A stretch of 64,000 nt of DNA from Nocardioides sp. (GTDB taxonomy: Bacteria > Actinomycetota > Actinomycetes > Propionibacteriales > Nocardioidaceae), in contig PBYI01000033.1 of the NCBI GenBank assembly GCA_002729525.1, positions 62,001 through 126,000 on the forward strand, given 5' to 3'. The first letter of the stretch is position 1. Every line of letters begins with the position of its first letter. A model generated the notes under the pieces. It worked only from the letters and a program-made list of their open reading frames with translations, searched no databases and was not told the DNA's origin. A program made the position numbers and the translations under genes. Shown in pieces: positions 1-64,000 of this stretch.

Positions 1-2
1 GG

Positions 3-392
3 CTCGTCGAGACCGTCGGCCGCCGCGCCCCCGGGCGGCTGCGCGGCGCGATGCGGAAGGCCGGGATGGACCACGCCGACGTGCAGCGCTTCCAGCACGA
101 GATCCTCGACGACGACGCGCTGCTCGGCGGGCTGATGTGGTACCGCGGGCTGCCGCTGGTCGACTCCTCCGCGAAGCGTCCGCGGGTGTCGGTGCCGACG
201 ACGCTGGTCTGGAGCGACGAGGACGTGGCGATCGCGCGGGCCTCGGTCGACACCACGCCGCGCTACGTCGACGCGCCGTACGAGCTGGTCGAGCTGCGCG
301 GCGTCAGCCACTGGATCCCCAGCCAGGCGCCGGACGCGCTCGCCGAGGCCGTCCTGGCCCGGGTCGCCTCCGTCGCGGACGGTGCCGCGTGA
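3..392 (+). CDS. alpha/beta hydrolase, C-terminal part (gene starts before the window)
   Basis: Open frame from the window edge; C-terminal pattern VPTTLVWSDEDVAI...ELVELRGVSHWIPSQAPDALAEAV is typical of alpha/beta hydrolases. Confidence 0.7.
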   Translation, partial: LVETVGRRAPGRLRGAMRKAGMDHADVQRFQHEILDDDALLGGLMWYRGLPLVDSSAKRPRVSVPTTLVWSDEDVAIARASVDTTPRYVDAPYELVELRGVSHWIPSQAPDALAEAVLARVASVADGAA

Positions 393-1270
393 GCCAGGCC
401 CGCTCCCGCTCGTCGACCAACGAGGACGGCAGCCGCCGCGACCGCGAGCGCCCACCCGCGCCCGAGCCGCTGCCGCACCCGGTCGTGGACAACCACTGCC
501 ACCTCGACATCGCCGACGGCGACTGGCTGTCCACGGAGGACGCGGTCGCCGCGGCCGCTGCCGTCGGCGTGCCCCGCATCGTGCAGATCGGCTGCGACCT
601 GCCCGGCGCCCGCTGGGCCGTCCAGGCCGCCGCGGAGCACGACGCGCTCGTCGCCGGCGTCGCGCTGCACCCCAACGAGGCGCCCCTGCTCGCCGAGCGC
701 GGTGAGCTCGACGCGGCGCTGGCCGAGATCGAGGCCCTCGCGCAGACCCACGACGCCGTGCGCGCGGTGGGGGAGACCGGGCTCGACCGGTTCCGCACGG
801 GCGAGGACGGGTACGCCGCACAGGTCGCGTCGTTCCGCCGCCACGTCGACATCGCCAAGCGCCTCGACAAGACCCTCGTCATCCACGACCGCGACGCGCA
901 CGACGGCGTGCTCGAGGTCATCGACTCCGAGGGCGCACCCGACCGGTGGGTCATGCACTGCTTCTCCGGCGACGCCGACTTCGCCCGGGCCTGCCTCGAC
1001 CGCGGCGCCTGGCTCTCCTTCGCCGGCACGGTCACCTTCAAGAACGCCCAGCACCTGCGCGACGCCCTCGCGGTCGCTCCGCAGGACCGGGTGCTGGTGG
1101 AGACCGACGCGCCGTTCCTGACCCCCACGCCGTACCGCGGGCGGCCCAACGCCTCCTACCTGGTGCCGCACACGATGCGGTTGATGGCGCAGGTGCGCGG
1201 CGAGGACCTCGGCGAGCTCTGCGCCGCCGTCGAGGCCAACACGTACGCCGCGTTCGGCGGCGCCTGGTAG
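389..1270 (+). CDS. tatD: TatD family hydrolase/DNase
   Basis: VDNHCHLDI, GVALHPNEA, GETGLDRFR, VIHDRDAH, MHCFSGD, VETDAPFLTP(T)PYRGRPN motifs; GTG start overlaps the upstream stop (GTGA). Confidence 0.9.
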   Translation: MSQARSRSSTNEDGSRRDRERPPAPEPLPHPVVDNHCHLDIADGDWLSTEDAVAAAAAVGVPRIVQIGCDLPGARWAVQAAAEHDALVAGVALHPNEAPLLAERGELDAALAEIEALAQTHDAVRAVGETGLDRFRTGEDGYAAQVASFRRHVDIAKRLDKTLVIHDRDAHDGVLEVIDSEGAPDRWVMHCFSGDADFARACLDRGAWLSFAGTVTFKNAQHLRDALAVAPQDRVLVETDAPFLTPTPYRGRPNASYLVPHTMRLMAQVRGEDLGELCAAVEANTYAAFGGAW

Positions 1271-1330
1271 TCCGCCGGGGTCCTCGGGAGCCCCGTCGAG
1301 GACACCTGTGGGGGTGTGCTGAGCACGTGA

Positions 1331-2818
<1,488 letters not shown>

Positions 2819-2890
2819 CCCACGCCGCGTCCGGCCCCCGTCGCCCCACCGGTGACGGGGGCCGCGCTGCGTCCCCGTAGCCTTCCGCGC

Positions 2891-3754
2891 ATGACGTCCG
2901 CGCCCGGCCCGAGCCTGCTCGGCGCCACGGACGTCCGGCGCCTGGCCGACGAGCTGGACCTGCGTCCGACCAAGCAGCGCGGGCAGAACTTCGTCATCGA
3001 CGCCAACACCGTGCGCCGCATCGTGCGCGAGTCCGGCGTCGGCGCCGACGACGTGGTCGTCGAGGTCGGCCCGGGGCTCGGCTCGCTGACGCTGGCGCTG
3101 CTCGAGGTCGGCGCGCACGTCGTCGCCGTCGAGGTCGACGACAAGCTGGCGGCGCTGCTGCCCCGCACGGTCGCCGAGCGCGCGCCCGGCTGCACCGACC
3201 GCTTCGACCTGGTGCTCGCCGACGCGATGCGGGTGACCGAGCTGCCCGGACCGGCGCCGACCGCGCTGGTCGCCAACCTGCCCTACAACGTCTCGGTGCC
3301 GGTGCTGCTGCACCTGCTGGCCCTGCTGCCCTCCCTGGAGCGCGGTCTGGTGATGGTGCAGGCCGAGGTCGCCGACCGGCTGGCCGCCGCCCCCGGCAGC
3401 AAGGTCTACGGCGTCCCGTCGGTCAAGGCCGCCTGGTACGCCGCCGTACGCCGTGCGGGCGCGGTCGGGCGCAACGTGTTCTGGCCGGCGCCCAACGTCG
3501 ACTCCGGGCTCGTGGCCTGGGAGCGGCGCGACCCGCCGGAGACCACCGCCACCCGCGAGCAGGTCTTCGCCGTCGTCGACGCCGCCTTCGCCCAGCGTCG
3601 CAAGGTGCTCCGCGGGGCGCTGCGGGGCCTGGCGGACGCCGCCGGCGTCGACGCGGCGCTGGCGCACGCCGGGGTCGACCCGCTCACGCGCGGAGAGCAG
3701 CTGACGATCACCCAGTTCGCCGCCGTCGCCGAGGGGCTGCCGTGGGCGGCCTGA
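2891..3754 (+). CDS. rsmA: 16S rRNA (adenine1518-N6/adenine1519-N6)-dimethyltransferase
   Basis: [44 protein letters not shown] motifs. Confidence 0.95.
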
Positions 3755-4695
3755 GCGCGACGCGCGGCGGCCCGGTCACGGTGCGCGCCGCCGCCAAGAT
3801 CAACCTGCACCTGGGCGTGGGAGCCCCGCGCGAGGACGGCTTCCACCCGCTGACGACCGTCTACCAGGCGATCGGCCTGTGTGACGACGTGACGGCGCGG
3901 GCCTCGGTCGCCGGGGTCGAGGCCGACACGCTCGGGATCGAGGTGTCGGCGTCCGACTGGGTCGACGCGGCCGCCGTACCCCTCGACGCCGCCAACCTGG
4001 TGCACCGCGCCGCCGTGGCGCTCGGCGAGCTGCACGACCGGCCGGTGGGCGGGTCGGTGCTGCTGGAGAAGTCGATCCCGGTGGCAGGCGGACTGGCCGG
4101 CGGCTCGGCCGACGCGGCCGCCGCACTGGTCGCGCTCGACCGGCTGCACGACCTCGGCACCAGCGACGACGACCTCCTCCGGATCGCCGCCGACCTGGGC
4201 AGCGACGTCCCCTTCTCCCTGATCGGCGGCACCGCGCTCGGCACCGGCCGCGGTGAGCTGGTCGAGCCGGTCGGCGACAACGGCACCTGGTGGTGGGTCG
4301 TGGTGCCCAGCGACGAGGGTCTCGGCACCCCCGACGTCTACCGGCACTTCGACCGGATGCGACCCGACGCCCCGGCCGAGCCGCCGCCGGCCGACGCGCT
4401 GCTCGGCGCGCTGCGCACCGGCCAGCCGCTCTCGCTGGCGCGCTTCCTGCACAACGACCTCGGTGACGCCGCGATCGACCTGCGACCCGAGCTCGGCGAC
4501 CTGATCGTGCGCGGGGAGTCCGAGGGAGCGCTGCGCGGCATGGTGTCCGGCTCCGGACCGACCGTCGTCTTCCTCTGCGAGTCCTCCGACCACGCCCGCG
4601 ACCTCGCCGGCGCCCTGATGCGCACCGGGAGCCGGGTCGTGCTGGTCGCCAACGGAGCCGTGGCCGGGGCGCACGTCGTCCGGGCGCACGCGTGA
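3742..4695 (+). CDS. ispE: 4-(cytidine 5'-diphospho)-2-C-methyl-D-erythritol kinase
   Basis: [56 protein letters not shown]. Confidence 0.95.
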
Positions 4696-4705
4696 GGCGC
4701 GGCTG

Positions 4706-6520
<1,815 letters not shown>

Positions 6521-6540
6521 GACGGCTGGTGGGCGGCAGG

Positions 6541-6585
6541 GGTCTCGACGCCTCCTCGCCCAGGGGCTCGTCGGGCTCAACCACC
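6541..6585 (-). repeat. dispersed intergenic repeat, GGTGGTTGAGC...GTCGAGACC type (copy 1)
   Basis: Reverse complement GGTGGTTGAGCCCGACGAGC...GCGTCGAGACC shares the ends of the element at 40023-40104. Confidence 0.5.
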
Positions 6586-6594
6586 TGAGTGGGC

Positions 6595-7089
6595 TCAGCC
6601 GCGGGAGGAGAACGGGCCGAGCAGGGTGCGCAGCAGGTCGGCGAGCCGACCGCGGTCGTCGTCGGGCAGGTCGGCCAGGAAGCCGCGCTCGGCGTCGACG
6701 AGCTCGGTGAATGCCGCGTCGACGGTCCGCTTGCCCTCGGGGGTCAGCCGGACGAGCACGCCGCGCCGGTCGGCCGGGTCCGGGTGCCGCTCGACCAGCC
6801 CGCGGGCGGCGAGCCGGTCGACGCGGTTGGTCATGGTGCCGCTGGTCACCAGGGTCTCGCGCAGCAGCCGCCCCGGCGACAGCTCGTACGGCGTACCGGC
6901 GCGGCGCAGCGCTGCGAGGACGTCGAACTCCCAGGCCTCGATGCCGTGCGTGCTGAACGCCGCACGCCGAGCCAGGTCGAGGTGGCGGGCGAGCCGGCTG
7001 ATCCGGGAGAACACCTCGACGGGGCCGAGGTCGAGGTCGCCGCGCTCGCGAGCCCATGCCTCGACCAGCTCGTCGACCTCGTCCCGCAC
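6595..7089 (-). CDS. MarR family transcriptional regulator
   Basis: wHTH: FDVLAALRRAGTPYELSPGRLLRETLVTSGTMTNRVDRLAARGLVERHPDPADRRGVLVRLTPEGKRTVDAAF. Confidence 0.92.
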   Translation of the reverse strand: MRDEVDELVEAWARERGDLDLGPVEVFSRISRLARHLDLARRAAFSTHGIEAWEFDVLAALRRAGTPYELSPGRLLRETLVTSGTMTNRVDRLAARGLVERHPDPADRRGVLVRLTPEGKRTVDAAFTELVDAERGFLADLPDDDRGRLADLLRTLLGPFSSRG

Positions 7090-7113
7090 CCCGACAGGGT
7101 AGCGCGCGTCGAG

Positions 7114-7172
7114 AATCTTGACATCGAGACACTTCGGTCGGAGAGTGGAAGTATCTTGATGTCGAGATACTT
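7114..7172. promoter_or_regulatory. two MarR-type operator half-palindromes in the divergent promoter
   Basis: AATCTTGACATCGAGACACTT (7114-7134) and GTATCTTGATGTCGAGATACTT (7151-7172); the second has palindromic ends GTATCT...AGATAC. Confidence 0.7.
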
Positions 7173-7197
7173 GCCGCGAGGCAGGTCAGGAGGGCCG

Positions 7198-7992
7198 ATG
7201 GCCGACTGGGACCCCGAGCATTACCTCGTGTGGGCCGACGAGCGCGGCCGCCCGTTCGTCGACCTGCTCGCCCGCGTCGCGCCGTCGGCCCCGCCGCGCA
7301 CGGTCGTCGACCTCGGCTGCGGCCCGGGCAACCTCACCGCGATGCTCGCCGAGCGCTGGCCCGAGGCGGACGTCCTGGGTGTCGACTCCAGCCCGGCGAT
7401 GGTCGCCGAGGCCCGCCGGCGTGCCGCTCCCCGCGTGCGGTGGAGCGAGGGCGACCTGCGCGACTGGGCTCCCGATCGCCCCGTCGACGTGCTCGTCAGC
7501 AATGCCACGCTCCAGTGGGTGCCCGGCCACCTCGACCTCCTCCCGCGACTGGTCGACGCCGTGGCCCCCGGCGGGGTGCTGGCGTTCGGCGTGCCGGGCA
7601 ACCTCGGCGAGCCGAGCCACGAGCTGCGCCGCCGCCTCGCGGCCGAGCCGGTGTACGTCGAGCACACCCGGGGTGTCGCCGTGCCCCACGCGCACGACCC
7701 GGCCGACTACGCCCGCGCCCTGACCGTGCTGGGCTGCACCGTCGACGCCTGGGAGACGACGTACCTCCACGTGCTCACCGGCGAGGACCCGGTCTTCACC
7801 TGGGTGTCGTCCACCGGCGCCCGCCCCACCCTCGACGCGCTGCCCGACGCCCTCCGACCCGGGTTCGAAGCCGAGCTGCGGTCCCGGCTGCGGGAGGCCT
7901 ACCCGCCCGAGCCGGACGGCTCGGTCCTGCTGCCCTTCCGCCGGGTCTTCGTCGTCGCCCGGGTTCGGGGCGCGGGCGCGGCCCGGGTCTGA
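7198..7992 (+). CDS. tam: trans-aconitate 2-methyltransferase (SAM-dependent)
   Basis: MADWDPEHYLVWADERGRPFVDLLARV, VDLGCGPGNLTAMLAERWP; RBS AGGAGGG upstream of the ATG. Confidence 0.88.
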   Translation: MADWDPEHYLVWADERGRPFVDLLARVAPSAPPRTVVDLGCGPGNLTAMLAERWPEADVLGVDSSPAMVAEARRRAAPRVRWSEGDLRDWAPDRPVDVLVSNATLQWVPGHLDLLPRLVDAVAPGGVLAFGVPGNLGEPSHELRRRLAAEPVYVEHTRGVAVPHAHDPADYARALTVLGCTVDAWETTYLHVLTGEDPVFTWVSSTGARPTLDALPDALRPGFEAELRSRLREAYPPEPDGSVLLPFRRVFVVARVRGAGAARV

Positions 7993-8004
7993 GAGGCTGC
8001 CGGG

Positions 8005-8433
8005 ATGATCGCGCTGCACCACGTCCAGGTCGCCTGCCCGCCGGGCGGGGAGGACGCCGCCCGCACGTTCTACGGCGCCGGGCTCGGCCTCGTCGAGGTC
8101 GAGAAGCCCGAGCCGCTGCGCTCGCGGGGTGGGGTCTGGTTCCGCGACGTCGACTCCACCGAGACCGGCGCCGACCCGGCGCTGGCCGAGCTGCACGTCG
8201 GCGTGGAGGACCCGTTCGTGCCCGCGCTCAAGGCGCACCCGGCGTTCCTCGTGGGCGACGTGGTGGCGCTCGACCTCGTCGTGGCCCGGCTCCGCGGGCT
8301 CGGGGTCGTCGTCGACGAGAGCCAGCGGACGACCTTCCCGGGCTACGAGCGCGTGCACGTCTCCGACCCGCACGGCAACCGGGTCGAGCTGCTCGGGCGC
8401 CCCGGCGTTGGCCAGGACCCGACGCTCGGCTGA
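8005..8433 (+). CDS. VOC family (glyoxalase/dioxygenase-like) protein
   Basis: IALHHVQVACPPGGEDAARTFYGAGLGL ... YERVHVSDPHGNRVELL. Confidence 0.88.
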   Translation: MIALHHVQVACPPGGEDAARTFYGAGLGLVEVEKPEPLRSRGGVWFRDVDSTETGADPALAELHVGVEDPFVPALKAHPAFLVGDVVALDLVVARLRGLGVVVDESQRTTFPGYERVHVSDPHGNRVELLGRPGVGQDPTLG

Positions 8434-8676
8434 GGCTGTCTCCGGCGGGTCGCCGTGTCCGTGGCGTGATGTCCCGGGGGGCTTCGCCGCGCGCGCGACC
8501 CGGTCCGACATCTGTGCAGGTCAGCGCGTAACTTGTGCGTCGCCCTCGCGTTGACGTGAGTAGGTGCAGCACACCCCGACCCGTCGGGGGATGCCGCGCC
8601 GACAACCGGTTGGGGGACCGGGAGGCATGGGGACGGGGTGACCAGCACCCCGCAGGCACGCCAACCAGGAGGACAC

Positions 8677-8934
8677 GTGCTTCAGGAGCAGAGGGCGACC
8701 GCCGTCGTCAACCGGGTCAAGCGCGCCCAGGGCCAGCTGGCCGGCGTGCTGCGGATGATCGAGGAGGGGCGTGACGTCGACGCCGTCCTCCACCAGGTGA
8801 AGGCCGTCTCGGCCGCCATCGACCGCGTCGGGTTCGCGCTGGTGGCCCAGGAGTGGAGCAAGCACGTCGACGACGACTCGGTCGGCACCGACGAGCTCGC
8901 CCGGCTCGAGAAGCTCGTCCTCGGCCTCTCCTGA
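8677..8934 (+). CDS. CsoR/RcnR/FrmR (DUF156) family regulator lacking cysteines
   Basis: NRVKRAQGQLAGVLRMIEEGRDVDAVLHQVKAVSAAIDRVGFALVAQEWSKHV matches the DUF156 helices; AGGAGG upstream of the GTG start. Confidence 0.88.
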   Translation: MLQEQRATAVVNRVKRAQGQLAGVLRMIEEGRDVDAVLHQVKAVSAAIDRVGFALVAQEWSKHVDDDSVGTDELARLEKLVLGLS

Positions 8935-8979
8935 CCGGCCTCTTGCCGCCCGAAGTTACCGAGCGGTAATCTCGGCCGC

Positions 8980-9456
8980 ATGAGCCCGGTCCTCGCCCTC
9001 TGGCAGCGCACCAGCACCCTTCCCGTCGTCGGGTCGACCGTCGGCAAGCGGGTCTTCTCGGCCGCCTTCTCGCTCAAGGCGCCCTACTTCCGCACCATCC
9101 GGCCGCGGTTCGTCGAGATCCGCCCCGACTACGCCGAGCTCGTCATTCCCAAGCGCTGGGGCGTGCACAACCACATCGGCACCCTGCACGCCATCGCGCT
9201 GTGCAACGGCCTCGAGGCCGCCATGGGTGCCCTCGCCGAGGCGAGCATCCCCGACGACAAGCGGTGGATCCCGCGCGGCATGGAGATCCAGTACACCGCC
9301 AAGGCCACCAGCGACGTCACCTGCGTCGCCGAGACCGACCGCGAGCAGTGGACCGGCGACGACCCCAAGCTCCCGGTGCGCGTCACCGGCCGCCGCGAGG
9401 ACGGCACCGTCGTCATCGAGGGCGTCATCGAGCTCTGGGTGACGCCCAAGAAGTAG
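8980..9456 (+). CDS. hotdog-fold DUF4442-type thioesterase-like protein
   Basis: VPKRWGVHNHIGTLHAIALCNGLEAAMGALAEASIPDDKRWIPRGMEIQYTAKA. Confidence 0.75.
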   Translation: MSPVLALWQRTSTLPVVGSTVGKRVFSAAFSLKAPYFRTIRPRFVEIRPDYAELVIPKRWGVHNHIGTLHAIALCNGLEAAMGALAEASIPDDKRWIPRGMEIQYTAKATSDVTCVAETDREQWTGDDPKLPVRVTGRREDGTVVIEGVIELWVTPKK

Positions 9457-9459
9457 GGC

Positions 9460-10305
9460 TCAGGCGCCGCCCTGCTGGTTGCCGGCACGCTCGGTGTCCA
9501 TCGGGCTCTTCTCGCCGACGAGCCGCTTCTGCACGAGGGTCGCGACCCAGGTGAGCAGCAGGTTCAGGGTGATGTAGAGCAGCGCGACGACCGTGACGGT
9601 CTGCAGCTGGTTGCCGAACTGGGTGTAGATCTGCCGACCGACCGTCGACAGGCCCGGCGCCAGCACGGCGTACCCGAGGCTGGTGTCCTTGAGGATCACC
9701 ACCATCTGGCTGATGATCGCCGGCAGCATGATCTTGACCGCCTGCGGCAGCTGCACGAGCCGGACGACCTGGCTCTTGCGCATGCCCAGGGCGTACGCCG
9801 CCTCGGACTGTCCGGCCGGCACGGCGTTGATGCCCGCGCGGAACCCCTCCGCCAGCACCGCGCCGTTGTAGAGCATCAGCGCGAGCACGACGCTCCAGTA
9901 GGCGCCGGTGGAGCCTGAGTTCACGAACCACAGGTAGAAGAAGAAGATCATCAGCAGCAGCAGCGGGACGGCGCGGAAGAACTCCACGACCGCCCAGCAG
10001 GGCCACCGGACCCAGCCGTGGTCGGACAGCTTGCCCAGGCCCAGGGCGATGCCCAGCACGATCGACAGCACGATCGCGGAGACCGCCATCGTGACGGTGT
10101 CGATGAGCCCGTTGAGCAGTGCCTGCATGTAGCGGGGGGTGACCAACGGCTCCCACTCGCTGTAGGCGAGCTCGCCCTCGGCGGCCAGGCGCCAGACGAC
10201 GAAGGCGCCGACGGCGAGCAGCCCGAGCGCGGTGAGGGCGGTGTAGATGCGGTGGCGGCGGACCGTGCGCGGGCCCGGCGCGTCGAAGAGGACTCCGGCG
10301 GACAT
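9460..10305 (-). CDS. gluD: glutamate/amino acid ABC transporter permease
   Basis: HisM-type permease (AVVEFFRAVPLLLLMIFFF; EGFRAGINAVPAGQSEAAYALGM); start overlaps the gluC stop. Confidence 0.9.
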   Translation of the reverse strand: MSAGVLFDAPGPRTVRRHRIYTALTALGLLAVGAFVVWRLAAEGELAYSEWEPLVTPRYMQALLNGLIDTVTMAVSAIVLSIVLGIALGLGKLSDHGWVRWPCWAVVEFFRAVPLLLLMIFFFYLWFVNSGSTGAYWSVVLALMLYNGAVLAEGFRAGINAVPAGQSEAAYALGMRKSQVVRLVQLPQAVKIMLPAIISQMVVILKDTSLGYAVLAPGLSTVGRQIYTQFGNQLQTVTVVALLYITLNLLLTWVATLVQKRLVGEKSPMDTERAGNQQGGA

Positions 10306-10988
10306 CAGGCGATCCTCCAGCGGCGCTCGATGCGGTTGGCGGCCAGCGAGACGACCTCGACCAGCAGCACGAAGATGAGGGCGAAGGCGATGAAGATGCC
10401 GATGCGCTGGGTGGCGTAGTCGTTGGTGAGGTCGCGCATCCGGTTGAACGCCTCGTAGACGCTCACCGCACCGGCGACGGTGGTGTTCTTGAGCAGCGCG
10501 ATCTGCACGCTGGCCAGCGGCGGCAGGGAGTGCCGGAAGGCCTGCGGCAGGATCACGTGCCGCATCACGCCGCCGAACGGCAGCCCGATGGCGCGCGCCG
10601 CCTCGGCCTGGCCGAGCGGCACCGCGTTGACGCCGGCGCGCAGCGCCTCGGCGACGAAGGTCGAGGTGTAGATCGTCAGGCCGACCACGCAGGCGGCGAA
10701 GATGTTGTTGAGGTTGACCCGGCCGAACTGGAAGTCGACGAAGCTCCACGTCAGCCCGATCTTGGGGCCGGCGAAACGGAAGAAGATGAGGACGATCAGC
10801 AGCGGTGTGTTGCGGATGATCGAAACGTAGACGGCAGCGGCGCGTCGCAGGATCGCGACGGGTCCGACTCGGGCGGCGGCCACCACGGTGCCCAGCGCCA
10901 GCGACAGCACGCCGCTGATGAGGAACAGCAGCACGGTGTAGGTGAACGCCAGCGCGACGACGTCGGCGTTGTCGAGGACGGCCTGCAC
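10305..10988 (-). CDS. gluC: glutamate/amino acid ABC transporter permease
   Basis: YVSIIRNTPLLIVLIFFRF; EALRAGVNAVPLGQAEAARAIGLPF. Confidence 0.9.
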   Translation of the reverse strand: MQAVLDNADVVALAFTYTVLLFLISGVLSLALGTVVAAARVGPVAILRRAAAVYVSIIRNTPLLIVLIFFRFAGPKIGLTWSFVDFQFGRVNLNNIFAACVVGLTIYTSTFVAEALRAGVNAVPLGQAEAARAIGLPFGGVMRHVILPQAFRHSLPPLASVQIALLKNTTVAGAVSVYEAFNRMRDLTNDYATQRIGIFIAFALIFVLLVEVVSLAANRIERRWRIA

Positions 10989-11029
10989 TCAGGGCTCCTG
11001 TCCGTGGGAGGGGCTGGGCGGGGTGCCGT

Positions 11030-11067
11030 GCGCGGGACGACGTACCGAGTCGTACGTCATCCCGCGC
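11030..11067. terminator. intra-operon hairpin between gluB and gluC
   Basis: GCGCGGGACGACGTAC-CGAGTC-GTACGTCATCCCGCGC, 16-bp stem with 1 mismatch. Confidence 0.7.
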
Positions 11068-11098
11068 GCGGGCGGTCTGCTCTGTGTGGCGGTGCGGC

Positions 11099-11995
11099 TC
11101 AGGCGCAGGCGTCGAGCGCCGGCGGCTGCGGCGTCTCGACGTCGTCGCCGCCGAGGGTGGCCTCGAAGGCCTCGGCCCACGAGCCGTCCTCGTAGGCCTC
11201 CTCGAGCACGCCGTTGATCCACTCGCACATCTCCGGGTGGTCCTGCGAGTAGCCGACGCCGATGCGCTCCTCGGAGAACGGGTCGCCCACGACCTTGAGC
11301 TCGCCCTCGTTCTGGGCGGCCAGGCCGAGCAGGATCGAGCCGTCGGTCGACATCGCGGGCACCGTGCCGTTGAGGACGTCCTCGGCGCACTGGGAGTAGC
11401 TGTCGGCCGGGGCCGGGACGGCGCCCTCGGCCTCGACGTTGCTCAGCGAGGTCGAGCCGGACGCGGCGCAGACCTCCTCGCCCTGGAGGTCCTCGATGCC
11501 GGTGACGTCGCTGTCGGCCTGCACCAGCACCTGCTGGCCGGTGAGGAAGTACGGGCCAGTCTGGCCGACGATCTTGCGACGGTCGTCGGTGATGGAGTAC
11601 GACGCCAGCACCAGGTCGACGCGGTCCTCCTGGAGGAAGGGCTCGCGGTTGTCGGAGATCGTCTCGACCCACTCGACGGAGTCGGACTGCGGGTCGATGC
11701 CGAGGTCGGCGACGAGCAGCTTGGCGATCTCGACGTCGAACCCGGTCGGGATGGACGCCGAGGCGTCCTTGAAGCCCAGGCCGGGCTGGTCGTACTTCAC
11801 GCCGACCCGGATCGAGCCGGCGTCGGCGAGCTCGGCCATGTAAGAGCCGTCCTCGAACTTGCCGTCCTCGACCTCCTCGGCCTGCACGTCGACGCTGCCG
11901 GAGCTCTCGCCGCCGGCGTCGCCACAGGCGGCGAGGCCGAACGTGAGTCCGAGCGTGGCGAGGCCGAGCGTCGCCTTCGTCCGCTTGAGTCGCAT
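11099..11995 (-). CDS. gluB: glutamate ABC transporter substrate-binding lipoprotein
   Basis: Signal with LAACGDAGG lipobox; SBP motifs SIRVGVKYDQPGLGFKDASASIPTGFDVEIAKLL. Confidence 0.92.
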   Translation of the reverse strand: MRLKRTKATLGLATLGLTFGLAACGDAGGESSGSVDVQAEEVEDGKFEDGSYMAELADAGSIRVGVKYDQPGLGFKDASASIPTGFDVEIAKLLVADLGIDPQSDSVEWVETISDNREPFLQEDRVDLVLASYSITDDRRKIVGQTGPYFLTGQQVLVQADSDVTGIEDLQGEEVCAASGSTSLSNVEAEGAVPAPADSYSQCAEDVLNGTVPAMSTDGSILLGLAAQNEGELKVVGDPFSEERIGVGYSQDHPEMCEWINGVLEEAYEDGSWAEAFEATLGGDDVETPQPPALDACA

Positions 11996-12101
11996 CTGGG
12001 TTCTCCTTCGTGGTGCTGGGTGGTGGTGCTGACAGGGTCAGGAGTGCTGGGGGTGCCTGACGGGGCCGGTACGGGACCGGCCGGGCGTGAGGTGGCCGTC
12101 C

Positions 12102-12887
12102 TCAGTGCTTGAGGATCTTGCCGAGGAAGTCCTTGGCCCGGTCGGTCTGCGGGTTGGTGAAGAACTCCTCGGGGGTGTTCTCCTCCTGGATGCGCCCGTC
12201 CGCCATGAACACGACGCGGTCGGCGGCGGTGCGCGCGAAGCCCATCTCGTGGGTGACCACGATCATCGTCATGCCCTGCTTGGCCAGGTCGACCATGACC
12301 TCGAGGACCTCCTTGATCATCTCGGGGTCCAGCGCCGAGGTCGGCTCGTCGAAGAGCATCACCTTCGGCTGCATGGCCAGCGCGCGGGCGATCGCGACGC
12401 GCTGCTGCTGACCGCCGGAGAGCTGGGCGGGGTACTTCTTCGCCTGGTGGCCGACACCGACCCGGTCGAGCAGCTCCTGCGCGCGCGTCTCGGCGTCCGC
12501 CTTGCTCTGCTTGAGCACCTTGGTCGGGCCGAGCGTGACGTTCTCGAGGATGGTCTTGTGGGCGAAGAGGTCGAAGCTCTGGAAGACCATGCCGACCTCG
12601 GCGCGGAGGTTGGCGAGTGCCTTCCCCTCGGCCGGCAGCGGCTGCTGGTCGAGGGTGATGTCGCCCTCGTCGATGGTCTCGAGCCGGTTGATCGTGCGGC
12701 ACAGCGTCGACTTGCCCGACCCCGAGGGGCCGATCACCACGACGACCTCGCCGCGCTTCACCGTCAGGTCGATGTCCTGCAACACGTGCAGGTCGCCGAA
12801 CCACTTCTCCACCCCGGACAGCACCACGAGCGGCTCGCCGGGCGCGGCCTGGGTCTCGTGAGCAGGGGTGACGGGTGCCTGGGTCAT
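12102..12887 (-). CDS. gluA: glutamate/amino acid ABC transporter ATP-binding protein
   Basis: [45 protein letters not shown]; alternative start at 12929. Confidence 0.93.
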
Positions 12888-13037
12888 GCGCAAGGACCCT
12901 AGAGGGTGATAGTACGAACGGGCCATCACCCCTGTGGTGCGACCGGGTCATCGTGACCATGCCGTGTCCGGAGCGAGACCGTCGGAGGTCCGCGAATCGG
13001 GTGGCCCGCCCGCCCCGCCGTACTCTTGACGACCGTC

Positions 13038-14513
13038 ATGACTGCTACCGCGACCGGCCGCACCTACGAGGTCAAGACCTACGGGTGCCAGATGAACGTC
13101 CACGACTCCGAGCGCCTCACCGGGCTGCTGGAGGACGCGGGGTACGCCGCCGCGCCCGCCGGCGAGCAGGCTGACGTCGTCGTCTTCAACACCTGCGCGG
13201 TGCGCGAGAACGCCGACAACCGCCTCTACGGCAACCTCGGCCACCTCGCGCCGGTCAAGGCGGCCCACCCGGGCATGCAGATCGCCGTCGGCGGCTGCCT
13301 GGCGCAGAAGGACCGCGAGACCATCACCGACCGCGCGCCGTGGGTCGACGTCGTCTTCGGCACCCACAACATCGGCTCGCTGCCGGCGCTGCTCGACCGG
13401 GCACGCGCGCAGGAGGAGGCGCAGGTCGAGATCCTCGAGTCGCTCGAGGTCTTCCCGTCCACCCTGCCGACCAAGCGCGACTCGGCGTACGCCGCGTGGG
13501 TGTCGATCTCCGTCGGGTGCAACAACACCTGCACGTTCTGCATCGTCCCGAGCCTGCGCGGCAAGGAGAAGGACCGCCGGCCCGGCGAGATCCTCGCCGA
13601 GGTGGAGGCGCTGGTCGCCGAGGGCGTCACCGAGGTGACCCTGCTGGGTCAGAACGTCAACGCCTACGGCGTGGAGTTCGGCGACCGCCAGGCGTTCAGC
13701 AAGCTGCTGCGCGCCTGCGGCGAGGTCGAGGGCCTGGAGCGGGTGCGGTTCACCAGCCCGCACCCCGCGGAGTTCACCGATGACGTCATCGAGGCGATGG
13801 CCGAGACCCCCACCGTGATGCCCCAGCTGCACATGCCGCTGCAGTCGGGGTCCGACCGGGTGCTCAAGGCGATGCGCCGGTCCTACCGCAAGCAGAAGTT
13901 CCTCGGCATCATCGAGCGGGTCCGAGCCGCGATGCCCGAGGCCGCGATCACCACCGACATCATCGTCGGCTTCCCCGGCGAGACCGAGGTGGACTTCCTC
14001 GAGACCCTCGACGTCGTGCGGCAGGCGCGCTTCTCCAGCGCCTTCACCTTCCAGTACTCCAAGCGCCCCGGCACGCCCGCCGCGACCATGGACGGCGAGG
14101 TGCCGCCCGAGGTCGTCAAGGACCGCTACCAGCGCCTCGTCGCGCTCGTCGACGAGATCGCCTGGGAGGAGAACAAGCAGCGCGTCGGTCGCACCGTCGA
14201 GCTGATGGTCGCCGAGGGCGAGGGCCGCAAGGACGTCGAGACCCGTCGGCTCTCCGGCCGCGGCCCCGACAACCGGCTCGTGCACTTCGCCGCGCCCGAG
14301 GAGCCCGTCCGGCCCGGCGACATGGTCACCGTCGAGGTCACCTACGCAGCCCCGCACCACCTGGTCGCCGACCGCGTGCTGTCGGTGCGGCGTACCCGCT
14401 CCGGCGACGCGTGGGAGGCCCGCACCGCGGCCCCGGCGACCGCGGGTGTCGGGCTCGGGATGCCGACCGTCGGCGTGCCCGCACCGCTCCCGGACGCTCC
14501 CGCCTGCCGCTGA
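13038..14513 (+). CDS. miaB: tRNA-2-methylthio-N6-dimethylallyladenosine synthase
   Basis: [15 protein letters not shown], radical [33 protein letters not shown] domain. Confidence 0.96.
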
Positions 14514-14583
14514 GGCCGGCCGCGCCCAGCGTGCCTGTGGAGGAGTGGTCGCGTCGGCGGCCCTCCCCGGCGAGGGTGGCGGG

Positions 14584-15468
14584 GTGGACCTGGACACCGC
14601 GCTCGAACGCCTCGGCGGCGCCGCGACGCGGGGTGTGCTGGTGTCCGCGTGCGGACGGGCCGAGGTCGACCGGGCGCTGCGCGACGGTGACCTGGTCGCG
14701 GTCGCGCGCGGACGGTACGTCGGGGCAGCGACCGACGCATCCCGGGCACTCGCCCACCGGGTGTCTGGTGCTCTCGCCGGACCGAGCGCGGCGCTGGCGC
14801 ACGGGTGGGCCGTGAAGACGGAGCCCGAGCGACCGTGGGTCGCGGTGCCCGAGCACCGGGTCGTGCCCGCCGAGGTACGCCGGCAGGTCACGGTCGTGCG
14901 GATGCCCGTGGCGCCGGAGGAGATCGCCGCGGGCGTGCTCGACCAGGACCGCACGCTGCTCCACGCACTACGACGCCTGCCGCCCGACGAGGCCCTGGCG
15001 GTCGCTGACTCCGCGCTGAGGGACGACTACCCGCACCGACGGCTCGCAGCGTTGGCGGCTGCTGCGCAGGGGCCGGGGAGCAGGCAGGTCCGCGAGGTGG
15101 CCGCACGAGCCGACGGCCGGGCGGACAACCCGTTCGAGTCGGTCCTGCGCCACCTCGCGACCGAGTCCGGCCTCGACGTACGACCACAGGTGCCGCTGCA
15201 CGGGACGCACGGCTTCCTCGGGCGCCCGGACCTGGTCGACCACGAGCGGCGCCTGGTCCTCGAGGCAGACTCGTTCGCCTGGCACGGCAGCCGGGACGCG
15301 CTGTGCAGGGACGCGCGACGCTACAACGCCTTCGTCGCCCACGGGTGGCTGGTGCTGAGATTCACCTGGGAGGACGTGATGCTCCGTCCCGATGACGTGT
15401 GCGAAGTCCTGGTGGCCGTCGTACGGCAGTGGGGGTACCACGGACGCCACAGCGGACCGGCCGCGTGA
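14584..15468 (+). CDS. AbiEi-like N-terminal wHTH plus DUF559/Vsr-like nuclease-fold C-terminal protein
   Basis: N-term LERLGGAATRGVLVSACGRAEVDRALRDGDLVAVARGRYVG; C-term NPFESVLR...GRPDLVDHERRLVLEADSFAWHGSRDAL...RRYNAFVAHGWLVLRFTWEDVM. Confidence 0.75.
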   Translation: MDLDTALERLGGAATRGVLVSACGRAEVDRALRDGDLVAVARGRYVGAATDASRALAHRVSGALAGPSAALAHGWAVKTEPERPWVAVPEHRVVPAEVRRQVTVVRMPVAPEEIAAGVLDQDRTLLHALRRLPPDEALAVADSALRDDYPHRRLAALAAAAQGPGSRQVREVAARADGRADNPFESVLRHLATESGLDVRPQVPLHGTHGFLGRPDLVDHERRLVLEADSFAWHGSRDALCRDARRYNAFVAHGWLVLRFTWEDVMLRPDDVCEVLVAVVRQWGYHGRHSGPAA

Positions 15469-15528
15469 CACCGCGGCATCCCCGCCGGAACCGAACCGTT
15501 ACCCCCAGTCGGCTACGAGGCACCTAGG

Positions 15529-16263
15529 GTGTGCGCCGTGCCCGCGGACGCTCCCACCATCCTGGCCACCTCCGGCGGCATCGTCGCCGGCTCCCGCACC
15601 CGCTGGGAGGTCGGCCCGCTGACCCACCACGCCGTCGACCTGGCCGGCGTGACCGGCCGCGCCCCGAAGGTCTGTTACCTCGGCACCGCGTCGGGCGACC
15701 AGGCCTCGGCGATCCGCGACTTCTACGACGCCGCCCAGCTGGTCGGCTTCGAGGCCAGCCACCTCCAGCTCTTCACCATGCCCAACGTGGCCGACCTGCG
15801 GGCGCACCTGCTCGCGCAGGACGTCATCTGGGTGTTCGGCGGGTCGGTCGCCGGACTGCTGGCGATGTGGGAGCTGCACGGCGTGGGCGAGGTGATGCGC
15901 GAGGCCTGGGAGGCGGGCGTGGTGCTGACCGGCGTCTCGGCGGGCTCGATCTGCTGGCACGTCGGCGGCACGACCGACTCGTTCGGGCCGGACCTGCGCC
16001 CCGTCACCAACGGGCTGGCGCTGGTGCCGTACTCCAACGGCGTCCACTACGACTCCGAGGAGCAGCGGCGCCCGCTGTTCCAGTCGCTCGTCGCGGACGG
16101 CTCGCTGCCGGAGGGCTTCGCCACGGACGACGGCGTCGGCGTGCTCTACCGGGGCACCGAGCTGGTCGGCGCGTACGCCGAGCGGCCCGAGGCGGGCGCC
16201 TACCACGTGGTCCGCGACGGGGACCGTGCCGTCGAGACGCCGCTGGACGTGGTCCGGCTCTGA
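15529..16263 (+). CDS. peptidase E / type 1 glutamine amidotransferase-like (S51 family)
   Basis: VIWVFGGSVAGLLAMWE ... GVVLTGVSAGSICWHVGG nucleophile elbow (GxSAGS). Confidence 0.85.
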   Translation: MCAVPADAPTILATSGGIVAGSRTRWEVGPLTHHAVDLAGVTGRAPKVCYLGTASGDQASAIRDFYDAAQLVGFEASHLQLFTMPNVADLRAHLLAQDVIWVFGGSVAGLLAMWELHGVGEVMREAWEAGVVLTGVSAGSICWHVGGTTDSFGPDLRPVTNGLALVPYSNGVHYDSEEQRRPLFQSLVADGSLPEGFATDDGVGVLYRGTELVGAYAERPEAGAYHVVRDGDRAVETPLDVVRL

Positions 16264-16288
16264 CGTCCGGCCGGCAGGGCCCGGACGG

Positions 16289-16537
16289 CTAGTCCGGCTG
16301 CGTGCTCTGCGGACCCTTCTCGCCGTCGATGCCCTTCCACGGGTGCTCGGCCGACTTCGGGTGGTGGCTGGGGTAGCCGGCCTTGGTGGCGACCTCGTCG
16401 GGGTTGGTCTCCGGGGCGCCGGCGGACTGCTCCGGCGGCACCTCCTCGCCCGGGGCGCGCTCGTGCGGACTGACGTCGCGGGTGCCGGAGGCCTGCTGGA
16501 CCTCCGGGCTGCCGGCGTCGGGGATCTGCTCGCTCAT
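16289..16537 (-). CDS. small hydrophilic protein of unknown function
   Basis: 82-aa ORF; start overlaps the upstream stop by 4 nt (ATGA). Confidence 0.65.
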   Translation of the reverse strand: MSEQIPDAGSPEVQQASGTRDVSPHERAPGEEVPPEQSAGAPETNPDEVATKAGYPSHHPKSAEHPWKGIDGEKGPQSTQPD

Positions 16538-16794
16538 GCGGGGGACTCCTTCTCCGGCTCGTCGTCCTCTTCGCCCTCGGTCGCCTTGGTGCGGGTGTCC
16601 TCGAGGGTCTTCATCTCCTCGGGGAGGGCCTCATCGACGGCCGGATTGTGGTCGGGGTCGAGGTCGTGCGGCTCGACGTCGCCGGCCATCGCGGGCTCCG
16701 GGACGGCGTCGACGCCGCCGGGGTTGCCGGGGCCGGGCTCGGTCTCCGGCTCGGGGCGGGGCCCGAGGTCCTGCTCCTGGTCCTGGTCGCTCAC
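16534..16794 (-). CDS. small acidic, probably disordered protein
   Basis: 86-aa ORF rich in E/D/P; overlaps the downstream gene by 4 nt. Confidence 0.65.
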   Translation of the reverse strand: MSDQDQEQDLGPRPEPETEPGPGNPGGVDAVPEPAMAGDVEPHDLDPDHNPAVDEALPEEMKTLEDTRTKATEGEEDDEPEKESPA

Positions 16795-16817
16795 GTGCTG
16801 CTCCTCTCCGCGCCGTC

Positions 16818-16982
16818 CTACTGGGACGGCTGGTCCTGCGAGGTCTCGGCGTTCTCCTCCTGGAGGGCCGACGCGGCCTGGTCGCCGTCGTGGGCCCCGG
16901 GTGCGTCGCTGGGGTGCTCCCCGGGCGGCTCCTCGGTGAGGTCGAGCGCGGCGTTGTCCTCCTCGGGCACGGGCTGGGTCAT
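16818..16982 (-). CDS. 54-aa acidic protein of unknown function (not in the supplied ORF track)
   Basis: MTQPVPEEDNAALDLTEEPPGEHPSDAPGAHDGDQAASALQEENAETSQDQPSQ*; ATG overlaps the upstream stop (ATGA, 16979-16982). Confidence 0.6.
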   Translation of the reverse strand: MTQPVPEEDNAALDLTEEPPGEHPSDAPGAHDGDQAASALQEENAETSQDQPSQ

Positions 16983-17185
16983 CGCACGTCCCCGCCCTGC
17001 CGGCCGTCGAGACCGTCGAGAGCCTTCTTCGCCTGACCTGACGCCTGCGTGATCCGGGCGCTGTGCTTGCCGCCCGTGCGTCGGTCGGCCTCGCTCGCGG
17101 CGCGGTCGATGCCGCGCGAGATCGTGTCGCCGTGGTCGTCGACGGCCTTGCGCAGACGTCCCTTGGCCTTGCTCAGGAAGCTCAC
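16979..17185 (-). CDS. MT0933-like antitoxin family protein
   Basis: GTG start with GAGGAGGG RBS; VSFLSKAKGRLRKAVDDHGDTISRGIDRAASEADRRTGGKHSARITQASGQAKKALDGLDGRQGGDVR. Confidence 0.7.
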   Translation of the reverse strand: MSFLSKAKGRLRKAVDDHGDTISRGIDRAASEADRRTGGKHSARITQASGQAKKALDGLDGRQGGDVR

Positions 17186-17236
17186 GGTGTCCCTCCTCGT
17201 ACGCGGTGCCGGTGTCCTCCTTGAGACACTAGGCAG

Positions 17237-18175
17237 ATGGACGTCCCGCCCACGGCACCCCTGGGGGTGCCTCCGGTGGTCGCGCTGGTCGGCCCGACGG
17301 CCGCGGGGAAGACGGCGCTGTCGCTGGACCTGGCCGAGCGGCTGGGCGGCGAGGTGGTCAACACCGACGCCATGCAGGTCTACCGCGGCATGGACGTCGG
17401 CACCGCGAAGCTGCCGCTCGACGAGCGGCGGGGCGTGCCGCACCACCTGCTCGACCTGATGGACGTCACCGAGCCGGCGTCGGTCGCGGAGTTCCAGTCG
17501 CTGGCGCGCGCCACGATCGCCGCGCTGCGCGAGCGGGACGTCGTACCGGTGCTGGTCGGGGGGTCAGCGCTCTACACGCGGGCGGTGCTCGACCGCTTCG
17601 AGTTCCCCGGCACCGACGAGGCCGTGCGCGCGCGGTTCGAGGCCGAGCTGGAGCGGGTCGGGGCGCCGGCGCTGCACGCGCGCCTGGCGGAGGTCGACCC
17701 GGAGGCCGCGGCCGGGATCCTCCCCGAGAACGGTCGCCGCGTGGTGCGCGCGCTGGAGGTCGTCGAGATCACCGGTCGTCCGTTCTCGGCGTCCCTGCCC
17801 GAGCAGGCCTACGTCGACCCGCGCACCGTGCAGGTGGGCGTCGAGATCGACCGGCCCACCCTGGACGCGCGGATCGCGCAGCGGGTCGAGGAGATGTTCG
17901 TCGACGGGTTCGTCGCCGAGGTCGAGCGGCTGCTGGGCGCCGGGCTCGCCGAGGGCCGGACCGCGTCGATGGCGATCGGCTACCGCGAGGTCGCCGCGCA
18001 CCTGGCCGGCGACCTGACGCTCGAGGAGGCCCGCGAGCGCACCGTCGTCGCCACCAGGAGGTTCGCCCGGCGCCAGCTGTCGTGGTGGCGGCGAGACCCC
18101 CGCATCACCTGGGTGCCGTACGACGCCGCCGACCGGGTGGAGCGCGCGCTCGACGCCGTCCGGGCGCTGGGCTGA
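17237..18175 (+). CDS. miaA: tRNA dimethylallyltransferase
   Basis: VALVGPTAAGKTALSLDLAERLGGEVVNTDAMQVYRGMDVGTAK. Confidence 0.96.
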   Translation: MDVPPTAPLGVPPVVALVGPTAAGKTALSLDLAERLGGEVVNTDAMQVYRGMDVGTAKLPLDERRGVPHHLLDLMDVTEPASVAEFQSLARATIAALRERDVVPVLVGGSALYTRAVLDRFEFPGTDEAVRARFEAELERVGAPALHARLAEVDPEAAAGILPENGRRVVRALEVVEITGRPFSASLPEQAYVDPRTVQVGVEIDRPTLDARIAQRVEEMFVDGFVAEVERLLGAGLAEGRTASMAIGYREVAAHLAGDLTLEEARERTVVATRRFARRQLSWWRRDPRITWVPYDAADRVERALDAVRALG

Positions 18176-18274
18176 CAGCGGGCGGAGGGGCCGCCGTACC
18201 GGCGTGATCCTCTCCACAGGAGCGCGTTATCGAGTGGCCGGTGAGTCCGGCGGTGCGGGAGAGTCGGACCCACC

Positions 18275-19780
18275 ATGAGTGCGACTCCCGCGAGCCCCTC
18301 GGCCGCCACCCCGACCACCGGCGACGCCCCCGACTACGGCGTGCTGCGCTGGCTGGTCGCCGGCACCTTCATCGTCATCCTCAACGAGACGATCATGGTC
18401 AACGCGATCCCGCGGCTGATGGTCGAGCTCTCGATCGACGCCCGTGCCGCGCAGTGGCTGACCAGCGGCTTCATGCTGACGATGGCCGTGGTCATCCCGG
18501 TGACCGGCTGGTTCCTCCAGCGGGTCACCACCCGGCAGGCGCTGGCGACCGCGATGGCGACGTTCTGCGCCGGCACCGCGCTGGCCGCCGTCGCGCCGAC
18601 GTTCGAGGTGCTGCTGGCCGGTCGCGTCGTGCAGGCCGCCGGCACCGCGGTGATGATGCCGCTGCTGATGACGACCCTGATGACGGTCGTGCGCGAGCAG
18701 GACCGCGGTCGGGTCATGGGCAACGTCACCCTGGCCATGTCGGTCGCGCCGGCGCTCGGCCCGGCCGTGGCCGGCGGCGTGCTCGCGGTCGCGAGCTGGC
18801 GGTGGATGTTCGGCCTGGTGCTGCCGATCGCCGCGGTCATCACGATCGTCGGCCTGCGCAAGCTGGTCGACGTGGGGGAGACCCGCCGCAGCGACATCGA
18901 CTGGACCAGCGTGCTGCTGTCGCTGGCCGGCTTCGGCCCGCTGGTCTACGGCCTCTCCCAGCTCGGCGGCGACGTCTCGCCGGCCTGGCTCCCGTGGGCG
19001 ACGGTCGCGTTCGGCGTGGTGTGCATCGGCCTGTTCGCCCAGCGCCAGCGCCGCCTCGTCGCCCGCGAGGACGCCCCGCTCCTCGACCTGCGCGCCCTCA
19101 CGCACCGCACCTTCACCCTCGGCCTGCTGCTGATGTCGGTGGCCTTCATGGCGATGCTCGGCTCGATGATCCTGCTGCCGATGTACCTCCAGGAGGTCAA
19201 GGGCCTCACCGAGCTCCAGGCCGGACTCACCGTGATGCCCGGCGGTCTCGCGATGGGTCTGCTCGGGCCCACCGTCGGACGCCTGTACGACGCGCACGGC
19301 GGCCGTCCGCTGATGATCCCCGGTGCCGTCGGCGTGCTCCTCGCGCTGACGTCGCTCACCCAGATCGGGACCGGCACCTCGGTGTGGCTCGTGCTGGCGG
19401 CGCACGTGGTGCTGATGGTGTCGCTGGCGGCGCTGTTCACCCCGGTGTTCACGCTCTCGCTCGGCGCGCTCCCGCCGCACCTGTACTCCCACGGCTCCTC
19501 GATGCTCGGCGCCCTCCAGCAGGTGTCGGCCGCCGCCGGCACCGCCGTCGTCATCGCGGTGATGGCCTTCCGCACCACCGGCCTGCTCGACGACGGCGCG
19601 GCGTTCCTCGAGGCCCGGGCCGGCGGCATGGACTGGGGCTTCGCCGTGGGTGCCGCGCTGGCCGTCGGCGTGCTGGTGCTGGCCGTGCTCATGCCCGGCC
19701 GACCCGAGGGGCACGAGGGTCACGGCGACGCCGCGCGGACGCCGGACGCCGACGAGCAGCCGCGTACCGTGACCACATGA
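18275..19780 (+). CDS. MFS transporter, DHA2/EmrB-QacA type
   Basis: ~14 hydrophobic segments; FIVILNETIMVNAIPRLM; QWLTSGFMLTMAVVIPVTGWF; GRVVQAAGTAVMMPLLMT. Confidence 0.92.
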   Translation: MSATPASPSAATPTTGDAPDYGVLRWLVAGTFIVILNETIMVNAIPRLMVELSIDARAAQWLTSGFMLTMAVVIPVTGWFLQRVTTRQALATAMATFCAGTALAAVAPTFEVLLAGRVVQAAGTAVMMPLLMTTLMTVVREQDRGRVMGNVTLAMSVAPALGPAVAGGVLAVASWRWMFGLVLPIAAVITIVGLRKLVDVGETRRSDIDWTSVLLSLAGFGPLVYGLSQLGGDVSPAWLPWATVAFGVVCIGLFAQRQRRLVAREDAPLLDLRALTHRTFTLGLLLMSVAFMAMLGSMILLPMYLQEVKGLTELQAGLTVMPGGLAMGLLGPTVGRLYDAHGGRPLMIPGAVGVLLALTSLTQIGTGTSVWLVLAAHVVLMVSLAALFTPVFTLSLGALPPHLYSHGSSMLGALQQVSAAAGTAVVIAVMAFRTTGLLDDGAAFLEARAGGMDWGFAVGAALAVGVLVLAVLMPGRPEGHEGHGDAARTPDADEQPRTVTT

Positions 19781-20421
19781 CCACGGGCGCCCACTGGCCG
19801 ACGATCGACACCGACGCCGCGCTGACCGAGCGTCTCGGCGGCGAGCCGATGCCGGTCGCCCGGGACAAGGACCGCGACCGGCTGGTCGACGTCGACCTGG
19901 CCTGGCTGGCGGCGTCGCCCTTCGTGGTCGTCTCGACCGCCGACGAGCACGGCCGCTGCGACGCCTCGCCCAAGGGCGACCCGGCCGGCCAGCTCGTGCA
20001 CGTCGTCGACGACCGCACGCTCGCGATCGCCGAGCGCCCGGGCAACCGCCGGGCCGACGGCTACCGCAACGTGCTGCGCAACCCGCACGTCGGGCTGCTG
20101 TTCGTCATCCCCGGCCGCACCGACACGCTGCGCGTCAACGGCCGCGCACGACTGGTGAGCGACGCGCCGTTCTTCGACGACATGGTCGTCAAGGGCCACC
20201 GGCCGGTGCTCGCCCTGGTCGTCGACGTCGAGCAGGTCTTCCACCACTGCGCCAAGGCCTTCATGCGGTCGCGCCTGTGGGACGCCGACTCGTGGGACCC
20301 CGAGCTGCTCGTGCCGCGCCGGGCCGTCCTGTCGCAGCAGCTCGAGCGCCCCGACGCCCCGCTCGCCCAGCTCGACGACTACTACCGGCCCGAGAACTAC
20401 GCCGACGGGCTCTACCGGTGA
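19777..20421 (+). CDS. pyridoxamine 5'-phosphate oxidase family (FMN-binding split barrel) protein
   Basis: FVVVSTADEHGRCDASPKGDPAGQLVHVVDDRTLAIAERPGNRRADGYRNVLRNPHVGLLFVIPGRTDTLRVNG; ATGA overlap with the upstream gene. Confidence 0.88.
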   Translation: MTTGAHWPTIDTDAALTERLGGEPMPVARDKDRDRLVDVDLAWLAASPFVVVSTADEHGRCDASPKGDPAGQLVHVVDDRTLAIAERPGNRRADGYRNVLRNPHVGLLFVIPGRTDTLRVNGRARLVSDAPFFDDMVVKGHRPVLALVVDVEQVFHHCAKAFMRSRLWDADSWDPELLVPRRAVLSQQLERPDAPLAQLDDYYRPENYADGLYR

Positions 20422-21260
20422 CCTACCCCTTCCTCAAGGGCCACGGCACGGAGAACGACTTCGTGCTCCTGCCCGACCACGACGGCTCGGTGCACGGCGA
20501 CCTCGACCCGGCGCGGGTCCGGGCGTTGTGCGACCGCCGCGCCGGCATCGGCGGCGACGGCGTGCTCCGGGTCGTCCGCGACCACGTGGTGCTCGGCGAG
20601 GCCGGCACCGGGCTGTGGTTCATGGACTACCGCAACGCCGACGGCTCCACCTCGGAGATGTGCGGCAACGGCATCCGGGTCTTCGGACGGCACCTCGTCG
20701 ACGAGGGCCTGCACGACCGGGCCGAGCCGCTGCCCGTCGCGACCCGCGACGGCGTGAAGACGCTGGTGTTCGCCGACAGCGGCGGGATCACCGTCGACAT
20801 GGGCGTCCCGCGGCTGCTCGGCGACACCGCGGTCGGCGCGCGCGTCGGTGCGGCGGAGGAGACCTGGCCGGCCGTCCACGTCGACATGGGCAACCCGCAC
20901 GCGGTCGCGTTCCTCCCCGAGGGCGGCCCAGGGCTCGACGACCTCGGCGCCGTGCTCGCGCCGCCGTCGTACGACGAAGCGGTCTACCCACACGGCGTCA
21001 ACGTCGAGCTGGTCGTACGCCGCGGCGAGCGCCACGTCGCGATGCGGGTGCACGAGCGCGGCTCGGGCGAGACCCGCTCGTGCGGCACGGGTGCCTGCGC
21101 GGTCGCCGTGGCCGCGGCCGCGGCGGACGGTGCCCCGCGCGACGTCGACTACCGCGTCGACCTTCCGGGCGGCACGCTGACGATCCGCTGGACCGCGGAC
21201 GACCGGGTGCTGATGACCGGCCCGGCGGTCGTCGTCGCGCGCGGGGAGACCTCGCTCTAG
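20418..21260 (+). CDS. dapF: diaminopimelate epimerase
   Basis: KGHGTENDFVLLPD, NADGSTSEMCGNGIRVFGR, GSGETRSCGTGACAVAVA. Confidence 0.95.
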   Translation: MTYPFLKGHGTENDFVLLPDHDGSVHGDLDPARVRALCDRRAGIGGDGVLRVVRDHVVLGEAGTGLWFMDYRNADGSTSEMCGNGIRVFGRHLVDEGLHDRAEPLPVATRDGVKTLVFADSGGITVDMGVPRLLGDTAVGARVGAAEETWPAVHVDMGNPHAVAFLPEGGPGLDDLGAVLAPPSYDEAVYPHGVNVELVVRRGERHVAMRVHERGSGETRSCGTGACAVAVAAAAADGAPRDVDYRVDLPGGTLTIRWTADDRVLMTGPAVVVARGETSL

Positions 21261-21724
21261 GCGTCTGCGTCGATCGGCCGCGCGGGCCGGGCGCGCACCA
21301 GCGCGACGAGCCCGACGACGCCGAGCACCAGCGCCGGCCACGCGGTCGGCGTACCGACCACGTCGACGACGGCGCCGAGCACCGCGACCGGGTGGTCCTC
21401 GTGCGCCCCGGGGGCGGGCGCCAACAGCGCCGCGACGAGCAGGTAGCCGAGGGTCAGCACCTCGCCGACGACCAGCAGTCCCGAGAGGACCCACAGCGCG
21501 GGGGCGGGGCGCAGGCCGAGCAGGCCGAGACCGAGTGCGACGACCGACACCAGCAGCAGCCACCCGAAGCCGGCCGCGGCGTGCCCGAACTCGCCGGAGT
21601 CGGCGGTCTCGCCGAAGAACTCCAGGTGCGGGCCTAGCCAGACGGGGAGGCCGGTGAGGAACAGCCCGGGGACCGCGACCACGTGCCCCAGCCCGGCCAG
21701 GGTGCGTCGGCTGGCGGGCTCCAC
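21257..21724 (-). CDS. hypothetical membrane protein
   Basis: 155-aa ORF with about four hydrophobic segments; convergent with dapF, the two stops sharing CTAG. Confidence 0.65.
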   Translation of the reverse strand: MEPASRRTLAGLGHVVAVPGLFLTGLPVWLGPHLEFFGETADSGEFGHAAAGFGWLLLVSVVALGLGLLGLRPAPALWVLSGLLVVGEVLTLGYLLVAALLAPAPGAHEDHPVAVLGAVVDVVGTPTAWPALVLGVVGLVALVRARPARPIDADA

Positions 21725-21783
21725 GCGGCAACAGTGCCATGCCGCTCTCGAAACCGAGCGCTCGTTCGGTCTAGGCTGCGGCC

Positions 21784-22560
21784 ATGGAACTCAGTGGATC
21801 CTCCGCCATCGTCACCGGCGCGGCCTCCGGCATCGGCGCCGCGGCCGCCCGTCAGCTCGCCGCCCTCGGCTGCCACGTGGTCGTCGCCGACCTCCAGGCC
21901 GACAAGGGCGAGGCCCTCGCCGAGGAGATCAAGGGGGTGTTCGTGCAGGTCGACGTCACCAACACCGAGCAGATCGCCCAGGCCGTCGAGGTCGCCACCG
22001 GCCTCGCGCCGCTGCGCGCCGTGGTCAACTCCGCCGGCATCGGCTGGGCCCAGCGCACCATCGGCCGCGACGGCACCGTGGAGTCGGCGCACTCCCTGGA
22101 GGCCTTCACCAAGGTCGTGCACATCAACCTGATCGGCACCTTCGACATGGTGCGCCAGGCCGCCACCGCGATGAGCCTCAACGAGCCCGACGCCGACGGC
22201 TGCCGCGGCGCGATCGTCAACCTCGCCTCGGTCGCGGCCTTCGACGGCCAGATCGGCCAGGCGTCGTACTCCGCGTCCAAGGGCGGCGTCGTCGGCATGA
22301 CCCTGCCGGTCGCCCGTGACCTGTCCGCCGCCGGCATCCGCCTCAACACTGTCGCGCCGGGCCTCATCGACACCCCGATCTACGGCGAGGGCGAGCAGGC
22401 CGAGGCGTTCAAGGCCAAGCTCGGCGAGTCGGTGCTGTTCCCGAAGCGCCTCGGCGTGCCGGACGAGCTGGCCTCGATGGTCGTGGAGTGCCTCACCAAC
22501 TCCTACATGAACGGGGAGACGGTGCGCCTCGACGGCGGCATCCGGATGCCTCCGAAGTGA
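21784..22560 (+). CDS. SDR family oxidoreductase (3-hydroxyacyl-CoA dehydrogenase type II-like)
   Basis: [42 protein letters not shown]. Confidence 0.93.
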
Positions 22561-22566
22561 GCCGCC

Positions 22567-22592
22567 GGAGTCCCCGCTCCAGCGGGGACTCC
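22567..22592. terminator. hairpin terminator
   Basis: GGAGTCCCCGC-TCCA-GCGGGGACTCC, 11-bp perfect stem after the SDR stop. Confidence 0.75.
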
Positions 22593-22598
22593 GTCAGC

Positions 22599-22643
22599 AG
22601 TGCCGGCGGTGGCAGTCACCACGTGACTGCGACCGCCGGCACT
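22599..22643. terminator. long hairpin, probable bidirectional terminator
   Basis: AGTGCCGGCGGTGGCAGTCAC-CAC-GTGACTGCGACCGCCGGCACT, 21-bp stem with 1 mismatch and 3-nt loop between convergent genes. Confidence 0.75.
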
Positions 22644-22671
22644 GTCGCGTCCGGCCCCGTCGAGCGGGCGC

Positions 22672-23211
22672 TCAGCCCGCGCGCCCCAGCCGCGCCAGCA
22701 GCCTCGTCTGCCACGAGGCGTCGTCGGGCACCTCGAGCGCCGGCTTGCTGGCGCCGTACTCGTAGAGCATGTCGCCCTTCTCGTCGAGGCTCGCCTCGAG
22801 CAGCCGCATCTCCTCGTCGGTCCACAGCACCGGCTGGTCGGCGGCCGAGCCGAGGTCCCAGCGGTGCACGAGCAGGTCGAAGGTGTAGAAGGCGTGCAGC
22901 GTCTCCCCGACGGTCGTGCGGCCGAACGGCGAGTCGTAGGAGACCGCCAGCAGCGCCTCGTCGGCCAGCGCCGCCCGCACCTGGGCGTCGTGCGCGGCCC
23001 ACCGCTGCGCCGGCTCGCCGTCCTCGCGCACCAGCTCCACGCCGTACCGGCCGAGGAAGTCGGCCTGGGTGCCGACGACGTGGTCGAGCACGTCGGCGGC
23101 CGTCCACTCCTCGCACGGGCTCGCCGCGGTCCAGGCGCCCTCACCGTCGACGCCCTCGACCACCGCCCCGAACAGGTCGAGCTGGGCGAGGAACGTCTCC
23201 AGGGTGTCCAT
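22672..23211 (-). CDS. DinB/maleylpyruvate isomerase-type (TIGR03086-like) protein
   Basis: PCEEWTAADVLDHVVGTQADF ... TFDLLVHRWDLGSA. Confidence 0.8.
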   Translation of the reverse strand: MDTLETFLAQLDLFGAVVEGVDGEGAWTAASPCEEWTAADVLDHVVGTQADFLGRYGVELVREDGEPAQRWAAHDAQVRAALADEALLAVSYDSPFGRTTVGETLHAFYTFDLLVHRWDLGSAADQPVLWTDEEMRLLEASLDEKGDMLYEYGASKPALEVPDDASWQTRLLARLGRAG

Positions 23212-23342
23212 GGCCCGACCCTGCCCCACCACCCGGGCCGCTGTCTTGCACGAGTGCGACACGGCCGGCGGGCGCGTGCGGCCCGGTACGCCGGAAGAAA
23301 GTCGCTCGTGGAGACGTTCTCCACCTCCTACGCTGGAGGTAT

Positions 23343-24851
23343 ATGACGAACGCACGTGACTTCTCCCTCGAGGCCGAGCTCGCCGAGACGACGGGCTGGG
23401 ACTCCGACGACGACGCCCGCTTCGAGTCCGGGTACGCCGACGAGCCCGACGCCGGGGCGAGCCGGGACGCCGATCCCACCACCGGCGCGATGGACCTCGC
23501 CGACCGCGCCAACCTGCGCCGCGTCGCGGGTCTGCGCACCGAGCTCGAGGACATCACCGAGGTCGAGTACCGCCAGCTGCGCCTGGAGAAGGTCGTCCTC
23601 GTCGGGGTCTGGACCGAGGGCACGATCCAGGACGCCGAGAACTCCCTCGCCGAGCTCGCGCTGCTCGCCGAGACCGCCGGGTCCGAGGTGCTCGAGGCCG
23701 TCTACCAGCGGCGCAGCAAGCCCGACCCCGCGACGTACGTCGGACGCGGCAAGGTCGAGCAGCTCGGCGAGGCCGTGCGGGCCAGCGGCGCCGACACCGT
23801 CATCTGCGACGGTGCGCTCGCGCCCAGCCAGCTGCGCAACCTCGAGGACCGGCTGAAGGTGAAGGTCGTCGACCGCACCGCGCTGATCCTCGACATCTTC
23901 GCCCAGCACGCGAAGTCGAAGGAGGGTCAGGCTCAGGTCGAGCTGGCCCAGCTGCAGTACATGAAGCAGCGTCTGCGCGGCTGGGGCGGCAACCTCTCCC
24001 GCCAGGCCGGTGGCCGGGTCGCCGCGGGTGCCGGTATCGGCGGTCGTGGTCCGGGTGAGACCAAGATCGAGACCGACCGGCGCCGCATCAACACCAAGAT
24101 CGCCAAGCTCCACCGCGACCTGAAGCAGATGAAGGTCACCCGCGACGCCAAGCGCTCGCAGCGGCGCAGCAACGAGATCCCGAGCGTGGCGATCGCCGGC
24201 TACACCAACGCCGGCAAGTCCAGCCTGCTCAACCGGCTCACCACCGCGGGTGTGCTGGTCGAGGACGCGCTCTTCGCGACCCTTGACCCGACCACGCGTC
24301 GTACGACGACCGCCGACGGCCGCGTCTACACGATGAGCGACACCGTCGGGTTCGTCCGGCACCTGCCGCACGAGCTCGTCGAGGCGTTCCGCTCGACGCT
24401 GGAGGAGGTCGCCGACGCCGACCTGCTGCTGCACGTCGTGGACGGCTCGCACCCCGACCCCGAGGGCCAGATCGCCGCGGTGCGCGAGGTGCTCGCCGAC
24501 ATCGGTGCCGACGACGTGCGGGAGCTGATCGTCATCAACAAGGCCGACGCCGCCGACCCGCTGGTGATCTCCCGCCTCCAGGCCCGAGAGCCGCACACCG
24601 TCGTGGTCAGCGCCCGCACCGGCCAGGGCATCGCCGAGGCGCTCGCGCGCGTCGAGGCCGAGCTGCCCCGCCCGGCCGTCGCGATCGAGGTGCTGCTGCC
24701 ATACGAGCGGGGCGACCTGCTCAACAAGCTGCACACCGACGGCGAGATCGACTCCGTCGAGCACACCGCCGAGGGCTCGCGTGTGCGCGGGCGTGCCACC
24801 GAGGCGCTCGCCGGCGAGCTGGCGGCGTACGCCGTCGCGCCGCAGGCCTGA
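23343..24851 (+). CDS. hflX: GTPase HflX
   Basis: GRGKVEQLGEAV, RGPGETKIETDRRRI, AIAGYTNAGKSSLLNRLT, DTVGFVRHLPHELVEAFRSTLEE. Confidence 0.95.
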   Translation: MTNARDFSLEAELAETTGWDSDDDARFESGYADEPDAGASRDADPTTGAMDLADRANLRRVAGLRTELEDITEVEYRQLRLEKVVLVGVWTEGTIQDAENSLAELALLAETAGSEVLEAVYQRRSKPDPATYVGRGKVEQLGEAVRASGADTVICDGALAPSQLRNLEDRLKVKVVDRTALILDIFAQHAKSKEGQAQVELAQLQYMKQRLRGWGGNLSRQAGGRVAAGAGIGGRGPGETKIETDRRRINTKIAKLHRDLKQMKVTRDAKRSQRRSNEIPSVAIAGYTNAGKSSLLNRLTTAGVLVEDALFATLDPTTRRTTTADGRVYTMSDTVGFVRHLPHELVEAFRSTLEEVADADLLLHVVDGSHPDPEGQIAAVREVLADIGADDVRELIVINKADAADPLVISRLQAREPHTVVVSARTGQGIAEALARVEAELPRPAVAIEVLLPYERGDLLNKLHTDGEIDSVEHTAEGSRVRGRATEALAGELAAYAVAPQA

Positions 24852-24886
24852 CCTGCGCCCAGCCGGCCGCGCCGCTGCCTGTCGGG

Positions 24887-25234
24887 TCAGCCCAGCAGGA
24901 GCACGCCGAGCTCGGCCAGGCACAGGGCGGCCGTGGCCGCGGCCAGTGCCGCCCCGAGGGCGCCGGTGGGACCGCTCGCCGGGCGCTCGTCGGCGCCGGC
25001 CTCCCGGGCCCGGTGCCGACGCGACAGCAGCAGCACCGCGACGCACAGCGGCACCGCCAGGGCCGGTACGACGAGCGCGCGGACGCCGTGCTCGAGCACG
25101 CCGAGCCGGGCCAGCACGAGGGAGGCGACCAGCAGCGCGATCGCGGTGCGCTGCCAGGCGAGCCCGGTGCGCTCGGCCTGCACGGCCGGCGGCGGGTCGC
25201 CGGCCGGCCGGGGGAACGGCTCGGCCGGGGTCAC
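24887..25234 (-). CDS. DUF202 domain membrane protein
   Basis: ERTGLAWQRTAIALLVASLVLARLG; GTG overlaps the upstream stop. Confidence 0.8.
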   Translation of the reverse strand: MTPAEPFPRPAGDPPPAVQAERTGLAWQRTAIALLVASLVLARLGVLEHGVRALVVPALAVPLCVAVLLLSRRHRAREAGADERPASGPTGALGAALAAATAALCLAELGVLLLG

Positions 25235-25581
25235 ACGCCCGCCAGCACCAGGACCGCCGCGACCAGTCCCACGCCGGCGGTGAGCAGCAGGCCGAGCGAC
25301 GACGCGGGAAGCGGCTCGCCGCGCCGGATCGCCCGCTCGCTGCGCGCCCAGCGCACCCACGAGCCGACCGCGCAGGCCAGCCCGAGGAGGGTCAGCAGGA
25401 TGGCCAGCGCGGGCCCCACGCCGCCGGGCAGGCCGAGGTCGAGGCTGTCGACGGCCACGCCCGCGGCGAGCAGGGCCAGGGAGGTGCGCAGCCAGGCGAG
25501 CAGCGTGCGCTCGTTGGCCAGGCTGAAGCGGTAGTCGGGCTCCTCACCCGTCCCGTAGACCCATCCCGGCCAGCGCGCCAT
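25231..25581 (-). CDS. DUF202 / YidH family membrane protein
   Basis: RFSLANERTLLAWLRTSLALLAAGVAV. Confidence 0.88.
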   Translation of the reverse strand: MARWPGWVYGTGEEPDYRFSLANERTLLAWLRTSLALLAAGVAVDSLDLGLPGGVGPALAILLTLLGLACAVGSWVRWARSERAIRRGEPLPASSLGLLLTAGVGLVAAVLVLAGV

Positions 25582-25673
25582 GCCCCGACCCTAGTGGCGC
25601 CCAACCGACGCGTTCCCAGCGCCGTCCCAGGCTCCGCACGGCATCCGCTGGCGTCGTCCGCGATGATGGGCGG

Positions 25674-26132
25674 GTGTTCCACCGCCACCCGTTCCTGAGC
25701 CTGGTGACGTTCTGCTACCTGGGGTTCGTCGTCTGGCTGACGCTGACCCCCAACCCGTCGGGCTCGGGGTGGAGCAGCCTGAGCATGCGGGTGCTCGCGC
25801 GGCTCCAGCGCGAGGACGGCTTCGAGTGGCTCACCTTCGAGCGGGCCGAGTTCCTCGCCAACGTCGCGCTCTTCGTGCCCGTCGGGCTGTTCCTGCTGCT
25901 GCTCTTCGGCACCCGCTGGTGGTGGGTCGCGGGGCTCGGCTGCTTCGTGGCGACGTCGCTGATCGAGAACGTGCAGCGCACCATCCCGGGCCGGGTCTCC
26001 GACGAGCGCGACGTCGTGGCGAACACTCTCGGCGGACTGGTGGGCGTGCTGATCGGGGTGGTGCTCACGCTCGGCTCGGAGGTACGCCGGGCGCGGGCCC
26101 GCCGCGCGCAGCGCCTCACCAGGGCCGGCTGA
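25674..26132 (+). CDS. VanZ family protein
   Basis: ANVALFVPVGLFLLLLF ... SLIENVQRTIPGRVSDERDVVANTLGGLVGVLIG. Confidence 0.88.
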   Translation: MFHRHPFLSLVTFCYLGFVVWLTLTPNPSGSGWSSLSMRVLARLQREDGFEWLTFERAEFLANVALFVPVGLFLLLLFGTRWWWVAGLGCFVATSLIENVQRTIPGRVSDERDVVANTLGGLVGVLIGVVLTLGSEVRRARARRAQRLTRAG

Positions 26133-26291
26133 CCCGCCGCGTCCCGGCGAGCACGATGACCGGATCCGGCCATTGCCGGAACGGGTCATCCTGATGGTCT
26201 GGACCACCCACCCCTGTGGGTGGCCTGTGCCTAGGTTCGCGAGGGCCAGTGCCGCTGTCCGGGGCGGCACGCGTCCCTCTAGGGAGCCCCC

Positions 26292-27359
26292 ATGTCCCGT
26301 CGCCTGCGACCCTCGATCCTCGTCGCGATCGTCGCCGCTCTCTCAGCCGTCCTGACCCTGGGCGCGCTCGTCGCCCCGGCCTCCGCCGTCGTGGAGTCGT
26401 CCACGCTGACGACGGACACGCCGCAGAGCGGCAGGATCTTCCGCGACGGTGTCCCGTCCGCGTGCGGGTCGGCCAAGACCTACCCGAGCCTGTTCAACCC
26501 CGGGGCCACCTTCGACTACGACACCACGACGTTCACCGCTCCGGTCACCGGTTGCATCACCATCGAGCGGGTGTCCGCCGAGTGTGCAGCGTCTCCGGGC
26601 GACCTCGACAACGTCAACGTCCACCTGTCGGTGTACGCCGACTCCTACGACCCGCTCGACCAAGCGGCGAACTACCTCGGCGACCAGGGCTCGTCGATCA
26701 ACAACGTGATGGCCCTGGACGTCGTCAAGGGCGACGCCCTCGTGGTCGTCGCGACCAACACCAGCGGCCAGGACGCCTGCACGACCGAGGTCACCATCTC
26801 GACCCCGCCGGTCGCCGCTGTCATGGTCACGAAGATCGGCAACGCCCGCGACGGTGCCAACGTCACCTTCGAGGCCGCCGACGCCGACAGCTTCGAGTGC
26901 TCGATCGACGGTGCGGCGTTCACGGCCTGCACGTCGCCCGCGATCTACCCGGGCCTCGCCGACGGCGACCACACGGTCCAGGTGCGCGGCACCAACGCGC
27001 TCGGCACCCAGGACCCCTCGACCACCGTGGCCTTCGAGACCTGCAACACCGTGGCGCCGAAGGCGGCGAACGTGGCCGCAGCCGGTGCGAAGACCACGGC
27101 GGTCAAGGCGGAGAAGAAGGCCGCGAAGGCGCTGAAGAAGGCCAAGAAGGCGAAGGCGAAGGCGAAGAAGAAGCTCGCTGCGGCCAAGAAGTCCGGCACG
27201 CCCGCCCAGATCGTCAAGGCGAAGAACTCCTACGCGAAGAAGGCCAAGGCGTTCAAGAAGGCGGCCAAGAAGAAGAAGGCCGCCACCAAGAAGCGGAAGG
27301 CGGCCGTCAAGGCCGCCAAGGCGGCGGCCAAGGCGTACGCCGACTGCCTGGCCGTCTAG
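26292..27359 (+). CDS. secreted protein with Ig-like region and Lys/Ala-rich C-terminal tail
   Basis: N-terminal signal peptide; FECSIDGAAFTACTSP...DGDHTVQVRGTN; tail KKAKKAKAKAKKKLAAAKK...KAAKKKKAATKKRKAAVKAAKAAAKAYADCLAV. Confidence 0.8.
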   Translation: MSRRLRPSILVAIVAALSAVLTLGALVAPASAVVESSTLTTDTPQSGRIFRDGVPSACGSAKTYPSLFNPGATFDYDTTTFTAPVTGCITIERVSAECAASPGDLDNVNVHLSVYADSYDPLDQAANYLGDQGSSINNVMALDVVKGDALVVVATNTSGQDACTTEVTISTPPVAAVMVTKIGNARDGANVTFEAADADSFECSIDGAAFTACTSPAIYPGLADGDHTVQVRGTNALGTQDPSTTVAFETCNTVAPKAANVAAAGAKTTAVKAEKKAAKALKKAKKAKAKAKKKLAAAKKSGTPAQIVKAKNSYAKKAKAFKKAAKKKKAATKKRKAAVKAAKAAAKAYADCLAV

Positions 27360-27423
27360 GGACGCAGCCCCCGGGGTCGGCTCCGGGCTGGGACGAGCGG
27401 CAGGAGCACCGCACACTGGAACG

Positions 27424-28173
27424 GTGCTCCTGCCCGCTCGGCCGCGCCTGCGCGGACGCCGCCCGCTGCTCCTCGCCGCGGGTCTGGTCGTCGTGCTCAC
27501 GCTCGGCGGCGTGATGGGCTTCGCGGCGCTCGCCGACCGGGCCAGCGGGCCCGGCACGCGCTGCGACCGGTTCGCCCAGGCCTCCCTCGACCGCCGCGCC
27601 CGCGACGTCGACGACGGGTCCGGCGCGGGCCGGGTGGCGGTGCTGGGTGACTCCTGGTCGGTCGGACTGGGCCTCGAGGACCCCTACCGCTCCTGGCCGT
27701 CGCGGCTGCCCGGGGTGGTGCACGTCGACGGCTTCTCCGGGTCGGGGTTCTCCACCGACGCGAGCCCCTGCGGGTCGAGCGTGATGTACGCCGAGCGGGC
27801 CGACCGCGCCGTCGGCGTCGGCGCCGACGTGCTCGTCGTCGAGGGCGGGCTCAACGACTGGGACCGCACCGGTGACGAGATCCGCACCGGCTTCGCGCTG
27901 CTCGCCAGCCGGCTCGAACGGGTCGATGTCGACCGTGTGCTCGTCGTGGGCCCCGCGCCCGCGCCGTCGCGGCTGACCGGCGCCGAGCGGGTGGACGAGT
28001 TGCTCGCGCAGCAGTGCGCGGCGTACGGCTACGACTACCTGTCGGCCATCGAGCTCGACGGGCTGACGTACCTCTCCGACCGGTTGCACCCGACCGTCGC
28101 GGGGCACGCGGCGTTCGGCGACCGGGTCGCGGAGGCGGTGCGCCCGCTGCTCCCGGGCCGGACGGGGGAGTGA
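27424..28173 (+). CDS. SGNH/GDSL hydrolase family protein
   Basis: VAVLGDSWSVGLG block I, VEGGLNDWD, LHPTVAGHAAFG block V. Confidence 0.87.
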   Translation: MLLPARPRLRGRRPLLLAAGLVVVLTLGGVMGFAALADRASGPGTRCDRFAQASLDRRARDVDDGSGAGRVAVLGDSWSVGLGLEDPYRSWPSRLPGVVHVDGFSGSGFSTDASPCGSSVMYAERADRAVGVGADVLVVEGGLNDWDRTGDEIRTGFALLASRLERVDVDRVLVVGPAPAPSRLTGAERVDELLAQQCAAYGYDYLSAIELDGLTYLSDRLHPTVAGHAAFGDRVAEAVRPLLPGRTGE

Positions 28174-28231
28174 TCGACGCGCCTGTGGAGGACGTCGGCG
28201 CACTCCACCCGCGGCCGACTAGCCTGCACCG

Positions 28232-30283
28232 GTGCCCGACTCCGCCGACTCTGCCGACGCCGCCCCCGACGCCGCAGCCGACACCTCGCGCGTGCGGGAG
28301 GTGCTCGCGACCGCGGTCGGGGCGCTGGGCGGCGCGGAGCGCAGCGACCAGGTGGCGATGGCCGAGGCGGTCGGCACCGCGCTGGCCACCCACCGGCACC
28401 TGCTCGTCCAGGCCGGCACCGGCACCGGCAAGTCGCTGGCCTACCTGGTGCCGGCGGTGCTGCACGACCGCCGGGTCGTCGTCGCCACGGCCACCCTGGC
28501 GCTCCAGCACCAGCTCGTCGAGCGCGACCTGCCGCGCCTCGTCGAGGCGATCGGCTCCGAGCGCGGCACCGACACGTCGTACGCCGTGCTCAAGGGCCGC
28601 GCCAACTACGCCTGCCTGCACCGCATCCGCGAGGGCGTCCCGGACGACCAGGGCACGCTCGTCGACGTGCCCGAGGGCTCGATGGCCGAGTCGGTGCTGG
28701 CGCTGCGCTCGTGGGCCGAGGAGGAGGCCGACCAGGGCGGCACGGGGGAGAAGGACAACGCCCCGCGGCACACCGACCGGGAGTGGCGTCAGGTCAGCGT
28801 GAGCTCGCGCGACTGCCTTGGCGCACAGCGCTGCCCGTTCGGCGCCGAGTGCTTCGCCGAGCTGGCCCGGGAGAAGGCCGCCCGCTCGCACCTGGTCGTC
28901 ACCAACCACTCCGTGCTGGCCATCGACGCGCTCGAGGGCCTGCCGATGATCCCGGAGTACGACGCCGTGGTCGTCGACGAGGCGCACGAGCTGGCCGCCC
29001 GGGTCACCCAGGCCGCCACCGACGAGCTGACCGCGCCCGAGGTCGAGCGGGCGGCCCGGCGGGCGCAGCGGCACGTGGAGGGCGAGGAGGCCGACGAGCT
29101 CGCCGACGCCGGCGGGGTGCTGCGCGACGTGCTCGACGAGACCCGGCCGGGGCGCATCGAGACCCTGCCCGACGAGCTGTCCGACGCGCTCGTGCTGGTG
29201 CGCGACGCCGCCCGCGCCTGCCTGTCGTCGTTCCCGCGCGGCGGGAGCCAGGGCGAGAAGGGCGAGCCGGCCGACCCCGGGCTGCAGCAGGCTCGCGGCA
29301 CGGTGCAGGAGCTCTTCACGGTCGCCACCCGGATGGCCGAGCTGTCCGAGCGCGACGTGCTCTGGCACGCCGAGGGCATGGGGCGGATGCCACCGCGGCT
29401 GTGCGTGGCGCCCCTCGACGTGTGGGGGCCGATGCGTGAGCGGCTGCTCAAGGAGAAGACCGTCGTGATGACGTCGGCCACCCTCATGCTCGGCGGCGAC
29501 TTCGGCGCCCTGGCCTCCGGCGTCGGGCTCAAGCCGTCCGAGCGGGTCGCCGAGGACGCCCCGCCGCAGGCCGTCGACGGTGACGAGAGCGACGAGGACG
29601 TCCAGCCGTGGGCCGGCATCGACGTCGGCAGCCCCTTCGACTACCGCCGCCAGGGCATCCTCTACGTCGCCCGTCACCTGCCGCCGCCGGGCCGCGACGG
29701 GTTGATGAAGGCGCACCTCGACGAGATCGTCGACCTCGTCGACGCCGCCGACGGGCGCACGCTCGGGCTCTTCTCCAGCCGGCGGGCCGCCGAGGCCGCC
29801 GCCGAGGAGGTCCGCACCCGCCTGCCCCACCTGACCACGCTGGCTCAGGGCGAGGCGCAGCTGCCCGAGCTGGCCGCCCAGTTCGTCGGCGACCCGCACA
29901 CCGTGCTGTTCGGCACCCTGAGCCTCTGGCAGGGCCTCGACGTGCCGGGCGACACCTGCCAGCTGGTGCTCATCGACCGGATCCCGTTCCCGCGGCCCGA
30001 CGACCCCCTGATGAGCGCTCGGCAGAAGGCCGCCGACCGCGCCGGTGGCAACGGCTTCCTCCAGGTCGCCGGCACGCACGCCGCGCTGCTGCTCGCCCAG
30101 GGCGCCGGCCGCCTCATCCGCACGACGTCCGACAAGGGGCTGGTCGCGGTGCTCGACCCCCGCCTGGCCACCGCCCGATACGGCGGCTTCCTGCGCGCCT
30201 CGCTGCCCGACATGTGGCCGACCAGCGACCCCACTGTCGCCCGGCAGGCGCTGAAGCGGCTCGCGGCCGCAGCGTCCGACTGA
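28232..30283 (+). CDS. DinG/XPD-like ATP-dependent DNA helicase
   Basis: VQAGTGTGKSLAYLVPAVL, VVVDEAHEL, FeS cysteines (YAC, DCLGAQRCPFGAEC), GTLSLWQGLDVPG, QGAGRLIRT. Confidence 0.93.
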   Translation: MPDSADSADAAPDAAADTSRVREVLATAVGALGGAERSDQVAMAEAVGTALATHRHLLVQAGTGTGKSLAYLVPAVLHDRRVVVATATLALQHQLVERDLPRLVEAIGSERGTDTSYAVLKGRANYACLHRIREGVPDDQGTLVDVPEGSMAESVLALRSWAEEEADQGGTGEKDNAPRHTDREWRQVSVSSRDCLGAQRCPFGAECFAELAREKAARSHLVVTNHSVLAIDALEGLPMIPEYDAVVVDEAHELAARVTQAATDELTAPEVERAARRAQRHVEGEEADELADAGGVLRDVLDETRPGRIETLPDELSDALVLVRDAARACLSSFPRGGSQGEKGEPADPGLQQARGTVQELFTVATRMAELSERDVLWHAEGMGRMPPRLCVAPLDVWGPMRERLLKEKTVVMTSATLMLGGDFGALASGVGLKPSERVAEDAPPQAVDGDESDEDVQPWAGIDVGSPFDYRRQGILYVARHLPPPGRDGLMKAHLDEIVDLVDAADGRTLGLFSSRRAAEAAAEEVRTRLPHLTTLAQGEAQLPELAAQFVGDPHTVLFGTLSLWQGLDVPGDTCQLVLIDRIPFPRPDDPLMSARQKAADRAGGNGFLQVAGTHAALLLAQGAGRLIRTTSDKGLVAVLDPRLATARYGGFLRASLPDMWPTSDPTVARQALKRLAAAASD

Positions 30284-30303
30284 GGCTCGCTCCGGCGCCC
30301 TTC

Positions 30304-31203
30304 TCAGTCGAGCTCGCGGCGCAGGTGCACGAGGTCGAGGTGCGCGCCCTCGCGCCGGTACGTCGCGTGCGCCCCGCGGGCGTGCCCGTAGACCCGGATC
30401 TGCACGTCACGGGCGCCGTGCTCGTGCGCCACGCGCCGCAGGGCGCCGACCAGCGACGGGGTCAACCGTTGGCCGCGGAACGCGTCGTACAGCTCCATGT
30501 GCTGGCCGTGCACGTCGACGGCTTCCCCGTCGCGGACGAGCGACAGCCAGGCGCGTCCGACCTCGACCCCGTCGACCTCGGCGGTGAGCAGCACCTCGTC
30601 GACGGGGCACTCCGGGGCGCCGAGCCCGGCCAGTCGCTGCTCGAGGGCGCCCACCGGAGCGGCCTCGTCGACCAGCACCCCGGCGCGCAGCATCCCGGCG
30701 CGCAGCACCTCGCCCGCCTCAGCGGCGAACCGGGCCCGCTCGTCGTCGGTCATCGGGCGCAGCGCGACGCGGCGGTCGTCCTGCAGCTCGGTGGCTCCGG
30801 CCGGGTCGAGTCGCTTCGCCCAGCGGGCCAGCGTGGTCGTCCAGCCTCGATCCTGCAGACCGGCCACGAGTGCTGGCGGCACGGCCACCACGAGCGTGCG
30901 CGTGCCGCGGCGCTGCGCGTGGTCCTCGAGCGCGGCGATCAGCGCGGTCCAGGTGGCGGTGTCGGTGACGGGCAGGGGCGTGTGCACCTGCCGGACCTCC
31001 GTGGTGGCGTGCCCGCCCGGCGCGTGGTGCGCGAGCAGCACACCACCTGCCACGGTGCCGTCGATGACGGCCCGGAGCGCCTCGTGGGTCTCCGTCGGAC
31101 CCGGCGTCGGCAGCGGGTCACCAGCCTCGCTCCGGGCGGTTGCCCACGCGGCCAACTCGGTCTCCGGCATCGGGTCCAGGGAGACCCGACCCAGGTCGGT
31201 CAC
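30304..31203 (-). CDS. GNAT family N-acetyltransferase
   Basis: AWLSLVRDGEAVDVHGQHMELYDAFRGQRLTPSLVGALRRVAHEHGARDVQIRVYGHARGAHATYRREGA. Confidence 0.78.
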   Translation of the reverse strand: MTDLGRVSLDPMPETELAAWATARSEAGDPLPTPGPTETHEALRAVIDGTVAGGVLLAHHAPGGHATTEVRQVHTPLPVTDTATWTALIAALEDHAQRRGTRTLVVAVPPALVAGLQDRGWTTTLARWAKRLDPAGATELQDDRRVALRPMTDDERARFAAEAGEVLRAGMLRAGVLVDEAAPVGALEQRLAGLGAPECPVDEVLLTAEVDGVEVGRAWLSLVRDGEAVDVHGQHMELYDAFRGQRLTPSLVGALRRVAHEHGARDVQIRVYGHARGAHATYRREGAHLDLVHLRRELD

Positions 31204-33326
31204 CGGAGCCGGAGCTTCTTCGAGGTCGACGCCTGGGCGCGCTTGCTGGAGACCACCTTCGCGACGTACAGCGTGGGTCGGGAGCCGTTGAGGTCCCGCA
31301 CCGACAACCGCGCGACGTCGCCCGTGCGGTTCAGCCGCTTCGAACCGACGAGTGCATTGCGGCGGCCCTTCTTGGCGTAGAGCTTGACCCGCTCACCGGC
31401 CAGCGTGGTCGGGCCGACGACCTTGATGACGTCGGGCCTGCCGCCACGGGACCTGCCGGTCAGGCGGACGACGGCCGTGCCACGCCCCGAGCCGAACTGG
31501 GTGGCGCTCGTCGCGCTGGCCCGGCTCGAGGCCAGGGTGAGGACGAGCTTCCCGCCGTACTCGGTGGGGCGACCGCGCTCGGCGGGGTCGAGGATCGCGA
31601 GCGGCACCGCGCCGGACTCGTCGGTGGTCAGCGTCGAGCGCAGGGTGAGGCGTCCGCCAGCCGTGGGCAGACCGGCGTCCGCCTCCGTGCCCGGGACCGC
31701 CTCGACCCCGCGGCGGTAGACCGCGCGGACGGTGCGCCCGACCAGGGGCTGGCCGGCGACGGTGAGCACGGCGCTCGCGTCGATCCGGCCACCGCTGGCT
31801 GCACTCAGCCGGCGGGGCACCTCGACGGTGGCCCGACCCGTCGTGACCGTGCGGCCGGACCACCCGTCGGTGGTGCCGGTCCGGCGGTACTCCACGCTCC
31901 ACTCGGTGTCCTCGTCCGGCAGGGCCGGGAGCGGGATGGGGGAGAGCCCGTCGTCGCCGACGACCGTGGCCTCCTGCACGGCCGACGGGGTCGAGTCGAC
32001 GGGGTAGACCCGGTACTCCACGGGGTGGGTGCCCTCCCGCATGGGTGCGCCGTACTGGTCGAAGGCCTCGACGACGATGTCGCCGACGCGGTACTCGTCC
32101 ACGTCGAGCGCCGAGCCACGCGGCACGAACGAGTCGGTGCTGCCGGTCTCCTGGACGTAGGTGGTGGTCGTGACGGCGTTGGTGAGGAGGTCGGTGCCGG
32201 CCTCGTAGGCGTCGACGTCGGTGAGGTTGGCGTAGTAGCGCTCGTTGGTGCCGGTCGGTTGCTGCGCCACGACCTCGCCCGCGCCGTCGGTGTACCCGAC
32301 CAGCGCCCCGTCGCTCTCGCGCCGCACCTCCACGCCCGCGACCCGTCGCTCCTCCGGGTTCGCGCCTCGGCTGACGACGACCGTCACCGGGGCAGTCGGG
32401 CTGCCCTCGGGAACCGGGTCGGCCTCCGCGCCGATCTGCTCGGGCAGCTCCTCGACGAGGTCGACGACCGCGACGTCGTCGGTGTCGTGCGCGGCCGCGA
32501 GGGCCAGCGGAGCGCCGAGGTCGAAACCGGTGAGGTCGACCTCACCGCGGAACTCGCCCCCGAAGGCGCTGGAGGGCGTGCCGCCGCCGCTGCCGTCGGA
32601 GAGCTTGAGGTTGGCCGGGGTGAGGCTGACGTCCTGGTGCCCGGCGAAGGTGCCGGTCTCGGCGTCGTACCAGCTCAGGTCGACGGTGCCGCTGGTCGCG
32701 CGTGAGACGCCGCGGACGGAGGCGACGGGCGCGGTGCGACCGGAGTCGGCGTACGGCTGGGTGAAGTAGCCGACGGTCGTCGCAGCGTCGTTCATCTCGG
32801 AGGTGTCCGGGTTCTCGTTCTGGGTGAGTGCGATCGGCGCGAGGGGGTCCTCCGGCCCGCCGACGAGCACGTCGTTGCGGACGTCGTACGCCGTGCCGCC
32901 CGGCGAGGTGGCCGCGGCCCGCAGCGCGACGCGGGTGTTGCTGAGGGCCTCACCGGCGAGGCGACCGTCCCAGCGCAGGATGCCGTACCCGCCGTTGAGC
33001 TCCGTGGCGGCGCCGAGGTCGACCCAGCCCGGGCTCGCCGCGGTGGCGGCCGGGTCGAGGTTGGCCTGGAAGGAGAGGTCGGCCGAGAGACCGCCGACGG
33101 CCGCGAGCGTGATCGCGGCGTCGACGCTCTCGGGGGCCGAGGAGGCGGCCTGGGTCTGCTGGCTGAGCAGCACGACCGCGCCGGGAGCGCGAGCGGGCTC
33201 GGCGGCCACCGGGGCGGCCAGGCAGGTGGCTCCGAGCCCGAGAGCGGTGACGGCGCAGACGGCGAGTGAGGACGGACGGGCGAGTCGCACGGTGATCTCC
33301 GAGATCTGATCGGTACGGCGCCTCAC
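31200..33326 (-). CDS. large secreted protein with Ig-like repeats, function unknown
   Basis: Signal-like N terminus, Ser/Thr-rich beta-type repeats (AVLTVAGQPLVGRTVRAVYRR, VVRLTGRSRGGRP); true start may be the internal GTG (VRLARPSSLAVCAV). Confidence 0.75.
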   Translation of the reverse strand: MRRRTDQISEITVRLARPSSLAVCAVTALGLGATCLAAPVAAEPARAPGAVVLLSQQTQAASSAPESVDAAITLAAVGGLSADLSFQANLDPAATAASPGWVDLGAATELNGGYGILRWDGRLAGEALSNTRVALRAAATSPGGTAYDVRNDVLVGGPEDPLAPIALTQNENPDTSEMNDAATTVGYFTQPYADSGRTAPVASVRGVSRATSGTVDLSWYDAETGTFAGHQDVSLTPANLKLSDGSGGGTPSSAFGGEFRGEVDLTGFDLGAPLALAAAHDTDDVAVVDLVEELPEQIGAEADPVPEGSPTAPVTVVVSRGANPEERRVAGVEVRRESDGALVGYTDGAGEVVAQQPTGTNERYYANLTDVDAYEAGTDLLTNAVTTTTYVQETGSTDSFVPRGSALDVDEYRVGDIVVEAFDQYGAPMREGTHPVEYRVYPVDSTPSAVQEATVVGDDGLSPIPLPALPDEDTEWSVEYRRTGTTDGWSGRTVTTGRATVEVPRRLSAASGGRIDASAVLTVAGQPLVGRTVRAVYRRGVEAVPGTEADAGLPTAGGRLTLRSTLTTDESGAVPLAILDPAERGRPTEYGGKLVLTLASSRASATSATQFGSGRGTAVVRLTGRSRGGRPDVIKVVGPTTLAGERVKLYAKKGRRNALVGSKRLNRTGDVARLSVRDLNGSRPTLYVAKVVSSKRAQASTSKKLRLR

Positions 33327-33456
33327 GGTCGCTGGTCTCCCGAGTCCCTGCGAGGCCGACGACGCGCACGTTAGAGCACGTCACCGACCGTGTGCCCGTT
33401 TTTCACAGGCTCGGGACACGTGTCCCTCGAGCGCCTGTCTGCGATCGCGGTGCCGC

Positions 33457-34797
33457 TCAGAGCCGCGAGCGTCCGTCCCAGCCGCCCCGCGGCGACCCCT
33501 TCACCCCGAAGAAGTCCGCCACCGTCGGCGCGACGTCGACGGTGTGCGCCACGTCGGCCGACGCCACGCCGCGCTGCACCGAACGGTGCCCGCCGGTGAT
33601 GAAGAACGGAATCGAGCGGGTGACCAGGTGACCGTGGTTGCCGGGGATCGGGTTGCTCGTCACCGGGTCGGGGTCGCTGAACCGCCAGCCCTTCTTGCAG
33701 AACACCACGACGTCGCCGGCCTCCGGGCCCAGACGCATCCACTTCTTGGTGCGCGGCAGCGCGGCGTGCACGCCGTCCACCCGCGCGGCGACCCGCTGCA
33801 TGCGGCGTACGGCCTTCTCGCGCTGGGCGGCGGGGCCCAGCCAGTAGAGGAGGTCGGCGCCACCGTTGTCGCCGATCGCGACCTTGCCGGCCAGGAACGG
33901 GTCGGAGTCCATCGGTCCCTGCAGCGACACCACGCGGTGGGGGTAGGACCAGTCCATCGAGTGGTCGGCCAGGACGATCATCATCGAGTTCTTCCAGCGG
34001 CCGGTCTCGACGAGCATCCGGGTGAACTGCGCGATGTAGTTGTCGGTCTTGGCCAGCGCGAGGTTGCGCAGCGCGCGCACGCCGGTCGGGCCGGTCAGGT
34101 CGGTGTGGCCGTAGCGGTCGATGTCGCCGAGGTTGACGAACATCAGGTGCGGGTCGTAGTCCTCGACCATCGCGGTGGCGGCCCGCATCGTGAACTCGTC
34201 CGGCGCGTGCCCGGAGACCGGGATGATCGGGAACGGCTCCCAGCGGCGCTTCGCCCGCGGCCCGAAGATGCCGTAGAGGTACTCCTTGCTCAGCACCGTC
34301 GCGGTGCGCAGGCCCTGGCGGTTGAGCCGTTGGAGGATCGTGTCGGCGCCGAGGTCGCGGGCCCGGTCGAGGGTGCGGGTGTCGCGGATCGAGCGGTCGT
34401 AGATGCTGTTGGCCGGCACGCCCGAGCGATCGGGGCGGACGCCGGTCATCATCATCACGTGGTTGGGGATCGTCTCCATGATCGGCATCGACGACGCCCG
34501 CGACCACCGCATGCCGCGGTCGCGCAGCCGCATCAGGTGGGGCGTGAGGCCGGCGTCGATCTCCTCCGGCTTGCAGCCGTCGATGACGAACACGTAGGCG
34601 CGCTTGCGGGTGCGCGGGCTGACGGCCTCGGCGTGCTCCATACCGAGACCGGCCGTCGCCGCGGACATGGCGAGCCCGGCGCCGCCGAGCTGGAGGAGCG
34701 TCCGGCGTCCGGTGGCCAGGTCGGCCGCCCCGCGCTCGTACGGCGCAGGGTCGCCGGCGGGGCGTCGTACGGGACCGCCGCTGCAGAGGTCGCTCAT
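33457..34797 (-). CDS. alkaline phosphatase family protein (type I phosphodiesterase/nucleotide pyrophosphatase-like), Tat-type signal
   Basis: GRRTLLQLGGAGLAMSAATAG; YVFVIDGCKPEEIDAGLTPHL; TGVRPDRSGVPANSIYD; VLADHSMDW. Confidence 0.87.
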   Translation of the reverse strand: MSDLCSGGPVRRPAGDPAPYERGAADLATGRRTLLQLGGAGLAMSAATAGLGMEHAEAVSPRTRKRAYVFVIDGCKPEEIDAGLTPHLMRLRDRGMRWSRASSMPIMETIPNHVMMMTGVRPDRSGVPANSIYDRSIRDTRTLDRARDLGADTILQRLNRQGLRTATVLSKEYLYGIFGPRAKRRWEPFPIIPVSGHAPDEFTMRAATAMVEDYDPHLMFVNLGDIDRYGHTDLTGPTGVRALRNLALAKTDNYIAQFTRMLVETGRWKNSMMIVLADHSMDWSYPHRVVSLQGPMDSDPFLAGKVAIGDNGGADLLYWLGPAAQREKAVRRMQRVAARVDGVHAALPRTKKWMRLGPEAGDVVVFCKKGWRFSDPDPVTSNPIPGNHGHLVTRSIPFFITGGHRSVQRGVASADVAHTVDVAPTVADFFGVKGSPRGGWDGRSRL

Positions 34798-36479
34798 CGG
34801 GCCACCGGTCCGTCCGCCCGCTGCACGGTGCTCGTGCCGGTCCTGGTGACGTACGACGTCTGGTAGCGCAGCGTCGCGTCGCGGTCGGCCCGGTCGCTGA
34901 TCACGAACCAGTCCATCTGGGCGCGCTTGGCGTTCAGGTCGAGCACCGAGAACCCGTGGTCGTCGAAGTTGAGGTGCTTGATGTGCGGGTTGTCGGCCAT
35001 GATCACCTGCTCCACCGCGATGCTCGTCGTGCGCGACGGCGTCCCGGTGATGTCCTTGAGGTTGTTCGAGGTGACCGACGAGCAGACGAACTCCACGCCG
35101 GCAGACCCCGACAGCGGGTAGCTGCCGACGTCGTTGGGGATCTCGCACGCCCACGCGGAGTGGATATCGCCGGTGATGAAGAGGGCGTTCTCCACGTGGT
35201 GGTTGTTGATGAAGTTGACGACCTCCTGCCGGTCGTGGGTGTAGCCGTCCCACTGGTCGACGTTGTACGGCGCGCCGTCGGTCGGGATGATGCCGGTCAC
35301 CGAGCTCACGGGGTCGACGAGCTCGCCGGGCAGCTGGGCGAACGTGACCGGCGTGATCATCACCGGGTTGCCGATGACCTTCCACAGCGCGCGCTTGCGC
35401 ACGAACGACTTCTTCAGCCAGCGCAGCTGGACCTTGCCGGTGATGGTGCGGTGGGGGTTGCTGACGGCCGGGTCGATCGCCGGGGTGGCGACCTGCTCGC
35501 TGCGGTAGGTGCGCAGGTCGAGCATGGAGATCTCGGCGAGCTTGCCGAAGCGCAGCCGGCGGAACAGGCGGGTGCCGTCGCCGAGCTCGGCGGTGCCGTC
35601 GAGCAGCACCGGCATCCACTCGTCGTACGCACGGTGCGCGCGGGCGCGTCGCTTGAGGTAGTCGCCCTCGCTCGCGTCGTGGTTCTCTGCGCCGCCGCGC
35701 CACTGGTCGTTGGTGACCTCGTGGTCGTCCCAGGTGACGATCCAGGGGAACCGGGCGTGGGCGTCCTGGAGGTCCGGGTCGCGCTTGTACTGCGCGTGCC
35801 GGCGCCGGTAGTCCTCCAGCGACACCATCTCGTGCGCCGGGTCGTGCCTGCGGATGTCGACGTTGTCGCTGCCGTAGCCGTACTCGCCGGGGCCGTACTC
35901 GTAGAGGTAGTCGCCGAGGTGGACCACGGCGTCGAGGTCGTGGCGCTTGGCGAGGTGGCGGTAGACCGAGAACCAGACGGCCTGGAGGTTCGCGCACGAG
36001 ACGACGCCGAAGCGCAGGTTCCTCGGCGAGGCGCTGCGGGCCGGTGCGGTCTGGAGCCGCCCGACGCGGCTGCGGGTCCCGCGGTAGACGAAGCGGTAGA
36101 AGTAGCGGCGCCCGGACTTGAGCCCGGTGACGTCCAGCTTGACCGTGTGGTCGCGGTGCGGACCGGTGGAGAACGTGCCGCGGCGGACCACCTTGCGGAA
36201 GCGCGCGTCCTTGGCGACCTCCCACCGCACCGTCACCTTCGGTCCCTTGCCGGAGCCGGGCGTCGCCTGTGCGGTCGGGGTGACCCGCGTCCAGATCACG
36301 CACTTGGTCGGGCGCGGGTCGCCGGATGCGACCCCGTGGCGGAAGTAGCGCTTGCCCGCCGCCTCGGCGGGGTCGGGGAGCACGCCGCCGGCGAGGCCGA
36401 CACCGGCGGCACCCGCGGTGCCGGTGGCCAGGACGGTGCGTCGTCGCACCGGGGGGTTGAGGTTCACACCCGGATTCAA
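34794..36479 (-). CDS. phoD: PhoD-like alkaline phosphatase, Tat-type signal
   Basis: RRRTVLATGTAG; FRHGVASGDPRPTKCVIWTRVTP; VHLGDYLYEYG; VTWDDHEVTNDQW; ALFITGDIHSAWACEIP. Confidence 0.94.
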   Translation of the reverse strand: MNPGVNLNPPVRRRTVLATGTAGAAGVGLAGGVLPDPAEAAGKRYFRHGVASGDPRPTKCVIWTRVTPTAQATPGSGKGPKVTVRWEVAKDARFRKVVRRGTFSTGPHRDHTVKLDVTGLKSGRRYFYRFVYRGTRSRVGRLQTAPARSASPRNLRFGVVSCANLQAVWFSVYRHLAKRHDLDAVVHLGDYLYEYGPGEYGYGSDNVDIRRHDPAHEMVSLEDYRRRHAQYKRDPDLQDAHARFPWIVTWDDHEVTNDQWRGGAENHDASEGDYLKRRARAHRAYDEWMPVLLDGTAELGDGTRLFRRLRFGKLAEISMLDLRTYRSEQVATPAIDPAVSNPHRTITGKVQLRWLKKSFVRKRALWKVIGNPVMITPVTFAQLPGELVDPVSSVTGIIPTDGAPYNVDQWDGYTHDRQEVVNFINNHHVENALFITGDIHSAWACEIPNDVGSYPLSGSAGVEFVCSSVTSNNLKDITGTPSRTTSIAVEQVIMADNPHIKHLNFDDHGFSVLDLNAKRAQMDWFVISDRADRDATLRYQTSYVTRTGTSTVQRADGPVAR

Positions 36480-36573
36480 CGACGGCGGCGCCGTCAGGTC
36501 ATGGGGACTCCCCGGTCCTCACCCGCTGTTCACCCGCCCGTCGCCCTCCGTGAGCGGGTGGTCGGGCCGTACG

Positions 36574-38235
36574 TCAGCGGCGTACGGCGTGCGCCTTGAC
36601 GACCTGCCGACGCCGGTCGTCCTTCGAGGTGCCGGTGCACGAGAAGGCGTCGCCGGTGTCGCAGCGGTAGTGGTCGCCGGCGTTGACGACGGTGACCTCC
36701 ACCCACTTCACGGTGCCCTTGGTGAACTTCGCCGAGATCCGGCCGTCGCCCTTGGTGTTGAGGCCGACGAAGCGGCTGGTCGGCCTGGCGCCCTTCTTGT
36801 TGACCGTCACGACCGCGCCGGCGCCGCGGACGGCGTTGGAGAGGTCGAAGCGGAAGTTGAGCTTCCAGCGACCGTTGCCCAGCCCGGTGCTCGGGACGTA
36901 GCGGTACGTCGCCGAGGCGAGGTGGTTGAGCCGGAAGGAGCGGTTGCGGGCGTCGGTGGAGCGGGTGACCTTCTGCGAGCCGGCCAGCGGCGCGCTCGGG
37001 TAGGCCTTGCCCTCCTCGTACGAGCGACCCGGGGACCGGTTGGCGGTGGAGAAGAACGCCCACGCCTTCGTGAGCGAGACGTTGCGGGCGGCGAGGGTGT
37101 TGCCGACCGCCTTGATGGAGTACTGGTCCATCCCGCCGGGGGCGGCGTCCGCGCGGCGCCACATGTCGCGCACCAGTGTCGGCAGGTCGCCCTGCGCGCC
37201 GGGACGCAGCTCGGTCAGCCACCGGAAGAAGATCCACGTGCCGTAGGGGAGCAGGCCGGCCTGGTAGTCGAGCGGGAGGTTGGGGTCCGAGATCGGGCTC
37301 TCGCGGAGGTACTGCCGGTTGTCGTTGACGTTGTCGAAGACCTCGTCCTCGGCCCAGGTAGCCGTGCCCTCCATGAACCAGGTGTCCTCGTAGATGTCGT
37401 AGGCGAACTGCACGGCGTGGAAGTACTCGTGCGCCGCGGTGACCTGGAGGTTCTGACGGGACGTGTTGAACGGGAACTGGCTGGAGGAGTAGTCGTTGTC
37501 CAGCACGCAGTAGGCCCACACGTCGGAGGCGCCGCTGGTCTCGTCGGTGGTGCAGTAGCCGTAGAAGCCGCGGCGTCCGACGTCGGAGAGGTAGACGTCG
37601 GTGCGGTTGTCGCCGCCCCGGGTGCCGTCGGGCTTGGGCGCGCGGTAGCCGGCGTCGACGTACGTCTGGTGGACCTTGGTGAGGGTGCGCACCGCGAAGG
37701 TGACGTAGTCGGGCACGCCGTCGTCGTCGTTGTCGGCCATGGGCGGTGCGTCGCGGGTGGTCGCGACGTAGTGGATGCACACGACGGTCGAGCAGACCGG
37801 GGTCTCCTCGGCCACGGAGTAGCCGTCGTACGCACCGGCGCCGCTGGTGGGCCGGGCAAGCACGCGGGCGGCCTCCTCCTGCTGGGCCTCCGGGAGGTCG
37901 TCGCGGGTGGCGACGACGTCGCGCAGCGCCATGGTGACGCTGGTGGCCTCGGCGGTGTCGGACCCCGTGTCGGCCCCCGCGTCGGCCTCGCTGCCGCGAC
38001 CGACCGTGGGCACGTCGCCGCTGAGCACGTCCTGTGCGGTCTCCAGGGCGGCGACGGCCTGCTCGGCCGGGGTGCCCGGATCGGCGGCGTCAGTGAGGGG
38101 GTCGGTCAGCGACGCGGCGGGGTCGACCGGTGCCGGGTCGTCCGCGGAGGCGGGCGAGACCGGGGCGACGAGCAGCGCCGAGCCCACGGCCAGGGAGGCC
38201 AGGGCAGCGGTGAGCGAGAGCGTGAGCGGGCGCAT
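36574..38235 (-). CDS. secreted MXAN_6640-like putative metalloprotease
   Basis: Signal peptide; DNDDDGVPDYVTFAVRTL; QVTAAHEYFHAVQFAYD (HExxH); TWFMEGTATWAEDEVFD. Confidence 0.85.
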   Translation of the reverse strand: MRPLTLSLTAALASLAVGSALLVAPVSPASADDPAPVDPAASLTDPLTDAADPGTPAEQAVAALETAQDVLSGDVPTVGRGSEADAGADTGSDTAEATSVTMALRDVVATRDDLPEAQQEEAARVLARPTSGAGAYDGYSVAEETPVCSTVVCIHYVATTRDAPPMADNDDDGVPDYVTFAVRTLTKVHQTYVDAGYRAPKPDGTRGGDNRTDVYLSDVGRRGFYGYCTTDETSGASDVWAYCVLDNDYSSSQFPFNTSRQNLQVTAAHEYFHAVQFAYDIYEDTWFMEGTATWAEDEVFDNVNDNRQYLRESPISDPNLPLDYQAGLLPYGTWIFFRWLTELRPGAQGDLPTLVRDMWRRADAAPGGMDQYSIKAVGNTLAARNVSLTKAWAFFSTANRSPGRSYEEGKAYPSAPLAGSQKVTRSTDARNRSFRLNHLASATYRYVPSTGLGNGRWKLNFRFDLSNAVRGAGAVVTVNKKGARPTSRFVGLNTKGDGRISAKFTKGTVKWVEVTVVNAGDHYRCDTGDAFSCTGTSKDDRRRQVVKAHAVRR

Positions 38236-38284
38236 GGACGCGAGGCTACGTGGCGGGTCTGTGGATGTCTGTTCGGGAGACGTC

Positions 38285-38319
38285 AGCGGGGACGTCGGTC
38301 GACGACCGACGTCCCCGCT
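38285..38319 (-). terminator. perfect 17-bp inverted repeat downstream of lexA
   Basis: AGCGGGGACGTCGGTCG-A-CGACCGACGTCCCCGCT. Confidence 0.75.
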
Positions 38320-38341
38320 CACGGTGGACTGCTGCGTGGGA

Positions 38342-39097
38342 TCACATGCGGCGCAGGACCGCGGTGACCTTGCCGAGGATGGTGGCGTGGGTGCCGTCGA
38401 TCGGCTCGAACGCCGGGTTGTGCGGCAACAGCCAGACCTTGCCGTCCTTGCGCTGGAAGGTCTTCACGGTGGCCTCGCCGTCGATCATCGCCGCCACGAT
38501 CTCGCCGTTGTCGGCGGTCGGCTGCTGGCGGATGACGACGTAGTCGCCGTCGCAGATGGCTGCCTCGATCATCGACTCGCCGCTGACCTCGAGCAGGAAG
38601 AGGGTGCCGTCGCCGACGAGCTGGCGGGGGAGCGGAAACACGTCCTCCACGCGCTCCTCGGCCAGGATCGGGCCGCCCGCCGCGATCCGGCCCACGACGG
38701 GCACGTTGGTCGGCACCGGGGCGGAGTCGCCGACGCCGGTCTCGTCGTACGTCGACTCCTCGGCGCTGCTGATCGACCGGCGGGCCTTCATCAGCTCCGG
38801 CAGGAACACCTCGAGCGCGCGCGGCCGCTTCGGGTCGCGCTTGAGGAAGCCCTTCTCCTCCAGCACCCGCAGCTGGTGGGCCACCGAGGAGGTGCTGGAC
38901 AGGCCCGCGGCGTTGCCGATCTCGCGCATGCTCGGCGGGTAGCCGCGTTGCTCGATGCTGTCCTTGATGTGCGCCAGCACCCGCTGCTGGCGCGGCGTCA
39001 ACCCCGTCGCGTCGGGCGGGCCGTCGGGGATCTCCGACACGGTGCGCTTGCTCGCGCCCCGGCGGCTGGTGCTCGAGGTGTCGCGGGAGGAGGCCAT
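38342..39097 (-). CDS. lexA: SOS repressor LexA
   Basis: [44 protein letters not shown]; cleavage [41 protein letters not shown]. Confidence 0.96.
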
Positions 39098-39128
39098 GGC
39101 AGGAGGGTGCCACCACCGACCCCCGCGA

Positions 39129-39144
39129 TCAAACATGTGTTCGA
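39129..39144 (-). promoter_or_regulatory. SOS box (LexA operator) of lexA
   Basis: Minus strand TCGAACACATGTTTGA, matching the actinobacterial SOS box consensus. Confidence 0.9.
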
Positions 39145-39228
39145 ACGGCGTGTCGCGCCGCTCCCGGCCCGTCCACGGCCGGCGGCAGTCGGGTGCGGGC
39201 GCCGGTCGGACCGTGCCAGGGTGCCCGC

Positions 39229-40023
39229 ATGAGCTCCCGCGTCGTCCCCGGCACGTCCGCCGTCGTCACCGGATCGGCTCGCGGCATCGGCCGCGCCGTC
39301 GCCGCCCGTCTGGTCGCCGACGGGCTGCGGGTAGTGGTGGCCGACCTCGACGGCGAGGCGGCCCGGCGTACGGCTGAGGAGATCGGGGCGGTGGAGGGAC
39401 TCGCCCAGGACGTGCGCGACCCGGCCTCGCACGGGCTGGTCGCCGACGCTGCCGAGCGGCACGGCCCGCTCGCGGTGTGGGTCAACAATGCCGGCGTCGG
39501 CTTCGACGGCGACCTCGCCGATCTCTCCGAGACGCACGTCCGCGGTCTCGTCGACGTCAACCTGGTGGGCGTGGTGTGGGGCATGCGCACCGCGCTGGAG
39601 CGGTTCCACGGGCAGGGCGAGCTCGTCAACGTGGCGTCGCTGTCGGGGCTCGGCCCGGTGCCCGGGCTGTCGCTGTACGCCGCCACCAAGGCCGCTGTCG
39701 TCTCCCTCACCTCCTCGGTGTCGATGGAGGCGCCCCGCGGGGTCGGCGTGCACGCGGTGCTGCCCGACGGCGTCGCGACGCCGCTGCTCGCCGACATGGC
39801 CGACGACGGCCGCGCCAAGGCGCTCGTGCACTCCGGTGGCCGGATCCTGTCTCCCGAGGAGGTCGCCGACGCCGTGGCCGAGCTGCTCGGCTCCTCCCGC
39901 GTCCTGCGCACCCTCCCGGGCCGCCGCGGCGCCGTGATGCGGCTGGCGGCGCTCGCGCCCTCGGTGTCCGCGCGGGTGATGGGACTGGTCACCGCGCAGG
40001 GGCGCCGCGCGCTGCGCTCCTAG
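39229..40023 (+). CDS. SDR family oxidoreductase
   Basis: [48 protein letters not shown]. Confidence 0.93.
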
Positions 40024-40104
40024 GTGGTTGAGCCCTTCGAGACGCCTCGTCCCTCGGCTCCTCAGGAACTACCGGGCGAGCGAAGCGAGTCCGGGTCGAA
40101 ACCC
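40023..40104 (+). repeat. dispersed intergenic repeat, GGTGGTTGAGC...GGTCGAAACC type (copy 2)
   Basis: GGTGGTTGAGCCCTTCGAGACG...CGAGCGAAGCGAGTCCGGGTCGAAACC; ends shared with 6541-6585. Confidence 0.55.
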
Positions 40105-40158
40105 CGGTGGCCGCCCGCCGACCGCGCCCACCAAGGCTCCCGCCTGCCCGCGACACGT

Positions 40159-40243
40159 TCGAACAAACTTTCGCCCAGGTGCTTGATTCCGTTCGAACAC
40201 CTGATCTAAACTCGCACATGTGTTCGATCGAACGCATGCTCGA
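40159..40243 (+). promoter_or_regulatory. SOS-box cluster: two abutting boxes (40212-40227, 40228-40243) and two partial boxes (40159-40174, 40193-40208)
   Basis: TCGCACATGTGTTCGA followed directly by TCGAACGCATGCTCGA; TTGATT-N18-TAAACT promoter-like elements overlap. Confidence 0.85.
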
Positions 40244-40378
40244 TCAGCCAGCTGAGCCGATGACATCACCGCAGGTCACAGACTTGTCGGCGGTCGCGTC
40301 TAGAACTGGTCCCACATCGAGCAGCACCCGATCCGCACGCAGACCCGAGGCTGACCGCCACTTCCCCAGGAGGTCCTC

Positions 40379-40774
40379 ATGAGCACCACCGCCGTCCTTC
40401 CCCGCACCGTCGACACCCGCGTCCTCCCCGAGGTGCGGGCGGTCCGTCCGGTGCGCCACCCGGCGGGCCGCTCCGGGGGGTCGACCTACCGCCTGACCCG
40501 CCGCGGACGTCTCGTCGTCTTCGCGCTGGCGCTGCTCGCGGTGATGGCGGTCGGGCTGCTCCTGGCCGGCGGCTCCGCCGCGTCGCCCGAGGCGGAGCCG
40601 ACCACCACGGTGGTCGTCGCGCCGGGCGAGACGCTGTGGGGGATCGCGGGCGACCTCGCTGCAGAGCGCGGCGACGCCGACGTGCGCTCGATGATGGAGC
40701 GCCTCGAGAAGCTCAACGGCCTCGAGTCCAGCATGCTGATGGCCGGCCAGCGCCTCGAGGTCCCGCTCGACTGA
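40379..40774 (+). CDS. LysM-domain membrane protein, candidate SOS cell-division inhibitor (ChiZ/YneA-like)
   Basis: TM segment; VAPGETLWGIAGDLAAERGDADVRSMMERLEKLNGLESSMLMAGQRLEVP LysM; lexA-LysM-nrdR synteny; AGGAGG RBS. Confidence 0.87.
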   Translation: MSTTAVLPRTVDTRVLPEVRAVRPVRHPAGRSGGSTYRLTRRGRLVVFALALLAVMAVGLLLAGGSAASPEAEPTTTVVVAPGETLWGIAGDLAAERGDADVRSMMERLEKLNGLESSMLMAGQRLEVPLD

Positions 40775-40868
40775 GCCTGAAGACGTGCGGGTCCGCGTGG
40801 GGCGGACCCGCCGACACGCGTCGCCGGTCGCCTCGACCCCGACCGGCGCGCTTCACAGGGGAAGAAAC

Positions 40869-40907
40869 AAAGGTGCGGAGCCGGCCGATCCCCGGCTCCG
40901 CACCTTT
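40869..40907. terminator. bidirectional terminator between convergent genes
   Basis: AAAGGTGCGGAGCCGG-CCGATCC-CCGGCTCCGCACCTTT, 16-bp perfect stem. Confidence 0.85.
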
Positions 40908-40936
40908 CCTGTGTCCGAGTGGATGCAGTGAGGGCG

Positions 40937-41587
40937 TCAGCCCAGCACGTTGCTGCGCGAGATCGCCGTCATCACCACGAGGGCGAGCAGACCGCAGGCC
41001 AGCAGCGTGACGAGCAGCAGCACGAGGGCATCGGTCCATGGCGTGCGCCCGACCTGCTCGTCGACGTGCCGTCGGTGCAGGCGGACCGCTGCCGACTCGG
41101 CGCGGCCGGGCGAGCGGCGTACGACGTCGTCGCGCCAGCCGCAGTGACACGTGATCGTGCGCGTCCAACGGTCGTCGTCGGTGGCGAGCGCCTCGCCGAG
41201 CAGGGCGCCGTGCACCTGCTGCCGGTAGCGGCGGGTGCCGAACTTCGGCGGCTTGGCCGCGCGGGCCGCAGCGCGCGCACGGGCCTTCGCCTCACGTCGT
41301 ACGTCGGTCATGTGCGCCGCACGGGCGCCGGACGCCTTGAGGCTGGCGCGGGTCCGGTCGCCGGCCTCGGTCACCTTCTCCCAGCCGCAGGTGCACCGGC
41401 TGGTGGTGCGCACGACGGTCCGCTCACCGGCGCTCGGCCGGGTCGGGTCGGGCTCGACGGTCTCGACGACCTCGATCTCCTCGGCGACGTGGCTGAGGGA
41501 GAGCAGCTCCTCATTGGGCGGGGTCGCCCGATCCGGCTCGCCGTCGTCGTCCGGGATCTGCTGGTCGTGCTCGTCCGCCGCGTCCAT
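40937..41587 (-). CDS. hypothetical protein with two CxCGW motifs and C-terminal TM segment
   Basis: SRCTCGWEKV and ITCHCGWRDDV; C-term ALVLLLVTLLACGLLALVVM. Confidence 0.7.
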   Translation of the reverse strand: MDAADEHDQQIPDDDGEPDRATPPNEELLSLSHVAEEIEVVETVEPDPTRPSAGERTVVRTTSRCTCGWEKVTEAGDRTRASLKASGARAAHMTDVRREAKARARAAARAAKPPKFGTRRYRQQVHGALLGEALATDDDRWTRTITCHCGWRDDVVRRSPGRAESAAVRLHRRHVDEQVGRTPWTDALVLLLVTLLACGLLALVVMTAISRSNVLG

Positions 41588-41721
41588 GGTGCTCACCGTG
41601 GGTGCCTCGCCGTCGCTCGTCGGCTCATTTCGACTGCGAGGGTAGGACGACACGAGCGGTGCCGACACCGTGTTCGGGGTGAAATCTCTGCGGTCGTCGC
41701 AGGCCAGGTGGCAGGACGCGC

Positions 41722-42024
41722 TCAGCGGCCCGACTGCTGGCGACGGCCGGTGTCGCGTGGGTCGCGGGTGATGCCGAGGCGCCGGGTGATCCGCGCGAGC
41801 AGTAGCAGGCCGAGGAACAAGCAGGCGACGGCGCCGAGCGAGGCCAGCGCGAGGTACCACCACGACGGGCTGTCGCCCTCGCGGGCGGTCGTGCCGAAGT
41901 CGATGGCCGCCAGCACCAGGTAGCCCCAGGCGACGACGCAGCCGGTCACCCCCAGGGCGAGCACGAGCAGGGCGGGGCTGAACGTCCGCCTGCGGCGTGC
42001 TCCCGCCCGCTTCCCCTGTGCCAC
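41722..42024 (-). CDS. small hypothetical membrane protein
   Basis: VAQGKRAGARRRRTFSPALLVLALGVTGCVVAWGYLVLAAIDFGTT... two TM segments. Confidence 0.65.
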   Translation of the reverse strand: MAQGKRAGARRRRTFSPALLVLALGVTGCVVAWGYLVLAAIDFGTTAREGDSPSWWYLALASLGAVACLFLGLLLLARITRRLGITRDPRDTGRRQQSGR

Positions 42025-42229
42025 GACCCCATTGTCACCGATGGCCCCAGTCGTCACATCGCGAACGCGCACACCCGGAGGGAGGGGGCCATGGCGCCGC
42101 CACGCCCGGCACGGGGTGGTCCGCACCGCGCGATCGCGGCCTGACCTGCGAAGACGCGTGACGGGGCGATTGTTCTCGACGGATGTCGTCGTACCGCTTG
42201 CGCCCCTTGTGGTCGAGGCGTACGGTTCC

Positions 42230-42276
42230 CACAACATCTAGTAGTTACACGGATGTAGTTATCCACATCTAGTGCA
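42230..42276 (+). promoter_or_regulatory. tandem NrdR-box-like sites
   Basis: CACAACATCTAGTAGT (42230-42245) and ATCCACATCTAGTGCA (42261-42276), 31 bp centre to centre, upstream of nrdR. Confidence 0.65.
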
Positions 42277-42406
42277 CACCAGATGCCGGAAGACTCACAT
42301 CCTGAGGCTTGTTCTCCACAGGGAGACGAGTTCTCTCCACACCCTCACCGGGGGTGTGCGTAAGCCTGCCGCCAGCCCACGACGTACACGAAGGAGGTCG
42401 CCTGAG

Positions 42407-42892
42407 ATGCACTGCCCGTTCTGCCGCGCGACCGACACCCGCGTCGTCGACTCCCGCGTCTCCGAGGACGGTGGCTCGATCCGTCGTCGCCGTACCTGCG
42501 CAGGCTGCGAGCGGCGATTCACCACCGTCGAGCAGATGCTGCTCTCGGTCGTGAAGCGGTCCGGCGCCACCGAGCCGTTCACCCGTGAGAAGGCCGTCGC
42601 CGGCGTCCGGAAGGCCTGCAAGGGCCGCCCGGTGTCCGAGGACGACCTCGCCCGGCTCGGCCAGGAGGTCGAGGACACCCTGCGCGGCTCCGGCTGCCCC
42701 GAGATCGCCGCCCACGAGGTGGGCCTGGCGATCCTCGGCCCGCTGCGGCGCCTCGACGAGGTGGCCTACCTCCGGTTCGCCAGCGTCTACCGCGCCTTCG
42801 ACTCCGCCGACGACTTCGTCAAGGAGATCGGCGAGCTCCGCGCCGACGGCCTGGCCGCCGCGGGCGCTCCCGTCCCAGCCGGCACCGGCTGA
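42407..42892 (+). CDS. nrdR: transcriptional regulator NrdR
   Basis: [46 protein letters not shown]-cone. Confidence 0.97.
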
Positions 42893-43079
42893 CCACAGAC
42901 CGCCCCGGCAGGCGGAGGGGAAGCCACCTGCCGGGGCGCACCACGTGTGCTCCCCACCGCCCCTCGGGGCCCGTCAGGACCCGGCGTACGCCGTCGTACC
43001 AGGTCAGCCCTGGTTGTCGGCGCCCACCGGCATGCTCGTACCGCCACACCACCTCATCCGCGCAGAGGAGACCCCCACC

Positions 43080-45968
43080 ATGACCGAGACCGCCAGCGGC
43101 TCTCACACCTCGACCGACGGGCGCCCCGAGGGCCTCCGTCTGGAGCACGTCTTCAGCACCCCGGGCGTGCACCCGTACGACGAGATCACGTGGGAGCGTC
43201 GCGACGTCGTCCAGACCAACTGGAAGACCGGCGAGTCCGTCTTCGAGCAGCGCGGTGTGGAGTACCCCGACTTCTGGTCGCTCAACGCCTCGACCATCGT
43301 CACCACCAAGTACTTCCGCGGCGCGCTCGGCACCGACGCCCGCGAGTGGAGCCTCAAGCAGGTCGTCGACCGGGTCGTGAAGACCTACGTCGCCGCCGGA
43401 CTGGAGCACGGCTACTTCGCCACGGAGGCCGACGCGGAGGTCTTCGAGCACGAGATCACCTGGCTGCTGGTCCACCAGTACTTCTCGTTCAACTCGCCGG
43501 TGTGGTTCAACGTCGGCACCAAGAGCCCGCAGCAGGTCTCGGCCTGCTTCATCCTGTCGGTCGACGACTCGATGGACTCGATCCTCAACTGGTACAAGGA
43601 AGAGGGCTTCATCTTCAAGGGAGGGTCCGGCGCGGGGCTCAACCTGTCGCGGATCCGCTCCTCCAAGGAGCTCCTCTCCTCCGGCGGCACCGCCTCCGGC
43701 CCGGTCTCCTTCATGCGCGGTGCCGACGCCTCCGCCGGCACCATCAAGTCCGGCGGCGCGACCCGTCGCGCGGCGAAGATGGTCGTGCTCGACGTCGACC
43801 ACCCCGACATCGAGGAATTCGTCGAGACCAAGGCGCGCGAGGAGGACAAGATCCGCGCGCTGCGCGACGCCGGCTTCGACATGGACCTCGGCGGCGCCGA
43901 CATCACCTCCGTGCAGTACCAGAACGCCAACAACTCCGTGCGCGTCAGCGACGAGTTCATGCGCGCCGTCGAGGACGGCACCGAGTTCGGCCTGCGCGCC
44001 CGGATGACCGGCGAGGTCATCGAGACCGTCGACGCCCGCGAGCTGTTCACCAAGATCTCCAAGGCCGCGTGGGAGTGCGCCGACCCGGGTCTGCAGTACG
44101 ACGACACCATCAACGACTGGCACACCAACCCCGAGACCGGCCGGATCACCGCGTCCAACCCGTGCTCGGAGTACATGTCGCTCGACAACTCCTCGTGCAA
44201 CCTGGCGTCGCTCAACCTGCTGAAGTTCCTCGGCGACGACGACACCTTCGACGCCGAGCTCTTCGGCAAGGCCGTCGAGCTGATCATCACCGCGATGGAC
44301 ATCTCCATCTGCTTCGCCGACTTCCCGACCGAGGCGATCGGCGCGACCACCCGCGACTACCGCCAGCTCGGCATCGGCTACGCCAACCTCGGCGCCCTGC
44401 TGATGGCGATGGGCCTCGGCTACGACTCCGACGGCGGCCGCGCGATGGCCGGCACCATCACCTCGCTGATGACCGGCACGTCCTACCGCCGCTCGGCCGA
44501 GCTCGCCGCGATCGTCGGCCCCTACACCGGCTACGCCCGCAACGCCGAGGCGCACAACCGGGTCATGCGCAAGCACCAGGCCGCCAACGACGCCGTGCGC
44601 ACCCTGCACGTCAACGACACCGCGACCCACAAGCTTGCGACCGCCGAGTGGGCCAAGGTCGTCGACCTCGGCAAGGCCAACGGTTTCCGCAACGCGCAGG
44701 CCTCGGTGCTCGCGCCCACCGGCACCATCGGCTTCATGATGGACTGCGACACCACCGGCATCGAGCCCGACTTCTCCCTGGTGAAGTTCAAGAAGCTCGT
44801 CGGCGGCGGCTCCATGCAGATCGTCAACCAGACGATCCCGCGGGCGCTGAAGAAGCTCGGCTACCAGCCGGAGCAGGTCGAGGCGATCGTCGACTACATC
44901 GGCGAGAACGGCCACGTGGTCGACGCCCCGGGCCTGAAGTCCGAGCACTACGAGATCTTCGACACCGCGATGGGTGCCCGCGCCCTCAAGCCGATGGGCC
45001 ACGTGCGGATGATGGCGGCGGCGCAGCCGTTCCTGTCGGGTGCCATCTCCAAGACCGTCAACCTCCCCGAGAGCGCGACCGTCGAGGAGATCGAGGACAT
45101 CTACCTGCAGTCGTGGAAGCTCGGTCTCAAGGCCACCGCGATCTACCGCGACAACTGCAAGGTCGGCCAGCCGCTGTCGAGCGGCAAGGGCGAGTCCAAG
45201 GCGGACGACAAGGCCTCGACGGAGGTCGCCGGGACCGCCGAGCCGACCGTCATCGAGAAGGTCGTCTACGCCCCGACCCGCAAGCGCCTGCCGAAGTCGC
45301 GCATCGCCCGCACCACGTCGTTCACCGTCGGTGGCGCCGAGGGCTACATGACCTCCGGTGCGCACGAGGACGGCGCCCTGGGCGAGATCTTCCTCAAGCT
45401 CGGCAAGCAGGGCTCGACCCTGGCCGGCGTGATGGACGCCTTCTCGATCGCCGTCTCGATCGGCCTGCAGTACGGCGTGCCGCTGGAGACCTACGTCTCG
45501 AAGTTCACCAACCTGCGCTTCGAGCCCGCCGGCCTCACCGACGACCCGGACGTCCGGATGGCGCAGTCGCTCATGGACTACGTCTTCCGCCGTCTGGCCC
45601 TGGACTACCTCGACTTCGAGTCCCGCTCGATGCTCGGCATCTACTCCGCCGACGAGCGCCAGCGGCACCTCGAGACCGGCTCCTACGAGCCGATCCAGGA
45701 GGAGACCGGCTCCGCCGCCGAGCTCCTCGAGGACGCGCCCCGCGCCCCGAAGGCCAAGGCCGCCGAGCCCGCCCAGCCCGCCCAGGTCGTCGAGGAGTCC
45801 GCACCCGCCGAGGAGCCCAAGCGCGCCCACACCAGCGCCGAGCTCCTCGAGCAGATCACCGGTACCGCCGTCGACAGCCCGCTGTGCATGACCTGCGGCA
45901 CGAAGATGCGCCCCGCCGGCTCCTGCTACGTGTGCGAGGGCTGCGGCAGCACCTCCGGCTGCAGCTGA
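43080..45968 (+). CDS. nrdJ: vitamin B12-dependent ribonucleotide reductase (class II)
   Basis: FNSPVWFNVG, ACFILSVDDSMDSI, GGSGAGLNLSRIR, NPCSEYMSLDNSSCNLASLNL, C-terminal LCMTCGTKMRPAGSCYVCEGCGS. Confidence 0.96.
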   Translation: MTETASGSHTSTDGRPEGLRLEHVFSTPGVHPYDEITWERRDVVQTNWKTGESVFEQRGVEYPDFWSLNASTIVTTKYFRGALGTDAREWSLKQVVDRVVKTYVAAGLEHGYFATEADAEVFEHEITWLLVHQYFSFNSPVWFNVGTKSPQQVSACFILSVDDSMDSILNWYKEEGFIFKGGSGAGLNLSRIRSSKELLSSGGTASGPVSFMRGADASAGTIKSGGATRRAAKMVVLDVDHPDIEEFVETKAREEDKIRALRDAGFDMDLGGADITSVQYQNANNSVRVSDEFMRAVEDGTEFGLRARMTGEVIETVDARELFTKISKAAWECADPGLQYDDTINDWHTNPETGRITASNPCSEYMSLDNSSCNLASLNLLKFLGDDDTFDAELFGKAVELIITAMDISICFADFPTEAIGATTRDYRQLGIGYANLGALLMAMGLGYDSDGGRAMAGTITSLMTGTSYRRSAELAAIVGPYTGYARNAEAHNRVMRKHQAANDAVRTLHVNDTATHKLATAEWAKVVDLGKANGFRNAQASVLAPTGTIGFMMDCDTTGIEPDFSLVKFKKLVGGGSMQIVNQTIPRALKKLGYQPEQVEAIVDYIGENGHVVDAPGLKSEHYEIFDTAMGARALKPMGHVRMMAAAQPFLSGAISKTVNLPESATVEEIEDIYLQSWKLGLKATAIYRDNCKVGQPLSSGKGESKADDKASTEVAGTAEPTVIEKVVYAPTRKRLPKSRIARTTSFTVGGAEGYMTSGAHEDGALGEIFLKLGKQGSTLAGVMDAFSIAVSIGLQYGVPLETYVSKFTNLRFEPAGLTDDPDVRMAQSLMDYVFRRLALDYLDFESRSMLGIYSADERQRHLETGSYEPIQEETGSAAELLEDAPRAPKAKAAEPAQPAQVVEESAPAEEPKRAHTSAELLEQITGTAVDSPLCMTCGTKMRPAGSCYVCEGCGSTSGCS

Positions 45969-45981
45969 TCGAAGCGTGAGC

Positions 45982-46015
45982 GAGGCCCCCGCGACCGATT
46001 GGTCGCGGGGGCTTC
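45982..46015 (+). terminator. nrdJ terminator
   Basis: GAGGCCCCCGCGACC-GATT-GGTCGCGGGGGCTTC, 12-bp core extended by 3 pairs. Confidence 0.85.
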
Positions 46016-46169
46016 GTCGCGTTTCGGGGTCTCGAGGGCGTCGCTGAGGGACACGAGGCACAAGGTGCACTAGGCGCCCGCACCAGACTCCCGGCAGGGG
46101 CTACTCCGCGACGTAACGGTCGTCACAGTCCCGCGTTGAACGGGGCGTACCCGACCTCCGGAGGCAGCG

Positions 46170-48491
46170 TTGCGTCCCACCCTCGCCCGTACGTCGTCCG
46201 CGCTCGCGGCCGCCGCTCTCGTCGCCGGCCTGCTCGGCCTCGGCGCCACCGCACCGGCCAGCGCGGAGAGCGGGGGAGGAGCGAGCGGCGTACCGGAGGG
46301 CGCGCCGGCAGCGGCGCACGGGAAGGAGCCGCGGCTGCGTACGCCGCAGGGGTGGCCGTTCGCGCAGCGGCTGAGCCGCACGTCGGGCACCGGCCGCCTG
46401 CACGGCGGGGCGTCGTACTGGTCCGACTTCGTGTACGACGACCACGGCGCGGCGCTCCCGGGCGGGTTCGCCCTCGACAACCTCGCGCTACTGGCGCCCG
46501 AGCAGGGCGTCTACGAGTACCCCACTCCGGCGGCGCGGCAGAACGGCGCCGACGTGTTCGTCGCGGCCGTCGGCCTGGACGACCGGGCCAGCTACTGGCG
46601 CGTCGACTGGAACACCCTCGCCGACCCGCGGGTGCCGCTCGCGGTGTGGGCGCTCGACACCGACGGCAAGGCCTCCACCGGCGTCAGCGACTGGCCCGTC
46701 GGCGCCGGGGTGACCAGCGACGGCATCGACCGGGCGCTCGTCGTCAGCAGTCGCGGCGTCTGGCTGCACGACCTCCGTCGCGGCACCGCGCGCCGCCTCG
46801 CCGCCCCGACCGTCGACCGGCGGACCCGCTCGTTCGTCGCCCGGGTGCCCCGCAGCGTGCTCCCGGTCCGCGGCACCTGGACCGTCCGCCTCGGCGCGGG
46901 CGTCGCCGACGCCACCGGCCGACGCCTCGCCGCCCCCGACGGCCCCGAGGGCTTCTCGATCCCGCCGGGCACCAGTCGCCTCTTCAACGTCGCCTACCGC
47001 ACGCCGCGGCAGGAGAAGGCGGTCGTCCGCGACAGCCAGACCGCCGGCCTCGTCGCCGCCGGCGAGCATGTGCTCGCCACCCTCCCGGTCAGCAGCCAGC
47101 TCGGTGTCGACGGCCAGGCCCGCTTCGTCACCGGCAACTTCTGGATGGAGGACGCCCAGGCCGACGCGCTCGCGGTCGGCGACGTGTCGCGGTTCCGCCA
47201 GCGCGTCCGCTGGCGCGACCTCGCGCGCGAGCGACGTACCCGCGAGCCGCTGGTGCGCGGCTACTCCAACCGCTGGTACGTCTCCCGGCTGCGCCTGGGC
47301 CAGGGCGTCGTCGACGACGAGGGCGGCGGCACCGGCGACGGCCGTCCCAACGTGCTCAGCCGCATCCAGCCCTACTCCGTCTACGTGCCGCGCTCCTACC
47401 GGCCCGGCCGCGCGACGCCGCTGACCTGGACGCTGCACTCGCTCAGCGTCAACCACAACCAGTACGGCGCCTACGACCCCCAGCTGATGCGCTTCCTCTG
47501 CGAGCAGCGCGGCACCATCTGCGCCGGCACTCTCGGGCACGGCCCGGACGGCTGGTACCTCGACGAGGCCGAGGCCGACTTCTGGCAGGTGTGGGGCGCG
47601 CTCGGCCGGGGCTTCACCCTCGACCCCGAGCGCACCGTGATGACCGGCTACTCCATGGGCGGCTGGGCCGGCTACCACCTCGGCCTGTCCCACCCCGACC
47701 TGTACGCCGAGGTCGTCGTGCTCGCCGGCCCGCCCCAGTGCGGCGTCTCCCTCGACGCCGACCAGCTGGTCTCCCCGGCCTTCGGCGGACGCTGCACCAC
47801 CGACGGGACGGCGTACGACCTCGTCGGCAACGCGCGGTGGCTGCCCTACCGGATCGGGCAGGGCACCCTCGACCAGCTCGTGCCGTTCACCTCCGTGGAG
47901 CAGCACGTCGGCCGGTTCGCCGACGCCGGGCTGCGGCACCGGTTCGTCCGCTACCCGGCCGAGGACCACCTGATCTTCGCCGTCCAGGACCGGTTCGCCA
48001 CCGTGCTCGACGGCCTCGGCACGCCGCGCCGCACCACCCGGCCGCGCAGCGTCGACCACACCTGGCGCCCGCACCTCGACCGCCGCGACCTCGGCATCGG
48101 CGCCACCACGGCGTACTGGCTCAGCGAGCTCCGTGCCGCCGACCGCGGCCCCGGATCCCTCGCCCGGGTGCGGGCCACCTCCGAGGCCCTGCCGGGTCAC
48201 GAGCACCAGGTGGTCACCACCGGCCCGACCCCGGTCGCCTCGCCGCTTCCGGCCGTCCGCACCGACACCACCTGGCGTACGGGTGCAGCGCTCCCGCAGC
48301 GGCAGCGCCTGGTCCTCGACCTCGAGGACGTACGCCGGCTGACGGTCGACCTCCGCGCGGCCCGGCTGCGGTGCGGGGCCCGGATCGTCGTGCGCAGCGA
48401 CCGGGACTCCCGCGTCGTGCTGACCGGTCGCGGCGGCCGCCAGGTCGTCGACGCCGGCACCGGGCGGACGGGCGCACGCGTCCGCTGCTGA
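46170..48491 (+). CDS. secreted alpha/beta-hydrolase-fold esterase-like protein
   Basis: Signal peptide; TVMTGYSMGGWAGYHLGLSHPDLYAEVVVLAGPP (GxSxGG); TTG start with GGAGG RBS. Confidence 0.8.
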   Translation: MRPTLARTSSALAAAALVAGLLGLGATAPASAESGGGASGVPEGAPAAAHGKEPRLRTPQGWPFAQRLSRTSGTGRLHGGASYWSDFVYDDHGAALPGGFALDNLALLAPEQGVYEYPTPAARQNGADVFVAAVGLDDRASYWRVDWNTLADPRVPLAVWALDTDGKASTGVSDWPVGAGVTSDGIDRALVVSSRGVWLHDLRRGTARRLAAPTVDRRTRSFVARVPRSVLPVRGTWTVRLGAGVADATGRRLAAPDGPEGFSIPPGTSRLFNVAYRTPRQEKAVVRDSQTAGLVAAGEHVLATLPVSSQLGVDGQARFVTGNFWMEDAQADALAVGDVSRFRQRVRWRDLARERRTREPLVRGYSNRWYVSRLRLGQGVVDDEGGGTGDGRPNVLSRIQPYSVYVPRSYRPGRATPLTWTLHSLSVNHNQYGAYDPQLMRFLCEQRGTICAGTLGHGPDGWYLDEAEADFWQVWGALGRGFTLDPERTVMTGYSMGGWAGYHLGLSHPDLYAEVVVLAGPPQCGVSLDADQLVSPAFGGRCTTDGTAYDLVGNARWLPYRIGQGTLDQLVPFTSVEQHVGRFADAGLRHRFVRYPAEDHLIFAVQDRFATVLDGLGTPRRTTRPRSVDHTWRPHLDRRDLGIGATTAYWLSELRAADRGPGSLARVRATSEALPGHEHQVVTTGPTPVASPLPAVRTDTTWRTGAALPQRQRLVLDLEDVRRLTVDLRAARLRCGARIVVRSDRDSRVVLTGRGGRQVVDAGTGRTGARVRC

Positions 48492-48659
48492 GCGGGCCGG
48501 CACCGGGCGCGGCACCGACGCCGAGCACGTGGCCGCGATCTCGGCGGACCTCGCCGGCTGAGGGAGGACGACCTGTGGATGAGCGGCGCCGGCTGTCGCC
48601 GGCCGTAGGTAGTCTCGCCGCTCGTCCACCCCGCCCCCCTACCCGGAGGAGCTCCGACG

Positions 48660-50051
48660 ATGGGGAAGAAGAGCCAGGCACGCCGCGCCGCGAAGGCCAA
48701 GGACCGCGCCCGGCAGCGGGCACGTGCCGAGCAGCATCGTCGCGACGGCACAGGTCGGCGGGCCGCGGGCCCAGGGTCGGACGGCGGCATGGGACACGGT
48801 GCAGCGTTCCCGTTCGGGGTCCCCGGCCCCGAGCCGGTCCTGAACGAGGCCGAGGTCCTGGAGAGCGCCTGGTACTACCTCTCCCAGCCTGATGAGCGGC
48901 CGACCGCCGACGTCGGCCTGTGGACCACCGCCCTGACCAAGATGCCCGAGCGACGCGCCGACGCCCGGGGGGAGCAGGCGGTCATCGAGTGGCTCGGAAC
49001 GCTCTGGGAGCACGGCTGGCAACCCGTCGAGCTCGTCCGCCAGGTCCGTCGTACGGGGTCGGCGGCCGACGCCCGGCTGGTCACTCTCGCCGTGCACGCT
49101 GAACGCGCCGGGCACCCCGGCCGGAGCGAGGACCCACGGTGGAGCGCCCAGGTGGCCGAGGTCGGCCTCGGCGACGTCTCCGTACGCGACGGCTTCCTGC
49201 GGCCATGGCGCGCGGTGGAGGGTCTCGACCGGGCCACCTCCTACCTCGACGCCTCGGCCGTCCTGTGCCGGCTGTACGACACCCCACCGATCGACGTGCT
49301 GATCCCGCCTCCGGGTGCGCGCCGGGATGTCGCGGTGCTGGGGCTCGGCGGCGGAGACGGGGACCCCGCCGATCCCCTTCTGCGCCGTATCCGCAAGCTG
49401 CTCGACAAGGCGGAGGCGACCGAGTTCGAGCAGGAGGCGGTCAGCCTCACGGCGAAGGCGCAGCAGCTGATGACCCGGCACGCGATCGACGCGGCGGCGG
49501 TCGCCGGGGTCGACGACGGTAGTGGCCCGCGGATGGTGCGGGGCGCGGTCGACCCTCCGTACGCCGACCACAAGTCGTCCCTCGTCGCCGTCGTCGCGCG
49601 CTCCGGACGCTGTCGTGCTGTCTGGTTCGAGGCGTTGGGGTTCAGCACGGTCGTCGGGCACGCCGACGACCTCGTGGGCGTCGAGCTGCTCTACACCTCG
49701 CTGCTGGTCCAGGTGCAACACGCGCTGCGTGACGCCGCTCGGCGCGCGCCGGCTGGCACGCGGGTGCGCAGCTCGTCGTACCGGATGTCGTTCTACGAGG
49801 GCTTCACGCTCCGAGTCTCCGAGCGTCTCCAGGCCGCCACCGACGCTGCGTTCGACGACGCCGGTGAGCAGGGGCGGTCGGCCCTCCCGGTGCTCCGAGC
49901 GCGCGAGGACGCGATCGAGGAGTTCCTCGAGCAGCACTGGGGCGACATCCTCGGCACGGCCTCGCAACGTCGTGGGTGGGATCGGCAGGGGTGGGAGCAG
50001 GGCCAGCAGGCCGGCGACCGCGCCCGGCTCGACGCCGGCGAGCTCTCGTGA
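48660..50051 (+). CDS. DUF2786 domain-containing protein
   Basis: LLRRIRKLLDKAEATEFEQEAVSLTAKAQQLMTRHAID matches DUF2786; basic N terminus MGKKSQARRAAKAKDRARQRARAEQH. Confidence 0.83.
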   Translation: MGKKSQARRAAKAKDRARQRARAEQHRRDGTGRRAAGPGSDGGMGHGAAFPFGVPGPEPVLNEAEVLESAWYYLSQPDERPTADVGLWTTALTKMPERRADARGEQAVIEWLGTLWEHGWQPVELVRQVRRTGSAADARLVTLAVHAERAGHPGRSEDPRWSAQVAEVGLGDVSVRDGFLRPWRAVEGLDRATSYLDASAVLCRLYDTPPIDVLIPPPGARRDVAVLGLGGGDGDPADPLLRRIRKLLDKAEATEFEQEAVSLTAKAQQLMTRHAIDAAAVAGVDDGSGPRMVRGAVDPPYADHKSSLVAVVARSGRCRAVWFEALGFSTVVGHADDLVGVELLYTSLLVQVQHALRDAARRAPAGTRVRSSSYRMSFYEGFTLRVSERLQAATDAAFDDAGEQGRSALPVLRAREDAIEEFLEQHWGDILGTASQRRGWDRQGWEQGQQAGDRARLDAGELS

Positions 50052-50088
50052 CGAGCGACAGTGTCGGCGTTGCGCGTCGTCGCGGCGA

Positions 50089-50103
50089 CATGCATTCTGC
50101 ATG
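50089..50103 (+). promoter_or_regulatory. probable VapB operator palindrome
   Basis: CATGCA-TTC-TGCATG immediately upstream of the vapB ATG (50105). Confidence 0.55.
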
Positions 50104-50104
50104 C

Positions 50105-50338
50105 ATGCCGTCGATGACCATCCGTGGACTCTCCGACGAAGCCCGCGACGAGCTGGCGGCTCGGGCGGCTCGGCGCGGGCAGTCGATGCAGGAGTACGTC
50201 CGGCTCCTGCTGGAGCGCGAGGTCGCGCACGCCGACCTCGACGAGCTGCTCGACGGGCTGGCGCGCCGCAAGACGGCGGCCGGCTCCCGGGTGGCCACGG
50301 ACGACATCCTCGCGGCCCGGGAGGCCGAACGCCGGTGA
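50105..50338 (+). CDS. vapB: VapB/FitA-type ribbon-helix-helix antitoxin
   Basis: MPSMTIRGLSDEARDELAARAARRGQSMQEYVRLLLEREV. Confidence 0.85.
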   Translation: MPSMTIRGLSDEARDELAARAARRGQSMQEYVRLLLEREVAHADLDELLDGLARRKTAAGSRVATDDILAAREAERR

Positions 50339-50742
50339 CCGTGGTCGTCGACGCGTCGATGGTGGTCTCCGCCCTGGTCGACGACGGACCCGACGGGCGC
50401 TGGTCGGTCGAGACGATGAGGGGCGCGTCGGACCTGCTCGCTCCGCACCACCTGCCTGCCGAAGTCACCGGCGTGCTGCGTCGCCTCGTCGCCGCGTCAG
50501 CGCTGAGCGCCCACCAGGCCGCGCTCGCCCTGGCCGACCTGTCCGCGCTGCCCCTGCGGCTCGTGCCCTTCGCGCCGTGGCAGGCACGTGTCTGGCAGCT
50601 GCGCGGAGCGGTCGCGACGTACGACGCGTGGTACGTCGCCGTCGCCGAGGCGCACGACGCCCCGCTCGCGACGCTCGACCGTCGGCTGGCGCGGGCGCCC
50701 GGGCCGCGATGTCGCTGGGTGCTGCCTCCCGGCGACGGGTGA
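50335..50742 (+). CDS. vapC: VapC-type PIN-domain toxin
   Basis: VTVVVDASMVVSALVDDGPDG...HHLPAEVTGVLRRL...TYDAWYVAVAEAHDAPLATLDRRLAR; GTGA overlap with vapB. Confidence 0.9.
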   Translation: MTVVVDASMVVSALVDDGPDGRWSVETMRGASDLLAPHHLPAEVTGVLRRLVAASALSAHQAALALADLSALPLRLVPFAPWQARVWQLRGAVATYDAWYVAVAEAHDAPLATLDRRLARAPGPRCRWVLPPGDG

Positions 50743-50758
50743 CCCCTACGGTGGTGAC

Positions 50759-51094
50759 GTGACCGAGCGCCGCACCCTGCACCTCGTGCTCCGCGGCCCC
50801 GGCGACCCGACGCTCACCTGGGCGATGACCGTCCTGTACGCCGCCAAGCAGGCGCGGCTGCGCGGCCTCACCGCCACCGCGGGTCGGGTCGAGCTGCACC
50901 CGGGCGAGCCGGACGTGGTGCCGGAGCTGTTGGAGGCGTGGCTGGTGCTCGGCACGCCCGCGCAGGCCGCGACGGACGCCGCCCCTGGGCGCCAGGCCGA
51001 CGTCGACCGGCTCGCCGAAGACGTGGTGCGCGCCGCGCAGGAGCGGGCCGACCGCGACGGCACCCGGCTGACCGTGGAGCCCGACGCCTCGTGA
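50759..51094 (+). CDS. hypothetical protein
   Basis: VTERRTLHLVLRGPGDPTLTWAMTVLYAAKQARLRGLTATAGRVELHPGEP...; GTGA overlap with the next gene. Confidence 0.65.
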   Translation: MTERRTLHLVLRGPGDPTLTWAMTVLYAAKQARLRGLTATAGRVELHPGEPDVVPELLEAWLVLGTPAQAATDAAPGRQADVDRLAEDVVRAAQERADRDGTRLTVEPDAS

Positions 51095-51477
51095 GCGGGC
51101 ACGAGCCCCCGAACCGGTGGGGCGGCCAGGACGCCCGACGCGAGCACGAGCGGCGACTGCGCGGCGAGCGCGAGCGGACCGTCGTACGGCTGGCGGCGCT
51201 CACCGACGACTACGCCGAGGTGGTCGAGGCGTCCCGGTGGACCAACGCCGACGACGAGCACGACCCCGAGGGGCAGACCATCGCCTACGAGCGTTCGCGC
51301 ACGGGTGCGCTGGGGGCGCAGACGCGGGCGCACCTGGCGGAGGTCGACGCCGCGCTCGCGCGCCTGGCTGCCGGCACGTACGGCGTGTGCGAGCGCTGCG
51401 GCCGGCCGGTCCCCGAGGAGCGCCTCGAGGCCCGGCCGACCGCCCGTACCTGTGTGCGGTGCCCGGCTACGTCCTGA
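51091..51477 (+). CDS. TraR/DksA-type C4 zinc-finger protein
   Basis: LAEVDAALARLAAGTYGVCERCGRPVPEERLEARPTARTCVRC. Confidence 0.88.
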   Translation: MSGHEPPNRWGGQDARREHERRLRGERERTVVRLAALTDDYAEVVEASRWTNADDEHDPEGQTIAYERSRTGALGAQTRAHLAEVDAALARLAAGTYGVCERCGRPVPEERLEARPTARTCVRCPATS

Positions 51478-51551
51478 TCATGTCGCCTCACCTGGGCGGA
51501 CGTGCCCGAACAGGTGAACGGCCGGGGGTGTCGGCGACCTAGGTTCGACGC

Positions 51552-51812
51552 ATGATCGGATTTCTCGTGGCAGGACTCGTCATCGGCGTGCTCGCACGCC
51601 TCATCAAGCCGGGCAAGCAGAACCTCGGCATCCTCGCGACCCTCGGCCTCGGCCTGGTCGGCTCGCTGATCGGCGGGGTGATCGCGCAGTTCTTCGGAGC
51701 CGGCAGCATCTGGGAGTTGAACGTGCTCGGGTTCGTGCTCGCCGTCGTCGCCGCGGTGCTGCTGATCGGCGTCGCCGAGAGCGTCGCCGGCAAGGACCGC
51801 GCCCGGGTCTGA
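51552..51812 (+). CDS. GlsB/YeaQ/YmgE family stress-response membrane protein
   Basis: MIGFLVAGLVIGVLARLIKPGKQNLGILATLGLGLVGSLIGGVI. Confidence 0.9.
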   Translation: MIGFLVAGLVIGVLARLIKPGKQNLGILATLGLGLVGSLIGGVIAQFFGAGSIWELNVLGFVLAVVAAVLLIGVAESVAGKDRARV

Positions 51813-51835
51813 GCCGAGCGCGCCCGCACGCACCG

Positions 51836-51871
51836 GGCCGCCACCTGCCGTCGTACCGGTGGGTGGCGGCC
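51836..51871. terminator. hairpin after the GlsB-like gene
   Basis: GGCCGCCACC ... GGTGGCGGCC, 10-bp stem. Confidence 0.6.
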
Positions 51872-51917
51872 AGCGCCTCTCCCGCTGTCGGCGGTCCGTG
51901 GCACCCTGCTCACCGCC

Positions 51918-52544
51918 ATGCCGTACGACGCCCGCCCGCCGCTCCCTGCGCCCTCGACGCCCGCCGTCCCACCGGCCCTCAGCGTCGCCAACGCGTCCTT
52001 CGTGACCGACCGCCTCCTCGTCGGCGGCGACCTCGAGTCGACCGACCCGACGCTGGCCGCCGCCCAGGTGACCGAGCTCGTCGACGCCGGCGTCACCCAC
52101 GTCCTCGACGCACGCCTGGAGTGGGACGACTCCGCCACCTGGACCCGCGCCCGCGTCTCGGCCCGGTGGGCCGGCATCGACGACTCCGGGCAGCAGGTGC
52201 CGGGGGAGTGGTTCGAGGACGTCGTCTCCTGGTGCCTGGCCGCGCTCGCCCAGCCCCGCACCAAGGTGCTGACCCACTGCCACATGGGCATCAACCGCGG
52301 CCCGAGCGTCGGCTACGCCGTGCTGCTCGGCCTCGGGTGGCACCCCGTCGAGGCGCTCGACGCCGTCCGGCGCGCACGCCCGATCGCCTACGCGGCGTAC
52401 GCCGAGGATGCCCTGCGCTGGCACCACGACCGCCACGGCACCGCCGCTGAGCAGCGCCGACGCGACCGCAAGGACGTCGCGGCGTGGCGCCGGCAGCACC
52501 ACCTCGACCTCGCGACCGTGGTCCGCCAGGTCAGGGGCGGGTAG
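51918..52544 (+). CDS. dual-specificity/tyrosine phosphatase-like protein
   Basis: HCHMGINRGPS (CX5R) catalytic loop; LVGGDLESTDP...GVTHVLDARLEWDD. Confidence 0.83.
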   Translation: MPYDARPPLPAPSTPAVPPALSVANASFVTDRLLVGGDLESTDPTLAAAQVTELVDAGVTHVLDARLEWDDSATWTRARVSARWAGIDDSGQQVPGEWFEDVVSWCLAALAQPRTKVLTHCHMGINRGPSVGYAVLLGLGWHPVEALDAVRRARPIAYAAYAEDALRWHHDRHGTAAEQRRRDRKDVAAWRRQHHLDLATVVRQVRGG

Positions 52545-52662
52545 CCCGATCGGGCCATCCGGGTAGGTCGGAGGGCCCTGATCGGGGCTGGGGTCGTGAC
52601 ACCTCCCGGGGGGACGGGTGACGATGCTGGACGGTCCTGTTCCCCGACGAAGGAGTCCCCCC

Positions 52663-53391
52663 ATGACCTCCACCTCCCGCCCGCGCGCCGCTCGCTGGGC
52701 CGGCGCCGTCCTCGCCGCCGCCCTCGTCGCCGGCCCGGTCGCCGCCGCCGCGGCCACGCCCGCCTCGGCCGCCTCCGTGTCGACCTCCGACGTCGCCGCG
52801 AAGCCGGGCACGAAGGGCAGCAAGCCCGACAAGGGCTCGAAGGGGAACAAGGGCGACAAGGGCTCGAAGGCGAAGGGCAACAAGACCGCGCAGCTGCAGC
52901 GCAAGATCGACAAGCTGGCCCGCAAGATCGAGCGCTTCACCACCGGCCGCTCCGTCCGCGGTCTCTCCGACGAGCAGGCCGCCACGGTTGCCGCCAACGG
53001 CGCCGACGACCTCGCCTACCTCGAGGAGCTCACCGCCGCGCTCGAGTCCGCCGAGACCCACGCCGACCGCAAGGCCGTCATGAAGGACCTGCGCGGGGTG
53101 AAGCCGTCCAACTACCGTCTCGCGATCAACACGCTGCGGTTCGGCGCCCGTCTCCAGGCTGTCATCGACGACCTCGCCGAGCAGACCGCGGACGACCCGG
53201 AGCTCGGCGCCGACGTCGCCGAGGCCCAGACCCAGCTCGACGACGCGACCGCCGCCGCCCTGGCCGTGCACGCGACCAGCCCGCGCTCGGACCTCCGCGC
53301 GGTCCGCGCCCAGCTCAACGCTGCCGTCCGGACCGTGAAGGCGGTGCGCGAGGCGCTCGCCGAGGAGCCCGTGGAGGAGCCGGCCCCCTGA
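52663..53391 (+). CDS. secreted protein with Lys/Gly-rich linker and helical domain
   Basis: Signal peptide ending ASAAS; PGTKGSKPDKGSKGNKGDKGSKAKGNK low-complexity segment. Confidence 0.75.
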   Translation: MTSTSRPRAARWAGAVLAAALVAGPVAAAAATPASAASVSTSDVAAKPGTKGSKPDKGSKGNKGDKGSKAKGNKTAQLQRKIDKLARKIERFTTGRSVRGLSDEQAATVAANGADDLAYLEELTAALESAETHADRKAVMKDLRGVKPSNYRLAINTLRFGARLQAVIDDLAEQTADDPELGADVAEAQTQLDDATAAALAVHATSPRSDLRAVRAQLNAAVRTVKAVREALAEEPVEEPAP

Positions 53392-53410
53392 CGGCTCTCT
53401 GACCGACACC

Positions 53411-53448
53411 CACGGGTGCCGTGCGGCCCAGGCCGCGCGGCACCCGTG
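53411..53448 (+). terminator. hairpin terminator
   Basis: CACGGGTGCCGTGCGGCC-CA-GGCCGCGCGGCACCCGTG, 18-bp stem with 1 mismatch. Confidence 0.78.
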
Positions 53449-53576
53449 CTGCGTCCGGCGCCGGGGGTGTGAAGCCACCGCCACGCCACCGCCGGCTCAC
53501 ACCGGACCCACAGACCCCGGGTGTGGTCTGGGGATCGTCGAGAACGACGTCCCCACCCACCCCAGGAGTGACCCTC

Positions 53577-54881
53577 ATGGCGCAGCACGCACCGCAGACC
53601 GTCGACGCAGCCCCGGCCGGCCAGGCCGCCCACCGCGGCCGCGGCGGGCGGTGGCGGCGTCGTACCGGTGCGGTGCTCGCCACCGCCGTGCTGGCCGTCC
53701 CCGTCACGCTCGGCACCAGCGCTGCCGCCGCCGCGCCCGCCACGCCGCAGGCCCCGGTGGCCACGCCGACCACGGCCGCCGGGCTGCTCGCGTCCAGTGC
53801 CTGGTGGTGGACCGAGACCACGCCGTACGGCCAGCAGCCGGGCTACGGCGGCGGGCCCGGTGCGGGGTCCGGCTACGGCTACGGGTACGGCTCCGACGGC
53901 AGCAGCACCGACGGCGAGGAGAGCACGTCCTCGGAGACCTCCGACGCCACCGACGAGCAGTCGACCGGACTGGTGCTCATCAGCACCGAGCTCGGGTACG
54001 ACGAGGGCGAGGCCGCCGGCTCCGGCATCATCCTGGGCAGCGACGGGCTCGTGGTCACCAACCACCACGTCGTCGAGGGGGCCACGGACATCGAGGTCAC
54101 GATCGCCACCACCGGCGAGACGTACGCGGCCACCCTGCTGGGTGCCGACGACACCCACGACGTCGCGGTGCTCCAGCTCGAGGGCGTCGACACCAGCCTC
54201 TCCGCGGTCGACACCGACACCGCCGGTGTGAGCGTCGGCGACGACGTCACCGCGGTCGGCGACGCCTACGGCGACGGAGGCTCGCTCACCGCGGCGCCCG
54301 GCGTCGTCACCGCGACCGGGGAGTCGATCACCGTCTCCGACGAGATGGGCGGCAGCGAGTCGCTCAGTGACCTCATCGAGGTGGACGCCGACATCGTCCC
54401 GGGCGACTCGGGTGGCGCCCTGCTCGACACCGACGGCGACGTTGTCGGCATGAACGTCGCGGCGTCGTCCGGGTCCGCGAACGTCACCGGCTACGTCATC
54501 CCGATCAGCACCGTCCTCGACGTCGTCGACCAGGTCGAGTCGGGCGTGGAGTCCGCCGACGTGACGATCGGCTACCCGGCCTTCCTCGGGGTCGAGCTGG
54601 CCTCGGCGACGGGCTACGGCTACGGCAGCGGGTCCGGCACCACGACCGGCCCCGGCGTGACCGTCTCCGGCGTGATCGACGACACCGCCGCCGCCGAGGC
54701 GGGCCTCACCGCGGGCGACACCATCACCTCCTTCGACGGCACCTCCGTCACCGACGCCGACGCGCTCAGCGCGGCCGTCGCCGCGCACGACCCGGGCGAG
54801 GAGGTGACGGTCACCTGGACCGACTCCAGCGGTACGTCGCAGTCCGCCACGGTCACCCTCGGCACCGGCCCGGTGGCCTGA
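53577..54881 (+). CDS. HtrA/S1C-like serine protease with C-terminal PDZ domain
   Basis: GSGIILGSDGLVVTNHHVVEGATDIEV; DDTHDVAVLQLEG; DIVPGDSGGALLDTDGDVVGMN; PDZ AAEAGLTAGDTITSFDGTSVTDADAL. Confidence 0.92.
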   Translation: MAQHAPQTVDAAPAGQAAHRGRGGRWRRRTGAVLATAVLAVPVTLGTSAAAAAPATPQAPVATPTTAAGLLASSAWWWTETTPYGQQPGYGGGPGAGSGYGYGYGSDGSSTDGEESTSSETSDATDEQSTGLVLISTELGYDEGEAAGSGIILGSDGLVVTNHHVVEGATDIEVTIATTGETYAATLLGADDTHDVAVLQLEGVDTSLSAVDTDTAGVSVGDDVTAVGDAYGDGGSLTAAPGVVTATGESITVSDEMGGSESLSDLIEVDADIVPGDSGGALLDTDGDVVGMNVAASSGSANVTGYVIPISTVLDVVDQVESGVESADVTIGYPAFLGVELASATGYGYGSGSGTTTGPGVTVSGVIDDTAAAEAGLTAGDTITSFDGTSVTDADALSAAVAAHDPGEEVTVTWTDSSGTSQSATVTLGTGPVA

Positions 54882-55057
54882 GCCGCACCACGCCGGCACC
54901 ACGCCTGACCTGCGCGGTCGTCGTCGTCGAGCAGCCCCACGGGGGTGCGGACGGCGACCGCGCAGTGGTGCGTACGTGAACGCTCGGAGAACCCTCGCGC
55001 GCACGCCGCCACGTCGCTTGAGCACCCGCGGTGCGCGGGCGGATCATCCACACCACG

Positions 55058-56269
55058 ATGGCCGCGCTCCCCGCCCCCCGCACGCTCGCGCCACGATCCG
55101 ATGTGGTCGTGGTGGGCGCCGGCGTGCTCGGTCTCGGGCACGCGGTCGAGGCCGTCCGCGCCGGCCTCCAGGTCACCGTCGTCGACGCCGAGGAGCGGCT
55201 GCTCGGGGCGTCCGTGCGCGGCTTCGGCCACGCCTGCGTGGCCGGCCAGCCCGCGCCGCTGCGTCCTGCCGCGCTCGACACCCGCGAGCGCTGGCTCGAC
55301 CTCGGCGCCCGCGCCGGCTTCTGGGTCGGCGACGCCGGCACCCTCGCCGTCGCCCGCGGCCTCGACGAGCTCGCCGTGCTCACCCAGCTGCGCGACGAGC
55401 GCGACGGCGTCGGGATCACGATGCTCGACGCCGACGACACCGCCCGCCGCCTCGGACCGGGCGCCCGCCAGGTCGTCGGCGGTGCCCTGCTCACCGAGGA
55501 CGTGCGGATCGAGCCCCGGCACGCCGTACCGGCCCTCGCCGCCTGGCTCGCGCACCAGCCCGGCGTGCGGTTCCTGTGGTCGACCCACGTGCACTCCGTG
55601 ACGGACGGGCTGGTGCAGACCTCGCGCGGCGACCTGCACGCCGACCACGCCGTCATCTGCCTCGGCCACGACCTCGACCGGCTCCTGCCCGACGTCGCCG
55701 CCGCGGCCGGCCTGCGCCGCTGCCGCCAGCACATGCTGCGACTCGCGCCACCCGACCGCACCCGCATCGCGCCCGCCGTGATCACCGGGCTGTCGATGCT
55801 GCGGCAGCCGGCCCTCGCCGCCCAGCCGGCGGCGGACGACGTACGACGCCGGATCGCCGCCGAGCGGCCCGAGCTCGTCGAGCACGACGTCGACCTGGTG
55901 CTCGCCCAACGGCCCGACGGCGACCTCGTCGTCGGCGACACCCACGACCTGCGCGCCGGCGTCGACCCATTCAGCTCGGAGTCGCTGGACCGGCTGCTGC
56001 TCGACGAGACCGCGCGGCTGCTCGGCGTACCCGGTCTGCACGTGAAGGAGCGGTGGCTGGGCGTGCACGCCGAGGGCGACGACGACGTGCTGGTGCACGC
56101 CCTGGACGCCCGCACCACCGTCGTGTCGGCCACGCACGGGGTCTCGGTCGGGCTCGGCCTCGCCGCGGACGTCGTACGCCGCGTGGTCGCCGGACGGGCG
56201 CTGCCGGCGGTGGTGCGACCCCCGGCCCGGCTGTGTTTCTTCCGGGACAACCGGGCGACGCGGTCCTAG
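55058..56269 (+). CDS. TIGR03364-like FAD-dependent oxidoreductase
   Basis: DVVVVGAGVLGLGHAVEAVRAGLQVTVVDAEERLLGASVRGFGHACVAGQ; C-term TTVVSATHGVSVGLGLAADVV. Confidence 0.83.
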   Translation: MAALPAPRTLAPRSDVVVVGAGVLGLGHAVEAVRAGLQVTVVDAEERLLGASVRGFGHACVAGQPAPLRPAALDTRERWLDLGARAGFWVGDAGTLAVARGLDELAVLTQLRDERDGVGITMLDADDTARRLGPGARQVVGGALLTEDVRIEPRHAVPALAAWLAHQPGVRFLWSTHVHSVTDGLVQTSRGDLHADHAVICLGHDLDRLLPDVAAAAGLRRCRQHMLRLAPPDRTRIAPAVITGLSMLRQPALAAQPAADDVRRRIAAERPELVEHDVDLVLAQRPDGDLVVGDTHDLRAGVDPFSSESLDRLLLDETARLLGVPGLHVKERWLGVHAEGDDDVLVHALDARTTVVSATHGVSVGLGLAADVVRRVVAGRALPAVVRPPARLCFFRDNRATRS

Positions 56270-56278
56270 CCTGGAGCG

Positions 56279-56479
56279 GTGGACACCGAACCCGTCGAGC
56301 GAGCCGTCGAGGAGCGCGGCCGCACCTGGGCCGGGCGCCGGCGCTCGCTGCGCAAGGCGGCGCGGTTCGTGCTGGTCATGGCGGTCGTCTACGTCGCGCT
56401 CGCCCAGCCGCCGGTGGTCGTGGACGCGCTCGGTGACCTGGTCGACACCGTCGCGGACGCGGCTGGCGGCGCGCCCTAG
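56279..56479 (+). CDS. small hypothetical membrane protein
   Basis: 66-aa ORF with one TM segment (FVLVMAVVYVALAQPPVVV). Confidence 0.55.
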   Translation: MDTEPVERAVEERGRTWAGRRRSLRKAARFVLVMAVVYVALAQPPVVVDALGDLVDTVADAAGGAP

Positions 56480-57129
56480 GACCGCTCCGTCGGCACCGTC
56501 ACCGCGATCTCGCCGCCCAGCGACGCGCCCTGCTGGAGGTCGAGGTCGTCGCCGGACCAGAAGCGCCCGGGGTCGTAGTAGTTGGTGGGCCGCTCAGAGT
56601 CGAGCAGCCCCATCGCCTGGTACGTCGACGCGACGACCTCCGCGCAGTAGGTCATCTCGGCGTCGGCCTTGCGGCGTACGCGACCGCGCAGCCAGCGGCC
56701 CGCGAGCCGCGCCGTGCTCGGGAACGGCGTGCCGTCGAGGCGGGCGACCGTGCGCAGGACGGCGTCCTCCATCTCGCGGCTCGGCTCGGGGTCGATCTGG
56801 CGCAGCCAGGCGCGCTGCTCGTAGCGACCGCACCACTGCACGACCGCCTCGCGCAGGTCGTGCAGCTGCACGCCGCGGTGGTGGTCGCCCGACCACACGT
56901 CGCGCAGGCCCTTGCCGAGCTCGGCGTGCCACATCAGCGGCGGCAGGTCGTCGAGCACCACCGCCATGCCGACGTGGTTGACCGGGGCGTTGGTCAGCAC
57001 CCGGATAGCGTGGTCGGCGGGCGTGCGGCCGCGGAACAGCCACAGGTCCCCGGTGCGGGTCAGCGCGACGGCCTCGTCGAGCGACAGCGCCGGCTGGTCG
57101 TCGGCGCGGTGCCGGCCTCGGGTGGACAT
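56476..57129 (-). CDS. putative permuted papain/YiiX-like cysteine peptidase-fold protein
   Basis: TGDLWLFRG...NHVGMAVVLDDLPPLMWHAELG ... MTYCAEVVASTYQAMGLL (His early, Cys late). Confidence 0.65.
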   Translation of the reverse strand: MSTRGRHRADDQPALSLDEAVALTRTGDLWLFRGRTPADHAIRVLTNAPVNHVGMAVVLDDLPPLMWHAELGKGLRDVWSGDHHRGVQLHDLREAVVQWCGRYEQRAWLRQIDPEPSREMEDAVLRTVARLDGTPFPSTARLAGRWLRGRVRRKADAEMTYCAEVVASTYQAMGLLDSERPTNYYDPGRFWSGDDLDLQQGASLGGEIAVTVPTERS

Positions 57130-57145
57130 GGGAGGAGTCTCACGC

Positions 57146-57382
57146 ATGGGTGGCGACGGAGGCGGAGGGCGTACGGCGCTCCGCGTGGCGAAGTGGCTCG
57201 GCGTCGCCGGGGTGGCCGGGGTGGCCGCGTCCGGCGTGGTGGTGGCGCGCAACCAGCGACGGCGGGCGCAGGTGACGCCCGACGAGGTGCGCGACCGGCT
57301 GCACGCGCGCTACGCCGAGGCGGAGGGCTCGGACTCGGGCGCGGGCTCCGACGCGGGCTCGGCGTCCGACTCCGGCGACTGA
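57146..57382 (+). CDS. small hypothetical membrane protein
   Basis: MGGDGGGGRTALRVAKWLGVAGVAGVAASGVVVARNQRRRAQ..., acidic Ser/Gly tail. Confidence 0.55.
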   Translation: MGGDGGGGRTALRVAKWLGVAGVAGVAASGVVVARNQRRRAQVTPDEVRDRLHARYAEAEGSDSGAGSDAGSASDSGD

Positions 57383-57433
57383 CCCTCCCCTTGTGGGGTG
57401 CGCCACTCGCGGCGACCGGTGAGGGTGGAGTGC

Positions 57434-57913
57434 ATGAAGGTCGTGGTGGCGGGCGTGTCCGGGTCGGGGAAGACGACGGTCGGACGTGCGCTGGCCGACC
57501 GGCTGGACGTGCCGTTCGTCGACGGCGACGACCTGCACCCCGAGGCGAACGTCGCGTCGATGGCCGAGGGCGTCGCGCTCGACGACGCCGCCCGGCAGCC
57601 GTGGCTGCGCTCCGTCGGCGCGTGGCTCGCCGACCACACCGACGGCGTCGTCGCCTGCTCGGCGCTCAAGCGCTCCTACCGCGACGTGCTGCGCGAGCAC
57701 GCGCCCGATGCCCGGGTGCTGCTGCTCGACGGCGACCGAGCGGTCATCGCCGAGCGCCAGGCCGATCGTCCGGGCCACTTCATGCCGACGTCGCTCCAGG
57801 ACAGCCAGTGGGCGGCGTTCGAGCCGCTCGGCGCCGACGAGGCGGGCGCGACGGTCGACGTGGCCCTCGCACCGGACGAGGTCGTCGACGCGTTCGTCCG
57901 GCAGTGCGGCTGA
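57434..57913 (+). CDS. gntK: gluconokinase
   Basis: VVVAGVSGSGKTTVGRALADRL, FVDGDDLHPEANVASMAEGVALDD, VVACSALKRSYRDVLR. Confidence 0.93.
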   Translation: MKVVVAGVSGSGKTTVGRALADRLDVPFVDGDDLHPEANVASMAEGVALDDAARQPWLRSVGAWLADHTDGVVACSALKRSYRDVLREHAPDARVLLLDGDRAVIAERQADRPGHFMPTSLQDSQWAAFEPLGADEAGATVDVALAPDEVVDAFVRQCG

Positions 57914-57922
57914 CCGGCCCGC

Positions 57923-58012
57923 TGTAACACGCCGTCCGGAGGTCTACCGCGCTGATCGATCAGTGCAGCAGATGGTCCATGGGTGCGGTAGATGGCCGAA
58001 CGACGTGTTACA
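57923..58012. repeat. imperfect 28-bp inverted repeat flanking a structured 34-nt core
   Basis: TGTAACACGCCGTCCGGAGGTCTACCGC ... GCGGTAGATGGCCGAACGACGTGTTACA; core contains CTGATCGATCAG. Confidence 0.75.
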
Positions 58013-58031
58013 TGACCGCTGAGCGCCGGCC

Positions 58032-58865
58032 TCAGACCTCCGGCTGGCACACCGGGCACCAGAACACCCGGCGCGCGGCGAGGTCGTCGGCCAGCACCCG
58101 GGCGCCGCAGCGACGGCACGGGAACCCCTGGCGCCGGTAGACGTAGTGCGCGTCGGCGCGGGTGACCCGCCCCGCGCGGGAGCGGTCGTCCGGCTCGGTG
58201 GTGACGATCCGGCCCGCGCGCACGCCGGCGCGCATCAGCACGACGAGGTCGTCCCACATCGCCTTCCAGGTCACCGGGTCGACGTCGCGGCTCGGCGTGC
58301 GCGGGTGCACGCCGTGGCGGAACAGCACCTCCGCCCGGTAGACGTTGCCGACCCCGGCGACCGACCTCTGGTCCATCAGCAGCGTGCCGATCGGCATCCG
58401 GCTGCCCGCCACCCGTGCCGCGACCTGCTCGACGTCGGCGTCGGCGCGCAGCGGGTCCGGGCCGAGCCGCGCCAGCAGCGCGTCACGCTCGGGTGAGGTC
58501 ATCAGCTCGCACGCGGTGGGCCCGCGCAGCTCCACCCAGACCGGGTCGGCGTACGACGAGCGCCCGGGCTCGGCGTCGGCGACCAGCCGCAGCCGCAGCG
58601 CGCCGCGCGGCTCCGGCGGCTCACCGGTGCCGTCGCGGAACTTCCCGTACAGGCCCAGGTGCACGTGCAGCCACACGTCGCCCTCGTCGGGGTAGTGGTG
58701 CAGCAGGTGCTTGCCCCACGCCTCGGTGCCCCCGAGCCGCTGCCCGTCGACCAGCGCGGCGCCCTCGGCGAACCGGCCCTGCGGGCTGTCGACGGCCAGC
58801 CGGCGACCGACCAGCATCCGGCGGTGCCGGTTCGCGAGCCGGTGCACGGTGTGTCCCTCGGGCAT
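58032..58865 (-). CDS. Fpg/Nei family DNA glycosylase
   Basis: MPEGHTVHRLANRHRRMLVGRRL; LLMDQRSVAGVGNVYRAEVLF; zinc finger CRRCGARV...FWCPVCQ. Confidence 0.93.
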   Translation of the reverse strand: MPEGHTVHRLANRHRRMLVGRRLAVDSPQGRFAEGAALVDGQRLGGTEAWGKHLLHHYPDEGDVWLHVHLGLYGKFRDGTGEPPEPRGALRLRLVADAEPGRSSYADPVWVELRGPTACELMTSPERDALLARLGPDPLRADADVEQVAARVAGSRMPIGTLLMDQRSVAGVGNVYRAEVLFRHGVHPRTPSRDVDPVTWKAMWDDLVVLMRAGVRAGRIVTTEPDDRSRAGRVTRADAHYVYRRQGFPCRRCGARVLADDLAARRVFWCPVCQPEV

Positions 58866-58959
58866 GACCTCGATCCTGACGCGCCCGCCGTCGCGGGAGT
58901 ACGCCCGTCGGGGCGACGGCCAGCCCGGCGCCACGGCGTTGTCGGCGCTCGCACCTACC

Positions 58960-59640
58960 GTGGTCGTCGTGGACCTGCGTGACGCCTTCGCGATGGCCGA
59001 GGACCTGGTGGAGCACCACTGCCCGCCGGGCTGGTCGGTGCAGTACGACGCCGCCCGCCGGCGCGCGGGCGTGTGCCGGTTCCGCGACCGGGTGATCGGG
59101 CTCAGTGCGCCGCTGACCGCGCTGCACGACGAGTCCGAGGTCCGCGACACGGTCCTGCACGAGATCGCCCACGCCCTCGCCGGTCCGCGGCACGGCCACG
59201 ACGAGGTCTGGCGCGAGGTCGCGCAGCGCATCGGCAGCACCGGTGAGCGGTGCGTGCCGGCCGACGCCCCGCGGGTCGAGGCGCCCTGGATCGGCGTCTG
59301 CGCGCAGGGCCACACCGCCGAGCGGTTCCGCCGTCCCGAGCGGGTGATGAGCTGCGCCCGCTGCGGCCGGGGCTTCTCCGTCGACCGGATCTTCACCTGG
59401 ACCCACGAGGGCCGGCCCGCGGTGATGCATCCCAACTACGAGGCCGAGCTCGACCAGCTGCGCCACGGCACGCGCGTGGTCCGGCTGGCTCCGGGCACAC
59501 GCGTGCGGATCACGCCGGCGGCCGGCAGCGAGCACGGCGGCCGCACCGGAACGGTGCTCAAGCGCGGCCGCACCCGCTACCACCTGCGCTGCGGGCGGCA
59601 GACCCTGACGGTGCCGTTCGCGTGGGTCGAGCGGGTCTGA
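58960..59640 (+). CDS. SprT-like metalloprotease-domain protein
   Basis: VRDTVLHEIAHALAGPRHGHDEVWREVAQRIG; C-terminal CARCGRGF. Confidence 0.85.
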   Translation: MVVVDLRDAFAMAEDLVEHHCPPGWSVQYDAARRRAGVCRFRDRVIGLSAPLTALHDESEVRDTVLHEIAHALAGPRHGHDEVWREVAQRIGSTGERCVPADAPRVEAPWIGVCAQGHTAERFRRPERVMSCARCGRGFSVDRIFTWTHEGRPAVMHPNYEAELDQLRHGTRVVRLAPGTRVRITPAAGSEHGGRTGTVLKRGRTRYHLRCGRQTLTVPFAWVERV

Positions 59641-59643
59641 GGG

Positions 59644-60225
59644 TCAGTCCGCCGGGTCCAGCAGGCCCGCCTCGCGCGCCGGGGCGGCGTACGCCTCGGC
59701 CAGCGTCTCCACCGTCTCGTGCGCGTTGAGGCCGCTCGGGTTGGGCACCACCCACAGGGCCGCGCCGCCCAGCGGCTCGGGCTGCCGGCCACCGACGGCG
59801 TCGCGCACGCCGAACGCCGTCCGGTACGCCGTGATGCCGGCGACCGCGACCACCTGCGGCGCCTCGGCCTCGACGAGCGCCGTCAGGGCTGCGGCCCCGT
59901 CGCGCAGCTCGGTCGGACCGAGCTCGGAGGCCTTCGCGGTCGCCCGGCGGACCAGGTTGGTGATGCCGATGCCGCGGGCGCGGAGCCGCTCGCGGTCCTC
60001 GTCGGTCATCCCGGCCGCCGGGTCGACCCGGTGCTCGAGCACGCCCGCGCGCAGCAGAGCTGGGTAGAAGCGGTTGCCGGGGTGGGCGAAGTGGGTGCTC
60101 GTCGCCGCGGTCCACAGCCCCGGGTTGATGCCGACGAACAGCAGCCGCAGCGCCCCGCGCGGCGGCAGCAGGTCGGGCACCTCGGCGTCGCGGTACGACT
60201 CCAGCTCGGCTCGTGTGAAACCCAC
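59644..60225 (-). CDS. mug: G:T/U mismatch-specific uracil-DNA glycosylase (Mug-like)
   Basis: LRLLFVGINPGLWTAATSTHFAHPGNRFYPAL; ALWVVPNPSGLNAHETVETLA. Confidence 0.92.
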   Translation of the reverse strand: MGFTRAELESYRDAEVPDLLPPRGALRLLFVGINPGLWTAATSTHFAHPGNRFYPALLRAGVLEHRVDPAAGMTDEDRERLRARGIGITNLVRRATAKASELGPTELRDGAAALTALVEAEAPQVVAVAGITAYRTAFGVRDAVGGRQPEPLGGAALWVVPNPSGLNAHETVETLAEAYAAPAREAGLLDPAD

Positions 60226-60287
60226 GCGCCGAGCCTGCCCCACGTCGTACGACGGAACCACCGCGGGGCGGTTACCGTCGAAGGCCC

Positions 60288-60905
60288 ATGAGCTCTCGGA
60301 CCCTGCTGCTCCTCGCCCGCACCCGCATCGCGCTGCTGGTCGCGGGCCGCCCCGTCGCGCGGCCGGCGCGCGCGCCCGCACGCCCCGTCGTACGCCGCCC
60401 CGGCCGCGTGGTGGCCGTACCGGTCCTCCTCGCCGCGGTGTCGGTGCTCGCCGCGTGCGGTGACGAGGACCCGGCGCCCGACGTGGCGACGACGGCGTCG
60501 GAGTCGCCCGCGGAGGCGTCCACGAGCGACGCCCCCGACGGCACCGACGAGGGCGAGGACGGCGACCTCGGCGCCGACGCGGTGCTCCTGCACGCCCCCA
60601 ACGGCGGCGGCTCGGTGCAGCCGAGCCTGGTGTGGGTCAGCGAGGAGGCGGAGGCGCAGACGTTCGTCAGCGACCTGTCCGACGAGGCGTTCCGCGCCGA
60701 GGTGCTGGCCGCGATCGAGGCCGCACGGGCCGACGGGGTCGACGTGTGGGCGGGGATCGTCGCCGTCGGCTGCGACGTGCCCGCGAGCGTCCGGGTGACC
60801 CCGGGGGAGGCCGGGCTCGAGGTCGAGCCGGTGCTCGCCGGCAAGCCGAGCACCGAGTGCTTCGTGCCGCACACCACCGTGGCCGTGGTGCCGGTCGAGG
60901 TGTGA
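60288..60905 (+). CDS. putative lipoprotein
   Basis: AVPVLLAAVSVLAACGDED lipobox-like; acidic Ser/Asp-rich linker; start codon uncertain. Confidence 0.6.
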   Translation: MSSRTLLLLARTRIALLVAGRPVARPARAPARPVVRRPGRVVAVPVLLAAVSVLAACGDEDPAPDVATTASESPAEASTSDAPDGTDEGEDGDLGADAVLLHAPNGGGSVQPSLVWVSEEAEAQTFVSDLSDEAFRAEVLAAIEAARADGVDVWAGIVAVGCDVPASVRVTPGEAGLEVEPVLAGKPSTECFVPHTTVAVVPVEV

Positions 60906-60924
60906 GCGCCGGACGCCCGCCCGG

Positions 60925-61002
60925 CCGCGCCGCCCGGCCGCGCCGCTCAGCCGCGCCGCTCAGCCGCGCCGCTCAGCCGCGCCGCTCAGCCGCGCCGCTC
61001 AG
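60925..61002. repeat. 13-bp tandem repeat (CCGCGCCGCTCAG), 5 exact copies plus 1 degenerate
   Basis: Exact units at 60938, 60951, 60964, 60977, 60990; degenerate unit CCGCGCCGCCCGG at 60925. Confidence 0.95.
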
Positions 61003-62339
61003 CCGCGCGGCCTGGTGTAGCGCACCTCGACAGTGTTGGCGACGCGCCGCTGGAAGCCGTCGGACGGACTGTTGACCACGACCTTCTTCCCGTCGCGGCG
61101 CGCGATCATCGTGGAGGAGCCGCCGCCGTCGAGGTTGAGGGCCTCGTCGGCGCCGAGCTCGATCATCTTGTCGGCCAGCTCGACCATCGTGTAGCCGCGG
61201 CTGAACCGCTGGCGGCCGTCGATCACCAGCATCAGCACCCGGTGGGTGTCGTAGTCGATGCCGATCGCGGTGCGCGGGTGCATCTCGGTGTCGTCGATCG
61301 CCTTGATGACGCCGTCGCGCACGAGGAAGACGTTGCCGGTGATCGCCATCCGCGGGGTGCCGAAGACGACGGTCTTCACGCTGGCCCTGCGCCCGCGCTT
61401 CAGCGGCACCAGCGCCTTCGCGCCGGGCCCGCGGCCGACCAGGATCTTGCCCTTGATGAGCGTGCCCTGCGGCAGGCGCGTGGAGTTCTTGACGACCCGG
61501 CCGTTGCGGACGACGACCATCCGCACCTGCTTCTTCTGACCGCCGGTCCACCGGTAGCCCGACGTACGGCCCCAGGCGGAGGTGTAGACGCCGACCTTGC
61601 CCGGCAGCACCTCGGGGGAGTTGACGTGGTTGACCTTCACCTGGGGGAAGTGGCGGACCGAGGTGCTGACGGTGACCTCGTCGATGTCGGGTCGGCCGTT
61701 GCGGTCGACGAGGAAGGCACGGTTCCAGCCCTCGTAGCGACCGTTGAGCAGGCCGCGCCCGGGAGCCCGGCCGGTGCCGAGCGGGGCGCCGGTGTCGCCG
61801 ATGTCGAAGAAGTCGCCGTTGACCGCGGCGATGACGCCCCGGTCGCGCTTGGCGATGTCCATCACGGTGTCGGTGCGCGCGACCTTGCCGGCGTTGCCGT
61901 AGTCGATGCTCAGACCGGCGACGCGGTAGTCGACCGACAGCAGGTAGGCGCGGATCCGGCCGCGGGAGTCGTGCTCGTCCCACACGGTCGCGCGCACGCC
62001 CTTGGCCGGGGTCCAGCGGCGGCGGATCGAGGTCTGCGCCCTGGTCGACCGGCGGCCGGTGAACGACTCGGCGCCCGCGAGCGGCGCGATCTCGCCGGCG
62101 ATGCCGTCGCTGGTCTGCGGCTCGGTCTGCCGGGGACGCGGGCCGCCGGGGGCCAGGGGGTCCGTGGGATCGGAGGGGAGCGGTGCCACCGTTGCCGAGT
62201 CGCCGACGGGCGTCGCGGCGTGCACGACGGTCGGCGCGGACAGGACGACGAGCCCGGCGAGCCCGGTCGCCACGAGCCGGGGGGCTCGGGCGGTCCGGTG
62301 GGCGGGCGTGCGGATGGGGCGGCGACGGGGAAGGCGCAC
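60999..62339 (-). CDS. phosphodiester glycosidase family (NAGPA/DUF2233-like) secreted protein
   Basis: Signal peptide; GVIAAVNGDFFDIGDTGAPLG; TAIGIDYDTHRVLMLVIDGRQ; GADEALNLDGGGSSTMIARRDGKKVVVNSPSDG. Confidence 0.9.
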   Translation of the reverse strand: MRLPRRRPIRTPAHRTARAPRLVATGLAGLVVLSAPTVVHAATPVGDSATVAPLPSDPTDPLAPGGPRPRQTEPQTSDGIAGEIAPLAGAESFTGRRSTRAQTSIRRRWTPAKGVRATVWDEHDSRGRIRAYLLSVDYRVAGLSIDYGNAGKVARTDTVMDIAKRDRGVIAAVNGDFFDIGDTGAPLGTGRAPGRGLLNGRYEGWNRAFLVDRNGRPDIDEVTVSTSVRHFPQVKVNHVNSPEVLPGKVGVYTSAWGRTSGYRWTGGQKKQVRMVVVRNGRVVKNSTRLPQGTLIKGKILVGRGPGAKALVPLKRGRRASVKTVVFGTPRMAITGNVFLVRDGVIKAIDDTEMHPRTAIGIDYDTHRVLMLVIDGRQRFSRGYTMVELADKMIELGADEALNLDGGGSSTMIARRDGKKVVVNSPSDGFQRRVANTVEVRYTRPRG

Positions 62340-62357
62340 CCGCTCAGGGTAAAAGGG

Positions 62358-63926
62358 TCAACGCCGCGTCACGGGCAGGTGCACCACCGTGTCGTCGATC
62401 CGCACCGAGGCCGTCGGCGCGGGTCCGAGGGTGATGAAGTGGTCGGACACCGCCGAGCTCACCAGCCACAGCCGCTGGCCGCGCGGCACCCGCACGGTCA
62501 CCGACGTCAAGGGGACCCGACGACGTACGTCGGTCACCGGACGGCCCTGCACCAGCGGCAGCACCTGGTGGTCGACCAGCTCGGCCTCCCGGGCGGTCGG
62601 CCCGACCGCGAGGCCGAGGAAGGTCCGCGCGTCGCGACCGGTGGTGGTCAGCCGACCGGTGAGGTACGGCGTGCCGGCGACGGTCGCCGGCCCGCGCACG
62701 AGCGGGCGCAGCTCGGTGACGCCGTCGACGGTCGTCGTGCGCGCACCGGCGCGGTACGCCCGGGTCGTGCGGGTCGCCCGGGTGGTGAGCGAGGTGCACC
62801 GGGTCGGCGAGGTGGCCAGGTGGATGCGTCCGTAGCCGCGCAGCCCACGGTCGGCGCCGTTGAGCTGCTCGTCGAGGAACGCCACCGACAGGCCCGGGAA
62901 CGAGCTGCTCCCGACCCGGCGCGTGCACGGGTCGGACCGGGGCATGGACTTCTCCAGGGCGACGCCCGGCGTCAGGTGGCCGCCGAGGTAGCCGACCAGG
63001 ATGCTGTCGCGCCGGGCCTGCGGGGTGAGCGCGCGACGCCAGGTGCTCAGTGCCTCGTCGAGCGGGAGGAGCGTGTCGTTGAGGCCCTGCCCCAGCAGGG
63101 TCGGTACGTCGATCCGCCGCCCGCCGCGCATCAGGCTCGGCACGCTGCCGGGCCGGAAGTAGCCGGCCAGGTCGGCGCCCGTGAGCGACGACCCGTCGGG
63201 CCAGCGCCCGGTCGCGATGGCCAGGGCCGTGGCGTCGTAGAAGCGCCGCGGCAGCGACTGGGTGGCGAGGGCGACCGCACCGACCGCGGCGGTCCAGGTG
63301 GACCGCACCACGCCGCTGGGCGCGAAGCCGTGGTTGAGGTCGAACCACGTCATCTGCGGTGCGATCGCGTCGAGCACGGGCCGGCCGCCGCGGCGCAGCG
63401 TGAGCGCCGCCATCAGCTGGAACCCGCCGCCGTACGACGCGCCCATGGCGCCGACGCGCGGGTCGCCGGGGCCGTCCTGGAGCACCCACGGCGTGCGGGC
63501 GAGCCGGCGTACGAGCAGGGCCACGTCGCGGCCCTCGATCGCCGGGGTCTGGAAGTGGGCGACGCCGCCGGAGTCCCCGAAGCCGCGCTGGTCGAAGGAG
63601 AGCACCGCCAGCCCGCGGCGCAGCAGGGGCGCGACCTCCTCGGCGTCGGTGGCGCGCGAGCCGCCGAACGGGTGGCCGTGCAGCACCGCCGGCACCGGGT
63701 GGGCGCGGGTCGCGCCGGGCGGCCGGAAGAGCGTGAAGCAGATCCGCACCGGGGTGCGCGTGCCCGGCTCCGGCACGCTGCGCAGGCAGGCGTCGGTGGT
63801 CCGGGTGCCGGCCGGTGCCGCGACCGCGGTGACCGCGGCCGGGGCGGCTCTCACCCCCGTCGGCACGTCCGCCCGCGCCGGTGGCGCAGGCAGGGTCGAC
63901 AGCAGCACGAACGTCAGTAGCGGCAC
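62358..63926 (-). CDS. secreted alpha/beta hydrolase, X-Pro dipeptidyl-peptidase (S15)-like
   Basis: HGHPFGGSRATD; VLSFDQRGFGDSGG; VGAMGASYGGGFQLM (GxSYGG); C-terminal beta domain TVRVPRGQRLWLVSSAVSDHF. Confidence 0.85.
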   Translation of the reverse strand: MPLLTFVLLSTLPAPPARADVPTGVRAAPAAVTAVAAPAGTRTTDACLRSVPEPGTRTPVRICFTLFRPPGATRAHPVPAVLHGHPFGGSRATDAEEVAPLLRRGLAVLSFDQRGFGDSGGVAHFQTPAIEGRDVALLVRRLARTPWVLQDGPGDPRVGAMGASYGGGFQLMAALTLRRGGRPVLDAIAPQMTWFDLNHGFAPSGVVRSTWTAAVGAVALATQSLPRRFYDATALAIATGRWPDGSSLTGADLAGYFRPGSVPSLMRGGRRIDVPTLLGQGLNDTLLPLDEALSTWRRALTPQARRDSILVGYLGGHLTPGVALEKSMPRSDPCTRRVGSSSFPGLSVAFLDEQLNGADRGLRGYGRIHLATSPTRCTSLTTRATRTTRAYRAGARTTTVDGVTELRPLVRGPATVAGTPYLTGRLTTTGRDARTFLGLAVGPTAREAELVDHQVLPLVQGRPVTDVRRRVPLTSVTVRVPRGQRLWLVSSAVSDHFITLGPAPTASVRIDDTVVHLPVTRR

Positions 63927-64000
63927 CAGCCGACGCAGGGCAGGCGCCGGCGGTATGCCCCCCCAGCATGCTGGCGCAGCACGGACCGTCCTCGGACTAT

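Follow-up and report, generated by a model that had tools for sequence, protein, structure and literature searches.

The Locus and Its Product

The stretch of DNA analyzed here (the window, 64,000 nucleotides from Nocardioides sp., contig PBYI01000033.1) carries at 8677-8934, on the forward strand, an open reading frame for a protein of 85 amino acids without a single Cys. The frame opens with a GTG codon that lies 4 nt downstream of a ribosome-binding site, AGGAGG (8667-8672, forward strand), and its translation matches PF02583, the profile of the CsoR/RcnR/FrmR/CstR superfamily, at 68.8 bits, the cut-off being 22.8, in keeping with an initial annotation that had recognized a Cys-less member of this family. 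An AlphaFold2 calculation using the clade alignment described below yields a three-helix model of high confidence (pLDDT 89.6) whose 18 best PDB matches are InrS, CsoR, CstR and FrmR entries, all members of the family, with E-values that are modest because the protein is short. A Cys supplied by another start or frame could be ruled out, as none was found, and the in-frame open region 5' of the gene, including an alternative GTG at 8638, is equally free of Cys, so that the Cys-less state stands. Comparison of orthologs, which at least 27 of 150 Nocardioides genomes contain and whose close pairs have dN/dS values of 0-0.14, establishes that the reading frame is not a product of chance.

The gene is bordered upstream by a VOC/glyoxalase-family gene (8005-8433) and downstream by a DUF4442 gene (8980-9456), both on the forward strand. 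The absence of an adjacent copper, nickel or formaldehyde gene, noted initially, is thus confirmed, and neither a rhodanese, a TauE nor a thioredoxin motif is found beside the gene. A perfect palindrome resembling a TetR operator, TTACCG-AG-CGGTAA, is located between the Cys-less gene and DUF4442 (8956-8969) and probably controls the latter.

Sensor Positions

All of the characterized family members that we have considered sense through a Cys at one position, denoted X in what follows. In our alignment X is Val34 (codon 8776-8778, forward strand, as are the codons below) and Cys in every reference used. Position Y is Glu59 (8851-8853), where CsoR, RcnR, FrmR and InrS have His, S. pneumoniae CstR has Asn and the closest Cys-containing relatives, which have two Cys residues, have Gly, while position Z is His63 (8863-8865), a Cys in the two-Cys relatives. 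The Val34/Glu59/His63 fingerprint agrees with the substitutions of Val for Cys and Glu for His that had been read from the sequence at the outset. Comparison of the Cys-less proteins with their two-Cys relatives reveals four sites at which the groups are fully split, C34 to L/V/T, A42 to K/R (Lys42 in the window, codon 8800-8802), G59 to E/D and C63 to a variable residue, and a fifth, T39 to N/H, at which the split is nearly complete. A sensing Cys at X or Z is found in 0 of 31 members of the Cys-less clade, and Z may be occupied by S, H, A, T, Q, G, R or N.

The initial annotation had offered new ligands as one of three options, and His39 and His63 are indeed present in the window's copy. Across the clade, however, N or H predominates at position 39 and any of eight residues occurs at position 63, and no conserved His could be found in the clade alignment, making a new metal site so unlikely that we give it almost no weight. 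The fold and the helix-1 residues that contact DNA are shared with CsoR, RcnR, InrS and FrmR, all of which, unlike the present protein with its Val34 and Glu59, retain a Cys at X together with a His at Y. The formaldehyde-crosslinked pair of FrmR, Pro2 and Cys35 (PMC5146963), is likewise absent, the corresponding residues being Leu2 and Val34.

Origin of the Cys-Less Clade

The nearest relatives of the protein are encoded in named Nocardioides genomes. The closest are all Cys-less, and nearly all members of the next shell have exactly two Cys residues, 29 positions apart, and Gly at Y. When 70 sequences are placed in a tree, the 31 Cys-less proteins fall into a single clade (100/99) nested in the two-Cys group, with CsoR, InrS, RcnR, FrmR and S. 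pneumoniae CstR falling outside both. The clade persists when additional two-Cys Nocardioides sequences are included (100/98), and the Cys-less proteins still group together, with a support of 92, after removal of columns X, Y and Z. The comparison by alignment and tree that had been proposed with the annotation thus yields one Cys-less clade in which no Cys-bearing member was found, establishing a trait of the clade rather than decay of one gene. The tree, with its 84 columns, leaves unsettled which two-Cys protein is nearest to the clade. Four more divergent Cys-less members were kept outside the tree and have the chromosomal slot and K42/E59 in common.

On the strength of this nesting (100/99) the Cys-less clade descends from a CstR-like two-Cys group and not from CsoR or RcnR. 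Several properties make the actinobacterial two-Cys parents look like CstR-type sensors of reactive sulfur. They have Cys at X and Z and a residue other than His at Y, their Cys spacing is that of Cys37 and Cys66 in ScCsoR, and a perfect ScCsoR operator, ATACCn6GGTAT, is present at 44 of the 47 two-Cys loci scanned. At the one locus checked for sulfur genes (L024) the two-Cys gene adjoins rhodanese, MBL-rhodanese and TauE genes; at L013 and in the C3 copy of the window's own genome it adjoins DUF302. Among solved structures, moreover, the profile of the Cys-less clade matches S. pneumoniae CstR best. The original framing in terms of metals and formaldehyde was therefore off, since the parent group is CstR-like and its position Y is not His in any case, with reactive sulfur the likely ancestral signal. 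L242 (in genome G071) and L013 also have, near the CstR-like operator, a small open frame rich in Cys (MCR..CRTC.KTTW.GCG) that runs divergently from the two-Cys gene or from the partner of that gene.

Distribution and Chromosomal Slot

The count of at least 27 genomes comprises 23, the window's own included, and 4 further genomes with the more divergent members. Every Cys-less locus inspected with its flanks retains the neighbors of the block on at least one side. Outside Nocardioides no Cys-less member was encountered among the top matches and 33 further sequences, a sample rather than a census, in which nearly all have two Cys residues; two relatives (L260 and L275) have lost the Cys at Z and kept that at X. 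From three additional loci no protein could be read.

In species that do not have the Cys-less gene the VOC and DUF4442 genes remain neighbors. DUF4442 could be located in 21 genomes that have no Cys-less match, and in 19 of these no family member lies within 1.5 kb of it. In two species (G071 and G024) the slot is occupied by a two-Cys protein together with a thioredoxin gene, and for this reason the slot gene has probably lost its Cys residues once, even though a sister relationship of these two proteins to the Cys-less clade is not resolved in the tree. To judge from position, the simplest history would be that of a single slot gene, initially of the two-Cys type, whose two Cys residues disappeared in one branch while other branches lost the gene altogether.

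DNA-Contact Surface and Selection

Residues R14, R16, R17 and Q41 of EcFrmR contact DNA (PMC5146963). They correspond to R13, K15, R16 and Q40 here, the first three of which lie in the helix-1 contact segment NRVKRAQGQLAGVLRM (8710-8757, forward strand), and all four are invariant or nearly so across the Cys-less clade. Specific binding to DNA as a tetramer is a trait of the family, and what the sequences show of it here is the conserved contact residues only. Values of dN/dS are 0-0.04 for six close pairs and 0.11-0.14 for two; more distant pairs (0.34-0.48) were set aside because dS is unreliable at such distances. Judged by these rates, the fold and the DNA-contact surface are under purifying selection.

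Recent decay of the gene is ruled out by the 31-member clade and the low dN/dS values. A slower loss of function is conceivable, given that Cys-less branches are longer than two-Cys branches and that so many genomes (the 19 of 21 above) have no family member beside DUF4442, yet a functionless, decaying regulator is highly improbable in light of the low dN/dS, the invariant contact residues and a conserved upstream element. Nor was a broken copy found among those read.

Upstream Region and Candidate Operators

The upstream element, GTAAC-N16/17-CGTT, precedes 22 of 26 Cys-less genes and in the window takes the form CGTAAC-N16-CGTTG (8527-8553, forward strand). It looks like an ECF-type promoter, although this function is putative. 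A longer form occurs 7 times in the window's own genome and 0 times for a reversed control. The other copies in this genome lie mostly 5' of genes for signal-peptide proteins, among which no clear regulon emerges. In two cases (window 46112-46138 and G000:C20:36195-36221) the form CGTAAC(G/C)GTCGTCACA...CGTTG stands before genes of apparently secreted proteins, and these copies perhaps belong to one sigma-factor regulon.

Downstream of the promoter-like element the window contains a perfect inverted repeat, CCCCGAC-CC-GTCGGGG (CCCCGACCCGTCGGGG, 8574-8589), a weak candidate auto-operator that is not significant when taken alone (shuffle p = 0.09). Palindromes 3' of the element number 6 at Cys-less loci against 1.9 expected, and the spacer of the element contains a C-tract/G-tract in 8 of 22 cases against 1.75 expected, both counts coming from related species. 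Such a tract would suit a CsoR-type auto-operator and is suggestive as a lead. We claim no operator from the palindromes or the tracts because the species are related and the window's spacer has no tract, the palindrome at 8574-8589 being present instead. Three related species (L121, L122 and L125) have long C-tract/G-tract inverted repeats 5' of the Cys-less gene as well as CstR-like operators at -77 to -104 upstream of it.

The CstR operator ATACCn6GGTAT, with up to 1 mismatch allowed, does not occur in the window, and it is found at 3 Cys-less loci and absent from most. The window's own genome has one perfect match, which has no C/G tracts, and 14 sites with one mismatch; the use of these 15 sites to name targets was dropped, as a reversed control gave 8.

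A Probable Sulfur-Blind DNA Binder

How might such a protein work? Cysteine mutants of two relatives provide a guide. The C37S/C66S mutant of ScCsoR binds DNA and is not released by polysulfide (PMC7533328), and the C39A/C68A mutant of TTHA1953 binds DNA and ignores both oxidant and Cu(II) (PMC10318464). Because these mutants bind and do not respond, a Cys-less member with intact contact residues is most likely a sulfur-blind binder. We therefore favor, with a probability of roughly 0.6, a natural sulfur-blind DNA binder derived from a CstR-type repressor, a reading based on sequence and on analogy with these mutants. The ancestor of the Nocardioides orthologous group would have been a CstR-type two-Cys repressor, probably in the same slot, that lost both sensing Cys residues once as purifying selection held the fold and the DNA-contact surface. 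Its descendant would serve as a repressor, or at least as a protein occupying DNA, and would not be released by persulfide or polysulfide; control would lie in the amount made, perhaps with autoregulation. DNA binding, the absent sulfur response, repression and autoregulation are all properties that we infer. Among the three possibilities raised at the outset, the sequences best support a protein that binds DNA and has no thiol-gated response.

Relative to CstR-type sensors (ScCsoR, the CstR proteins of S. pneumoniae and S. aureus, and TTHA1953), the protein is alike in fold, in helix-1 contact residues and in a position Y that is not His, and differs in having neither sensing Cys and in its fixed K42 and E/D59; in the window its gene, unlike that of CstR, has neither the CstR operator nor adjoining sulfur genes. 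Since ATACCn6GGTAT is missing here and at most Cys-less loci, DNA specificity may have changed. A conserved natural clade of this kind shows that the family's DNA-binding half can be maintained by selection once its known sensing half has been lost. In the open-access literature we have not come across a natural family member that is Cys-less (most subscription papers lay outside the search). The occurrence of two-Cys and Cys-less proteins in one slot of sister species offers a natural comparison for the passage from a redox sensor to a fixed repressor or to a new signal.

The fixation of K42 and E/D59 together with the loss of Cys may indeed reflect a new signal rather than none. L/V34, K42 and E/D59 would then make up a site or a switch that responds to an effector other than a thiol or metal, an anionic metabolite for example, and the protein would still be a ligand-responsive repressor. 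This proposal accounts for the complete split at four positions around the old sensor and for the strong selection, and would represent a natural CsoR-family lineage that has exchanged thiol or metal sensing for another signal. Neither a ligand nor a linked pathway is evident, however, the VOC-DUF4442 adjacency persists in species without the gene, and the charges could equally lock a single conformation, so that we consider it rather unlikely, if the most credible of the alternatives to a sulfur-blind binder.

Less probable still is a role in modifying two-Cys paralogs, through mixed tetramers or competition for operators. Many Cys-less genomes, including that of the window, also encode such paralogs, and the CstR-like operators upstream of three Cys-less genes would fit as well, but at least 6 Cys-less genomes (G048, G070, G083, G094, G102 and G112) give no second match at E <= 1e-6, so that the role cannot be general.

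Two such paralogs were noted in the window's own genome. One (G000:C50:12255-12512; L083, L141) is an intact two-Cys gene with a thioredoxin gene for a neighbor, the arrangement seen in the G071 slot. The other, the CstR-like gene beside DUF302 (G000:C3:68483-68705; L085, L142), is interrupted by a frameshift close to the codon for its first Cys and may be a pseudogene or the result of an assembly error.
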